The position numbers and the translations under genes are program-made. A model generated the notes under the pieces. It saw nothing but the letters and a program-made list of their open reading frames with translations. It made no database searches and was not told the origin of the DNA. Positions 1-53,291 of a stretch of 53,291 nt of DNA are shown in pieces. Position 1 is the stretch's first letter; each line of letters opens with the position of its first letter. The stretch lies in contig NZ_QEES01000006.1 of NCBI RefSeq assembly GCF_003115775.1, forward strand, positions 1 to 53,291, written 5' to 3'. This stretch comes from Cellulomonas sp. WB94 (GTDB lineage: Bacteria > Actinomycetota > Actinomycetes > Actinomycetales > Cellulomonadaceae).

Positions 1-1004
1 TCCCGACGTGGCGCTCCGGGGTTCGGCTGCGCCCGACCCTCAGGTTCCCGCCGGGCGTCGCGCGACGGGTGGGGGGCCTCGCAGTCGCCGGCGTCGGCGC
101 GCTCCTCGCACAGCAGGTCTCGATCCTCGTGGCAGCCCGGCTCGCCAAGAGCTACGGGACCGACGGGACCTACACGACCTACCTGACCGTGATCCAGGCG
201 GTCTACCTCCTGCCGTACGCGGTGCTCGCGGTGCCGCTCGCCACCAGCACGTTCCCGCGACTGGCCGGGCGTGCCGCCGCGGGCGATCGCGACGGCTACG
301 CGCGGATGGCCGCGTCGACGACCCGTGCGGTCCTGGTCGCGAGCGGGGTGGGGGCGACGGCGCTGGTGGCTGCCGTCCCCGGTGTCGTCGACGTGTTCGC
401 GGGGATCGCCGACGGTGACCGCGCGCTGGTCGCGTCGATGGGACCGGCGCTCACCCTCATCGCTCCCGGGCTGCTCGGTCTCGGGCTGATCTTCCACGTG
501 TCGCGCTCGCTGTACGCGCTCGAGCGCGGCCGTGCGGCCGTCGCGGCGACCAGCCTCGGGTGGTTGACGGTCGTGGTGGCGTCGGTCGTCGCGTGCTGGC
601 TCCTGGTCCCGGACGGCCGCGACGGGCCGGCGACGCTCAACGCACTCGCGGTCGGGACCTCCGTCGGCATGACGGTCGGTGGTGCGGCACTGCTCGTCGC
701 GTTGCGGCGCGCTGGCGGGCCCGGGGTCGGAGCGGGGCTCGGTCGCACCGTCGCGGTCCTCCTGCTCGCAGGCTCGGCGGGTTCGATCGCGGGGCGCTGG
801 ACCGTGGACACGGTGCTCGCGATGGTGGGCAGCGGCGTCCTGGGTGCGGTCGGCGCCGCTGCTGGTGGCGCCTGCATCGCTGTCGCGGTGGTCCTCGGCG
901 CGACCTGGTTGGCGGATCGCTCGACGCTCACCGGGCTGCGCTCGGCGGGTGGCAGGCCCGGTCCGGGCCGGCTGCTCGAGACGACGCGGCACACCGATGG
1001 CTGA
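1..1004 (+). CDS. MurJ-like lipid II flippase / MATE-fold membrane protein (C-terminal part, 5' end outside window)
   Basis: The reading frame is open from base 3, so the start lies upstream; about 333 residues are visible. The protein is a run of hydrophobic helices with short polar loops. A loop with SYGTDGTYTTY followed by a PYAVLAVPLATSTFPRLA stretch resembles the MurJ/MviN family of the MOP (multidrug/oligosaccharidyl-lipid/polysaccharide) superfamily. Family members flip lipid-linked cell-wall precursors across the membrane. It overlaps the following glycosyltransferase by 8 bp, so the two are probably translated together. A general polysaccharide flippase of the same fold cannot be excluded because the N-terminal half is missing. 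Confidence 0.75.
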   Translation, partial: PTWRSGVRLRPTLRFPPGVARRVGGLAVAGVGALLAQQVSILVAARLAKSYGTDGTYTTYLTVIQAVYLLPYAVLAVPLATSTFPRLAGRAAAGDRDGYARMAASTTRAVLVASGVGATALVAAVPGVVDVFAGIADGDRALVASMGPALTLIAPGLLGLGLIFHVSRSLYALERGRAAVAATSLGWLTVVVASVVACWLLVPDGRDGPATLNALAVGTSVGMTVGGAALLVALRRAGGPGVGAGLGRTVAVLLLAGSAGSIAGRWTVDTVLAMVGSGVLGAVGAAAGGACIAVAVVLGATWLADRSTLTGLRSAGGRPGPGRLLETTRHTDG

Positions 1005-2148
1005 GCGGGGCGTGCACCGCCCGAGGGCGACCGACGGCGGGCATCGGGTGCTGATGATCGTCGGGCCCGCTGCCGGCGGGATCGGCGCGCACGCTGCGAG
1101 CCTCGTCCAGGGCCTGACGGACGAGGGCTGGCAGGTCGTCGTCGCCACGGCGCCCGTCACTGCGGCACGCTTCGACCTCGGACCCCATGTCGAGGTGAGT
1201 TGGCCCGGTCGGCGTCCGGTGGCTGTCTGGCGGGCTCTGCGCCGGCTCCGGGCCCTCGCCGCGGGCGCCGACGTCGTGCACGCCCAGGGGCACCAGGCGG
1301 GCCTGGTCGCGCTCCTCGTGACGGCGGGCCTCGGTCGGCGCGCTCCGTCCGTCGTCATCTCGTGGCACAACGCGATCCTGGGCGCAGGGATCCTGCGCCG
1401 CGCCCGCACGTTGCTCGAGCGGGTCCAGGTGCGCCGCGCCGACCTCGTGACCGGGGCCTCGCAGGATCTCGTCGACCGGGCGACGTCCCTGGGGGCTCGG
1501 CGCGCGGAGCTGGCGGAGGTGGCGGCCCCGGCCGCCGGGCGGGCGGCGCTCGACCGGGCTGCAGCGAGGGCGCTGCTGGCCGACGAGCTGGGGATCGACC
1601 CGGACGGCGACTGGCTGCTCACGGTGTCGCGCATCGCGCCGCAGAAGAACCTCGACGTCCTCGTCGACGCTGCGAGGATCGCGCAGGGCAGGCGCGGCGG
1701 CGCGTCCGAACGCGGTGTCGTGTGGCTCGTCGTGGGGGACGGCCGGGACGACCTGCTGGCATCCCTGCGCGCGTCGGTCGCGGCCGACGCGACCCCGGTG
1801 CGGTTCGTGGGTGCGCGCAGCGACGTGCCGACCTGGATGGCCGCTGCTGACCTCTTCGTGCTCCCGAGCGCCTGGGAGGCGCGCGCGCTCGTCGTGCAGG
1901 AAGCTCTCGCGGCTGGTCTGCCGATCGTGGCGAGCGCCGTCGGCGGCCTGCCGGAGCTCGTCGCGAACGCCGGGGTCCTCGTGCCGGTGGGGGACCCGCA
2001 CGAGCTGGCGGAGGCCGTCGTCGGGCTTCTCGCGGACCCCGAGCGGCGGGCGGTGCTGGCTGCCGCTGGGCGTCGGCGCTGGGCGGCGCTGCCGGACGCG
2101 GCCGACGTGCTCGAGGAGTGGACGGCGCGCTACCGATCGATGATGTGA
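997..2148 (+). CDS. Glycosyltransferase family 4 (GT-B fold)
   Basis: A 383-residue protein. The N-terminal half has the GT4 acceptor-side GGIGAH motif (PAAGGIGAHAASLVQGL). The C-terminal half has the nucleotide-sugar domain with VSRIAPQKNLDVLVDA, a FVGARSDVP segment, and the EX7E-type signature around SAWEARALVVQEALAAGLPIVAS. The ATG at 997 overlaps the end of the flippase gene, which supports it as the start; ATG 1054 would remove a short polar leader. Sugar and acceptor cannot be read from the sequence. Pairing with a lipid flippase suggests envelope polysaccharide or lipid-linked glycan synthesis (inference). Confidence 0.85.
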   Translation: MAERGVHRPRATDGGHRVLMIVGPAAGGIGAHAASLVQGLTDEGWQVVVATAPVTAARFDLGPHVEVSWPGRRPVAVWRALRRLRALAAGADVVHAQGHQAGLVALLVTAGLGRRAPSVVISWHNAILGAGILRRARTLLERVQVRRADLVTGASQDLVDRATSLGARRAELAEVAAPAAGRAALDRAAARALLADELGIDPDGDWLLTVSRIAPQKNLDVLVDAARIAQGRRGGASERGVVWLVVGDGRDDLLASLRASVAADATPVRFVGARSDVPTWMAAADLFVLPSAWEARALVVQEALAAGLPIVASAVGGLPELVANAGVLVPVGDPHELAEAVVGLLADPERRAVLAAAGRRRWAALPDAADVLEEWTARYRSMM

Positions 2149-2207
2149 GCGCCGACTCGTGGCGCCGCGGGGTGGTGCCGGTCGGCCGTACGGTAGAGTG
2201 AAAGCCC

Positions 2208-3893
2208 GTGGCAGACCGAGCAAATCGACTTCCCGGGCGGTCGGACAATACGACCCGGCACATCTTCGTCACCGGAGGCGTCGCCTCCTCTCTGGGCAAG
2301 GGCCTCTCGGCCAGCAGCCTGGGACGACTCCTGCGATCGCGTGGCCTGAGGGTCGCGATGCAGAAGCTGGATCCGTACCTGAACGTCGATCCCGGCACCA
2401 TGAACCCGTTCCAGCACGGCGAGGTCTTCGTGACCGAGGACGGCGCCGAGACGGACCTCGATGTCGGTCACTACGAGCGCTTCCTCGACGTGAACCTCGT
2501 CGGTTCGGCGAACGTGACGACCGGACAGGTGTACTCCGAGGTCATCGCCAAGGAGCGACGCGGGGAGTTCCTCGGCGACACGGTCCAGGTGATCCCGCAC
2601 ATCACCGACGAGATCAAGTCGCGGATGCGCGCGCAGGCCCACCCGGCCGTCGGCGAGGCGCCCGACGTGATCATCACCGAGATCGGCGGCACGGTCGGTG
2701 ACATCGAGTCGCAGCCCTTCCTCGAGGCGGCGCGTCAGGTCCGCCGCGAGCTGGGCCGCGAGAATGTGTTCTTCCTGCACGTCTCGCTCATCCCGTACAT
2801 CGGGCCGAGCGGTGAGCTCAAGACGAAGCCGACCCAGCACTCGGTCGCTGCGCTGCGCTCGATCGGCATCCAGCCCGACGCGATCGTGTGCCGGGCAGAC
2901 CGCGAGGTCCCCGAGTCCGTCAAGCGCAAGATCGCCCTCATGTGCGACGTCGACTCCGAGGCCGTCGTGACGGCAGTGGACTCGCCGAGCATCTACGACA
3001 TCCCGCGCGTCCTGCACTCCGAAGGGCTCGACGCCTACGTCGTCCAGCGTCTCGGCCTGCCGTTCCGTGACGTCGACTGGGCCGACTGGGACGAGCTGCT
3101 GCGGCGCGTGCACCAGCCGGCGCACCGCGTCGAGGTCGCGCTCGTCGGCAAGTACATCGACCTGCCCGACGCGTACCTGTCGGTGACGGAGGCGCTGCGC
3201 GCCGGCGGCTTCCACCACGACGCGAAGGTCGTCATCCGCTGGGTCACCTCGGACGACTGCCAGACCCCCGAAGGGGCACGGCTCGCACTCGAGGGTGTCG
3301 ACGCCGTGCTCGTCCCGGGTGGCTTCGGGGTCCGTGGCATCGAGGGCAAGCTCGGCGCGCTCCGGTGGGCCCGCGAGCAGCTCGTGCCGACGCTGGGGAT
3401 CTGCCTCGGCCTGCAGTGCATGGTCATCGAGTACGCGCGGAGCGTCCTCGGGCTGACCGGTGCGTCGTCGTCGGAGTTCGACGACCACCCCGCCGACCCG
3501 GTCGTCGCGACGATGGCGGAGCAGCTGGCGTTCGTCGACGGCGGCGGCGACCTCGGTGGCACCATGCGGCTCGGTGCGTACGACGCGATCCTGACACCCG
3601 GCTCGGTCACGGCCGAGGCGTACGGCTCGACGATGGTCTCGGAGCGTCACCGTCACCGCTACGAGGTCAACAACGCTTACCGCGGCAAGCTCGAGGCCGA
3701 GGGCATGGTCATCTCGGGGACCTCTCCGGACTCCTCGCTCGTCGAGTTCGTGGAGCTGCCCCGCGAGACCCACCCGTACTACGTCGGCACGCAGGCGCAC
3801 CCCGAGTTCAAGTCGCGGCCGAACCGCGCGCACCCGCTGTTCATCGGGCTGATCGGGGCGGCGCTCGCACGGCGCGGCACCGAGGAGGACTGA
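2208..3893 (+). CDS. pyrG: CTP synthase
   Basis: Makes CTP from UTP, ATP and glutamine. At 561 residues it is full length. The synthetase domain starts with [12 protein letters not shown] (residues 21-32) and carries [19 protein letters not shown]. The C-terminal class I glutamine amidotransferase domain has GICLGLQCM with nucleophile Cys399 and a His/Glu pair near the end (HPEFKSRP). The start is the GTG at 2208. A TAGAGT box (2194-2199) lies 8 nt upstream and there is no Shine-Dalgarno, so the mRNA is probably leaderless. The NUDIX gene follows after 2 bp; the pyrG-NUDIX order is familiar from other Actinobacteria. Confidence 0.97.
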
Positions 3894-3895
3894 AC

Positions 3896-4492
3896 GTGAG
3901 CGACGCGCCGTCGGACCAGGTGGCGGCGCGTCCGCTCACGGATCACACCCTGATCCACGCGGGCAAGATCTGGGACATCGTGAGCGATGTCGTGGACCTC
4001 GGCCCGACGCAGGTGCTGCGCGAGTACGTCGACCATCCCGGTGCGGTCGCGATCATCGCGGTCGACGATCAGGACAGGGTCCTGCTCGTCTCGCAGTACC
4101 GGCACCCCGTGCGGTCGGAGCTCTGGGAGCCGCCTGCGGGTCTGCTCGACGTCGCGGGGGAGCCTGCGGTCGTCGCGGCGGCGCGCGAGCTGGCCGAGGA
4201 GGCCGACCTGCGGGCAGACACGTGGCACGTCCTCGTCGACTTCTACACGACGCCGGGCGGGTCGAGCGAGCGGATCGAGGTCTTCCTCGCGCGCGGTCTG
4301 CACGAGGTCCCCGAGGACGAGCGGCACGTGCGGCTCGACGAGGAGGCCGACATGGTTCCCGTGTGGGTCCCGCTCGACGACGCGGTGGACGCGGTCCTCG
4401 CGGGCCGGCTGCACAGCCCGACGGCGGTCGTCGGCGTGCTCGCGGCGGCACGCGCTCGCGAGCGTGGTTGGGACGCGCTGCGTCCTGCGTGA
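3896..4492 (+). CDS. NUDIX hydrolase, ADP-ribose pyrophosphatase type
   Basis: A 198-residue protein with a Nudix box at residues 82-105 (GLLDVAGE...RELAEEADL). The REL-EE core is intact. The usual Gly before the last hydrophobic residue is Asp and the first spacer is one residue longer; I recall both as common in actinobacterial ADP-ribose pyrophosphatases. EPPAG precedes the box, and SERIEVFLARGL is typical of the ADPRase branch. The GTG start at 3896 sits 2 bp after the pyrG stop, so it is an operon partner. The expected activity is hydrolysis of ADP-ribose to AMP and ribose-5-phosphate; the substrate is inferred. Confidence 0.88.
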   Translation: MSDAPSDQVAARPLTDHTLIHAGKIWDIVSDVVDLGPTQVLREYVDHPGAVAIIAVDDQDRVLLVSQYRHPVRSELWEPPAGLLDVAGEPAVVAAARELAEEADLRADTWHVLVDFYTTPGGSSERIEVFLARGLHEVPEDERHVRLDEEADMVPVWVPLDDAVDAVLAGRLHSPTAVVGVLAAARARERGWDALRPA

Positions 4493-4513
4493 TCGCCTGC
4501 GCCCCGCGGGCGG

Positions 4514-5461
4514 TCAGTCCGTCGCGGTCGTGGGTACGACGAGATCGCGGGTGCGCAGCGACAGCACGAACCAGGTGAGCGACGCCGTCAGGAGCACGGC
4601 TCCCAGCATGTGCAGCCCGACCAGGACGACGGGCAGCCCCGTGAAGTACTGCACGTAGCCGATGACACCCTGCAGCAGCGTCACGGCGAGCAGCCACAGG
4701 GCGGCCCTGCGCGTCGTGCCGGGTGCGGCCGTCCGGTAGAGACCGATCAGCACGACCGCGAGGACCACCACGAAGAGCCACACGGCGCCGGCGTGGGCGC
4801 GGGCGATCAGGACGGGGTCGACCGCGAACCGGTAGGCCACGTCGTCGTCGCCGCCGTGCGGGCCCGAACCGGTCACGACGACCCCGAGTGCGAGCAGGAC
4901 CACGGCGACGACGGTGAGCAGCCGGGCGAGGCTGAGCTGCCGCGGTGCGACGACCGGTCGTGCGGGTCCGTCGCCGGCGCGCTCGCGCACGACCAGGACG
5001 GTCGACACCGCGACGAGCGCGAGCGAGACGAGCATGTGGATGCCCACCACCGCGGGGTTCAGGTGGAACAGGACCGTTACGCCGCCGATCACGGCCTGGG
5101 CGACGACCCCGAGGACCGGGGCGAGGCCGAGCAGCCGGTAGGACCGTGAGCGCGAACGGTCCGTCCAGACGAGGACCGCGACCGTCAGTGCGATGGCAGC
5201 GAGGAACCCCGTCAGCGTGCGGTTGCCGAACTCGATGAACGGGTGGATCGACGTCGCCTCATGGAGCGCCGGGGTGAACGACCCCGGCTCGCACGCGGGC
5301 CACGTCGAGCAGCCGAGGCCTGAGCCGGTGAGGCGCACAGCGCCGCCCGTCACGACGAGCACACCCTGGGCGACGACGTTGGTGATCAGGGCTCTGCGGG
5401 TCCAGCGCCGCCGACGGGCGAGGCGATCGGTCGGGGGCTCAGTCACTGACGTGGTGCTCAC
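4514..5461 (-). CDS. ctaA: Heme A synthase (COX15/CtaA)
   Basis: Converts heme O to heme A for aa3-type cytochrome oxidase; integral membrane protein. The 315 residues hold about eight transmembrane helices. Visible family marks are a cysteine pair C51/C57 in GCSTWPAC in the first external loop, HPFIEFGNRTLTG, and further helix histidines in GIHMLVS, RAHAGAVW and GLHMLG, consistent with the two heme-binding half-domains. The GTG start at 5461 has a TACGCT box at 5473-5468 six nt upstream and no Shine-Dalgarno, so it is probably leaderless. It serves the oxidase encoded at 49-52 kb. Confidence 0.92.
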   Translation of the reverse strand: MSTTSVTEPPTDRLARRRRWTRRALITNVVAQGVLVVTGGAVRLTGSGLGCSTWPACEPGSFTPALHEATSIHPFIEFGNRTLTGFLAAIALTVAVLVWTDRSRSRSYRLLGLAPVLGVVAQAVIGGVTVLFHLNPAVVGIHMLVSLALVAVSTVLVVRERAGDGPARPVVAPRQLSLARLLTVVAVVLLALGVVVTGSGPHGGDDDVAYRFAVDPVLIARAHAGAVWLFVVVLAVVLIGLYRTAAPGTTRRAALWLLAVTLLQGVIGYVQYFTGLPVVLVGLHMLGAVLLTASLTWFVLSLRTRDLVVPTTATD

Positions 5462-5522
5462 GGGGCCAGCGTAGAGCCGGTGCCCAGGCCCCGGTGCCAC
5501 CTCGAGCCGCCGCGGACGACTG

Positions 5523-6299
5523 TCAGTGCCACCGGAACAGACGGGCTGCCGCCCAGGCCAGCACCGCCGTCCACGCCAGCAGCACGCCCACTGACCATGC
5601 CGGGAGCGTGCCGTGCAGCAGCGCCCCGCGCAGCGCCTCGCCGAGCGCGCCGGAGGGCAGCAGCCGGGCGACGTGCTCGAGCGGGCCGGGGAGCTGGGAG
5701 GCCGGCACGACCACGCCGCTGCCGACCGCGAGGAGGACGAGCAGGAGGTTCGCGCCGGCGAGGACCGCCTCCGCGCGCAGCGTCCCGGCGACGAGGAGTG
5801 CCAGCGAGATGAACGCTGCGGTTCCCAGCGCGAGCGCGATGACGGCGAGGGGGATGCCGGCCGCGACGGGTCGCCAGCCCAGGGCGAGGCCGGTGCCGCC
5901 GACGACGACGACCTGGACGGCCTCGACCGCAGCGACCGCGAGGAACTTCCCCGCAAGCAGCCCACGGCGACCGAGCGGCGTGGTGGCGAGCAGGCGCAGC
6001 ACCCCGTTGCGCCGGTCGAAGGACGTCGCGATCGCCTGGGAGGTGAAGGCCGTGCTCATCACCGCGAGCGCGAGGACCCCGGGCGCCACGACGTCGATGC
6101 GGGCCGCCCCGCCCGTGGCGAGCTCGACGACACCGCTGCGTGCCAGGCCGACGAGCACCAGGACGGGCAGGAAGATCGTCACCAGGAGCTGTTCGCCGTT
6201 GCGCAGGATCATGCGGGTCTCGAACGCGCCCTGCGAGACGACCCGACGCCAGGGGGCCGCCGCCGCCGGTGCGGGTGGGGCTGCCGTCAGCGCGCTCAT
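5523..6299 (-). CDS. ABC transporter permease (ABC-2 type)
   Basis: A 258-residue membrane protein with about six hydrophobic helices and an ABC-2 type layout: a short Pro/Ala-rich cytoplasmic N-terminus, ETRMILRNGEQLLVTIFLPVLVL as first helix, and a C-terminal WTAVLAWAAARLFRWH helix. It overlaps the upstream ATPase gene by 4 bp (ATGA), so the two form one exporter. In mycobacteria an ABC pair lies between the ctaA homologue and the suf operon in the same order. A role linked to heme or Fe-S supply is therefore possible, but the substrate is unknown. Confidence 0.85.
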   Translation of the reverse strand: MSALTAAPPAPAAAAPWRRVVSQGAFETRMILRNGEQLLVTIFLPVLVLVGLARSGVVELATGGAARIDVVAPGVLALAVMSTAFTSQAIATSFDRRNGVLRLLATTPLGRRGLLAGKFLAVAAVEAVQVVVVGGTGLALGWRPVAAGIPLAVIALALGTAAFISLALLVAGTLRAEAVLAGANLLLVLLAVGSGVVVPASQLPGPLEHVARLLPSGALGEALRGALLHGTLPAWSVGVLLAWTAVLAWAAARLFRWH

Positions 6300-7252
6300 C
6301 GCAGGCTCCGTCCGGTGAGGTCGAGGAAGACGTCCTCGAGGGTGCGACGCCCGACCCAGATCCGTGTCGCGAGGACGTCGCGCTCGGCACACCAGGAGGC
6401 CAGTGCCGCGACGACGTCCGGGTCGACGTGCCCGCTCGCGACGTACTCGCCGGGAGACTCCTCGGTGACGCTGACCGACACCGCGGGAGACAGGCCGGCG
6501 GCGGGGACCGCGGTGTTGAGGCGTGCGCCGATCGCGCCGAGATCCAGACCCCCGACGGCAGTGAAGTGCAGCGTGCGGTCGTCGTGAGCAGCAACCAGGT
6601 CGGAGACCGTCCCCTGGGCGATGACGGCGCCGTGGTCGACGACGACGACACGGTCGGCCAACGACTCCGCCTCGTCCATGAGGTGCGTCGTCAGCACGAT
6701 CGCGACACCCTCGTCGCGCAGCTCGCGCACCAGGTCCCACACCGCGTGCCGCGACTGCGGGTCCATCCCGGCGCTCGGCTCGTCGAGGAAGACGAGCTCG
6801 GGGCGTCCGACGAGGGCGATCGCCAGCGCGAGGCGTTGGCGTTGCCCGCCCGAGAGACGCCTCACGGTCGTGCGAGCGAACGATGCGAGCCCGAGCCGGT
6901 CGGTCAGGTCGGTCACGTCGCGGGGGTGGGCGTACATGGTGGCGACGTGCTGCAGCATCTCGAGCGCGCGGACCCCCGTCGGCAGACCGCCGTCCTGGAG
7001 CATGACCCCGACGCGGGGGCTGAGCGCGCGTGCGTCGGTGCGCGGGTCGAGGCCGAGGACGCGCACGGTGCCGCCGTCGGGCACGCGCAGCCCTTCGCAG
7101 CACTCGATCGTCGTGGTCTTCCCGGCGCCGTTCGGACCGAGGACCGCGGTGATGCTCCCGGCGTCGGCGACGAGGTCGAGCCCGTCGACGACGGCGCGAC
7201 CGTCGTAGCGCTTGACCAGGCCACGGATCTCGACGGCGGGGGAGTCGGGCAC
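6296..7252 (-). CDS. ABC transporter ATP-binding protein
   Basis: A 318-residue protein with Walker A GPNGAGKTTT, signature LSGGQRQRLALA, Walker B LVFLDEPSAGMD and H-loop TTHLMDEAE. After the nucleotide-binding domain there is a roughly 90-residue C-terminal extension, as in DrrA/CcmA-type export ATPases. The GTG at 7252 is preceded by a TAGACT box (7265-7260) with a 7-nt gap, so a leaderless start is likely. It is transcribed divergently from sufR. The permease is the next gene. Confidence 0.93.
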   Translation of the reverse strand: MPDSPAVEIRGLVKRYDGRAVVDGLDLVADAGSITAVLGPNGAGKTTTIECCEGLRVPDGGTVRVLGLDPRTDARALSPRVGVMLQDGGLPTGVRALEMLQHVATMYAHPRDVTDLTDRLGLASFARTTVRRLSGGQRQRLALAIALVGRPELVFLDEPSAGMDPQSRHAVWDLVRELRDEGVAIVLTTHLMDEAESLADRVVVVDHGAVIAQGTVSDLVAAHDDRTLHFTAVGGLDLGAIGARLNTAVPAAGLSPAVSVSVTEESPGEYVASGHVDPDVVAALASWCAERDVLATRIWVGRRTLEDVFLDLTGRSLR

Positions 7253-7335
7253 GGTCGCGAGTCTAGGCGCCCCGCCCGTGAGCCTGTCGTCCGCGGCGTC
7301 CGCGGGTGAGGGTCACCTTGCTTGCGCGGAACGAA

Positions 7336-7384
7336 TTGCGACACAAGGATGTTGTCAATATCAAGCGGGCGCGTCTGCGCGCCC
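7336..7384 (+). promoter_or_regulatory. Candidate suf operon promoter and operator region
   Basis: TTGCGA (7336-7341) and TATCAA (7359-7364) are spaced 17 bp apart and make a plausible -35/-10 pair for sufR. An imperfect inverted repeat GACA-N9-TGTC (7340-7356) lies in the spacer. A perfect GGGCGCG-TCTG-CGCGCCC repeat (7367-7384) lies at the expected transcription start. Either could be the SufR operator. The rest of 7253-7448 shows only the divergent ABC promoter and the sufR Shine-Dalgarno. Confidence 0.45.
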
Positions 7385-7448
7385 TTCCCGATCACGAGCG
7401 CCCCGACCCGGGCGATCGGTGGACCACCGGATCCCGCAGGAGGTGTGC

Positions 7449-8179
7449 ATGAGCGTCACGCTGCCCGACGTGCGCCCCTCGACCTTCGGGCCCTCCGACG
7501 CCGGCGAGTCAGAGGCCGGGACCCGCCTCCGCGTCCTCCAGCTCATCGCGGCCGACGGACCCGTCTCGGCCGCCGACATCGCGCGCGAGCTCGACCTGAC
7601 GCCGGCCGCGATCCGCCGGCACCTCGGTGTGCTCGAGAGCACCGAGCAGATCTCCGTCCACGAGGGTTCGCAGGGGCTGGGCCCGGCCCGTCGTGGGCGG
7701 CCCGCGCGCCGCTTCGTCGCCACGAGCCACGGACAGGCCGCTCTGTCGCACCGGTACTCCGAGCTGGCGGGGCAGGCTCTGCGCTACCTGTCCGCCTTCG
7801 CGGGCCCCGATGCCGTCACCGACTTCGCCGAGAGCCGCGTGCGCGACCTCGAGGAGCGGTACGCCCTCGCGCTGGCGGCGGCTGGCACGGACATGCACGC
7901 TCGGGTCAACGTCCTGGCGGACGCGCTGGCCCGCGACGGCTACGCCGCGACCGCCAGGCCGGTCCCGGGCGCCGCTGCGATCCAGCTCTGCCAGGGCCAC
8001 TGCCCGGTCCAGGAGATCGCCGCCGAGTTCCCCCAGCTCTGCGAGGCCGAGGCGCACGCGTTCTCGCGGCTGCTCGGCGTCCACGTGCAGCGTCTCGCGA
8101 CCCTCGCCGGTGGCGGTCACGTCTGCACCACGAACATCCCGATCATCACGACCCCTGCCCCCGTGGAAGGACCGACACC

Positions 8180-8183
<4 letters not shown>
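7449..8183 (+). CDS. sufR: Fe-S cluster-binding transcriptional repressor SufR
   Basis: A 244-residue ArsR/DeoR-like winged-helix regulator. The helix-turn-helix is at about residues 27-65 ([23 protein letters not shown]), with a charged wing (RRGRPARRF). The C-terminal part holds C181, C185, C198 and C226 ([22 protein letters not shown]), the candidate [4Fe-4S] ligands of this family. In characterised relatives the holo-protein represses suf and loss of the cluster derepresses it. The ATG at 7449 is chosen because GGAGGT (7439-7444) precedes it by 4 nt. It overlaps sufB by 4 bp. Confidence 0.93.
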
Positions 8184-9621
<1,438 letters not shown>

Positions 9622-9622
<1 letters not shown>

Positions 9623-10896
9623 TGACGAGTACGACTACTGACTTCGAGGAGGCCACCGGCGCGCCGCGCGGACTCTCGACCGACCACTCGCGGGCGGTTG
9701 CCGAGGGCGCGCATCAGCACGGCCGTGGTGGCACGCCCCAGTCGAGCCGCGCGGACCGCGTCAGCTCGTTCGACCTCGCGCAGTTCCCCGTGCCGAACGG
9801 GCGCGAGGAGGAGTGGCGGTTCGCGCCGGTCGACCGGCTGGCCCCGCTGTTCGACGCCGAGCTCACCGGACCCAAGGTCATCACGACCGTCATCGAGGCA
9901 CCCGAGGTGACGGTCGAGGTCGTCGACCGCGACGACGTCCGCCTGGGTCAGGCTGGCAAGCCCGGCGACCGGACGGCTGCGACGGCGTGGGCGTCGTTCC
10001 AGCGCGCGACCGTCGTGACGATCCCGGCGCAGGCCGTCGCGTCCACCGCGACGACGATCCGCGTCGAGGGCATCGACGCGAGCAAGCCGACGGCGTCGCA
10101 CGTGCTCGTGCACGCCCGTGAGCTGTCCGAGGCGCTCGTCGTCATCGACCACATCGGGCCCGCGACGCTCGCCGAGACCGTCGAGGTCGTCGTCGAGGAC
10201 GGCGCACACCTGACGGTCATCTCGGTCCAGGACTGGGCCCCCGGTTCGGTGCACGCGTCCTCGCACCGCCTGCGCCTCGGCCGGGACGCGACGCTCAAGC
10301 ACATCGTGGTCACGCTCGGCGGCGACGTCGTGCGGATCACGCCCGACGCGGAGTTCGTCGGCGAGAACGGCTCGGTCGAGATGATCGGGCTGTACTTCGC
10401 CGACGCGGGCCAGCACCAGGAGCACAGGCTCTTCGTCGACCACGCGGTCGCGTCGTGCCGGTCGCGCGTCACCTACAAGGGCGCGCTGCAGGGCGAGGGT
10501 GCGCACACCGTGTGGGTCGGGGACGTGCTCATCCGGGCGGCCGCCGAGGGCACCGACACCTACGAGCTCAACCGCAACCTCGTCCTGTCCGAGGGGGCCC
10601 GCGCCGACTCGGTGCCGAACCTCGAGATCGAGACCGGCCTGATCGCGGGCGCGGGGCACGCGAGCGCCACGGGCCGGTTCGACGACGAGCAGCTGTTCTA
10701 CCTGCGCTCACGTGGCATCCCCGAGCCCGATGCACGTCGGCTCGTGGTCCGCGGGTTCTTCGCCGAGCTCATCCACGCGATCGGCGTGCCCGAGGTCGAG
10801 GAGCGCCTCACGGCGGCGATCGACGCCGAGCTCGAGAAGAGCATGAGCGTGCTCGACGCGGCGCCGACCCTCGCGGGGCTCGAGGACGGACTGTGA
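9622..10896 (+). CDS. sufD: Fe-S cluster assembly protein SufD
   Basis: The 424-residue partner of SufB in SufBC2D. The N-terminal 55 residues are polar and probably disordered (DHSRAVAEGAHQHGRGGTP). Then come FPVPNGREEEWRFAPVDRL, the beta-helix core, and the SufB/SufD C-terminal block DEQLFYLRSRGIPEPDARRLVVRGFFAELI. Start ATG 9622 overlaps the sufB stop (TGATG). It ends in a GTGA overlap with the Rieske ferredoxin gene. Confidence 0.96.
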
Positions 10897-11240
10897 GCGC
10901 CCAGCTCGCCTGTGACGTCGCCGACGTCGCCGTCGGCAGCGCCCTGCGGGTCGAGCTGCTCGGGGTGAACGGTCCCGTCGAGGTCGCCGTCGTGCGCGAC
11001 GAGGACGGCGAGCTGCACGCGATCTCCGACATCTGCTCGCACGGGCAGGTGTCCTTGTCCGACGGCGAGGTCGAGGGCCGCACGATCGAGTGCTGGCTGC
11101 ACGGCTCCCGCTTCGACCTGAGGACCGGCAAGCCGCTGAGCCCGCCGGCCGTCCGCCCCGTCCCCGTCTACCCCCTGACCGTCGACGGCGAGCGTGTGCT
11201 CGTCGACGTCGACGCCAACGGATCCTCCGAGGAGAGCTGA
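10893..11240 (+). CDS. Rieske-type [2Fe-2S] ferredoxin of the suf operon
   Basis: A 115-residue soluble Rieske protein. Its cluster ligands are C48-S-H50 and C67-W-L-H70, the canonical CxH...CxxH spacing. It resembles small NirD/BphF-type ferredoxins. It lies between sufD and sufC with a 4-bp overlap upstream, a placement I know from other actinobacterial suf operons. It could supply electrons for cluster assembly, though its exact role is not settled. GTG start at 10893. Confidence 0.92.
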   Translation: MSAQLACDVADVAVGSALRVELLGVNGPVEVAVVRDEDGELHAISDICSHGQVSLSDGEVEGRTIECWLHGSRFDLRTGKPLSPPAVRPVPVYPLTVDGERVLVDVDANGSSEES

Positions 11241-11242
11241 GT

Positions 11243-13890
<2,648 letters not shown>

Positions 13891-13894
<4 letters not shown>

Positions 13895-14241
13895 CCACCA
13901 CGACCCCGGGTGCCGCGCCTGCGAACCCGTCGCCGACCACAGCCGCTGACGTTGAGGAAGCCCTCCACGACGTCATCGACCCCGAGCTCGGCATCAACGT
14001 CGTCGACCTGGGCCTCGTCTACGGCGTCATGGTCGACCAGCAGAACCATGCCGTCATCGACATGACCCTGACGTCGGCGGCCTGCCCGCTCACGGATGTC
14101 ATCGAGGACCAGGCCGGCATGTCGCTCGAGGGCCTCGTCGACGGGTTCCGCATCAACTGGGTGTGGATGCCGCCGTGGGGCCCCGAGAAGATCACGCCCG
14201 ACGGGCGCGAGCAGATGCGGGCGCTCGGCTTCAACATCTGA
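13891..14241 (+). CDS. sufT: MIP18/DUF59 metal-sulfur cluster biosynthesis protein (SufT-like)
   Basis: A 116-residue protein of the DUF59 family: VEEALHDVIDPELGINVVDLGLVYGV, then MTLTSAACPLTD with the conserved Cys, then VWMPPWGPEKITPDGREQMRALGF. Relatives help mature Fe-S proteins. The first 20 residues are Thr/Pro/Ala-rich and variable. It is the last gene of the suf operon and is followed by a short hairpin at its stop codon. The symbol follows the operon context; the biochemical step is not fixed. Confidence 0.88.
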
Positions 14242-14258
14242 CGCCGGACCTGGCGTCA
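14239..14258. terminator. Short hairpin at end of suf operon
   Basis: TGACGCC-N6-GGCGTCA is a perfect 7-bp stem. It includes the sufT stop codon and lies between two convergent genes. No T-run follows, as is usual at this GC content. Confidence 0.4.
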
Positions 14259-14290
14259 GTCAGCTGGTCGGCCTCAGCGGCTGTCCGCGG

Positions 14291-15181
14291 TCAGAGGCTC
14301 GCTGCGCTGAACGTGTCGCACGCCGTGATCGTGCCCTCGGTGTACCCGGTCATGAACCAGCGCTGACGCTCCTCGCTCGACCCGTGCGTCCAGGTGTCGG
14401 GGTTCACGCCGCCGCTCGACTGCTGCTGGATGTGGTCGTCGCCGACGGCCTGCGCGGCGGACAGCGCGTCGGACAGCTCGGTCTGGGTGATCGGGTTGAG
14501 GAAGGTCACACCGGTCTTCGGGTCGACGACGGTCGCGGCATGGCCGGTCCACAGGCCCGCATAGCAGTCGGCCTGCAGCTCGGTCTTCACGGAGTCGGAG
14601 TCGGCCCCCGTGCCCTGGCGGTTCGCCTGGTCCATGACGCCGGTGATCTGCTGGATGTGGTGCCCGTACTCGTGCGCCACGACGTACATCTCGGCGAGCG
14701 CGCCACCCGATGCCCCGTACTGGCTCTGCAACAGGTCGTAGAAGCCGAGGTCGATGTAGATGGCCTTGTCAGGAGGGCAGTAGAACGGGCCCGTCGAAGC
14801 GGACGCGGTCCCGCAGCCCGTCTCCATCGCGGACTCGAAGCTCCAGACGTCCGGCTGCGAGAACGTGAGGTTGTTCGCGGGCAGCGTCTCGGCCCAGTAC
14901 GTGTCGAGCGCATACACCGTCGCGGACAGGCGGCAGTCCCGCTGGGAGTTCGCCTCCGCCGCGCTGCATGTCCCCAGGGTGCTCTCCGTCGCCTGGACGG
15001 CGCCCGGCGCGCCGCCCTGAACGGCGTCGACGACGGGTGTGAGGTTCACCCCGGTCAGCTGCGAGATCACGTAGACCGCGATGGCGAGCAGGCCCACCCC
15101 GCCGCCCGCTGCGGCTCCACGCCTGCCACGACTGGTCTTGACACGGCCGCCCTCGAAGCTGCCACCCTCGGTGAAAGTCAT
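14291..15181 (-). CDS. Neutral zinc metallopeptidase (YpfJ-type), membrane-anchored
   Basis: A 296-residue protein with one transmembrane helix at about residues 24-42 and a polar Gly-rich N-terminus. The exported domain carries a zincin HEYGH motif (H170, E171, H174) and a downstream ELQADCYAGLW block that supplies the third ligand, as in the putative neutral zinc metallopeptidase family. Cysteines C72, C83, C123 and C135 suggest disulfides outside the cell. ATG 15181 has TACTTT (15194-15189) seven nt upstream, so it is probably leaderless. Substrate unknown. Confidence 0.88.
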   Translation of the reverse strand: MTFTEGGSFEGGRVKTSRGRRGAAAGGGVGLLAIAVYVISQLTGVNLTPVVDAVQGGAPGAVQATESTLGTCSAAEANSQRDCRLSATVYALDTYWAETLPANNLTFSQPDVWSFESAMETGCGTASASTGPFYCPPDKAIYIDLGFYDLLQSQYGASGGALAEMYVVAHEYGHHIQQITGVMDQANRQGTGADSDSVKTELQADCYAGLWTGHAATVVDPKTGVTFLNPITQTELSDALSAAQAVGDDHIQQQSSGGVNPDTWTHGSSEERQRWFMTGYTEGTITACDTFSAASL

Positions 15182-15247
15182 GTCGGTCAAAGTACGTCCT
15201 GGCCGCGCAGTCCGCACGGCGTGCGGGGTTGGACTCCAGAGCGAGGC

Positions 15248-15889
15248 TCAGTCGGCGAGTCCGCGCGCAGCCAGCGCGTCGCCGGTCGCCCGGGCGCGCG
15301 CCACGGTGCGGACCGCGGCCGGGACGAGCAGTGCACGCGGAGACCGGTCGAGCCCGCGGGCGCGTGCGGCGTCGCGGGTCTCGGTGAACGTCTCCAGCAG
15401 CGCCGGGATCGCGCGGAGCATGATCCCGACGGCGAGGGCAACGGTCTCGGGCGGCAGCCCGACGTGACGCAGCGGCCGGGCGGCGGTCCCGAGCGCGTCG
15501 AGCATGCGGTCGGCCGGCGTGGTCGCCGTCACGACGGTGGCCGCGAGGACGAGGGTCACGAGGTCGACGGCGACCTCCGCGCCGACCTGCCAGCCGCGCG
15601 CCCACCACTGGTAGCCGCCGAGCAGCGTCGCCGTGAGCAGCACCGGGAGAGTGCTGCGAACCGTCGACCACAGCGGGAGCCGACCGATCGCGGCGGCGCC
15701 GAGCACGGCGACGAGCAGGGCTGCTGCGCTCCCTGGTCCCCGCAGGACGACGACCAGGGCCCCCAGCGTGGCGAGCCCGCCGAGCTTGGCCCCCGGACGG
15801 GCCCGGTGCAGCACCGTCGTGCCTGGGCGGTACAGCCCGAGCGGCCCGGCCCACGGGCTGCGCTGCGTCGGGCGCGCCGGGCGGCTCAC
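15248..15889 (-). CDS. bioN: ECF transporter transmembrane component (BioN/EcfT)
   Basis: A 213-residue membrane protein with about five helices of the CbiQ/EcfT family. The coupling-helix motif is visible as ARARGLDRSPR, with a second ARA element (VARARATGDALAARG). The T-component couples ATP hydrolysis to the substrate-binding BioY. GTG 15889 overlaps the ATPase gene by 4 bp. With bioY and bioM it forms a dedicated biotin uptake operon. Confidence 0.88.
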   Translation of the reverse strand: MSRPARPTQRSPWAGPLGLYRPGTTVLHRARPGAKLGGLATLGALVVVLRGPGSAAALLVAVLGAAAIGRLPLWSTVRSTLPVLLTATLLGGYQWWARGWQVGAEVAVDLVTLVLAATVVTATTPADRMLDALGTAARPLRHVGLPPETVALAVGIMLRAIPALLETFTETRDAARARGLDRSPRALLVPAAVRTVARARATGDALAARGLAD

Positions 15890-16614
15890 GGCGACACCCG
15901 TGGCGCCATCAACGCGCGGTAGGCCTCGACGGCGTCGACCGGGTCGCCGTCGAACACCACAGCGCCCGCGTCGACGACGAGGACCCGGTCGGACCGGGCG
16001 GCGGCGTCCAGGTCGTGCGTGACCTGGAGCACCTGCTGGTCGAGCCCGTCGAGCAGGTCGTCGACGACCCTGCGCCAGCGCAGGTCGAGCAGGGTCGTCG
16101 GCTCGTCGCACACGAGGACCGCCGGCTCGGTCGCGAGGACGCCGGCCAGAGCGAGCAGCTGCTTCTGGCCGCCTGAGAGCGCATGGACCGGGACGTCGCC
16201 GCGACCTGCGAGGCCGAACCTGGCGAGGATCTCGTGGGCACGCTCGGCACGCTCCGCGGTCGGCAGCCCGAGCCGGCGCAGGGACAGCGCGACGTCCTCG
16301 ACGGCGGTCGGCATGACGAGCTGGGCGTCGGGGTCGGTGAAGACGAAGCCGACCCGGCTCCGGACCGCTCGTCCGTCTCGGGCGGTGTCGAGCCCGTCGA
16401 CCCTGACCGTGCCCGACGACGGCAGGACGAGACCGTTCACGAGCCGCGCGAGCGTCGACTTGCCCGACCCGTTCGCCCCGATGACGGCGATCCGCCGTTC
16501 AGCGAGCCGGCACGTCACCGGACCGAGCAGGGTCACGACGTGACTCGTCGGGCCAGCGCCACCGCCGGCGTGCGGGGCGTAGGCGGTGACCGTGACGGCG
16601 TCGAGCTCGATCAT
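15886..16614 (-). CDS. bioM: ECF transporter ATPase (BioM)
   Basis: A 242-residue ABC ATPase: Walker A GANGSGKST, Q-loop GFVFTDPDAQL, signature LSGGQKQLLALAG, Walker B AVLVCDEPTTLLD and H-loop QVTHDLD. The DPDAQL Q-loop is typical of ECF/cobalt-type ATPases. ATG 16614 is 11 bp after the bioY stop, and the 3' end overlaps bioN. Confidence 0.9.
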   Translation of the reverse strand: MIELDAVTVTAYAPHAGGGAGPTSHVVTLLGPVTCRLAERRIAVIGANGSGKSTLARLVNGLVLPSSGTVRVDGLDTARDGRAVRSRVGFVFTDPDAQLVMPTAVEDVALSLRRLGLPTAERAERAHEILARFGLAGRGDVPVHALSGGQKQLLALAGVLATEPAVLVCDEPTTLLDLRWRRVVDDLLDGLDQQVLQVTHDLDAAARSDRVLVVDAGAVVFDGDPVDAVEAYRALMAPRVSP

Positions 16615-16625
16615 GAAGGGCCGTG

Positions 16626-17267
16626 TCAGGGACGGCGCCGGACCATGTCCGGGAACGCCCGGAGCACCGCGCTCGCGACCAGTGCGGCGAGGAGGTTCTT
16701 GATCAGGTCGCCCGGGATGTAGCGCGACCCTGCGACGAGGGCCTCCGAGGCGGACAGGCCGCCACGCCAGCCCATGACCGCGATGCCGATCGGGTGGATC
16801 AGCAGGAGGCTCGCGGCGGTGGCCGAGGCGAACAGGGCCACGTACCGCACCGAGGGACGCAGGCCGCCGGCACGCGTTGCGAGGTACCCCGCGAGCGCGG
16901 CAGCCAGCGGGAACGCGAGCAGGTAGCCGGCCGACAGGCCTGCGAAGACGCCCACCCCACCGGCACCGCCCGAGAAGACCGGGAGTCCCGCGGCCCCCAC
17001 GGCGAGGTACAGCAGGGCGGCCAGGGCCCCACGCCGTGCGCCGAGGACGAGCCCCGCGAGCATGACGCCGAACGTCTGCAGCGTGATGGGCACGGCGCTG
17101 CCGGGGACGGGGATCGCGGGCAGGATCGCGCACACCGCGATGAAGGCCGCGAACGTCGCGACGAGCGCGACGTCGGTGGCCGCCGAGGACCGGGTCACGG
17201 GGACCGCGGGCGCGATGGCGCCACCCAGTCCGAGGGCGGGGTTCGAGCTGTCAGGTGCGTCGGGCAT
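16626..17267 (-). CDS. bioY: Biotin transporter substrate-binding subunit BioY
   Basis: A 213-residue integral membrane S-component with six helices. Family blocks are FAAFIAVCAILPAIPVPGSAVPITLQTFGVMLAGLVLG, LLYLAVGAAGLPVFSGGAGGVGVFAG and the C-terminal GWRGGLSASEALVAGSRYIPGDLIKNLLAAL. ATG 17267 is chosen over upstream frame-open sequence because the family begins close to this point. A -10-like TAGCGT (17359-17354) and an overlapping inverted repeat lie upstream. Confidence 0.92.
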   Translation of the reverse strand: MPDAPDSSNPALGLGGAIAPAVPVTRSSAATDVALVATFAAFIAVCAILPAIPVPGSAVPITLQTFGVMLAGLVLGARRGALAALLYLAVGAAGLPVFSGGAGGVGVFAGLSAGYLLAFPLAAALAGYLATRAGGLRPSVRYVALFASATAASLLLIHPIGIAVMGWRGGLSASEALVAGSRYIPGDLIKNLLAALVASAVLRAFPDMVRRRP

Positions 17268-17329
17268 CGGAGCTCCCAGGGGCTGTGGCACGTCGGTGGA
17301 GGGCCCGGCACGGCGCCCGAAATGACTGT

Positions 17330-17359
17330 GTTGCGGGCCTGCGGCCGTCTGCAACGCTA
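17330..17359 (-). promoter_or_regulatory. Candidate bioY promoter with overlapping inverted repeat
   Basis: GTTGC (17330-17334) and GCAAC (17351-17355) form an inverted repeat with a 16-bp spacer. On the minus strand TAGCGT at 17359-17354 could be the -10 of bioY. The repeat therefore covers the -10 and the expected start, a repressor-like position. Which regulator (BirA-like or other) cannot be read. Confidence 0.35.
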
Positions 17360-17367
17360 GCCGGTCG

Positions 17368-17446
17368 TAGACTGGGGCGCGTTTGTGCCCGCGCCCAACG
17401 GTGGCGCGTGGCGTTCGGAGGAAACCGCAGTCGGCGGTTCGCCGAC
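17368..17446 (+). promoter_or_regulatory. Promoter and leader hairpin of the ABC-F gene
   Basis: TAGACT at 17368-17373 is a -10 candidate that would give a leader of about 80 nt. Inside it GTCGGCG-GTT-CGCCGAC (17430-17446) is a perfect 7-bp stem with a 3-nt loop, ending 3 nt before the Shine-Dalgarno GGAGGG (17450-17455). The hairpin could affect ribosome access or attenuation. Confidence 0.4.
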
Positions 17447-17462
17447 CCCGGAGGGACACCTA

Positions 17463-19061
<1,599 letters not shown>

Positions 19062-19084
19062 CCCACCGCGGGGCGCAACCTCCG

Positions 19085-19930
19085 TCAGCCGAGCTGGGAG
19101 TCGACGAGCGCGTCCTCTTCGTCCTCGGCGCTCGGTGACCTGCGACGCCGCTCGGGTCGGGCCGCCGGGCCTGCGCCTGACCCGTCCACCAGCTCGCGGC
19201 GTGCCATGGCCGTGAAGCCGACGAGCGACCCCAGGGCGAAGGTCCACCACTGGAATGCGTACGACAGGTGCGAGCCGGGGTCGGTGCTGGGCGTCGGCAG
19301 CGTGCCCAGCGCGTGGTCGGGTGCAGGGTCCTCGGCCGCCATCTCGGCGTAGACCTCGTAGGCGCCGGGGGAGCCCGTCGCCGGGACGGCGTCGCCGGCC
19401 TCGAGGACCTGGGCGACCGAGATCGCCTGGACCTGACCGGCCGGTGCGGACCGCGGCGACTGCGCCTCACCGCGGCGCAGGCGCACGGTCACCGTCGCCG
19501 TGCCCGTCGGAGGCGCCGGGACCTGGGCGACCTCGCTGCCGTTCTCGCCCGTCGGGACCCATCCCCGGTCCACGACCAGCACCGCTCCGGCCTCGCCCCC
19601 GTCGGCGACGACGAACGGGACGAGGACGTGGTAGCCGGCCATGCCGCCGATCGGCCTGTTGCGGAGCAGCACGGTCGCGTCGGCCTCGTAGCGACCCGTC
19701 ACGGTCACCTGGCGCCACACCGCGTCGGCGGGCAGCGCCTCGCCCGGCGTCGCGACCAGCGCGGACAGGGGGACGGGCTCAGCCGAGTAGTTGTCCTCGA
19801 TGAGCCGGATCTGCGCGTCACGGGCGACATGCCGGTTCCACTGCCACCGTCCCAGGAACGTGCAGGTGACGCCGAGGGCGAGTGCGAGCAGCAGGAGCGA
19901 CACGGCGCGCCGCACGTGCGGCTTCATCAT
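19085..19930 (-). CDS. SURF1 family cytochrome oxidase assembly protein
   Basis: A 281-residue membrane protein. The N-terminal helix is at about residues 9-25 and is followed by the SURF1 mark LGRWQWNRH. Then come VTVTGRYEADATVLLRNRP and GYHVLVPFV with VLVVDRGWVPTG, and a C-terminal LSYAFQWWTFALGSLVGF helix. SURF1 aids heme a3 insertion or assembly of aa3 oxidase. The N-terminus overlaps the stop of the small protein upstream (ATGA). The C-terminal tail is acidic (SAEDEEDALVDSQLG). Confidence 0.93.
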   Translation of the reverse strand: MMKPHVRRAVSLLLLALALGVTCTFLGRWQWNRHVARDAQIRLIEDNYSAEPVPLSALVATPGEALPADAVWRQVTVTGRYEADATVLLRNRPIGGMAGYHVLVPFVVADGGEAGAVLVVDRGWVPTGENGSEVAQVPAPPTGTATVTVRLRRGEAQSPRSAPAGQVQAISVAQVLEAGDAVPATGSPGAYEVYAEMAAEDPAPDHALGTLPTPSTDPGSHLSYAFQWWTFALGSLVGFTAMARRELVDGSGAGPAARPERRRRSPSAEDEEDALVDSQLG

Positions 19931-20211
19931 CCGTCGGCCGCGGGGAGAGCGTCGGCAGGCAGGCCGTCCGCCGGAAGGTCGGCCCCGGGCAGCTCGCTCG
20001 CGGGGACGACGTCCCGCAGGAACGAACGGGCGCCGAGGAACTCCTCGAGCTGCGCGCGGTGGCCGTCGCACGCGAGCCAGACCTTGCGGCGCTCGGCGGT
20101 GTGCAGCTTCGGGTTGTTCCAGAGCAGACCCCAGGTGGCTTCCTCGCGGCAGCCGCGCGCGCTGCAGACGAGGTCCCGGACGGCGTCCGGTGTGGGAACG
20201 GACAGGGTCAT
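19927..20211 (-). CDS. Small Cys/His protein of unknown function
   Basis: A 94-residue protein I do not recognise by function. It has CSARGC (C16, C21) and later ACDGHR, which together look like a C-C...C-H zinc site around WGLLWNNPKLHTAERRKVW. The C-terminal third is Pro/Ala/Asp low complexity (a repeated LPADGLPADALPA pattern). It sits between DUF3099 and SURF1 with 4-bp overlaps on both sides, so the three are one transcription unit. Co-expression with SURF1 suggests, without proving, a link to oxidase or metal handling. Confidence 0.75.
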   Translation of the reverse strand: MTLSVPTPDAVRDLVCSARGCREEATWGLLWNNPKLHTAERRKVWLACDGHRAQLEEFLGARSFLRDVVPASELPGADLPADGLPADALPAADG

Positions 20212-20537
20212 CGCTTGCCTCCATCGAGCTGACCGGTACCCGTGCCGGGTCCGAGGGTGCGGGTGTCGACGACCTCCACTGCGTCGTCGCGCCGTTCGCG
20301 GCCGGCATTCGCGAGGATGACCGCGATGTAGGGCAGGACGACGGCGGCGACGAGCAGGATGACCGACAGCCACACGGGCATCCGGTTCCACAGGATGACG
20401 ACGAGGAGGAAGCACACGACCCGGACACCCATCTGGACGAGGTATCGGCGGGTGCGCCGCGCGATGTCGTCGGCCAGAGGGTCGGCGGCGGTCGTGATCC
20501 GGTGCACCTCGCCGGCGCCCGGTCGCTTCCTTCTCAC
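20208..20537 (-). CDS. DUF3099 family small membrane protein
   Basis: A 109-residue protein: a polar N-terminus with HRITTAADPLADDIARRTRRYLVQMGVR, then two hydrophobic helices (VCFLLVVILW; WLSVILLVAAVVLPYIAVIL), then a polar tail. This is the layout of actinobacterial DUF3099. GTG 20537 has TAGGAT (20549-20544) six nt upstream; the gap also contains GGGAGG, so leaderless and SD-led initiation cannot be separated. First gene of the unit leading to SURF1. Confidence 0.8.
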   Translation of the reverse strand: MRRKRPGAGEVHRITTAADPLADDIARRTRRYLVQMGVRVVCFLLVVILWNRMPVWLSVILLVAAVVLPYIAVILANAGRERRDDAVEVVDTRTLGPGTGTGQLDGGKR

Positions 20538-20688
20538 CTCCCGATCCTAGACCGGCATGCTGTGGTCGATCCGGCGCTCGTTCCGGCCGGCGGCTGTGCG
20601 CCGTTGTGCTCACCGGACAACTCGAGGGTCCGAGCGTGAGGTCCGTCGCGCGGCGCCCAGTGCCTTCGGTCGGATAGCGTCGGTTCTC

Positions 20689-21420
20689 GTGCCAGACATC
20701 ACAGCGGGTGGACCCGCACCACGAAGCGTGCTCGTCACCGGGGCGAACCGGGGGATCGGCCGGGCGATCGCCGAGCGTTTCGTCGCGGCAGGCGACAGGG
20801 TCGCGACGATCTACCGCAGCGGGAACCTGCCGGACGGAGTCTTCGGCGCGATCGGCGACGTGCGCGACTCGGCGTCCGTCGACGCGGCGTTCAGCGCCAT
20901 CGAGGCCGAGCACGGACCCGTCGAGGTCCTCGTCGCGAATGCCGGCATCACGCGCGACCAGCTCGTCCTGCGGATGACCGACGAGGAGTTCGAGGATGTC
21001 ATCGACGTCAACCTCACGGGTGCGTTCCGGGTCGTGCGTCGTGCGTCCAAGGGCATGATCCGCCTCCGTCGCGGACGCATCATCCTCATCTCGTCGGTCG
21101 TCGGGCTGTACGGATCGCCCGGCCAGGTCAACTACTCGGCGTCGAAGGCCGGGCTCGTCGGCATGGCTCGCTCGCTCACGCGCGAGCTGGGCGGGCGCGG
21201 CATCACCGCGAACGTCGTGGCGCCGGGCTTCGTCGAGACGGCGATGACCGCCGAGCTGCCTGAGGCACGTCAGGACGCGTACCGCGCCGCGATCCCGCTC
21301 GCGCGGTTCGCGCTGCCCGACGAGGTCGCCGCTGCCGTCCAGTTCCTCGCGTCCGCGGACGCCGGCTACATCAGCGGCGCGGTGATCCCCGTCGACGGTG
21401 GCCTTGGCATGGGCCACTGA
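20689..21420 (+). CDS. fabG: Beta-ketoacyl-ACP reductase FabG (MabA-like SDR)
   Basis: A 243-residue short-chain dehydrogenase. It has TGANRGIG (residues 17-24) for NADP(H), VANAGIT, catalytic Ser in ISSVVGLYGSPGQ, and Tyr/Lys in NYSASKAGL. The C-terminal ISGAVIPVDGGLGMGH is typical of FabG. GTG 20689 follows TAGCGT (20675-20680) by 8 nt with no Shine-Dalgarno, so it is probably leaderless. Upstream sequence 20538-20688 shows nothing else of note. No inhA-like gene follows, so assignment to fatty-acid elongation rests on sequence alone. Confidence 0.88.
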   Translation: MPDITAGGPAPRSVLVTGANRGIGRAIAERFVAAGDRVATIYRSGNLPDGVFGAIGDVRDSASVDAAFSAIEAEHGPVEVLVANAGITRDQLVLRMTDEEFEDVIDVNLTGAFRVVRRASKGMIRLRRGRIILISSVVGLYGSPGQVNYSASKAGLVGMARSLTRELGGRGITANVVAPGFVETAMTAELPEARQDAYRAAIPLARFALPDEVAAAVQFLASADAGYISGAVIPVDGGLGMGH

Positions 21421-21452
21421 CGACTCGTCGGTGCGGCCGAAGATCCCCAGGG

Positions 21453-21470
21453 CGACTCAGCGCTGAGTCG
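21453..21470. promoter_or_regulatory. Perfect 18-bp palindrome upstream of sixA
   Basis: CGACTCAGC followed directly by GCTGAGTCG is a perfect palindrome with no spacer. It lies 33 bp after fabG and 46 bp before the sixA start. It could be a regulator dimer site or part of fabG termination. Confidence 0.4.
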
Positions 21471-21516
21471 GCTCGTCCGCGTGACGCGGGAGCCCGAGCG
21501 ATGCGACTCTAGGGGC

Positions 21517-22038
21517 GTGGAAGACCTCAGCGCCTCGCGCCGTATCGTCCTGCTCCGTCATGCCAAGGCGGAGCACGGGGGCGACCTCGCCGACCACCTG
21601 CGTCCGTTGTCGCTCGTCGGTCGCCGCCAGGCGACCGGGGTCGGGGCCACGCTGCGGACCGCCGGGGTGATCCCCGAGCTCGTGCTCTGCTCGTCGTCGC
21701 TGCGGACCCGTCAGACCTGGGACCTCGTGCGCTCGTCGCTCGGCACGCAGCCGACGGTGGAGCTCAGCGACACGCTGTACTCAGCCGGGGTCCGGGCGTT
21801 GCTGGACGTCGTCCGTGCGGTGCCGGCGGACGTCCGCACCGTCCTGGTCGTCGGCCACGAGCCCACGGTCTCTGAGGCCGCAGCGACACTGGCCGGACCG
21901 GGGTCGGACGAGCCGTGCGTGGCGCGGGTGCGCGTCGGGATGCCGACCGGCAGCTACTCCGTCCTCGAGACGGACGTCGACTGGGCGCTGCTCGAGCCCG
22001 ACGGGGCGCGGCTGCTCCGGCTCGTGACGCCGGCCTGA
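21517..22038 (+). CDS. sixA: SixA-type phosphohistidine phosphatase (histidine phosphatase superfamily)
   Basis: A 173-residue protein with the RHAKAE motif at residues 14-19 (His15 is the phosphate acceptor). The second-half catalytic His is in VVGHEPTVSEAAATLAG. Length and lack of cap insertions fit SixA rather than phosphoglycerate mutase. The GTG at 21517 is chosen because MEDLSASRRIVLLRHAK puts the first strand near the N-terminus. GTG 21481 is a possible longer start, since neither has a clear Shine-Dalgarno. Physiological substrate unknown. Confidence 0.85.
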   Translation: MEDLSASRRIVLLRHAKAEHGGDLADHLRPLSLVGRRQATGVGATLRTAGVIPELVLCSSSLRTRQTWDLVRSSLGTQPTVELSDTLYSAGVRALLDVVRAVPADVRTVLVVGHEPTVSEAAATLAGPGSDEPCVARVRVGMPTGSYSVLETDVDWALLEPDGARLLRLVTPA

Positions 22039-22067
22039 GAGGGCGGCGCACGACGTCCAGCGGGGGG

Positions 22068-22739
22068 CTAGGTGCCGGACGCCGTGCGGAACGGAGCGAG
22101 CGCGAGCACGTCGTCGAGCCGGCCTTGCACGGCTGCGTCGGCGCGATCGGCCAGGACCGGCTTGGCGTTGAACGCGATCCCGAACCCGGCGACAGCGAGC
22201 ATGTCGACGTCGTTCGCCCCGTCGCCGATCGCGATCGTGCGTTCCAGCGGGATCGCGTCGTCCGCCGCGAAGCTCCGCAGGGCTTCGGCCTTCCCGGCCC
22301 GGTCGACGACCGGACCCCGGACGCGACCGGTGAGCACACCGCCCACGACCTCGAGCCCGTTCGCGCGGTAGCGCGTGACGCCCAGCCGATCCGCGAGCGG
22401 CCCGACGACCTCGAGGAAGCCGCCCGACACGAGCGCGACGGGCCACCCACGCCTCGCGAGCTCAGCGAGCAGCTCCTCGGCACCCGGGGTCAGGGTCACC
22501 TCGGCCAGGACGTCCGGGAAGACGCTCACCGGTAGGCCGGCCAGCGTCGCGACCCGGGCGTGCAGCGACGCGGCGAAGTCCAGCTCGCCCCGCATCGCGC
22601 GCTCGGTGATGTCGGCGACCTCGGCACGCGAGCCCGCGTGCGCAGCAAGGAGCTCGATGACCTCGGCCGTGATGAGGGTCGAGTCGACGTCCAGCACGAC
22701 GAGGCGTCGGTCGTCCAGGCCAGGGGGCAACGGGGTCAC
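22068..22739 (-). CDS. serB: Phosphoserine phosphatase
   Basis: A 223-residue HAD hydrolase for the last step of serine synthesis. Motif I is VLDVDST (D17, D19), ELDFAASLHARVATLAGLP follows, motif II is LVSGGF, and motif III is the Lys in AGKAEALR with GDGANDVDML. There is no ACT domain, so it is the short form. GTG 22739 has TACCCT (22752-22747) seven nt upstream and is probably leaderless. Confidence 0.93.
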   Translation of the reverse strand: MTPLPPGLDDRRLVVLDVDSTLITAEVIELLAAHAGSRAEVADITERAMRGELDFAASLHARVATLAGLPVSVFPDVLAEVTLTPGAEELLAELARRGWPVALVSGGFLEVVGPLADRLGVTRYRANGLEVVGGVLTGRVRGPVVDRAGKAEALRSFAADDAIPLERTIAIGDGANDVDMLAVAGFGIAFNAKPVLADRADAAVQGRLDDVLALAPFRTASGT

Positions 22740-22782
22740 GCAGGTGAGGGTAGTGCTCCGACGCGGTGGGCGCGGCGACCGT

Positions 22783-24023
22783 TCAGGGTTCGATGACCGT
22801 CCCCTTCGGGACGACCGTGATGCCCGACTCGGTCACCGTGAAGCCCCGCGCCAGGTCGTGCTCGCGGTCCAGGCCGACGCCCGCCCGCTCGGGGACGATG
22901 ACGTTCTTGTCGAGGATCGCGCGGTGCACCTGCGCGTAGCGGTTGACCTGGACGCCGTCCATGAGGACCGAGTCCGTGACCTGCGCCCACGAGTGCAGGT
23001 ACGTCCCGGGGGACAGGATCGATCCGGAGACTGTCGCGCCGGAGACGAGCACGCCGGGGGAGACGATCGAGTCGGCGGCGTGGCCGAGGCGACCGGCACC
23101 GGCGTGCACGAACTTGGCGGGAGGCAGCCCGGTGTAGCCCGTGTACACCGGCCACTGGTCGTTGTAGAGGTTGAAGACAGGCTCGATCGAGATGAGGTCC
23201 TGGTTCGCGTCGAAGTACGAGTCGATCGTGCCGACGTCGCGCCAGTAGTCCCGGTCGCGAGGGGTCGACCCGGGCACGTCGTTGCGGATGAAGTCATAGA
23301 CCGCCGCGGTGCCTCGCTCGACGAACGCGGGGACGAGGTCGCCGCCCATGTCGTGCCGGGACGTCGGGTTCTCGGCGTCCCGTGTCACGGCGTCGACGAG
23401 CGCGTCGGTGTTGATGACGTAGTTGCCCATCGAGGCCAGGATCTCGCCGGGGGAGTCCGCGAGGCCCACGGGGTCGGTCGGCTTCTCGCGGAACGCGGCG
23501 ATGCGGGTCGGGTCGCCCGGGACCGTCTCGATGACGCCGAACTGGTCGGCCATGGCGATCGGCTGCCGGATCCCGGCGACCGTGAGCTCAGCACCCGTCT
23601 CGACGTGCTGGTCCACCATCTGGGAGAAGTCCATGCGGTACACGTGGTCTGCACCGACGACGACGACGATGTCGGGCCGCTCGTCGTCGATGATGTTGAG
23701 GCACTGGTAGATCGCGTCGGCGCTGCCCAGGTACCAGTGCTTGCCGACCCGCTGCTGCGCGGGCACGGGGGCGACGTAGTTGCCGAGCAGCGTCGACATG
23801 CGCCACGTCTTGGAGACGTGCCGGTCGAGGCTGTGCGACTTGTACTGCGTCAGCACGATGATGTGCAGGTAACGCGAGTTCACGAGGTTCGACAGGGCGA
23901 AGTCCACCAACCGGTAGATCCCCCGAACGGCACCGCGGGCTTGGCCCGGTGCGCCGTGAGCGGCATGAGCCGCTTGCCTTCCCCACCTGCGAGGACGATT
24001 GCCAGGACACGCGGCGCTGCCAT
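22783..24023 (-). pseudogene. glgC: Glucose-1-phosphate adenylyltransferase GlgC, broken by a one-base frameshift
   Basis: Makes ADP-glucose for glycogen or maltose-1-phosphate synthesis. From ATG 24023 the protein begins [19 protein letters not shown] and runs through AKPAVPFGG. After the C-run 23920-23924 (G5 on the coding strand) that frame meets a stop within about 15 codons. The rest ([19 protein letters not shown] to the end) is intact in the next frame. One added base gives 413 residues, normal for GlgC, with [17 protein letters not shown] and the C-terminal beta-helix. The break is either a base missed in sequencing or a real inactivation. TAGGGT (24035-24030) lies 6 nt before ATG. 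It is divergent from glgA. Confidence 0.88.
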
Positions 24024-24091
24024 GGCACGACCCTAAGCCACCGGGGTGCCCGACGCGATATGCGGCTCGCCACGCGCTAGCGTGTCGCCTG

Positions 24092-24148
24092 ATGGACCGG
24101 TGTGGCCGGGCCGGGATGAGGGAGCGAACGTGCGCGTCGATCTGTTGA
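24092..24148 (+). other. Candidate leaderless uORF overlapping glgA start
   Basis: TAGCGT (24078-24083) lies 8 nt before ATG 24092, which opens an 18-codon frame (three Cys) that stops at 24148, 19 bases inside glgA and in another frame. If the transcript starts at this ATG, glgA translation would follow a leaderless upstream ORF. Its reality rests only on the promoter spacing. Confidence 0.3.
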
Positions 24149-25338
24149 CCCGGGAGTACCCGCCCCACGTGTACGGCGGTGCCGGTGTGCACGTCACGGA
24201 GCTCGCCGCCGTGCTGCGACGGAGCATCGACGTCCGCGTGCACTGCTTCGACGGTCCGCGCGACGAGGCCGGCGTGACGGGCTACGACGTCCCCGGCACG
24301 CTCGGTGGTGCCAACGCTGCGCTCGCGACGTTCGGTGTGGACCTTCTGATGGCCGACGGGGTGTCAGGCACGGACCTCGTGCACTCGCACACCTGGTACG
24401 CGAACCTCGGCGGTCACCTCGCCGGGCTGCTGCACGGCATCCCGCACGTCGTCTCGGCGCACAGCCTCGAGCCGCTGCGGCCGTGGAAGGCCGAGCAGCT
24501 CGGCGGTGGCTACGCCCTGTCGAGCTGGGCCGAGAAGACGGCGTACGAGGGCGCCGCGGGCGTGATCGCCGTGAGCGCCGGCATGCGCACCGACATCCTG
24601 CGGAGCTACCCGGCCGTCGACCCTGAGCGTGTGCACGTCGTGCACAACGGCATCGACCTCGACGGGTGGCGGCGCCCGACCGGTGAGGCCGCGCTCGCGC
24701 GCGCCGACGCGGTGGTCCGCGGGCTCGGCATCGACCCGGACCGGCCGTCGGTGGTGTTCGTCGGCCGCATCACCCGGCAGAAGGGCCTGCCGTACTTCCT
24801 GCGCGCGGCCGAGCAGCTCCCCGCCGACGTCCAGCTGGTCCTGTGCGCCGGCGCCCCCGACACCCCGGCTATCGCCGCTGAGGTCAGCGCGCTCGTCGAG
24901 GCGCTCCGTGCACGGCGTGACGGTGTCGTGTGGATCGAGCGCATGCTGCCGCGCGAGGACCTCGTGGCCGTCCTCGCGAGCGGCACGGTGTTCGCGTGCC
25001 CATCCGTGTACGAGCCCCTGGGCATCGTCAACCTCGAGGCCATGGCGGTCGGCCTGCCGGTCGTCGGCTCGGCGACCGGTGGGATACCCGAGGTCGTGGA
25101 CGACGGCGTGACCGGGCTCCTCGTGCCGATCGACCAGGTGCAGGACGGCACCGGCACGCCGCTCGACCCCGACCGGTTCGTCGACGACCTCGCGGCCGCG
25201 CTCATCGAGCTGTCGACCGACCCGGCGCGGGCGGCGGTCATGGGTGCGGCCGCACGGCGCCGCGTCGAGGACCACTTCTCGTGGGACGCGATCGGGCAGC
25301 GGACGCTCGAGGTCTACCGGTCGGTGCTCGGGGACTAG
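24130..25338 (+). CDS. glgA: Glycogen synthase / alpha-maltose-1-phosphate synthase (GlgA/GlgM, GT4)
   Basis: A 402-residue GT-B enzyme using ADP-glucose. It begins [25 protein letters not shown] (acceptor-side GGAG motif), with [12 protein letters not shown] and [18 protein letters not shown]. The EX7E signature is in [23 protein letters not shown]. Length about 400 and the [13 protein letters not shown] start match the actinobacterial GT4 type that can act as GlgM rather than the longer GT5 GlgA. GTG 24130 has GAGGGAG upstream. A short open frame starting at a TAGCGT-linked ATG (24092) overlaps its start. Confidence 0.9.
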
Positions 25339-26156
25339 TCGCTCGACCCGCCACGCCCGTCCGGGTCGGGGGCGGGCAGCGTCGCGGCCGACATGGCCCG
25401 GCGCGCGGCCCGGTCGACCTCACGCAGCGCCGTCGAGCGCTGGTCCGCCTGCCACAGGTTGACGGCGCCGCCGTCGTCCGCCGTCGCCAGCGCGACGATC
25501 GCGCGCAGCCGAGCGGCGCTCGCCAGCACGCGCACGCGACGTGCGTCGACCCCTCGGGGCAGCCGCCATCCCGGGTTGCCGTCGCTGCGCAGCGACGCGA
25601 TCGCCTCCGCCGCGTCGGGTCGCCAGCGGGCGACGTCGAGCGCGGCGAGGGCTCGCGTCGCCTGCGTGAGCGCCGTGCGCAGGTCCCGTTCCGCGTCGGC
25701 GAGCGAGCCGACCTGGCCGATGAGCCCCGTCTGCCACTCGGGGACGGTCACGACCTCCCAGCGCACCAGGTGGCCCGGCTCGTACACGCTCCCGAACTCC
25801 TCGACCCTGGGGATCGCCGCGTAGGACCTTGCCCCGGTCGCCACGAGCAGGCACTCGCCGGCCGCCGCCGCGAGCTGACCGATGGCTGCGGGGACACCTG
25901 CGGGGTCGCCCGGCGCGGGCAGGGCCGCTGCGACGATGCGGGCGCCGCCCGCCCAGACGTCCACCAGCTCGGCGAGGGTCGAACCGAGCTCGGCCGTGTC
26001 AGGCGCAGAGACGACGGCGTGCGGCTCGTCGTCGCCCTGCACGGCGGAGACGAGCCGGGCGACCGGCGCGGGGTCGGCGGCGCTGGCCGGACCGAGGTCC
26101 TGGAGCCAGAGCGCGAGCGCGACCGACCGCGGCAGGTCGAGGTCGGGTGAGTCCAT
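25335..26156 (-). CDS. Conserved actinobacterial-type protein of unknown function
   Basis: A 273-residue soluble protein I do not recognise. It is Ala-rich and lysine-free. The N-terminal half looks alpha/beta (VALALWLQDLGP; ARIVAAALPAPGDPAGVPAAIGQLAAAAGECLLVATG), with a conserved-looking YEPGHLVRWEVVTVPEWQTGLIGQVGSL core. The C-terminal half is helical (RRVRVLASAARLRAIVALA; EVDRAARRAMS). ATG 26156 has TAGTTT (26168-26163) six nt upstream. Its stop overlaps the glgA stop by 4 bp, convergent. It is divergent from the ABC ATPase across 66 bp. Confidence 0.75.
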   Translation of the reverse strand: MDSPDLDLPRSVALALWLQDLGPASAADPAPVARLVSAVQGDDEPHAVVSAPDTAELGSTLAELVDVWAGGARIVAAALPAPGDPAGVPAAIGQLAAAAGECLLVATGARSYAAIPRVEEFGSVYEPGHLVRWEVVTVPEWQTGLIGQVGSLADAERDLRTALTQATRALAALDVARWRPDAAEAIASLRSDGNPGWRLPRGVDARRVRVLASAARLRAIVALATADDGGAVNLWQADQRSTALREVDRAARRAMSAATLPAPDPDGRGGSSD

Positions 26157-26222
26157 GGCTCCAAACTACGACGCGCGTCGCGGACGGACCGCGTCGGCCC
26201 ACGGCGGCTAGGGTCTGTGCCC

Positions 26223-27008
26223 ATGACCGACGTGCTCGACCTGCAGGGCGTGACCATCCGGCGGGGGACCGCCACCATCCTCGACGGACTCACCTGGCAC
26301 GTCGGTGAGGGTGAGCGCTGGGTCGTGCTGGGCCCGAACGGCGCCGGCAAGACGACGTTGCTCCAGGTCGCCGCCGGGCGGATGCAGCCGTCGTCGGGCT
26401 CGGCCGACCTGCTCGGATCGCGGCTCGGTCGCGTCGACGTCTTCGAGCTCCGGCCGCGGATCGGCCTGTCGAGCGCGTCCCTCGCCGACAGGATCCCGCC
26501 GGGGGAGACCGTGCGCGATGTGATCCTCACCGCGGCCTACGGGGTCACCGGCCGGTGGCGGGAGGCCTATGAGGAGCCCGACGAGACCCGCGCTGCGGAC
26601 CTCATGGCGGCCTTCGGCGTGACCGACCTGGCCGAACGCCGGTTCGGGACCCTGAGCGAGGGCGAGCGCAAGCGCGCGCAGATCGCGCGCTCGCTCATGA
26701 GCGACCCCGAGCTGTTGCTGCTCGACGAGCCTGCCGCCGGCCTCGACCTGGCCGGACGCGAGGAGCTCGTCGGAGCTCTCGCCGAGCTCGCTGGTGACCG
26801 CCGGTCGCCTGTTCTCGTTCTCGTCACGCACCACGTCGAGGAGATCCCCCCGGGCTTCACCCATCTGCTGCTGCTGCGCTCGGGTCGCGTGCACGCCGCC
26901 GGGCCCCTCGACGAGACGTTGACGGCCGAGAACCTGTCCGGAGCCTTCGGCCTCGATCTCGTCGTCGAGCGCGTCGGTGACCGCTGGACCGCACGCGCGT
27001 CCCGCTAG
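26223..27008 (+). CDS. Stand-alone ABC ATP-binding protein
   Basis: A 261-residue ATPase: Walker A GPNGAGKTTL, a variant signature LSEGERKRAQIARSLM (SEGE rather than SGGQ), Walker B LLLLDEPAAGLD and H-loop VTHHVEEI. No permease is adjacent. In many Actinobacteria this subtype is also alone, so partner and substrate are unknown. ATG 26223 is preferred over GTG 26217 because TAGGGT (26209-26214) lies 8 nt before the ATG, the usual leaderless spacing here. Confidence 0.9.
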   Translation: MTDVLDLQGVTIRRGTATILDGLTWHVGEGERWVVLGPNGAGKTTLLQVAAGRMQPSSGSADLLGSRLGRVDVFELRPRIGLSSASLADRIPPGETVRDVILTAAYGVTGRWREAYEEPDETRAADLMAAFGVTDLAERRFGTLSEGERKRAQIARSLMSDPELLLLDEPAAGLDLAGREELVGALAELAGDRRSPVLVLVTHHVEEIPPGFTHLLLLRSGRVHAAGPLDETLTAENLSGAFGLDLVVERVGDRWTARASR

Positions 27009-27062
27009 CGAACGTTCACCCAAGACCCCACGGAACGGCAAAGCGACCACCTAGGATCGGTT

Positions 27063-27107
27063 GTGACGGGTGAGCCGCGCATCGATGCGACGGTGCGCCC
27101 GCCATGA
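27063..27107 (+). other. Candidate leaderless uORF in the nfeD leader
   Basis: TAGGAT (27052-27057) is followed after 5 nt by GTG 27063. This opens a 14-codon frame ending at 27107, just before the nfeD Shine-Dalgarno GGAGGT (27111-27116). The 5-nt gap is shorter than at other leaderless genes here, so this is tentative. Confidence 0.25.
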
Positions 27108-27120
27108 CCTGGAGGTCGAC

Positions 27121-27579
27121 ATGAGCGGTTGGCTGTGGTGGGTGGGCGGCGCGTTGCTGCTCGGGATCGCCGAGATCGTGTCGGTCCAGCTGGTCTTCCT
27201 CATGTTCGCCGGCGGAGCGCTCGCCGGCGCGGTCGCGAGTGCGCTGGGCGCCACCATGCCGGTGCAGATCGGCGTCGCCGTCGTGGTGTCGATGCTGCTG
27301 CTGTTCGCGCTCCGGCCCTGGCTGCTGCGTCGGCTGCGCCTCCGGGTGCCCCTCGTCGAGACCAACGCCGCGGCCCTCGTCGCTCGTGAGGCCGTGGTCC
27401 TGTCGACCACGACGGAGGGCGGTGGCCGCGTGAAGCTCGGGGGCGAGGTGTGGTCGGCGCGGGCCGAGCACGAGGGCGACGCGTTCACGCCGGGTACCGA
27501 GGTGCGCGTCGTCCGGATCGAGGGCGCGACGGCCATCGTGAACGCCGCGAACGGATCTGCTCGGCCGACCACTGGCTGA
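27121..27579 (+). CDS. NfeD family membrane protein
   Basis: A 152-residue protein. Two or three N-terminal helices (LWWVGGALLLGIAEIVSVQLVFLMFAGGALAGAVASAL; IGVAVVVSMLLLFALRPWLL) are followed by a soluble OB-fold domain (GGRVKLGGEVWSARAEHEGDAFTPGTEVRVVRIEGATAIV). This is the short NfeD type that partners SPFH proteins. ATG 27121 has GGAGGT 4 nt upstream. The SPFH gene follows after 72 bp, the usual nfeD-stomatin pair of membrane microdomains. Confidence 0.9.
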   Translation: MSGWLWWVGGALLLGIAEIVSVQLVFLMFAGGALAGAVASALGATMPVQIGVAVVVSMLLLFALRPWLLRRLRLRVPLVETNAAALVAREAVVLSTTTEGGGRVKLGGEVWSARAEHEGDAFTPGTEVRVVRIEGATAIVNAANGSARPTTG

Positions 27580-27651
27580 CCACGCGGTCGACCTGACCGC
27601 GCCTGAACTCACCGTGCGAGAGCCCTCGGACGGTCACACCGAGGAGAACAC

Positions 27652-28842
27652 ATGGATCAACCCGGGTACATCGTCCTGGCGCTCGTCATCCTCTTCGTCG
27701 TCATCGTGCTCGTCCGGGCCGTGCGGATCGTCCCGCAGGCCACCGCCCTCATCATCGAGCGACTGGGCCGGTACTCGCGCACGCTTGACGCCGGTCTGCA
27801 CCTGCTGATCCCGTTCGTCGACCGGGTTCGTGCGGGCGTCGACCTGCGCGAGCAGGTCGTGTCGTTCCCGCCGCAGCCCGTGATCACGTCCGACAACCTC
27901 GTCGTGAGCATCGACACGGTCATCTACTTCCAGGTGACCGAGCCGAAGTCGGCCGTCTACGAGATCTTCAACTACATCATCGGAATCGAGCAGCTCACGG
28001 TCACCACGCTGCGTAACGTCATCGGGTCGATGGACCTCGAGCAGACGCTCACCAGCCGTGACCAGATCAACGGCCAGCTCCGCGGTGTCCTCGACGAGGC
28101 GACCGGCAAGTGGGGCATCCGGGTCAACCGGGTCGAGCTCAAGTCGATCGACCCGCCCGCCAGCATCCAGGGCTCGATGGAGCAGCAGATGCGTGCCGAG
28201 CGCGACCGTCGTGCCGCGATCCTCACGGCCGAGGGTGTCAAGCAGTCGCAGATCCTCACGGCCGAAGGCGACAAGCAGGGCGCGATCCTGCGGGCCGAGG
28301 GTTCTGCTCAGGCGGCGATCCTCACCGCCGAGGGTGAGGCTCGCGCGATCCTGCAGGTCTTCGACGCCGTGCACCGCGGGGACGCCGACCCGAAGCTGCT
28401 CGCGTACCAGTACCTGCAGATCCTGCCCAAGCTCGCGGCCAGCCCGGCGAACAAGGTCTGGATCATCCCGTCCGAGCTCACCGGTGCCTTGTCCCAGCTC
28501 ACGCAGGGCTTCGCGGGGTCGTTCACCGGTCAGCCGGACGGCACAGCGGCGCCTGCTCGTCCGGCGGGGACCTCTCCGCTCGGCATCGACCTGCCGCCGG
28601 TCGCCCTGACCGACCCGGCCGAGGCGTTGGCCGAGGCGCGGCGGCAGTCCGCCCTCGCGACGGCTGACGCCACGAGCGCGGGCACGTTGAGCGGTCGTCC
28701 GTTCGACCCGACCGCCGAGCTCGGGCAGCGACCGGGGGCTGCCGGCAGCCCGTCGCACCGGTCGGAGCACCCGACCCGTCCGGCCCCGGAGCCCCAGGTC
28801 CCGGGCGAGGAGGACGTGCCGCCGACGGTCAACCCCGCCTGA
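27652..28842 (+). CDS. SPFH/band 7 (stomatin-like) membrane protein
   Basis: A 396-residue protein. One N-terminal helix (residues 5-24) is followed by the SPFH domain (VPQATALIIERLGRYSRTLDAGLHLLIPFVDRV...SMDLEQTLTSRDQIN). A coiled coil follows with four near-exact 11-residue repeats of the type AAILTAEGxKQ (residues 188-231), then YLQILPKLAA, then a roughly 110-residue Pro/Ala-rich disordered tail. Stomatins form ring-like oligomers that organise membrane domains, usually with NfeD. ATG 27652 has GAGGAGA upstream. A strong hairpin follows the stop. Confidence 0.93.
   Translation: MDQPGYIVLALVILFVVIVLVRAVRIVPQATALIIERLGRYSRTLDAGLHLLIPFVDRVRAGVDLREQVVSFPPQPVITSDNLVVSIDTVIYFQVTEPKSAVYEIFNYIIGIEQLTVTTLRNVIGSMDLEQTLTSRDQINGQLRGVLDEATGKWGIRVNRVELKSIDPPASIQGSMEQQMRAERDRRAAILTAEGVKQSQILTAEGDKQGAILRAEGSAQAAILTAEGEARAILQVFDAVHRGDADPKLLAYQYLQILPKLAASPANKVWIIPSELTGALSQLTQGFAGSFTGQPDGTAAPARPAGTSPLGIDLPPVALTDPAEALAEARRQSALATADATSAGTLSGRPFDPTAELGQRPGAAGSPSHRSEHPTRPAPEPQVPGEEDVPPTVNPA
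28213..28344 (+). repeat. Four 33-bp coding repeats (11-residue units) in the SPFH gene
   Basis: Units at 28213, 28246, 28279 and 28312 encode A-A-I-L-T-A-E-G-V-K-Q-like hendecads. They are diverged at DNA level, so they reflect protein structure (right-handed coiled coil) rather than recent duplication. Confidence 0.85.
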
Positions 28843-28847
28843 GCCGT

Positions 28848-28881
28848 CCCGGCGGTGCGTTCGTCCGAGCGCACCGCCGGG
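28848..28881 (+). terminator. Rho-independent-type hairpin after the SPFH gene
   Basis: CCCGGCGGTGCG (28848-28859) and CGCACCGCCGGG (28870-28881) form a perfect 12-bp stem with a 10-nt loop, 6 bp after the stop. There is no strong T-run. It isolates the nfeD-SPFH unit from tetR. Confidence 0.75.
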
Positions 28882-28890
28882 GGCGACTTG

Positions 28891-28908
28891 TGAGTGAGTC
28901 CTCACTCA
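28891..28908. promoter_or_regulatory. TetR operator: perfect palindrome over the tetR promoter
   Basis: TGAGTGAG-TC-CTCACTCA is an exact 8-bp inverted repeat with a 2-bp centre. It ends 2 bp before the -10 box TAGGCT (28911-28916) and 15 bp before the tetR start. Position and symmetry fit TetR autorepression of the tetR-ABC operon. Confidence 0.8.
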
Positions 28909-28923
28909 GTTAGGCTCCTCCGA

Positions 28924-29586
28924 GTGAACACACCCACGTCGACGCGTGCTGGCCGGGCCGCGCCGATGAGCCCCGAGGAACGGCGAGCGTCGATCCTCGC
29001 GGCCACGGTCCCCCTCCTGCTCGAGCGCGGCAGGGATGTGACGACCCGCGAGCTGGCGGCTGCCGCCGGCGTCGCCGAGGGCACCCTGTTCAGGGTCTTC
29101 GCCGACAAGCAGGAGCTCGTCCGCGCCGCGGTCGCCCAGGTCCTCGACCCGGCGCAGCTGCTCGACGAGCTCGCTGAGCTGGCCGCGACGGCCTCCGGCT
29201 CGAGCCTGCACGAGGTGCTCGTGCGCGCAGTCACCGTCCTGCAGGTGCGCGGCCAGAGGATCACCTCGATCTTCGTCGTCGCGCACCAGGTCCTCGCCGC
29301 AGAGCCAGACCGTCCCGGCGGCCCGCCCGCGGCCTCCCCGCACGGCCACGGTCACGGTCGTGACCGCCCGCATCCCATGGACCTGATCGCCGACGCGATG
29401 GCGGCCGTCTTCGCGCCGCACGCCGCCGAGGTGCGCCGTTCGCCGCAGGACTGCGCACGGTTCCTGACGGCGATCGTCATGGCGACCATCCGCCCAGGCG
29501 TCCCGAGCTCGGCCGTGCCCCTGACCCCCGAGGAGGTCGTCGACCTGCTGCTCGACGGCCTTCGCGTCCGCACCGAGGAGAACTGA
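28924..29586 (+). CDS. TetR/AcrR family transcriptional regulator
   Basis: A 220-residue regulator. The N-terminal HTH is at about residues 18-60 (ERRASILAATVPLLLERGRDVTTRELAAAAGVAEGTLFRVFADKQELV). The ligand domain contains an unusual His-rich stretch, SPHGHGHGRDRPHP, at about residues 137-150. GTG 28924 follows TAGGCT by 7 nt with no Shine-Dalgarno, so it is probably leaderless. A perfect palindrome covers the promoter. The exporter pair follows after 2 bp, so it most likely controls it. Confidence 0.92.
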   Translation: MNTPTSTRAGRAAPMSPEERRASILAATVPLLLERGRDVTTRELAAAAGVAEGTLFRVFADKQELVRAAVAQVLDPAQLLDELAELAATASGSSLHEVLVRAVTVLQVRGQRITSIFVVAHQVLAAEPDRPGGPPAASPHGHGHGRDRPHPMDLIADAMAAVFAPHAAEVRRSPQDCARFLTAIVMATIRPGVPSSAVPLTPEEVVDLLLDGLRVRTEEN

Positions 29587-29588
29587 CC

Positions 29589-31325
29589 ATGCTCGTCCGC
29601 CTGCTCCGGCAGTACCTGGCCCCCTACCGGACCGGCGTCGTCGCCGTCCTCCTGCTCCAGCTCGTCCAGACGATCGCGACGCTCTACCTGCCAAGCCTGA
29701 ACGCCGACATCATCGACAACGGTGTCGCGGTCGGTGACACCGCGTACATCGTCCGGATCGGCGCCGTGATGCTCGGTGTCAGCCTCGTCCAGGTCGCCTG
29801 CGCGATCACCGCGGTCTACTTCGGCGCACGCGCCGCGATGGCCCTCGGGCGCGATCTCCGCGAGGGCCTGTTCTCGCACGTGCAGGAGTTCTCGGCGCAG
29901 GAGGTCGGCAAGTTCGGGGCGCCCTCGCTCATCACGCGCACGACGAACGACGTGCAGCAGGTGCAGATGGTGATCCTGTTCACGTTCACGATGATGGTGA
30001 CCGCACCGATCATGCTCGTCGGCGGCGTCATCATGGCGCTGCGCGAGGACGTCGCGCTGTCGCGGCTCCTGATCGTCATCGTGCCTGTGCTCGGCGTCGC
30101 CGTGGCGCTGATCGTGTCCCGGATGGTGCCCTACTTCCGGGTGATGCAGACCAAGATCGACGCGATCAACCGGGTCCTGCGGGAGCAGATCGCGGGCATC
30201 CGGGTCATCCGCGCGTTCGTCCGCGAACGGCGCGAGTCCGAGCGGTTCGCGGCCGCCAGCACCGACCTGTTCGAGACGTCGCTGCGCGTCGGGCGGCTCA
30301 TGGCGCTCATGTTCCCGGTCGTCATGCTCATCATGAACGCGTCGAGCATCTCCGTCATGTGGTTCGGCGCCCAGCGGATCGACTCCGGGCAGATGCAGAT
30401 CGGTGCGCTCACGGCGTTCCTCAGCTACATCATGTACATCCTCATGGCGGTCATGATGGCCTCGATGATGTTCGTGATGGTCCCCCGCGCGATGGTGTCC
30501 GCGGAGCGCATCGGCGAGGTGCTCGACACCCAGACGTCAGTCCTCCCGCCGGTTGCTCCGGTCTCGCTCCCGGCGACGCGCCGTGGGCGCCTCGAGCTGC
30601 GCGACGTCGAGTTCCGGTACCCCGGCGCCGAGGAGCCCGTGCTGCGCGGCATCGACCTCGTCGTCGAGTCCGGGAAGACCACGGCGGTGATCGGGTCGAC
30701 CGGCTCGGGCAAGACGACGCTCGTCAACCTCGTGCCCCGCCTCTTCGACGTCACCGGGGGAGCCGTGCTCCTCGACGGGATCGACGTCCGCGACCTCGAG
30801 CCGGACGACCTGTGGAGCTCGATCGGGCTCGTCCCGCAGAAGCCGTACCTGTTCAGCGGCACGGTGGCGTCCAACCTGCGGTACGGACGCACCGACGCCA
30901 CCGACGACGAGCTGTGGCACGCCCTCGAGGTCGCCCAGGCCCGCGAGTTCGTCGAAGCCATGCCCGAGGGGCTCGACGCGCCGATCTCCCAGGGGGGCAC
31001 CAACGTGTCGGGCGGGCAGCGTCAGCGTCTGGCCATCGCGCGGGCGCTCGTCCGCCGACCGAGCATCTACCTGTTCGACGACTCGTTCTCGGCGCTCGAC
31101 TTCGCGACCGACGCCGCACTGCGCTCGGCGCTCGTCCCGGAGACCCGGGATGCCGCCGTCGTCATCGTCGCCCAGCGCGTCGCCACCATCCGGCACGCCG
31201 ACCAGATCGTCGTCCTCGAGGACGGTGAGGTCGTCGGAGCCGGCACCCACGGCGAGCTGATGGCGTCGTCCTCGACCTACCGCGAGATCGTCTTCTCGCA
31301 GATCTCCGCGGAGGAGGCAGCATGA
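29589..31325 (+). CDS. ABC exporter half-transporter 1 (permease-ATPase, degenerate catalytic site)
   Basis: A 578-residue half-transporter with six helices (about 1-320) and a nucleotide-binding domain. Walker A is GSTGSGKTT (about residues 367-375) and the signature is VSGGQRQRLAIARAL (about 473). In Walker B, YLFDDSFSALD, the catalytic Glu is replaced by Asp. This is the pattern of the degenerate subunit in heterodimeric exporters such as TM287/288. The partner is the next gene (4-bp overlap). Substrate unknown; drugs or lipids are usual for the family. Confidence 0.93.
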   Translation: MLVRLLRQYLAPYRTGVVAVLLLQLVQTIATLYLPSLNADIIDNGVAVGDTAYIVRIGAVMLGVSLVQVACAITAVYFGARAAMALGRDLREGLFSHVQEFSAQEVGKFGAPSLITRTTNDVQQVQMVILFTFTMMVTAPIMLVGGVIMALREDVALSRLLIVIVPVLGVAVALIVSRMVPYFRVMQTKIDAINRVLREQIAGIRVIRAFVRERRESERFAAASTDLFETSLRVGRLMALMFPVVMLIMNASSISVMWFGAQRIDSGQMQIGALTAFLSYIMYILMAVMMASMMFVMVPRAMVSAERIGEVLDTQTSVLPPVAPVSLPATRRGRLELRDVEFRYPGAEEPVLRGIDLVVESGKTTAVIGSTGSGKTTLVNLVPRLFDVTGGAVLLDGIDVRDLEPDDLWSSIGLVPQKPYLFSGTVASNLRYGRTDATDDELWHALEVAQAREFVEAMPEGLDAPISQGGTNVSGGQRQRLAIARALVRRPSIYLFDDSFSALDFATDAALRSALVPETRDAAVVIVAQRVATIRHADQIVVLEDGEVVGAGTHGELMASSSTYREIVFSQISAEEAA

Positions 31326-33298
31326 GCATGCAGAGCAAGCCGGCCGCACCGGCACGTCCCGCGGGCCCGCCCGGAGGCCGGGGTCACGGCCCGATGAGCA
31401 TGGGCGTCCCGGGCGAGAAGTCGATGGACTTCCGCGGGTCGAGCCGACGACTGCTGGGCGTGCTGCGCCCGGAGCGCGTGCGTCTCGGCACGATCATCGC
31501 CCTCGGCGTGGCGTCGGTCGCCCTCGTCGTCAGCGGGCCGAAGATCCTCGGCGCGGCGACCAACGTGATCTTCGAGGGGGTCATCGGCAAGCGGCTGCCC
31601 GTCGGGGTCAGCCTGGACCAGACGATCGAGGCGCTGCGCGCGCAGGGTCAGAACACCTACGCCGACCTGCTCAGCGGCACGCACGTCGTGCCCGGCGTGG
31701 GCATCGACTTCGCGCACCTGCGCACCATCGTCCTGACGGTGCTCGCGGTCTACGTCGGGTCGTTCCTCTTCGGCTGGCTCCAGGCGCGCCTGACCACCGG
31801 CGTCGTCCAGCGCACCACCTACCGGATGCGCGAGGACGTCGAGGCCAAGCTGTCGCGGCTGCCGCTCGGCTACTTCGACCGCCAGGGGCGCGGCGAGGTG
31901 CTCAGCCGTGTCACCAACGACATCGACAACATCGCCCAGACCCTGCAGCAGACCCTCTCGCAGCTCATCACCTCGCTGCTCACGGTCGTCGGCGTGCTGG
32001 CGATGATGTTCTGGATCTCGCCGATCCTTGCGGTCGTGGCCCTGGTGACCGTGCCGCTGTCCATCGTCGTGACGATGCTCATCGCGAAGCGCTCGCAGCC
32101 GCAGTTCGTCGAGCAGTGGGCCCGGACCGGCACGCTCAACGCGCACATCGAGGAGATGTACACCGGGCACGCACTGGTGAAGGTCTTCGGGCGCCAGCGG
32201 GAGGCCGTCGCGACGTTCCACACCGAGAACGCCCACCTCTACGGCGCGAGCTTCAAGGCCCAGTTCATCTCCGGGATCATCATGCCCGCGATGGGTTTCA
32301 TCGCGAACCTCAACTACGTCATCGTGGCGGTCGTCGGCGGGCTCAAGGTCGCGTCGGGCACGCTGTCCCTCGGTGACGTGCAGGCGTTCATCCAGTACTC
32401 GCGGCAGTTCACGCAGCCGATCACGCAGATCGCGTCGATGATGAACCTGCTCCAGTCCGGCGTCGCGTCGGCCGAGCGGGTGTTCGAGCTGCTCGACGCC
32501 GAGGAGCAGCGCCCCGACCCCGCCGTCCCGACAGCCGTCGAGCTGCCCGTGCGCGGACGGGTCGCGTTCGAGGACGTCTCGTTCAGCTACGACCCCGAGA
32601 CGCCGCTCATCGAGCACCTGTCGATCGTCGCGGAGCCCGGCCAGACCGTCGCGATCGTCGGTCCGACGGGTGCCGGCAAGACGACGCTCGTCAACCTGCT
32701 CATGCGGTTCTACGAGCTCGACTCGGGTCGCATCACGCTCGACGGGGTCGACACGACCGCCATGACGCGCGACGACCTGCGCTCGCAGATCGGGATGGTG
32801 CTCCAGGACACCTGGCTGTTCGGCGGGACGATCGCCGACAACATCGCCTACGGCGCGACCGACGTCTCGCACGGCGACCTGGTCGCTGCCGCGCAGGCGA
32901 CCCACGTCGACCGGTTCGTGCGCACCCTGCCCGACGGCTACGACACGGTCATCGACGACGAGGGCTCGAACGTCAGCGCGGGGGAGAAGCAGCTCCTGAC
33001 GATCGCGCGGGCGTTCCTCGCGGACCCGCCGATCCTGGTTCTCGACGAGGCGACGTCGTCCGTCGACACCCGCACCGAGGTGCTCGTGCAGCAGGCGATG
33101 AACGCCCTGCGCGTCGGGCGGACCTCGTTCGTGATCGCGCACCGTCTGTCGACCATCCGCGACGCCGACACGATCCTCGTGATGGAGCACGGCTCGATCG
33201 TGGAGCACGGCACGCACGACGGTCTGCTCGCCGCCGGCGGTGCGTACGCGCGGCTGTACGACAGCCAGTTCGCCGCCGCGACTGCTCCGGTCGAGTGA
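31322..33298 (+). CDS. ABC exporter half-transporter 2 (permease-ATPase, catalytic)
   Basis: A 658-residue partner of the preceding gene. A 45-residue Pro/Gly/Met-rich cytoplasmic N-terminus precedes six helices. An insert of about 60 residues between the first two helices (IFEGVIGKRLPVGVSLDQTIEALRAQ...) would form an extracellular lobe. Walker A is GPTGAGKTT, Walker B is ILVLDEATSSVD with catalytic Glu, and the signature is degenerate (NVSAGEKQLLTIARA). Its weak signature pairs with partner 1's weak Walker B, leaving one canonical site. The start overlaps partner 1's stop (ATGA). Confidence 0.93.
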   Translation: MSMQSKPAAPARPAGPPGGRGHGPMSMGVPGEKSMDFRGSSRRLLGVLRPERVRLGTIIALGVASVALVVSGPKILGAATNVIFEGVIGKRLPVGVSLDQTIEALRAQGQNTYADLLSGTHVVPGVGIDFAHLRTIVLTVLAVYVGSFLFGWLQARLTTGVVQRTTYRMREDVEAKLSRLPLGYFDRQGRGEVLSRVTNDIDNIAQTLQQTLSQLITSLLTVVGVLAMMFWISPILAVVALVTVPLSIVVTMLIAKRSQPQFVEQWARTGTLNAHIEEMYTGHALVKVFGRQREAVATFHTENAHLYGASFKAQFISGIIMPAMGFIANLNYVIVAVVGGLKVASGTLSLGDVQAFIQYSRQFTQPITQIASMMNLLQSGVASAERVFELLDAEEQRPDPAVPTAVELPVRGRVAFEDVSFSYDPETPLIEHLSIVAEPGQTVAIVGPTGAGKTTLVNLLMRFYELDSGRITLDGVDTTAMTRDDLRSQIGMVLQDTWLFGGTIADNIAYGATDVSHGDLVAAAQATHVDRFVRTLPDGYDTVIDDEGSNVSAGEKQLLTIARAFLADPPILVLDEATSSVDTRTEVLVQQAMNALRVGRTSFVIAHRLSTIRDADTILVMEHGSIVEHGTHDGLLAAGGAYARLYDSQFAAATAPVE

Positions 33299-33324
33299 CG
33301 TCGCGCACCACTTGTGTCAGAGGT

Positions 33325-33353
33325 CCGATCCTGGGCCTTCGCGCGCGGATCGG
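33325..33353 (+). terminator. Possible hairpin after the exporter operon
   Basis: CCGATCC (33325-33331) and GGATCGG (33347-33353) form a 7-bp stem with a 15-nt loop and no T-run. It is a weak candidate terminator. Confidence 0.3.
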
Positions 33354-33380
33354 GGGGGCGGCGGCACGTAGGCTCGGTCG

Positions 33381-34676
33381 GTGACCGCAACCGCTGAGCC
33401 CGCCCCGATCCGGCTGGTGCGGGACCGGCCCACGCTGAGCCTGTATAGCTACTTCGTCGTGTGGGGATGGCTGCTCTACAGCTTCAGCCCGAGCGTCCCG
33501 CTCCTCGCCGACGAGCTCGGCGTGACGAAGGCCCAGGGCGGGTTGCACGGCACGGCGTTCGCAGCCGGCGCGATCCTGGTCGCCCGGATCACCCCACGGC
33601 TCGTGGACCGCTACGGTCGCCGGGCGACCTTGGTCGGTGCGGGTGTGCTGATCGCGGTCGGCACGATCGTGCTCGTCACGGGGCCGATCCTGGCGTGGAC
33701 CCTCACCGGGGTGTTCATCCTCGCGGCCGGCGGGAACGTCGCCGTGAGCGCCGCGCAGGCCGGGCTGTCGCTGCGGCACGGTCGCGCGAGCTCGGCTGCC
33801 GTGACGGAGGCCAACGGGGTCGGCTCGGGGGTCGGGCTGCTGGGTCCGCTCGCCGTCGGAGCCTGCGTCGCGGCCGGTTGGGGGTGGCGTCCGGCGGTTG
33901 CCGCAACGGCGGTGCTGGCCATCGGCTCGGCCCTGCTCGCACTTCGCCTGCCGAGCGACGCGCGCGACCACGCCGTCCCCGCGCCCGACCCCGCGCTCGT
34001 CGACCCGGCCGAGGCCGTCCCAGCCGAGGCCGTCCCCGCCGACGCGATCGCGCTGGACGCCGCCGACCGGGAGTCTGCCGTGGCGACCCGCTGGTTCCTC
34101 GTCGCCATCGTCGCGGCGATCGCGCTCGAGAACGCGACGACGTTCTGGTCGACCGACCTCATCCGGCAGCAGACCGGAGCCGGAGCGGGGATCGCGACCG
34201 CCGCCACCGCCGGTCTGGTGGCCGGCATGACGGTCATCAGGTTCGTCGTCGGGCCACTGTCGCTGCGCATCGAGCCCGCACGCCTCCTCGCAGCGTCGTT
34301 CCTGGTCGCCGTCGTCGGCTGGGCCATCCTGTGGACCGCCACCGAGACGCCCGTCGCCCTCACCGGCCTCGTCATCGCCGGGATCGGCTACGGCGCGCAG
34401 TACCCGCTGTCGATATCGATCCTCCTGAGCGCAGCCCGACGGTCGACCGACCGCGCGCAGGCGAACGCGACCCTCGCCGGCGGCGCAGCGATCGGCGTGG
34501 CGCCCTACGTGCTGGGCGCGCTCGCCGACTCGTTCGGGGCGCACACGGCGTTCCTCGTGATCCCGGTCGTCGCGCTGATGGGAGCGGCGGCGGCCGTCGT
34601 CGGCCCGGTCGCGGCGCGTCGCGCGAGCGCCCTGCGCACCGCGCGGCTCCTCGCGGGGTCCTCACCGGTCGTCTGA
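33381..34676 (+). CDS. Major facilitator superfamily transporter
   Basis: A 431-residue protein with twelve hydrophobic helices. The loop 2-3 motif A is present as ITPRLVDRYGRRATLVGAG. The central cytoplasmic loop (about residues 195-235) is Ala/Asp/Pro-rich and contains a 15-bp tandem repeat. GTG 33381 follows TAGGCT (33369-33374) by 6 nt, so it is probably leaderless. It is separate from the exporter operon by promoter position. Substrate unknown. Confidence 0.87.
   Translation: MTATAEPAPIRLVRDRPTLSLYSYFVVWGWLLYSFSPSVPLLADELGVTKAQGGLHGTAFAAGAILVARITPRLVDRYGRRATLVGAGVLIAVGTIVLVTGPILAWTLTGVFILAAGGNVAVSAAQAGLSLRHGRASSAAVTEANGVGSGVGLLGPLAVGACVAAGWGWRPAVAATAVLAIGSALLALRLPSDARDHAVPAPDPALVDPAEAVPAEAVPADAIALDAADRESAVATRWFLVAIVAAIALENATTFWSTDLIRQQTGAGAGIATAATAGLVAGMTVIRFVVGPLSLRIEPARLLAASFLVAVVGWAILWTATETPVALTGLVIAGIGYGAQYPLSISILLSAARRSTDRAQANATLAGGAAIGVAPYVLGALADSFGAHTAFLVIPVVALMGAAAAVVGPVAARRASALRTARLLAGSSPVV
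34008..34037 (+). repeat. 15-bp tandem duplication in the MFS central loop
   Basis: GCCGAGGCCGTCCCA and GCCGAGGCCGTCCCC stand head to tail and encode A-E-A-V-P twice, followed by a diverged third unit (A-D-A-I). It is in frame and lies in a tolerant loop. Confidence 0.8.
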
Positions 34677-34695
34677 CCGCGAGATGATGGGGCCC

Positions 34696-35538
34696 GTGCC
34701 GGCCCCAGACATCCATCCGATCACCGACCCCACCGACGATCGGCTCGCCGACTACGTCTCGCTCACGGACGTCGCCCTGCGTTCGCGGCACGAGCCCTCG
34801 AAGGGTCTCTACATCGCCGAGAGCTCGACCGTGCTGCGGCGGGCGCTCGGTGCGGGGCACCGCCCCCGGTCGGTCCTGCTGTCGCCGCGCTGGCTGCCCG
34901 ACCTCGTCGCGACGCTCGAGTCGCTGCCCGACGACGGCACGACGGTGCCCGTCTACGTCGCGGAGCCGGACCTCCTCGAGGCGATCACCGGGTTCCATGT
35001 CCACCGCGGCGCGCTCGCGTCGATGCACCGCCCGGCGCTGGCACCGGTCCACGACCTGCTCTCGGCGGCCCGCGGCGGCACCGGAGCGCGACGCGTCGCG
35101 ATCCTCGAGGACATCGTCGACCACACGAACGTCGGCGCGATCTTCCGGAGCGCCGCGGCGCTCGGGGTCGACGCGGTGCTCGTGACCCCGCGCTGCGCCG
35201 ACCCGCTGTACCGCCGGTCCGTGCGCGTCTCGATGGGCACGGTGTTCCAGGTGCCCTGGACCCGGCTCGAGACGTGGCCGGGCGGACTCGACGACCTGCG
35301 TGCGGCGGGGTTCACCGTCGCCGCGCTCGCGCTGGCCGACGACGCCGTGTCGCTCGACGACGTCGTCGCCGCGCCGCCCGAGCGCCTCGCGCTCATGCTC
35401 GGCACCGAGGGTGACGGGCTGTCGCGCGGCGCGGTCGAGGCGGCCGACCTGGTCGTCCGCATCCCGATGGCGGGCGGCGTCGACTCCCTCAACGTGGCGG
35501 CGGCGTCCGCGGTCGCGTTCTGGGCGACGCGGACCTGA
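34696..35538 (+). CDS. TrmH/SpoU family RNA 2'-O-methyltransferase
   Basis: A 280-residue SPOUT enzyme. An N-terminal substrate-binding part (IAESSTVLRRALGAGHRPRSVLLSPRWL) precedes the knotted domain. The three SpoU motifs are DHTNVGAIFRSAAALGVDAVLVTPRCADPLYRRSVRVSMG, LMLGTEGDGLS and IPMAGGVDSLNVAAASAVAFW. GTG 34696 is chosen because GATGAT (34683-34688) sits 7 nt upstream, the leaderless spacing seen throughout; ATG 34684 or 34687 would add 3-4 residues. The RNA target (tRNA or 23S rRNA) is not determinable. Confidence 0.88.
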   Translation: MPAPDIHPITDPTDDRLADYVSLTDVALRSRHEPSKGLYIAESSTVLRRALGAGHRPRSVLLSPRWLPDLVATLESLPDDGTTVPVYVAEPDLLEAITGFHVHRGALASMHRPALAPVHDLLSAARGGTGARRVAILEDIVDHTNVGAIFRSAAALGVDAVLVTPRCADPLYRRSVRVSMGTVFQVPWTRLETWPGGLDDLRAAGFTVAALALADDAVSLDDVVAAPPERLALMLGTEGDGLSRGAVEAADLVVRIPMAGGVDSLNVAAASAVAFWATRT

Positions 35539-35539
35539 C

Positions 35540-35566
35540 CCGGCCGGACGAGCCGCGCCCGGCCGG
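35540..35566. terminator. Inverted repeat between convergent trmH-like gene and pepA
   Basis: CCGGCCGG (35540-35547) is repeated at 35559-35566 with an 11-nt loop; each copy is self-complementary, so the two pair. It may end the trmH-like transcript. Confidence 0.35.
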
Positions 35567-35602
35567 GCGCCGGTGTCCAGCCGGGCGGCCGATCCGGACC
35601 GG

Positions 35603-37105
35603 CTACCGCTGGGCCGCGCGACCCTCGAGGAACGCGAGCATCGTCCGCACGCCGACCCCGGTACCGCCCACCGGCGTGTAGCCGTGCGCGGCCTTCTCGT
35701 TGAACGCCGGACCGGCGATGTCGAGGTGCGCCCAGGGCGTCGAGCCCACGAACTCCTGGAGGAAGAGCCCGGCGAGGAGCATCCCGCCGAACCGCTCGCC
35801 GATGTTCGCCAGGTCCGCGACCTTCGACTTCAGCCCAGGCTTCAGGTCGGCGGGCAGCGGCATCGGCCAGAACAGCTCGCCCGAGGACTCGGCGGACGCG
35901 ACGACCTCGGCGCGTGCACCGTCGGTCCCCATGACGGCCGAGACCTGGTTGCCGAGCGCCACGGTCTGTGCGCCGGTGAGGGTGGCGATGTCGAGGACGA
36001 CGTCGGGCTTCTCCTCGATCGCGGCCACGAGACCGTCGGCGAGCACGAGCCGACCCTCGGCGTCGGTGTTGAGGACCTCGACGGTCTTCCCGCCGCGGAT
36101 CGTGATGACGTCGGACGGGCGCTGGGCGGTACCCGACGGCATGTTCTCCGCAAGGCACAGCCATCCGGTCACGGCGACCGGCAGCCCCAGGCGGGCGGCG
36201 GCCAGGACGGTGTGCAGCACGGCGGCAGCCCCCGACATGTCCGACTTCATGGCGTCCATGCCCGCGGCGGGCTTGATCGAGATGCCGCCCGAGTCGAACG
36301 TGATGCCCTTGCCGACGAGCGCGACCTTCGCGGCCGGGCGTGAGGGGGAGTAGGCGACCTTGACGAGGCGCGGGCCGCGGACGGACCCCTGGCCGACGCC
36401 GACGAGGCCGCCGTAGCCGCCGGCGACGAGCGCCTTCTCGTCGAGCACCGTGACCTTGACGGCACCGGTGCGCAGGCCGGACTCCTTGACCGCTGCCTTG
36501 GCAGCCTCGGCGAACGCCGCGGGGTAGAGGTCGTTGGGTGCGGTGTTGACCAGGTCGCGCGTCGCGTGGACCGCACCGGCGACGACCTCGGCGCGGGTCA
36601 CGGCGCTCGTCGCCGAGCTCTGGCGGGCGAGCGGCGTGACGACCTCGATCGACGGCACGGGCGCGGACGTGGCCGCCTGGTCGGCGTTGCGGTACCGCGT
36701 GAACGTGTAGGCGCCGAGGAGCGCGCCCTCGATGACGGCCGTCAGCTCGGTCAGGTGCCCGGCAGGCAGCGCCAGGGCCACGCTCGACGTCCCGGCGAGC
36801 TCGCGCGTCGCGGCACCCGCCGCCCGGCGCAGCAGCTCGGGTGTCACGGCTGCCGCGTCGCCGACACCGGTCAGGACCAGCACCTTGGCCGACAGGCGGC
36901 CGGCCGTCGGGTACCGACGGACCTCGTCCTGGTCGCCGGTGATCCCGAGCGCGGCGGCGCTGGTCGCGATCTCCGCGGCGATCTCCGCCGGAAGCTGGTC
37001 AGGGTCGAGCAGGCGCGGGCCCGCTGAGGTCTTGGCGATCGCCACCACGAGGGCGTCGACGGCGAGGCTGGCAGGGTTCTTGGAGGTGAGAGTCACTCGA
37101 GGCAC
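35603..37105 (-). CDS. pepA: Leucyl aminopeptidase (M17, cytosol aminopeptidase)
   Basis: A 500-residue enzyme. The N-terminal macro-like domain (residues 1-170) is followed by the catalytic domain with VGKGITFDSGGISIKP, MKSDMSGAAAVL and the signature NTDAEGRLVLADGL, giving the two-metal site and the bicarbonate-binding Arg. It probably forms a hexamer. GTG 37105 (MPRVTLTSKN) has TACGAT (37117-37112) six nt upstream, so a leaderless start is chosen over an upstream in-frame GTG. It is divergent from the small membrane protein at 37169. Confidence 0.95.
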   Translation of the reverse strand: MPRVTLTSKNPASLAVDALVVAIAKTSAGPRLLDPDQLPAEIAAEIATSAAALGITGDQDEVRRYPTAGRLSAKVLVLTGVGDAAAVTPELLRRAAGAATRELAGTSSVALALPAGHLTELTAVIEGALLGAYTFTRYRNADQAATSAPVPSIEVVTPLARQSSATSAVTRAEVVAGAVHATRDLVNTAPNDLYPAAFAEAAKAAVKESGLRTGAVKVTVLDEKALVAGGYGGLVGVGQGSVRGPRLVKVAYSPSRPAAKVALVGKGITFDSGGISIKPAAGMDAMKSDMSGAAAVLHTVLAAARLGLPVAVTGWLCLAENMPSGTAQRPSDVITIRGGKTVEVLNTDAEGRLVLADGLVAAIEEKPDVVLDIATLTGAQTVALGNQVSAVMGTDGARAEVVASAESSGELFWPMPLPADLKPGLKSKVADLANIGERFGGMLLAGLFLQEFVGSTPWAHLDIAGPAFNEKAAHGYTPVGGTGVGVRTMLAFLEGRAAQR

Positions 37106-37168
37106 GTGGCGATCGTAGTCCGACCGGGTGGACACGACAGATGCGGACGCCCGGTAGCGTGGCGAATC

Positions 37169-37528
37169 GTGATCGGACCGGTGTCCCTCCTCGTCGTCAT
37201 CCTGTCCCTCGCCCTCGCTGCGTGGGCGCTGTGGTTCGTCGTCCGCGACCGTGCGGTGATCCTGCGCCAGCTCTGGGGCGGCGCCGTCGTCGAGGCGGTG
37301 CTCGTCGTTCAGGCGGTTGTTGCGACGGTCCTGGTGGCCAACGGCACGGGCTCACCGGATCGCGTGCTCTTCGGCGGCTACGTCGTCGTGCAGCTGCTCA
37401 TCCTTCCGATCGCGGCGATCTGGGCGTTCGAGGAGCGCACCCGCTGGAGCTCGGTCCTGCTGCTCATCGCCGCCTTCACGACTGCCTTCCTCGAATACCG
37501 CCTGCTACAGATCTGGGGAACCTTGTGA
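37169..37528 (+). CDS. Small four-helix membrane protein, unknown
   Basis: A 119-residue protein with four predicted transmembrane segments, nearly no soluble part, and a conserved-looking EERTRWSSVLLLIAAFTTAFLEYRLLQIW C-terminus. I do not recognise the family. GTG 37169 follows TAGCGT (37155-37160) by 8 nt. The next gene overlaps by 4 bp, and pyrD follows it closely with its own promoter. Probably a two-gene membrane unit. Confidence 0.75.
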   Translation: MIGPVSLLVVILSLALAAWALWFVVRDRAVILRQLWGGAVVEAVLVVQAVVATVLVANGTGSPDRVLFGGYVVVQLLILPIAAIWAFEERTRWSSVLLLIAAFTTAFLEYRLLQIWGTL

Positions 37529-37986
37529 CCGGAACCGAACCTGGCGTCGCAGCGGGCCGGCCCGCGAGCACCTCGAGCGGACCGGGCCGCGCCCTGGTCG
37601 GCGTCTACGGGGTGTTCGCCCTGTCGGCGTCCGCGCGTGCGGGCTACCAGATCGCGACGAAGTTCGACGAGGCGCCGCTCGCCTACGCGCTGTCAGCGTT
37701 CTCGGCCGTGGTGTACGTCCTCGCGACGGTCGCACTGGCGAAGGGCGGCGGCCGCTGGCGACCGGTCGCATGGTCGGCCGTGCTCGTCGAGCTGGTCGGT
37801 GTGCTCGTCGTGGGGACCGTCTCGGTGCTCGATGCGGGGGACCTCTCGGCCAAGACGGTGTGGTCCGGCTACGGGCAGGGCTACGGCTACGTGCCGCTCG
37901 TCCTGCCGTTCCTCGGCCTCGCGTGGCTCTGGCACACCCGTTCGCGGAGTGGTGACCGTGCCGCCCGGACCGGTGTCGACCACTAG
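37525..37986 (+). CDS. Four-helix membrane protein, unknown
   Basis: A 153-residue protein with a polar, Ser/Pro-rich N-terminus of about 25 residues, then four helices with short loops. SARAGYQIATKFDEAPLAYALSAFSAVVYVLATVALAKG and VWSGYGQGYGYVPLVLPFLGLAWLW are the most distinctive parts. GTG 37525 overlaps the preceding stop (GTGA), so the two proteins may form a complex. Similar small proteins sit next to pyrD in other Micrococcales as far as I recall; function unknown. Confidence 0.75.
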   Translation: MTGTEPGVAAGRPASTSSGPGRALVGVYGVFALSASARAGYQIATKFDEAPLAYALSAFSAVVYVLATVALAKGGGRWRPVAWSAVLVELVGVLVVGTVSVLDAGDLSAKTVWSGYGQGYGYVPLVLPFLGLAWLWHTRSRSGDRAARTGVDH

Positions 37987-37996
37987 GTTGTAGCGC

Positions 37997-39049
37997 GTGT
38001 ATCGCCTCCTGTTCAACCTGGTCTTCGTCCGCATGAGCCCCGAGCGGGCGCACGAGCTCGCGTTCGGCCTGATCAGGTTCGTCGGTCGCGTCCCCGTGCT
38101 GCGCCGCGTCATCGCGCGGCTTGCGGGCTCGCCCGCAGGGGGTGAGGTGCGCACGCTCGGGCGCACGTTCCCGGCCCCGTTCGGGCTTGCGGCCGGGTTC
38201 GACAAGAACGCCCTCGCGGTCGAGGGTCTGACGATGCTGGGGTTCGGCTTCGTGGAGGTCGGGACCGTCACGGCGTACGCGCAGCCGGGCAACGACGCGC
38301 CGCGGCTCTGGCGCGTCATCGAGCAGCAGGCGCTGCGCAACCGGATGGGGTTCAACAACGAGGGCTCGGCCGTCGTGGCCGGACACCTGCGGACCCTCCG
38401 GTCGACGGCCGCCGGCCGCGCCCTCATCGTGGGTGTCAACATCGGCAAGACGAAGGTGACCCCGCCGCAGGACGCTGCCGCGGACTACGCGATGAGCGCC
38501 GGGCGGCTCGCGCCCTACGCCGACTACCTCGTCGTCAACGTCTCGTCGCCGAACACGCCGGGCCTGCGCGACCTGCAGTCCGTCGACGCGCTGCGCCCCA
38601 TCCTCGTGGCGACGCGCGAGGCGGCCGACGCCGCAACCACGTCCGCCGGGCGACCGCCCGTGCCGTTGCTCGTCAAGATCGCCCCGGACCTGTCCGACGA
38701 CGACGTCGACGCGATCGCCGACCTCGCGACCGAGCTCGAGCTCGACGGCGTCGTGGCCGTCAACACGACGATCTCCCACCCGTTCGGCGAGGGCGGCCTG
38801 TCGGGCCCGCCCCTCCTCGCACGCGGGCTGGACGTCGTGGCGAGGCTGCGCACCCGGCTCGGACCGGACCCGGTGATCATCGGGGTCGGCGGCATCTCGG
38901 AACCGGCCGACGCGCTCGAGTACCTCGCGAACGGGGCCACCCTCGTCCAGGGGTACACCGGGCTGATCTACCGCGGCCCCTTCTGGGCTGCCCACATCAA
39001 CCGCGCACTCGCGGGCGATGCCGTCCGTCGCACGGTCCGGGGGTCGTGA
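37997..39049 (+). CDS. pyrD: Dihydroorotate dehydrogenase (quinone), class 2
   Basis: A 350-residue membrane-associated flavoenzyme that oxidises dihydroorotate to orotate with quinone. The class 2 N-terminal amphipathic segment (VYRLLFNLVFVRMSPERAHELAFGLI) is present. Further marks are GLAAGFDKNALAVEGL, NRMGFNNEG, the VNVSSPNTPGLRDLQ loop with the catalytic Ser, LVKIAPDLSDDD, and the FMN phosphate site GVGGISEPADALEYL. GTG 37997 follows TAGGTT (37984-37989) by 7 nt, so it is probably leaderless. Confidence 0.95.
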   Translation: MYRLLFNLVFVRMSPERAHELAFGLIRFVGRVPVLRRVIARLAGSPAGGEVRTLGRTFPAPFGLAAGFDKNALAVEGLTMLGFGFVEVGTVTAYAQPGNDAPRLWRVIEQQALRNRMGFNNEGSAVVAGHLRTLRSTAAGRALIVGVNIGKTKVTPPQDAAADYAMSAGRLAPYADYLVVNVSSPNTPGLRDLQSVDALRPILVATREAADAATTSAGRPPVPLLVKIAPDLSDDDVDAIADLATELELDGVVAVNTTISHPFGEGGLSGPPLLARGLDVVARLRTRLGPDPVIIGVGGISEPADALEYLANGATLVQGYTGLIYRGPFWAAHINRALAGDAVRRTVRGS

Positions 39050-39261
39050 TGGTGCTGCGGCCCCAGTGGGAGTGGGCGTTCGACGACATCGGAGGGCGTG
39101 AGCTCGACCGCCCGGTGAGCCCCGTGTTCGCCAACCAGTACGACGCCGAGCAGTGGCTCGGTGAGCAGTGGCGCGTGCTCGCGACGCAGGGTGTGCACGC
39201 CGCGCGGCTCCTTCACGACGGAACCCAGGCGACCCCCGCCCTGGTCCTTCGCGTTCCGTGA
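39049..39261 (+). CDS. Small Trp-rich protein of unknown function
   Basis: A 70-residue soluble protein (QWEWAFDDIGGRELDRPVSPVFANQYDAEQWLGEQWRVLATQGVHAARLLHDG). It is coupled to pyrD (the ATG shares a base with the pyrD stop; GTG 39046 is an alternative) and overlaps the next gene by 4 bp. I have seen similar short proteins in Actinobacteria but know no function. The EQWLGEQWR region is helical and amphipathic. Confidence 0.72.
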   Translation: MVLRPQWEWAFDDIGGRELDRPVSPVFANQYDAEQWLGEQWRVLATQGVHAARLLHDGTQATPALVLRVP

Positions 39262-39929
39262 CCGTCCCAGACGCTGCCGTCGACCGCGCTCCGGCCATCG
39301 GGCGCGGGTCGCGGCGGATGGCTCGGCGGACCGTCCAGCTCGCGATCGGCCTCGTCCTGTATGCCGTCTCGGTCACGGTCCTCGTGCGCGCGGGGCTCGG
39401 CACCATGCCGTGGGACGTCCTCTCGCAAGGCGTGGCGCGCCGGACCGGCCTGTCGTTCGGGACGGTCACGCTCGCCATCAGCGCGGCCGTGCTCGTCGCC
39501 TGGTGGCCCCTGCGACAGCGACCCGGCGCGGGGACCGTCGCCAACGTGCTCGTCATCGGCTTCCTGGTGGACCCGTTCCTTGCGCTCCTCGCGCTCCTGC
39601 CCGACCCGCTCCCGCTGCCGGCGGCCGTCGGGCTCGTGGTGCTCGGCATCGGGCTCAACGGCCTCGCGACAGCGCTCTACATCGGGGCACGGTTCGGTCC
39701 CGGACCGCGTGACGGCCTGATGACCGGCCTCGTGGCCCGGACCGGGCGGTCGACGCGGCTCGTGCGAACGAGCATCGAGGTCGCCGTCGTGGCTGCAGGC
39801 TGGCTGCTCGGCGGGACGGCGGGCTTCGCGACGCTGACCTATGCGCTCGTGATCGGGGCGGTCGTGCACCCCCTGCTGCCCAGGTTCACTGTCGAGGACG
39901 ACCTCGAGGCCGTCGCCGACGAGCACTGA
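39258..39929 (+). CDS. YczE/YyaS-like integral membrane protein
   Basis: A 223-residue protein with five to six helices. Family blocks are LVLYAVSVTVLVRAGLGTMPWDVLSQGVARRTGLSFGTVT, GIGLNGLATALYIGARFGPGPRDGLMTGL and VRTSIEVAVVAAGWLLGGTAGFATLTYAL, which I recognise from the YczE/YitT-like family. GTG 39258 overlaps the upstream stop (GTGA). The soluble N-terminus is about 20 residues. Molecular function unknown. A bidirectional hairpin follows. Confidence 0.82.
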   Translation: MTVPDAAVDRAPAIGRGSRRMARRTVQLAIGLVLYAVSVTVLVRAGLGTMPWDVLSQGVARRTGLSFGTVTLAISAAVLVAWWPLRQRPGAGTVANVLVIGFLVDPFLALLALLPDPLPLPAAVGLVVLGIGLNGLATALYIGARFGPGPRDGLMTGLVARTGRSTRLVRTSIEVAVVAAGWLLGGTAGFATLTYALVIGAVVHPLLPRFTVEDDLEAVADEH

Positions 39930-39932
39930 GCG

Positions 39933-39967
39933 GCAGGGCCGCCCCTCCGGGGGAGAAGCGGCCCTGC
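39933..39967. terminator. Bidirectional hairpin between yczE-like gene and aldo/keto reductase
   Basis: GCAGGGCCGC (39933-39942) and GCGGCCCTGC (39958-39967) form a perfect 10-bp stem; the loop contains a second CTCC/GGAG pairing. The flanking genes converge, so it can serve both. Confidence 0.75.
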
Positions 39968-39974
39968 ATGGTGC

Positions 39975-40985
39975 TCAGCGGGCTGCGGGGGAGCTCTTCG
40001 CGGTCTCGGCCGGGTCGGTCACGACCGCGTCGCCCAGCACCTGGTCGATGCGGACGAGCAGCTCGGCGGGGATCGTCACACCCGACGCCTTGACGTTCTC
40101 TCGCACCTGCTCCGGTCGGCTCGCACCGATCAGTGCTGCTGCGACGTTGTCGTTCTGCAGCACCCAGGCGACGGCGAGCTGTGCGAGCGTGAGCCCCAGC
40201 TCGTCGGCGATCGGCCGGAGGTCCTGGACCCGCTGGAGGACCTGGGGCCGCTCGAGGAACCGCTGGATCATCCGCGCGCCGCCCTTCTCGTCGGCGGCCC
40301 GGGAGCCCGCGGGCACGGGCGCCCCGGGTGCGTACTTGCCCGACAGGACGCCCTGGGCGACCGGCGACCACACGATCTGCGAGACTCCGAGCTCCTTCGA
40401 GACCGGCACGACCTCGGCCTCGATGACACGCCAGAGCGCCGAGTACTGCGGCTGGTTGGAGATGAGCTGGAAGCCCAGGTCGGCGGCGAGCGCGTGACCC
40501 GCCCGGATCTGGTCGGCGGTCCATTCGCTGACGCCGATGTACAGCGCCTTGCCCGCGCGCACGATGTCGGCGAACGCCTGCATCGTCTCCTCGAGCGGCG
40601 TGGAGTGGTCGTAGCGGTGCGCCTGGTACAGGTCGACGTAGTCGGTCTGCAGCCGCTCGAGGGAGCCGTCGATCGACTCCAGGATGTGCTTGCGCGACAG
40701 GCCGGAGTCGTTGGCGCCACCGGGACCTGTGGGCCAGTAGACCTTCGTGAAGATCTCGAGCGACTGCCGGCGCTGACCCTTGAGGGCCTCGCCGAGGACG
40801 CTCTCGGCCTTCGTGTTCGCGTAGACGTCAGCGGTGTCGAACGTCGTGATGCCGACGTCCAGAGCCGTGTGCACGCACTGGACCGCGGTGTCGTTCTCGA
40901 CCTGCGAGCCGTGCGTGAGCCAGTTGCCGTAGGTGATCTCGGAGATCTTGAGACCAGAGTTGCCGAGGAAGCGGTAGTTCACCAT
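39975..40985 (-). CDS. Aldo/keto reductase (Kv-beta-like)
   Basis: A 336-residue TIM-barrel NADPH oxidoreductase. It begins MVNYRFLGNSGLKISEITYGNW. The tetrad is visible as DTADVYANTKAE (Asp, Tyr), FTKVYWP (Lys) and YQAHRYD (His). The cofactor site is LIGASRPEQVREN. The sequence style is that of the Kv-beta/YghZ subgroup. ATG 40985 has TACGGT (40997-40992) six nt upstream. Substrate unknown. Confidence 0.92.
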   Translation of the reverse strand: MVNYRFLGNSGLKISEITYGNWLTHGSQVENDTAVQCVHTALDVGITTFDTADVYANTKAESVLGEALKGQRRQSLEIFTKVYWPTGPGGANDSGLSRKHILESIDGSLERLQTDYVDLYQAHRYDHSTPLEETMQAFADIVRAGKALYIGVSEWTADQIRAGHALAADLGFQLISNQPQYSALWRVIEAEVVPVSKELGVSQIVWSPVAQGVLSGKYAPGAPVPAGSRAADEKGGARMIQRFLERPQVLQRVQDLRPIADELGLTLAQLAVAWVLQNDNVAAALIGASRPEQVRENVKASGVTIPAELLVRIDQVLGDAVVTDPAETAKSSPAAR

Positions 40986-41004
40986 GGACCTACCGTACGT
41001 GCGC

Positions 41005-41631
41005 TCAGGCGGGGTACTCGCCGTGCTTGACCTGCGCCTTGGGGAGGCGCGAGCGACGGAGCTGGAACACGCGCAGGACCGCGTACATCGTCGTCCCGCG
41101 CGGGATGGCGGCCGCACCGAACTTCGCGACGAGCTTCTTCTTGAGCGAGCGCCACATGAACAGGACGTCGACCATCATCGCGAGGACGAAGACGTACAGG
41201 AGGAGCAGCGCGAGGATCGCGAGGGTCGCGTTCACCTGGGCGAGCGTCAGCTGCAGGACGAGCAGCACCATCGCGACCGGCAGGAAGTACTCGCCGAGGT
41301 TGTGGCGCGCATCGATGTGGTCGCGGATGTACCGGCGAACCGGCCCGCGGTCCTTGACGGGCAGGTACCGCTCGTCGCCCGTCTGCAGCGCGGCGAACTC
41401 CTTGTCGCGCTGGGCGCGCGCGGCGACGCGGGCCGCCTTGGCTGCACCCTTGCGGTCGTCAGGGACGAGCGGGCGCTTGTTGGCTGCCTCGGCCTGCTTG
41501 CGCTTGGGCGTCGGGTGTCCCTTGCCTGCTCCGGACCCGTCTGCGGACACGCCGGCGCCAGGGGTGAGCTGCGCGCCCTTCCGTGAGGAGGGAGCGGTCA
41601 CTGACGGGTTGGCCTTGCTGCGTCCGAACAC
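41005..41631 (-). CDS. DUF3043 family membrane protein
   Basis: A 208-residue protein. The N-terminal 100 residues are charged and probably disordered (GKGHPTPKRKQAEAANKRPLVPDDRKGAAKAARVAARAQRDKEF). They are followed by YLPVKDRGPVRRYIRDHIDARHNLGEYFLPVAM and two helices, then a basic tail. This matches actinobacterial DUF3043. It is unusually Lys-rich for this genome. GTG 41631 has TACCCT (41643-41638) six nt upstream. Function unknown. Confidence 0.87.
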   Translation of the reverse strand: MFGRSKANPSVTAPSSRKGAQLTPGAGVSADGSGAGKGHPTPKRKQAEAANKRPLVPDDRKGAAKAARVAARAQRDKEFAALQTGDERYLPVKDRGPVRRYIRDHIDARHNLGEYFLPVAMVLLVLQLTLAQVNATLAILALLLLYVFVLAMMVDVLFMWRSLKKKLVAKFGAAAIPRGTTMYAVLRVFQLRRSRLPKAQVKHGEYPA

Positions 41632-41663
41632 CCCACAAGGGTAGACGAGTACGGTGGGCCATC
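41632..41663. promoter_or_regulatory. 32-bp divergent promoter region for DUF3043 and M20 genes
   Basis: The minus-strand -10 TACCCT (41643-41638) and plus-strand -10 TACGGT (41650-41655) are only 6 bp apart. Each is 6-8 nt from its start codon. Any -35 contact would lie inside the opposite gene, so the two polymerases cannot bind at once. Confidence 0.6.
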
Positions 41664-43109
41664 GTGACGTCACCGACCCCCGCCGAACCCGCCTCTGCCG
41701 CACCCACCTCTGCAGTACCCGGTGGTGCCGCGCCCAGCCCTGCTGGACCCACCTCCGTCGAACGCCTCCGCGAGCGCACTGCCCAGGAGTTCGGGCGCGT
41801 ACGCGCCGACCTCGAGGCGCTCGTGCGCATCCCGAGCGTCTCCAACGCAGACTTCGACCAGGCGCACGTCGCGGCCAGTGCGGCCGCTGTCGGTGACCTC
41901 CTGCGCGGCGCCGGGTTCGACGACGTCCGCATCCTGTCGGCCCAGCGCGCGGACGGTCGTCCCGGCGCACCCGCGGTCGTCGCGCGCCGACCGGCTCCGG
42001 CCGGCGCGCCGACGGTCCTGCTCTACGCGCACCACGACGTGCAGCCGCCCGGCGACGAGAGCAGCTGGTCCTCGCCCGCGTTCGAGCCCGAGGAGCGCGA
42101 CGGTCGGCTCTACGGCCGGGGTGCGGCGGACGACAAGGCCGGTGTCGTCGCCCACGTCGGCGCGCTGCGGGTGCTCGGCGACGAGCTGGCGGTCGGCGTG
42201 ACCGTCTTCGTCGAGGGCGAGGAGGAGGTCGGGTCGCCGACGTTCACCGACTTCCTGCGCACCTACCGTGACGAGCTGGCGGCGGATGTCATCGTCGTCG
42301 CCGACTCCTCCAACTGGCGGGTCGGGGTCCCCGGCCTGACGACGTCACTGCGGGGGCTCGTCGACGTCGAGGTCGAGGTTGCGGTCGTCGACCACGCGAT
42401 CCACTCGGGCATGTTCGGCGGAGCGATCCTTGACGCACCGACGCTGCTTGCGCGCCTCATCGCGACGCTGCACGACGACGCCGGCGACGTGGCCGTCGCG
42501 GGGCTCGTGAGCGCACCCGACCCCACGGTCGACTACGACGAGCAGTCGTTCCGGGCTGACTCCGGCGTGCTCGACGGTGTGCGCCTGGCGGGCACCGGCC
42601 CGCTCACCGCCCGCCTGTGGACCAGGCCGGCCATCTCCGTCATCGGCTTCGACGCCCCGAGCGTGGCCCGCGCGTCCAACACGATCACGCCGCGCGCGAC
42701 GGCTCGCCTGTCGATGCGCATCGCTCCGGGGCAGGACCCTGTCGCGGCGCACACCGCGCTGCGCGCACACCTCGAGGCCCACGCACCGTTCGGTGCTCGC
42801 GTCAGCGTGAGCGACGGCGAGCTCGGCAAGGCGTTCCAGGCACCGACTGACTCGCCGGCGATGACAGCCGCACGGTGGGCGTTCACCCAGGCGTGGGGCA
42901 CCGACCCGGTGGACATCGGCATCGGCGGCTCGATCCCGTTCATCGCGGACCTGCTTGAGGTGTACCCCGGCGCGGCCATCCTCGTCACGGGTGTCGAGGA
43001 CCCCGACAGCCGCGCGCACGGCAGCGACGAGTCGGTCGACCTCGGCGACCTCGAGCGGGTCGTCCTCGCGGAGGCGCTGCTCCTCGACCGGCTGGGGCGC
43101 CGGGCCTGA
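41664..43109 (+). CDS. M20 family metallo-dipeptidase
   Basis: A 481-residue di-zinc peptidase. Ligands are visible as LLYAHHDVQPP (His, Asp), GRGAADDKAGV (bridging Asp), VEGEEEVGS (catalytic Glu plus ligand Glu), VVADSSNW (Asp) and SRAHGSDESVDLGDLE (His). The lid/dimer domain lies at about 200-330. The first 35 residues are a Pro/Ala/Thr-rich low-complexity segment. GTG 41664 follows TACGGT by 8 nt. Length and motifs fit the M20 dipeptidase branch; exact substrate unknown. Confidence 0.93.
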   Translation: MTSPTPAEPASAAPTSAVPGGAAPSPAGPTSVERLRERTAQEFGRVRADLEALVRIPSVSNADFDQAHVAASAAAVGDLLRGAGFDDVRILSAQRADGRPGAPAVVARRPAPAGAPTVLLYAHHDVQPPGDESSWSSPAFEPEERDGRLYGRGAADDKAGVVAHVGALRVLGDELAVGVTVFVEGEEEVGSPTFTDFLRTYRDELAADVIVVADSSNWRVGVPGLTTSLRGLVDVEVEVAVVDHAIHSGMFGGAILDAPTLLARLIATLHDDAGDVAVAGLVSAPDPTVDYDEQSFRADSGVLDGVRLAGTGPLTARLWTRPAISVIGFDAPSVARASNTITPRATARLSMRIAPGQDPVAAHTALRAHLEAHAPFGARVSVSDGELGKAFQAPTDSPAMTAARWAFTQAWGTDPVDIGIGGSIPFIADLLEVYPGAAILVTGVEDPDSRAHGSDESVDLGDLERVVLAEALLLDRLGRRA

Positions 43110-43118
43110 GGTCAGCCG

Positions 43119-43682
43119 TCAGTCGCGCGGCCGGTGCGCGAGGTCCAGGGCCCTGGCCCACGCGAGCACGGCGTCGGGCACGGGTGGGCTCACGGCGTCC
43201 ACCGCGAACGCGTCGGCGACGTCAGGTGAGGCGACCGTGCCGCCGGTCCGCGCGATGAAGCGGGCCGCGACCCACGCCTCCGCGACCACCTCGGGCGCGG
43301 CCGTCGCGGTCGCGCCGGCGCTCGGCGCGCGTTCGAACCTCTGCTCGAGGTAGAACACGCGCTCGTCCCACCCGATGAGGCGTGTCACGATCACGAATCG
43401 GTCCCACAGCCCGAGCGAGCGGCGGAACCGGATCGACTCCCCGACGACGACCGGGTACCAGCGACGTCGGCTGATGGCACCCTGCGCACCGGTCCGCACG
43501 AGCATGTCGACCCGCCCGATGTCCATGAGCGTCAGGTACGCCCCGTTGTTCATGTGCCGCAGCAGGTCGAGGTCGTTCGGCATGACCCGCAGCGGCGTGC
43601 GCCACTCGTCGAGCGGGGTGCCCGGACCGCGGTGACGGCGTGCGCGCAACCAGACGACGAGCAGCCGGACCAGGCGGTTCAT
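43119..43682 (-). CDS. HotDog-fold acyl-CoA thioesterase-like protein
   Basis: A 187-residue protein with the 4HBT-type core RVMPNDLDLLRHMNNGAYLTLMDIGRVDMLVRTG, where the Asp/His/Asn positions fit the HotDog thioesterase active site, then VVVGESIRFRRSL and RVFYLEQRF. The N-terminus is basic and hydrophobic (MNRLVRLLVVWLRARRHRG), possibly a membrane anchor as in THEM6-like proteins. ATG 43682 overlaps the DJ-1 gene's stop by 4 bp. Substrate unknown. Confidence 0.85.
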   Translation of the reverse strand: MNRLVRLLVVWLRARRHRGPGTPLDEWRTPLRVMPNDLDLLRHMNNGAYLTLMDIGRVDMLVRTGAQGAISRRRWYPVVVGESIRFRRSLGLWDRFVIVTRLIGWDERVFYLEQRFERAPSAGATATAAPEVVAEAWVAARFIARTGGTVASPDVADAFAVDAVSPPVPDAVLAWARALDLAHRPRD

Positions 43683-44269
43683 GTGCGGTCGTACTGGATC
43701 CCGTACCGCACGGCCTCGGCGGCCTCGGGGGACTCGAGCCGCTCGACCAGGTGGAACGCCAGGTCGATGCCGGCCGAGACACCCGCCGACGTGATGATGT
43801 CGCCGTCGTCGACGAACCGCGCCTCGGTGTCCGCGAGAACGCTCGGGTCGATCTCGGCGAGCTCGTCGAAGGCGCTGCGATGCGTGGTGGCCGGGCGGCC
43901 CGCTAGCAGCCCAGCGGCGGCATACACGAGTGCACCCGTGCACACGCTGGTCATCAGCGTCGTCGACGCCGCCATCTCGCGCACCCAGGTGAGGTGGTCG
44001 GTGTCCTTGGCGAGGGGCCGCGTGCCACGCCCGCCGGGGTAGACGAGCACGTGGAGCGCGCCGACGTCGTCCGCGGAGTACTCGGGCACCAGGCGCAGGC
44101 CCTTCGCGCAGCGGACCCCCGCGCCGTCGGCGGAGAACGTGACGACCTGGGGCCGGAGCTCGGAGTGCTCAGCCCACGATGCGAGGACCTCGTACGGCCC
44201 GACGACGTCGAGCTCCTCGGCACCGTCGAAGACGAAGATCCCGATCCGCAGCGGGCTGCCGGTCGTCAC
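43679..44269 (-). CDS. DJ-1/PfpI family protein (GATase1-like)
   Basis: A 196-residue flavodoxin-like domain: RIGIFVFDGAEELDVVGPYEVLA, LHVLVYPGGRGTRPL, and the nucleophile elbow SVCTGALVYAAAGLLAGRPATTH with its Cys. It matches the isonitrile-hydratase/GlxA-N-terminal type but has no C-terminal AraC domain, so it is an enzyme or chaperone form rather than a regulator. GTG 44269 lies 11 bp after the nadA stop. Order nadA-dj1-thioesterase, one unit. Confidence 0.88.
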   Translation of the reverse strand: MTTGSPLRIGIFVFDGAEELDVVGPYEVLASWAEHSELRPQVVTFSADGAGVRCAKGLRLVPEYSADDVGALHVLVYPGGRGTRPLAKDTDHLTWVREMAASTTLMTSVCTGALVYAAAGLLAGRPATTHRSAFDELAEIDPSVLADTEARFVDDGDIITSAGVSAGIDLAFHLVERLESPEAAEAVRYGIQYDRT

Positions 44270-44280
44270 GTCGAGTCCGT

Positions 44281-45486
44281 TCAGGCGCCGGGGAGGGCGA
44301 GCATCTGGTCGAGGGCGACGCGGGCCCATCGTGCGTCGTCCGGGTCGACGACGACGCGGTTGACGACCCGCCCGGCGACGAGGGACTCCATGGTCCACAC
44401 CAGGTGCGGCAGGTCGATCCGGTTCATGGTCGAGCAGAAGCACACGGTCGAGTCGAGGTAGTGCACGTGCTGCGCGGGGTGGGTCGCCGCGAGGCGTCGC
44501 ACGAGGTTCAGCTCCGTACCGATCGCCCACGACGAGCCGGGCTCGGCCGCGTCGAGCGCCTTGATGATGTACTCGGTCGAGCCCACCATGTCCGCCGCGG
44601 TGACGACCTCGTGCGTGCACTCGGGGTGCACCAGCACCTGCACCCCGGGGATGGCCGCACGCGCCGCCGCGACGTTCTGCGCCGAGAACCGGCCGTGGAC
44701 CGAGCAGTGCCCGCGCCACAGGATCATCCGGGCGTCCTTGAGCTGCTGGGTCGTCAGCCCGCCGCCCGGCTTGCGCGGGTCGAAGACGACGCAGTCCTCG
44801 AGCGAGAGCCCGAGCTGGCGGACCGCCGTGTTGCGGCCGAGGTGCTGGTCGGGCATGAACAGCACCTTGCCTCTGCCGTCCACACCGCCGACCTTGTCGA
44901 AGGCCCAGCGCAGCGCGGTGGCCGCGTTGGACGACGTGCACACGGTCCCGCCGTGCCGGCCGGTGAAGGCCTTGATCGCGGCGGTCGAGTTCATGTACGT
45001 CACCGGGACCGTGTCGTCCGCGACGCCCGCGTCGACCAGCACGTCCCAGGCGTCCTCGACCTGGTCGATCGCTGCCATGTCGGCCATCGAGCAGCCGGCA
45101 GCCAGATCCGGGAGAAGGACCTGCTGGGCGTCGGACGTGAGGATGTCAGCCGACTCGGCCATGAAGTGCACGCCGCAGAAGAGGATGAACTCGGCGTCGG
45201 GGCGTGCTGCGGCCTCGCGCGCGAGCTTGAACGAGTCGCCCGTGACGTCGGCGAACGCGATGACCTCGTCGCGCTGGTAGTGGTGACCGAGCACGAACGC
45301 CCGGTCGCCCAGCGCAGCCCGCGCGACGCGCGCGCGCTCGACCAGGTCCGGGTCGCTGGCTGCCGGCAGCGCGCCGACGCACTCGACGCCACGCTCGGAG
45401 GCAAGGTCGATGCCACGACCCAGGAGGAGCAGGGCCGAGGGGGCCGGCTCCTCGAAGCCGGGCACTGCAGGGGTCAGAAGGCTCAC
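44281..45486 (-). CDS. nadA: Quinolinate synthase NadA
   Basis: A 401-residue [4Fe-4S] enzyme that condenses iminoaspartate with dihydroxyacetone phosphate for NAD synthesis. The three pseudo-repeats carry cluster cysteines in LFCGVHFMAES, VHPECTHEV and VCFCSTMNRI. LGHHYQRDEVIAFAD and MPDQHLGRNTA are also diagnostic. GTG 45486 is preferred because it gives the usual length; a weak AAAGAT box is 6 nt upstream. nadB and nadC are not adjacent. It is a client of the Fe-S machinery encoded elsewhere in the window. Confidence 0.94.
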   Translation of the reverse strand: MSLLTPAVPGFEEPAPSALLLLGRGIDLASERGVECVGALPAASDPDLVERARVARAALGDRAFVLGHHYQRDEVIAFADVTGDSFKLAREAAARPDAEFILFCGVHFMAESADILTSDAQQVLLPDLAAGCSMADMAAIDQVEDAWDVLVDAGVADDTVPVTYMNSTAAIKAFTGRHGGTVCTSSNAATALRWAFDKVGGVDGRGKVLFMPDQHLGRNTAVRQLGLSLEDCVVFDPRKPGGGLTTQQLKDARMILWRGHCSVHGRFSAQNVAAARAAIPGVQVLVHPECTHEVVTAADMVGSTEYIIKALDAAEPGSSWAIGTELNLVRRLAATHPAQHVHYLDSTVCFCSTMNRIDLPHLVWTMESLVAGRVVNRVVVDPDDARWARVALDQMLALPGA

Positions 45487-45570
45487 GAGGTGATCTTTCC
45501 ACAGCCTGTCGAGCGGGTCATCAGGACGGCGACGGGCGGGGCCCGCTCCAGACCGTGCCAAGATCGCCCG

Positions 45571-46755
45571 ATGCGCGTTCTCATCGCTCCCGACGGCTTC
45601 GGCGGCACCCTGACGGCGCCGGAGGCGGCCGGTGCGCTGCGGGACGGCTGGCTGCGAGCCGCTCCCGGCGATGACCTACGCACGTGCCCGCTGTCCGACG
45701 GTGGCCCGGGCTTCCTCGAGACCCTACGGGCGAGCCTCGGCGGCGGCCTGGTCGCTGTGACGGTGCGCTCGCCGCTCGGTGAGCCGGTGCCTGCTGCGCT
45801 CCTGCTCGTCGAGGGCGCCGACGGCGCGCGCACCGCGTACGTCGAGTCGTCGCACGCCGTCGGGCTCCCGCTCGTCCCGCCGGGCCGCCGGGACCCGACA
45901 CGCACGACGTCGTACGGCGTCGGTGAGCTCATCCGAGCGGCCGTCGGCACCGGTGCCCGGCGGGTCGTCGTCGGACTGGGCGGGTCCGCGACGAACGACG
46001 GCGGTGCCGGCATGCTCGCGGCCCTCGGTGTCGGGGCGCCTGACGGCGTGCTGACGCGTGGCGGGGGAGGGCTGGGGGGTGTGACGGCCGACGACCTGGT
46101 CGCGCTCGCCGACGTGCGTGCGGGACTGCGCGACGTCGACCTCGTCGCGGCGACGGACGTCGACGTCCCGCTGCTCGGCCTGCACGGCGCGAGCGCCGGC
46201 TTCGCCCCGCAGAAGGGTGCGACCCCGGAGCAGGCACAGGAGCTCGAGCGCGCGCTCGGGCACTTCGCGCACGCGGCGGTCGGCGCGTTGGCCGACGTGG
46301 TCCGGCCCGACCTGCTCGCAGGCGCGCGCACGGCCTCGCCGGTGACCCGCCTGACGGCCCAGCCCGGCGCGGGTGCGGCCGGCGGGCTCGGCTTCGGTCT
46401 GGCGCTGCTCGGCGCCCGCCTCGTGCCGGGATCGGCCCTCGTCGCCGACGCGGTGGACCTGACGCGTCGGATCGCGGACGTCGACCTCGTGGTCACGGGG
46501 GAGGGGACCTTCGACTGGCAGTCGCTGCACGGCAAGGTGGTCGCGGCTGTCGCCGAGCGCGCCCTGGGCGTCGCGGTCCCGACGATCGTCGTCGCCGGCC
46601 AGGTCACGGTGGGTCGTCGGGAGCTCGCGGCGGCCGGGATCACGGCGGCGTACGCCGTGGCCGAGGGGCCGGGCGAGGTGGCCGCGGCACTGGCCGACCC
46701 CGCAGGGACGTTGGCCCGCCGCGCCGAGCGGGTCGCTCGGACGTGGTCCCGATGA
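45571..46755 (+). CDS. Glycerate kinase
   Basis: A 394-residue GckA/GarK-type kinase (glycerate to phosphoglycerate). The N-terminus is MRVLIAPDGFGGTLTAPEAA, then CPLSDGGPGFLETL, the glycine-rich VGLGGSATNDGGAGMLAALG, GASAGFAPQKGATPEQ and VVTGEGTFDWQSLHGK. The family's DGGEG is DGGPG here and the DVxNPL element is DVDVPLL. Both are small departures that keep the fold. A long open frame upstream is non-coding shadow of nadA; ATG 45571 is the start, with a weak CAAGAT box 6 nt before it. Confidence 0.92.
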   Translation: MRVLIAPDGFGGTLTAPEAAGALRDGWLRAAPGDDLRTCPLSDGGPGFLETLRASLGGGLVAVTVRSPLGEPVPAALLLVEGADGARTAYVESSHAVGLPLVPPGRRDPTRTTSYGVGELIRAAVGTGARRVVVGLGGSATNDGGAGMLAALGVGAPDGVLTRGGGGLGGVTADDLVALADVRAGLRDVDLVAATDVDVPLLGLHGASAGFAPQKGATPEQAQELERALGHFAHAAVGALADVVRPDLLAGARTASPVTRLTAQPGAGAAGGLGFGLALLGARLVPGSALVADAVDLTRRIADVDLVVTGEGTFDWQSLHGKVVAAVAERALGVAVPTIVVAGQVTVGRRELAAAGITAAYAVAEGPGEVAAALADPAGTLARRAERVARTWSR

Positions 46756-46796
46756 GCCGCCCGTGGTGCGGCGTAGCCTGAGGGAACAACGGGCCG

Positions 46797-46802
46797 TAGG
46801 GT
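46797..46802 (+). promoter_or_regulatory. Candidate -10 of erpA
   Basis: TAGGGT at 46797-46802 would start transcription near 46809, giving a leader of about 60 nt before the erpA start. A second candidate, TAGCCT, is at 46774-46779. Confidence 0.4.
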
Positions 46803-46867
46803 GGCGTTGAGCCGCTAGCGGGGTGCTGCGCACCCGCTCGACAGAACTTCGAGGCACAGGAGAGACC

Positions 46868-47218
46868 ATGAGCGAGACCACCGAGACAGCGACGCACGGC
46901 GTCCTCCTCTCCGACGTCGCCGCGGGCAAGGTGCGGAGCCTGCTCGAGCAGGAGGGCCGCGACGACCTGCGTCTCCGTGTCGCCGTCCAGCCCGGCGGCT
47001 GTTCCGGCCTGATCTACCAGCTGTACTTCGACGAGCGGGTCCTCGACGGCGACGCCATCAAGGACTACGACGGTGTCGAGGTCGTCGTCGACCGCATGAG
47101 CGTCCCGTACCTGGACGGCGCGACGATCGACTTCGCCGACACCATCGAGAAGCAGGGCTTCACGATCGACAACCCCAACGCCGGCAGCGCGTGCGCGTGC
47201 GGCGGGTCGTTCAGCTGA
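46868..47218 (+). CDS. erpA: Iron-sulfur cluster insertion protein (ErpA/IscA A-type carrier)
   Basis: A 116-residue A-type carrier with the three conserved cysteines C45 (QPGGCSGLIY), C109 and C111 (GSACACGGSF). It delivers Fe-S clusters from SUF to apo-targets. ATG 46868 has GGAGAG upstream at normal spacing. It is monocistronic, with a strong terminator after the stop. The opposing sulfurtransferase genes begin just beyond. Confidence 0.94.
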   Translation: MSETTETATHGVLLSDVAAGKVRSLLEQEGRDDLRLRVAVQPGGCSGLIYQLYFDERVLDGDAIKDYDGVEVVVDRMSVPYLDGATIDFADTIEKQGFTIDNPNAGSACACGGSFS

Positions 47219-47231
47219 TCGACTGACCGTT

Positions 47232-47270
47232 CACGAGGGCCCGGCACCGTGCAGGTGTCGGGCCCTCGTG
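47232..47270. terminator. Strong hairpin between erpA and tusA
   Basis: CACGAGGGCCCGGCACC (47232-47248) pairs with GGTGTCGGGCCCTCGTG (47254-47270). This is a 17-bp stem with one G:T pair and a 5-nt loop. The flanking genes converge, so it can serve both strands. Confidence 0.85.
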
Positions 47271-47309
47271 CGTGAGGTCCCGTGCGCCTCGTCCCGGACG
47301 TGCTGGTCC

Positions 47310-47555
47310 TCAGCTCGCCGGGATCCCCGGTGGGCCGATCCGGACGTCCATCGCCACCGACCCGTCGGGCAGGTCCTCCACCCGGACGACGTCGTGGCCG
47401 CGCATGCGTGCCCACGCGGGGATGTCGAGTCGCGCGGCAGGGTCCGTCGCCCAGACGGTGAGCACCGTGCCGGGCGCGGCGTCGATGGCCGCGCGGGCGA
47501 GCCTGATCACCGGGATCGGGCACAGCAGGCCGCGCGCGTCGATGACCTCTGGCAT
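47310..47555 (-). CDS. tusA: TusA/SirA-family sulfurtransferase
   Basis: An 81-residue protein with the family signature RGLLCPIPVIRLARA; C12 of the CPxP motif would carry the persulfide. The rest (GTVLTVWATDPAARLDIPAWARMRGHDVV) is the usual two-layer fold. ATG 47555 overlaps the stop of the NifS-like gene (TGATG), so the two are translationally coupled. TusA normally receives sulfur from a cysteine desulfurase; here the coupled partner lacks the PLP lysine. The protein contains no lysine. Confidence 0.9.
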   Translation of the reverse strand: MPEVIDARGLLCPIPVIRLARAAIDAAPGTVLTVWATDPAARLDIPAWARMRGHDVVRVEDLPDGSVAMDVRIGPPGIPAS

Positions 47556-48786
47556 CACAGCCCCCCCGCGCCGAGCGCGTCGCGCACGCGCCGCACCGTC
47601 CCCGGGAGCACGTCGAGGAAGCGGTCGACGCCGTCGCTCGTGACCTCCGGCGGCAGGCACAGGCGCACGTTGCCGTGAGTGAGGACGCCCATCGCGGCGA
47701 GCACGTGGCTCGGTTCGAGCGTGCTCGAGGTGCAGGCGGACCCGGATCCCACCGCGAAGCCGAGCCGGTCCAGCTCGGTGACCAGCGCCTCGCCGTCGAC
47801 GTAGAGGCACGAGAACGTCACGACGTGCGGGAGCCGATCCGTCGCGTCCCCGACGACCTCGACGTCGGGGACCTCAGCAGCCACGCGACGGCGGATGCGC
47901 TCGACGAGTGCCCGGCGGTGCGCGTCGTCGGCCGCGCGGCTCGACCGCGCCGTCTCGAGCGCGACGGCCGCCGCGAGCGCGGCGGGCACGCTCACGCCGC
48001 CGGGTGACCAGCGGTCGGGGTCCTCGGGCCAGTCCGGTGCGCGTCGCACCCGGGCGCGGGTCGCGAGCACGGCGACACCGGGCATCCCGCCCCAGTCGCC
48101 CGGGTCGGCCGCGAGGATGTCCCAGGCGTCCGACAGCTCGACGTGGCCCGCGCTCGCCCCCACGTCGACGAGGAGCGGGACGCCTGCACGCGACGCCGCG
48201 TCGTGCACGGCCTCGACGGGTTGGCGCGTCCCGACCTCGCCGTTGGCGTGCTGGAGTGCCGCGAGGGCGACGCCCGGCGCGCGGACGGCCTCGGCGAAGG
48301 CGTCGGCGTCGACCCGCCCGAGGTGGTCGGTGCCGATCACCACGCGGGCACCGGTGCGACCGTCCCACGGCTGCGTGACGGCGAAGTCGGCGGCGGACAG
48401 GATCGCGGCGCGCTCGACCGCGCTGGCGACCACGTCCCGTCCGGCGCGTCGTCGGCCCGAGCGACGGACCGGACCGCGGCGTGCAGAGCGAGCGTGTGCG
48501 ACGGCAGGAGGTCGATCTCCTCGGTCCGTGCGCTGAGGGCGCCCGCGAGCGACTCCCGCGCGCCCTCCAGCAGCAGGCGTGCCGTGCGGCCCTCGGTGTG
48601 CAGCCGACGCGGGTCGGCCCAGCCACGGTCGACCGCCTCGTCGAACGCGCGACGCGCGGCCGCCAGGATCGGGGCGTGGCCGCCGGCGTCGAGGAAGACC
48701 CGCTCGGAGCGTGCGGCGTCCGCGTCTGCGGCCTCGGCTGCCGGTTCGCGCGAGCGCGCGCCCGACGGCGACTCCTCGGTGCTCAT
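47555..48786 (-). pseudogene. NifS-like cysteine desulfurase homologue, frameshifted and lacking PLP-site residues
   Basis: From ATG 48786 the frame encodes the class V N-terminus (VFLDAGGHAPILAAARRAFDEAV...LHTEGRTARLLLEGARESLAGAL). At CCC 48436-48438 (GGG on the coding strand) a base is missing, and the rest (DVVASAVERAAILSAAD to the end) is in another frame. The repaired protein has about 410 residues. The persulfide loop SGSACTSSTLEPSHVL is intact (Cys codon 47732-47734). The Schiff-base Lys position is Asp (GDWGG, 48095-48097), the PLP-stacking His is Arg (VERAA), and the Gln of VDxxQ is Ala. TACCGT (48798-48793) is 6 nt before ATG. Confidence 0.85.
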
Positions 48787-49007
48787 GCGGGCACGGTAGC
48801 GCGGTCGCGCGTCCGCGCGACCCACCGTCGCGTGCCCCGGAGGGCGCCGAACCGCCTCGCGGTCCTGACAACTTGTCGGCAACGCGCGTCCAGGGGGCAT
48901 CTGAGCGGCTCCGGCGCGCTACGCTGCTCGCAATGAGGACGAAGGTCCCAGGTCGCGGTCGCCCAGACGGGGTGGCTTGTCACCGGGACGTGAGTGAGAG
49001 GTCGTCA

Positions 49008-49883
49008 GTGCACTCGCAGAAACCCCGCCGGTCCCCACGTCCGGCCCTGAAGTGGGCCGGTCTGGTCGCCGCTGTCGCCGTGGCGCTGACAGGCTGCTCA
49101 GCCTCGGTCCAGCGCGGCTTCCTGCCTGGCAGCTCGAGCGCCGAGGTCACGAACCAGACCGGGCGTATCACGCACCTGTGGGTCGGGTCGTGGACGGCCG
49201 CGCTGATCGTCGGTGTCATCGTGTGGGGCCTGATCCTGTGGTGCGCGGCGGTGTACCGCAAGCGCAAGGGCGACGAGACGCTCCCGGTGCAGCTGCGCTA
49301 CCACGTGCCCCTCGAGGTCATGTACGTGATCCTGCCGATCCTCATGGTCGGGGTGCTCTTCTACTACACCGCGCGGGATGCGTCGGCGATCAACGACACG
49401 AGCGCCAAGCCGGACCTGACGGTCCAGGTCGTCGCCAAGCAGTGGAGCTGGGACTTCAACTACCTCGACTCCGACGTCTACGACACGGGCGAGCACGCGA
49501 AGGCGGTCGGCAACCACGGGGTGCTGGCCGACCAGGTCACGCTCTACCTGCCGGTCAACGAACGCGTCGAGTTCGTGCTCAACTCGCGTGACGTCATCCA
49601 CTCGTTCTGGGTCCCGGAGTTCCTGTACAAGCGCGACGTGATCCCGGGCCGCACGAGCAAGTTCCAGATCATCCCGCAGCAGGTCGGGGAGTATCGCGGC
49701 AAGTGTGCCGAGCTCTGCGGCGAGGAGCACTCGGGCATGCTCTTCAACGTCAAGGTCGTGACGCGCGCCGACTACGACGCCCACATGCAGGAGCTGCGCG
49801 CGAAGGGTCAGACCGGAGCCCTCGGGCTCGAGTACAGCCGCTTGCAGGACCTGCAGAGCGCCACGCAGGGGAGTGGGAGCTGA
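49008..49883 (+). CDS. ctaC: Cytochrome c oxidase subunit II (aa3 type)
   Basis: A 291-residue lipoprotein-type subunit. The signal has a basic start and lipobox LTGC (Cys30), followed by two helices ([39 protein letters not shown]). The periplasm-side cupredoxin domain holds the CuA ligands: a His in [11 protein letters not shown] and the set C-x3-C-x3-H-x2-M in [25 protein letters not shown] is the conserved aromatic patch. GTG 49008 has GAGAGG 6 nt upstream; an in-frame ATG 48933 with TACGCT (48920-48925) 7 nt before it is a leaderless alternative adding 25 residues. First gene of ctaC-ctaD-ctaF. Confidence 0.93.
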
Positions 49884-51640
49884 TGGCCACCGCAGTCCAG
49901 ACGATTCCGGGTCTCGCGCCGCACCGACAGGGCCTCGGCCGCACGGTGATCTCCTGGGTCACCTCGACCGATCACAAGACGATCGGGTACATGTACCTGA
50001 TCACGTCGTTCGTGTGGTTCTGCCTCGGCGGGGTCCTGGCGCTCCTGATCCGCGCCGAGCTGTTCGAGCCGGGCATCCAGATCGTGGCGTCGAAGGAGCA
50101 GTACAACCAGCTCTTCACGATGCACGGCACGATCATGCTGCTGCTCTTCGCGACCCCCCTGTTCGCGGGCTTCGCGAACGTCATCATGCCGTTGCAGATC
50201 GGCGCACCTGACGTCGCGTTCCCGCGCCTGAACATGTTCGCGTACTGGCTCTACCTCTTCGGCGGGATCATCGCCGCATCGGGCTTCCTCACGCCCCAGG
50301 GCGCGGCCTCGTTCGGCTGGTTCGCCTACGCCCCGCTCTCGAGCGCCGTCTACTCGCCGGGGCTCGGGGGGGACCTGTGGGTCTTCGGGCTGGCGCTCGC
50401 CGGGTTCGGGACGATCCTCGGTGCCGTCAACTTCATCACGACCGTCGTGACCATGCGCGCGCCCGGCATGACGATGTTCCGGATGCCCGTGTTCACGTGG
50501 GGCGTCCTCATCACGAGCCTCTTGGTCCTCATGGCGTTCCCGCCGCTGACGTCGGCGCTCTTCGCGCTCGGCGCGGACCGGCGGCTCGGTGCGCAGGTGT
50601 TCAACCCCGAGAACGGTGGCGCGATCCTCTGGCAGCACCTGTTCTGGTTCTTCGGGCACCCCGAGGTCTACATCATCGCGTTGCCGTTCTTCGGCATGGT
50701 CGCGGAGATCCTGCCGGTGTTCAGCCGCAAGCCGCTGTTCGGCTACAAGGGCCTCGTCTACGCGACGATCTCGATCGCTGCGCTTTCTGTGACCGTGTGG
50801 GCCCACCACATGTACGTCACGGGCGCGGTCCTGCTCCCGTTCTTCTCACTGATGACGATGCTGATCGCCGTGCCGACCGGGGTGAAGTTCTTCAACTGGA
50901 TCGGCACGATGTGGGGCGGCAGGCTCACCTTCGAGACGCCCATGCTGTGGACGTTCGGGTTCCTTGTCACCTTCCTGTTCGGCGGCCTGACCGGGGTCAT
51001 CCTGTCGAGCCCCGCGATGGACTTCCAGGTCTCGGACACGTACTTCGTGGTCGCGCACTTCCACTACGTCGTGTTCGGCACGGTCGTGTTCATGATGTTC
51101 GCCGGCCTGTACTTCTGGTGGCCCAAGTTCACCGGGCGGATGCTCGACGAGCGCCTGGGCAAGATCCACTTCTGGATGCTGTTCGTCGGTTTCCACACGA
51201 CGTTCCTCATCCAGCACTGGCTGGGCGTGCGGGGGATGCCCCGGCGCTACGCCGACTACTCCCCGGAGGACGGGTTCACGCTCATGAACCAGGTGTCGAC
51301 GGTCGGCTCGGTGCTCCTCGCGGCCTCGACGCTCGTCTTCCTGTGGAACGTGTACACGACGTCGCGCAACGCCCCGAAGGTGACCGTGGACGACCCGTGG
51401 GGCTACGGCGCCTCGCTCGAGTGGGCCACGAGCTGCCCGCCGCCGCGACACAACTTCACGTCGCTGCCGCGGATCCGCTCGGAGCGGCCGGCGTTCGACC
51501 TCCACCACCCGGAGGTCGCCGCGCTCGACCGCGCCGAGCCCAATGCCGGCCTCCTCGACGAGATCCTCGGAGATGCCGACCGTCGAGGCCAGAGTGACGT
51601 CGACCCGGGCCCGGGCGCCCAGCCGGAGGCAAAGCGATGA
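49883..51640 (+). CDS. ctaD: Cytochrome c oxidase subunit I (aa3 type)
   Basis: A 585-residue heme-copper oxidase catalytic subunit with twelve helices. Visible ligands and motifs are HGTIMLLLF (low-spin heme His), HPEVYI (CuB His with crosslinked Tyr), VWAHHMYV (CuB His pair), and HFHYVVFG (heme a3 and heme a His). [11 protein letters not shown] has the K-channel Lys. ATG 49883 shares a base with the ctaC stop. It depends on heme A (ctaA) and SURF1 encoded elsewhere in the window. Confidence 0.97.
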
Positions 51641-52035
51641 AGGTCGAGACCAGGTTCTTCCTCTTTCTCGCCCCGTTCTTCCTGATCATGACGATCATCT
51701 ACGGGCTGTGGAGCCGCGGCGAGATGATCGGCACGCTGGCGCTGCTCGTCCTGGTGCTGCTCGTGTCGATGATCGGTGGCTACCTGGCGCTCCTCTCGCG
51801 CCGGATCGATGCGCGTCCCGAGGACGACGCCTACGCAGAGATCGAGCAGGGCGCGGGTGACCAGGGCGTCTACAGCCCGTGGAGCTGGTGGCCGCTCGCC
51901 ATCGGTCTCGCCGCGGCGATCCTGTTCGCGGGGCTCGCGATCGGCTGGTGGCTCGTGTACGTCGGTGCGGCCGTCGGGGTGATCGCGCTCATCGGCTGGG
52001 TCTTCGAGTTCTCGCGCGGGCAGCACGCGCACTAG
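51637..52035 (+). CDS. ctaF: Cytochrome c oxidase subunit IV (actinobacterial CtaF)
   Basis: A 132-residue membrane protein with four helices: [67 protein letters not shown] and [25 protein letters not shown]. The [24 protein letters not shown] loop is typical of actinobacterial subunit IV. It overlaps ctaD by 4 bp, and a strong terminator follows. Subunit III and the bc1 complex are not in the window. Confidence 0.93.
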
Positions 52036-52086
52036 AGCTGGGACGGCGCGAACCAGGCACGAACCCTGGAACGAGCCTAGGAACGA

Positions 52087-52125
52087 CGAAGCGCCGGTGA
52101 CCTCCTCGAGGTCACCGGCGCTTCG
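52087..52125. terminator. Strong terminator between ctaF and sodA
   Basis: CGAAGCGCCGGTGACCTC (52087-52104) and GAGGTCACCGGCGCTTCG (52108-52125) form a perfect 18-bp stem with a 3-nt loop. The stem extends further with A:T and G:T pairs. It is followed by TTGT and lies between convergent genes. Confidence 0.88.
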
Positions 52126-52184
52126 TTGTCGGCTCTGCCGTGTCGTCGGCTCTGCGGGCCTCCGCGGGGGAGGCGGAGACCGGG

Positions 52185-52811
52185 TCAGGCGGGGACGATC
52201 AGACCCGCCGTCTGCGTGCGGGCCCGCGTGAACCGCGCGGCCGCGTCGGCCCAGTTGACGATGTTCCACCACGCCTTGATGTAGTCGGCGCGGACGTTGA
52301 GGTAGTCCAGGTAGTACGCGTGCTCCCAGACATCGAGCATGACGACTGGGACGAGCCCCAGCGCGATGTTGCTCTGCTGGTCGTACAGCTGGACGACCAC
52401 GAGGCGGGCGCCGATGGAGTCCCACGCGAGGATGGACCACCCGGAGCCCTGCACGCCCGCAGCGGCGGCCGTGAAGTGCTTCTGGAAGGCCTCGAACGAC
52501 CCGAAGAACTCGTCGATCGCGGCCGCGAGCTCACCGATGGGCTTGTCGCCGCCGTCGGGGGACAGGTTGGCCCAGAAGACCGAGTGGTTGACGTGCCCAC
52601 CGAGGTTGAACGCGAGGTTCTTCTCGTGCAGGTTGACGGCGTCGAGGTTCCCGCTCTCGCGGGCCTCCGCCAGCTTGGCGAGTGCCGTGTTGGCACCCGC
52701 GACGTACGCGGCGTGGTGCTTGTCGTGGTGCAGCTGCATGATGCGGCCGGAGATGTGCGGCTCGAGTGCCGCGTAGTCGTACGGCAGGTCCGGAAGGGTG
52801 TAATCAGTCAT
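52185..52811 (-). CDS. sodA: Superoxide dismutase (Fe/Mn family, probably Mn)
   Basis: A 208-residue cytosolic enzyme. Metal ligands are H28 (QLHHDKHH), H76 ([10 protein letters not shown]), D160 and H164 ([11 protein letters not shown]). Position 145, in YDQQSN, is Gln where the mycobacterial Fe-enzyme has His; Gln there favours manganese, so Mn is likely (inference). ATG 52811 has GGAGAGG upstream. It is placed convergent to the oxidase genes. An 18-bp inverted repeat lies 52 bp before the start. Confidence 0.95.
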
Positions 52812-52862
52812 GGCGCGATGCCTCTCCTGTCGGGCCGCGGCATGCGCCGCAGCAGCTTCTGT

Positions 52863-52880
52863 GCTCCGTCGGGACGGAGC
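52863..52880. promoter_or_regulatory. 18-bp inverted repeat upstream of sodA
   Basis: GCTCCGTC-GG-GACGGAGC is a perfect 8-bp repeat with a 2-bp centre, 52 bp before the sodA ATG. It could be a regulator site or a leader hairpin. Confidence 0.45.
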
Positions 52881-52921
52881 TGCGGCGAGCCCGCGCAGGC
52901 GCTCGCCGTCCTCACCTGCAA

Positions 52922-52940
52922 CTCTGACCCCGGATCAGAG
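52922..52940 (-). terminator. Short hairpin at the end of the partial gene
   Basis: CTCTGA (52922-52927) and TCAGAG (52935-52940) pair with a 7-nt loop, overlapping the stop codon of the gene at the window edge. Weak. Confidence 0.3.
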
Positions 52941-53291
52941 ATTCCGCTCGTCCGGCTCGACGACCCGGGAGATCGCGCTGTGCGCGCCGGCTGACGCGGG
53001 ACGGACGCTGAGTGTCTCCTGCCCGTCGTGCTCGGCGTGCCCGTGCGCGGCGGCGAGCTCAGAGGGAGTCACCGGCTCGACACGGTCCTCGAAAAACAGG
53101 CGCGAGAGCCGCTGCCGGAACCGGTCGGCCCGGTATCCCTTGCGCCGGACCCCGCGGGAGTCCTCGGCCGGCTCGATCTCGAGGGGACGCCGGGGCTCGT
53201 GCTGGACCCGGAGCCACCGCTCGTGGTCGTCGAGAGGCCGGTGGACCTCGACGTACTCGCCGTGGGCGAACCGCACGATCCGGCCCGTCTC
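52935..53291 (-). CDS. Unknown protein, C-terminal part (5' end outside window)
   Basis: The frame is open to the window edge on the minus strand; 118 residues are visible, beginning ETGRIVRFAHGEYVEVHRPLDDHERWLRVQHEPRRPLEIEP. It is hydrophilic, Arg/Glu-rich and without membrane helices; the end (HGHAEHDGQETLSVRPASAGAHSAISRVV) looks disordered. The YVEV...DDHERWL part looks like a beta-rich fold. I do not recognise it. A GTG 15 bases inside the edge could be a start, but upstream codons remain open. Confidence 0.6.
   Translation of the reverse strand, partial: ETGRIVRFAHGEYVEVHRPLDDHERWLRVQHEPRRPLEIEPAEDSRGVRRKGYRADRFRQRLSRLFFEDRVEPVTPSELAAAHGHAEHDGQETLSVRPASAGAHSAISRVVEPDERNL

Follow-up and report, generated by a model that had tools for sequence, protein, structure and literature searches.

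The desulfurase-like gene described here encodes an IscS/NifS-type homologue in which the PLP lysine and the residues surrounding it have been lost while the cysteine of the mobile loop has been kept. Sequence comparison and structure prediction indicate that the family retains the fold type I desulfurase architecture, remains under purifying selection and is coupled to TusA in most of the loci that have lost the lysine (Lys-less loci). As the most likely explanation, which we hold at about an even chance, we propose a widespread bacterial PLP-less desulfurase homologue that acts through its Cys loop, as a persulfide carrier or docking platform for TusA. Judging from its residues, the protein would be unable to desulfurate cysteine.

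The gene lies in a 53,291-nt stretch of DNA from Cellulomonas sp. WB94 (the window), and the features of the locus are collected in Table 1. The tusA-like gene sits directly 3′ of the desulfurase-like gene, the stop codon of the latter overlapping the start codon of the former in the minus-strand sequence TGATG, which bears out the coupling to TusA that an earlier note on this DNA had proposed. By its PF01206 match and its CPxP acceptor cysteine the smaller protein belongs to the TusA family. The larger one carries the domain of the class V desulfurases, with PF00266 scores of 70.8 bits for the window part and 94.7 bits for the orthologue L025, whose numbering is used below for alignment columns and for Asn154, Glu156 and Asp180. 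The best NCBIfam equivalog model, TIGR03402, gave 142.2 bits against a cut-off of 530.75 when searched with the 297-aa main part only, and the cut-off was thus missed.

Table 1. Features of the desulfurase-like locus and its neighbours in the window.
Feature	Position	Strand	Remarks
tusA-like gene, 81 aa	47310..47555	(-)	PF01206 69.7 bits (cut-off 28.6); intact CPxP acceptor motif, DARGLLCPIPV
desulfurase-like gene, main part (297 aa + stop)	47555..48448	(-)	Aminotran_5 PF00266 70.8 bits; without PLP Lys, with Cys loop
desulfurase-like gene, N-terminal part	48449..48786	(-)	ATG at 48786, to ~48457; frame differs from main part
erpA-like A-type Fe-S carrier gene	46868..47218	(+)	PF01521 57.7 bits; convergent neighbour, context, outside the claimed unit
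ctaC, cytochrome c oxidase subunit II	48968..49883, start approximate	(+)	divergent neighbour, context; PF00116 72.6 bits for reading frame 48579-49880
Arg codon at PLP-stacking His site (E. coli IscS His104)	48410..48412	(-)	VERAA where active enzymes have VEH
Ala codon at Gln site (E. coli IscS Gln183)	48155..48157	(-)	VDVGAS where active enzymes have DxxQS
Asp codon at PLP Schiff-base Lys site (E. coli IscS Lys206)	48095..48097	(-)	GDWGG where active enzymes have HK
loop Cys codon (E. coli IscS Cys328)	47732..47734	(-)	Cys in 162/162 loci compared

To number the active-site residues, the sites of the window protein were mapped onto E. coli K-12 IscS, of which we take His104 and Gln183 to have roles in PLP binding. 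The replacements of Lys by Asp, of His by Arg and of Gln by Ala that the earlier note had read from the sequence were all found, next to an intact GSGSACTSSTLEPSHV loop (GSGSACTSS), and the protein read from 47558-48448 of the minus strand contains no lysine at all. The Schiff-base lysine and the PLP-holding residues of class V cysteine desulfurases of the NifS/IscS type are therefore missing, and the mobile loop with the persulfide cysteine is present. According to the E. coli work, Lys206 forms the PLP aldimine and Cys328 carries the persulfide (PMC2854127). The SufS encoded in the same window (12066-13403) served as an internal control and displays every active-site residue (EAEHH, DACQS, SGHK and GHHCAQ), as had been noted before. 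The caution that the product of 25335-26156 is also devoid of lysine proved justified (0 Lys counted).

The protein had been presented as a repaired one. Its residues are as described, but in the assembly the gene is split into two frames by a break at ~48457 (between 48425 and 48470), and we analysed the window copy as unmended pieces together with its relatives. Six copies from congeners are open across this point. Two congeners are uninformative on the extreme N-terminus: the contig carrying the closest one (L010, 91% identical) begins within the gene, and in L015, which may have a separate anomaly further upstream, the profile match opens only at position 28. Past the break, the 297 codons shared by the window copy and L010 gave a dN/dS of 0.134, which argues that the break either arose in assembly or is very recent.

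We then looked at the distribution of the gene. It is present in each of the seven genomes of the genus, among them that of the window. A scan of named genomes returned at least 488 relatives, and the best 80 of these plus the genus loci made up a set of 87 orthologues with at least 50% identity, in which the PLP site is Lys in 25, Asp in 57, Ala in four and Gly in one, and the loop Cys is kept in all 87. Named members without the lysine include Cellulomonas, Oerskovia, Promicromonospora, Isoptericola, Cellulosimicrobium, Sanguibacter, Actinotalea, Flavimobilis and Demequina; the lysine is kept in Kribbella, Microbispora, Actinoplanes, Catellatospora and Motilibacter. Profile searches hit 144 of the 150 family genomes at E ≤1e-60, a threshold permissive enough to include IscS paralogues. 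At E ≤1e-80 they hit 74 of 297 genomes in the order and 199 of 394 in the class, and at E ≤1e-90 they hit 21 of 198 in the phylum. For residue reading we fetched 40 loci from the family and order, three of which (L111, L118 and L139) repeat named loci, and 46 from the class. The PLP lysine occurred in none of the former and in 30 of the latter, proportions that are not those of nature, since the query itself is Lys-less. Loss of the lysine is thus fixed in the clade, as the earlier note had asked of it, and close relatives with HK at this site, which would have spoken for pseudogene decay, did not appear: HK or RK is confined to more distant orthologues. Two records, L028 (a metagenome-assembled genome entered as Proteobacteria bacterium) and L035 (Sphaerisporangium cinnabarinum), group in the tree with rows of Cellulomonadaceae and Promicromonosporaceae and are probably mislabelled or contaminated.

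Across the 162 loci compared, the PLP site is occupied by Lys in 50, Asp in 73, Ser in 18, Ala in nine, Gly in five, Glu in four, Thr in two and Met in one. Over the same loci the loop Cys and the Arg that follows the loop are invariant (162 each) and the equivalent of Asp180 is kept in 161, so the loop has indeed been conserved while the lysine was lost. After dereplication, which kept rows less than 85% alike, 34 Lys-bearing and 94 Lys-less rows were left. The stacking His is present in 34/34 Lys-bearing rows; in the Lys-less ones the site is Arg in 69, His in 19 and another residue in six, that is, His has been lost in 75 of the 94. Loss of this His consequently characterises most Lys-less rows without being fixed in all of them, and the pattern as a whole suggests that the lysine went first and the His afterwards. 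Replacement of Gln by Ala, which had been counted as a third sign of PLP loss, turned out not to be diagnostic: the site varies among Lys-bearing orthologues too, with Ala in 7/34 dereplicated rows, which makes it weak evidence.

Seven columns are fixed to at least 95% in Lys-bearing rows and to less than 70% in Lys-less ones (L025 positions 12, 62, 69, 99, 101, 203 and 206). Five of them fall in PLP-site motifs, namely the phosphate-loop Gly (69), two residues beside the His (99 and 101) and the Lys site (203 and 206), while the shifted columns 12 and 62 lie outside these motifs. Ser203 has become Asp in 67 of the 94 Lys-less rows, and His205, which 30 of the 34 Lys-bearing rows have, has mostly given way to Ala, Gly, Arg or Thr in the Lys-less ones. 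A substitute lysine elsewhere in the protein was considered and rejected, given that 80 of 114 Lys-less domains contain no lysine whatsoever and that no column has Lys in more than four of the 94 rows. In L162 and L166 a lysine stands one residue before the PLP site; we counted both as Lys-less, which is disputable.

Next, we asked whether selection on the Lys-less copies had been relaxed. Nei-Gojobori dN/dS values were calculated for pairs 82-98.5% alike, which share members and are thus not independent, and some of which are repeated by identical copies (L012 = L025, L068 = L139). The 40 Lys-less pairs had a median of 0.145 (0.089-0.264) and the 53 Lys-bearing pairs one of 0.143 (0.070-0.233), with no sign of relaxed selection in the former, and values of 0.09 to 0.21 were obtained for 10 pairs in which both members are without TusA (two being repeats of an identical copy). 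This parity, together with the invariance of the loop Cys, led us to reject for the family the simple pseudogene decay that the earlier note had named as the refuting outcome.

In the tree, the rows from the window's order that have no PLP lysine fall into a single group (78 rows, SH-aLRT 93; 17 rows and 99 in a smaller tree). The deeper branches around it are mostly Lys-bearing, and the outgroup consists of Lys-bearing IscS-type paralogues. Other Lys-less rows of the class are scattered. Parsimony counted seven changes of the Lys on 132 rows and six on 52 rows, of which the starred branches force only two and one, respectively, and a tree with a single Lys-less clade was not rejected (AU p 0.206). 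For these reasons we limit the claim to one certain loss of the lysine and several more that are probable.

The partnership with TusA extends well beyond the window. A TusA on the same strand, immediately 3′ or fused, accompanies 54 of 55 Lys-bearing and 87 of 114 Lys-less loci, and in the Lys-less loci the TusA reading frame opens within three bases of the upstream stop. The expected conservation of tusA adjacency therefore holds in most Lys-less loci and fails in 27 of the 114 (26 of 113 distinct ones, L139 being a duplicate of L068), against one of 55 among the Lys-bearing loci. This more frequent loss of TusA could mean that the coupling has loosened. The Lys-less loci with no adjacent TusA nevertheless keep the loop Cys, from which it follows that TusA cannot be the sole partner. 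The proposal that the protein is a persulfide acceptor or scaffold for TusA accordingly agrees with most loci and cannot describe its whole function. Natural fusions, in each of which Pfam detects both domains, occur with Lys replaced by Ala (L100), with Lys replaced by Ser (L163) and with the lysine kept (family code f37, e.g. L180; Lys in 16/16 rows of alignment A3). The CPxP motif is present in 53/53 separate TusA proteins beside Lys-bearing genes and in 86/87 beside Lys-less genes. The exception is found at L113, a diverged paralogue that is the second copy in genome G297 and has an altered Cys loop; that the loop and the CPxP of the downstream TusA have changed together is a small sign that both partners work together.

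We also searched 11 genomes of TusA-less Lys-less loci for a TusA. One of them (G781) gave a strong match and each of the other 10 a single weak match, at best a candidate TusA partner (E 2.5e-7 to 4.6e-5; Pfam's cut-off exceeded in seven of these 10). The TusA-face residues of E. coli IscS did not separate TusA-bearing from TusA-lacking loci: the equivalents of Asp52 and Arg55 are mostly kept in both, and those of Trp45 and Glu49 in neither. In the window's genome itself two more weak TusA-like matches were seen, L209 (G000:C7:60263-60415) and L210 (G000:C5:113821-113973). Both are below Pfam's cut-off, show no CPxP by eye and adjoin Lys-bearing desulfurase-like genes; inspection by eye suggests DsrE-type proteins in the frames near them, plus a flavoprotein at L210. 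Among loci with sufficient DNA on the other side of the unit, ctaC (PF00116) is the upstream neighbour in 34 of 38 that are Lys-bearing and in 86 of 93 that are Lys-less. This link is not special to the Lys-less form, and the role in copper-site maturation suggested earlier is not specifically supported by the head-to-head ctaC, its only basis, as Lys-bearing orthologues have the same neighbour.

An AlphaFold2 model of the Cellulomonas cellasea orthologue (48 rows) reached a pLDDT of 92.9 and a pTM of 0.92, and only residues 323-330, corresponding to the Cys loop, fell under pLDDT 50, as expected of a mobile loop. Foldseek placed M. tuberculosis IscS (4isy) first and human NFS1, A. fulgidus IscS and E. 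coli IscS with TusA (3lvj) within the top 27, with TM values of about 0.9 to the M. tuberculosis, A. fulgidus and E. coli IscS structures. The model of the natural fusion L100 (pLDDT 87.6, linker under 50) has a pTM of 0.76, for which reason the arrangement of its domains is unsure.

Taken together, these observations are consistent with an IscS/NifS-type protein that would have given up PLP chemistry and retained the mobile cysteine loop as its working part. The loop Cys would take persulfide sulfur from a putative donor, either one of the intact desulfurases of the genome or another source of sulfane sulfur, and TusA, docked as E. coli TusA is on IscS, would take the sulfur from the loop. 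Lineages that have no TusA would have to use this loop for another acceptor or as a ligand for a cluster. The more specific form of this proposal, a PLP-independent sulfur relay in the window's order and further lineages in which the former desulfurase feeds TusA and, in some lineages, another acceptor, is put forward tentatively, at clearly less than an even chance. That grade covers jointly a dedicated persulfide carrier or docking platform and a rebuilt pocket that would charge the loop Cys from a non-cysteine donor.

The alternative that fares best, possible although clearly less probable than a sulfur relay, is that the loop Cys carries no sulfur and completes the [2Fe-2S] site of a partner. 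That partner could be SufU, an A-type carrier (ErpA, encoded next door, for one) or a different protein. The precedent, which the earlier note did not name, is A. fulgidus IscS, the best PDB sequence match of our profile (4eb5), which has Asp at the same column as the window protein; a published account states that it is without desulfurase activity because the essential Lys is Asp, and that through its Cys it ligates the [2Fe-2S] cluster on IscU (PMC7585200). Cluster ligation would also account for the TusA-less lineages, and of the loci with enough sequence, 79 of 111 Lys-less ones have erpA no more than 1.2 kb downstream, against one of 54 Lys-bearing ones, a difference that is confounded with taxonomy. 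However, erpA in the window is on the opposite strand, and the same-strand partner in most loci, fused in some, is TusA and not a scaffold.

A second possibility, which we regard as unlikely, is that the emptied PLP pocket has been rebuilt for another small molecule and the protein is a new kind of enzyme or sensor. While the residues around PLP have changed, Asn154, Glu156, Asp180 and the Arg after the loop have stayed, each kept in 93 or 94 of the 94 Lys-less rows; the Asn, kept in all 94, is the neighbour of E. coli Asn155 and not Asn155 itself, and the Arg is R347 of L025 (residue 356 of E. coli IscS is Ser). The replacements are patterned too: of the dereplicated rows, 56 of the 60 with Asp or Glu at the Lys site carry Arg in place of the His, versus 13 of 34 with other replacements. 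The conserved residues may however be structural, and the acidic-Arg pair, possibly a salt bridge that fills the empty pocket, belongs mostly to one clade, outside which Asp occurs without Arg (4/60 rows). We know of no ligand for such a pocket.

We find it still harder to believe that the protein remains a PLP desulfurase, with a lysine supplied from elsewhere, with PLP held without a Schiff base, or as a heterodimer in which an intact paralogue supplies the residues. The active sites of class V enzymes lie at the dimer interface, Asp180 is kept, and L162 and L166 have their lysine one residue earlier, all of which would suit such an enzyme. Against it, the majority of Lys-less domains have no lysine to offer (80/114), Ser203, His205 and the phosphate-loop Gly have gone along with His104 (lost in 75/94 rows), and A. 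fulgidus IscS, with the same change, is described as inactive (PMC7585200). Least of all do we credit a functionless, drifting family of which the split window copy is the end stage: the frame break, the possible anomaly of L015, the TusA missing beside 27/114 Lys-less versus 1/55 Lys-bearing loci and the combination of altered loop and CPxP-less TusA at L113 would fit it, but dN/dS equals that of Lys-bearing orthologues even where TusA is gone, the window part itself gives 0.134, and every locus compared has kept the loop Cys.

Returning to the PLP-less homologue that acts through its Cys loop, its closest known counterpart is A. fulgidus IscS (structures 4eb5 and 4hvk; 4r5f is titled a D199K mutant in the Foldseek list). 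Both are IscS-type proteins with the loop Cys kept and the PLP Lys changed to Asp at the same column, which places the window protein with the A. fulgidus type of PLP-less IscS. In contrast to the archaeal protein, whose partner is IscU, the proteins described here come from Actinomycetota and have TusA or no partner gene next to them; iscU was not found at the window locus, where tusA follows directly and erpA, on the opposite strand, is the closest Fe-S gene. A. fulgidus IscS also keeps His at the His104 site, which most actinobacterial Lys-less rows have lost. Lys-less rows are nested among Lys-bearing actinobacterial orthologues, which argues, in trees that do not contain A. fulgidus, that the actinobacterial loss of the lysine was probably independent of the archaeal one. 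Methanosarcina acetivorans IscS1 is likewise without the PLP Lys according to the same account (PMC7585200), and PLP-less IscS proteins are therefore already known in archaea.

E. coli IscS with TusA (3lvj) has the same fold, a long mobile Cys loop and TusA as partner, and the hand-off from IscS to TusA is known structurally (PMC2854127). It is however a PLP-dependent, active enzyme with Lys206, His104 and Gln183, three residues that the window protein does not have. The Lys-bearing actinobacterial orthologues (Kribbella, Microbispora, Actinoplanes and the fused f37 form, L180) share the coupling to TusA and mostly the ctaC neighbourhood, and differ from the Lys-less form in keeping the PLP Lys and the stacking His. 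Automatic annotation tends to label such proteins cysteine desulfurases, a label that is probably wrong for this Lys-less clade. Among the matches listed in our literature search, the titles and abstract openings gave no description of a PLP-less desulfurase in Actinomycetota, and we found no account of a bacterial, order-wide, selected PLP-less IscS family coupled or fused to TusA. The archaeal precedents are few; here a comparable loss is seen across many bacterial families, under normal purifying selection and with Lys-bearing sister lineages at hand, and the Lys-less family thus offers a clean natural experiment, in culturable genera, on what becomes of the IscS fold and its Cys loop in function once PLP chemistry is gone.
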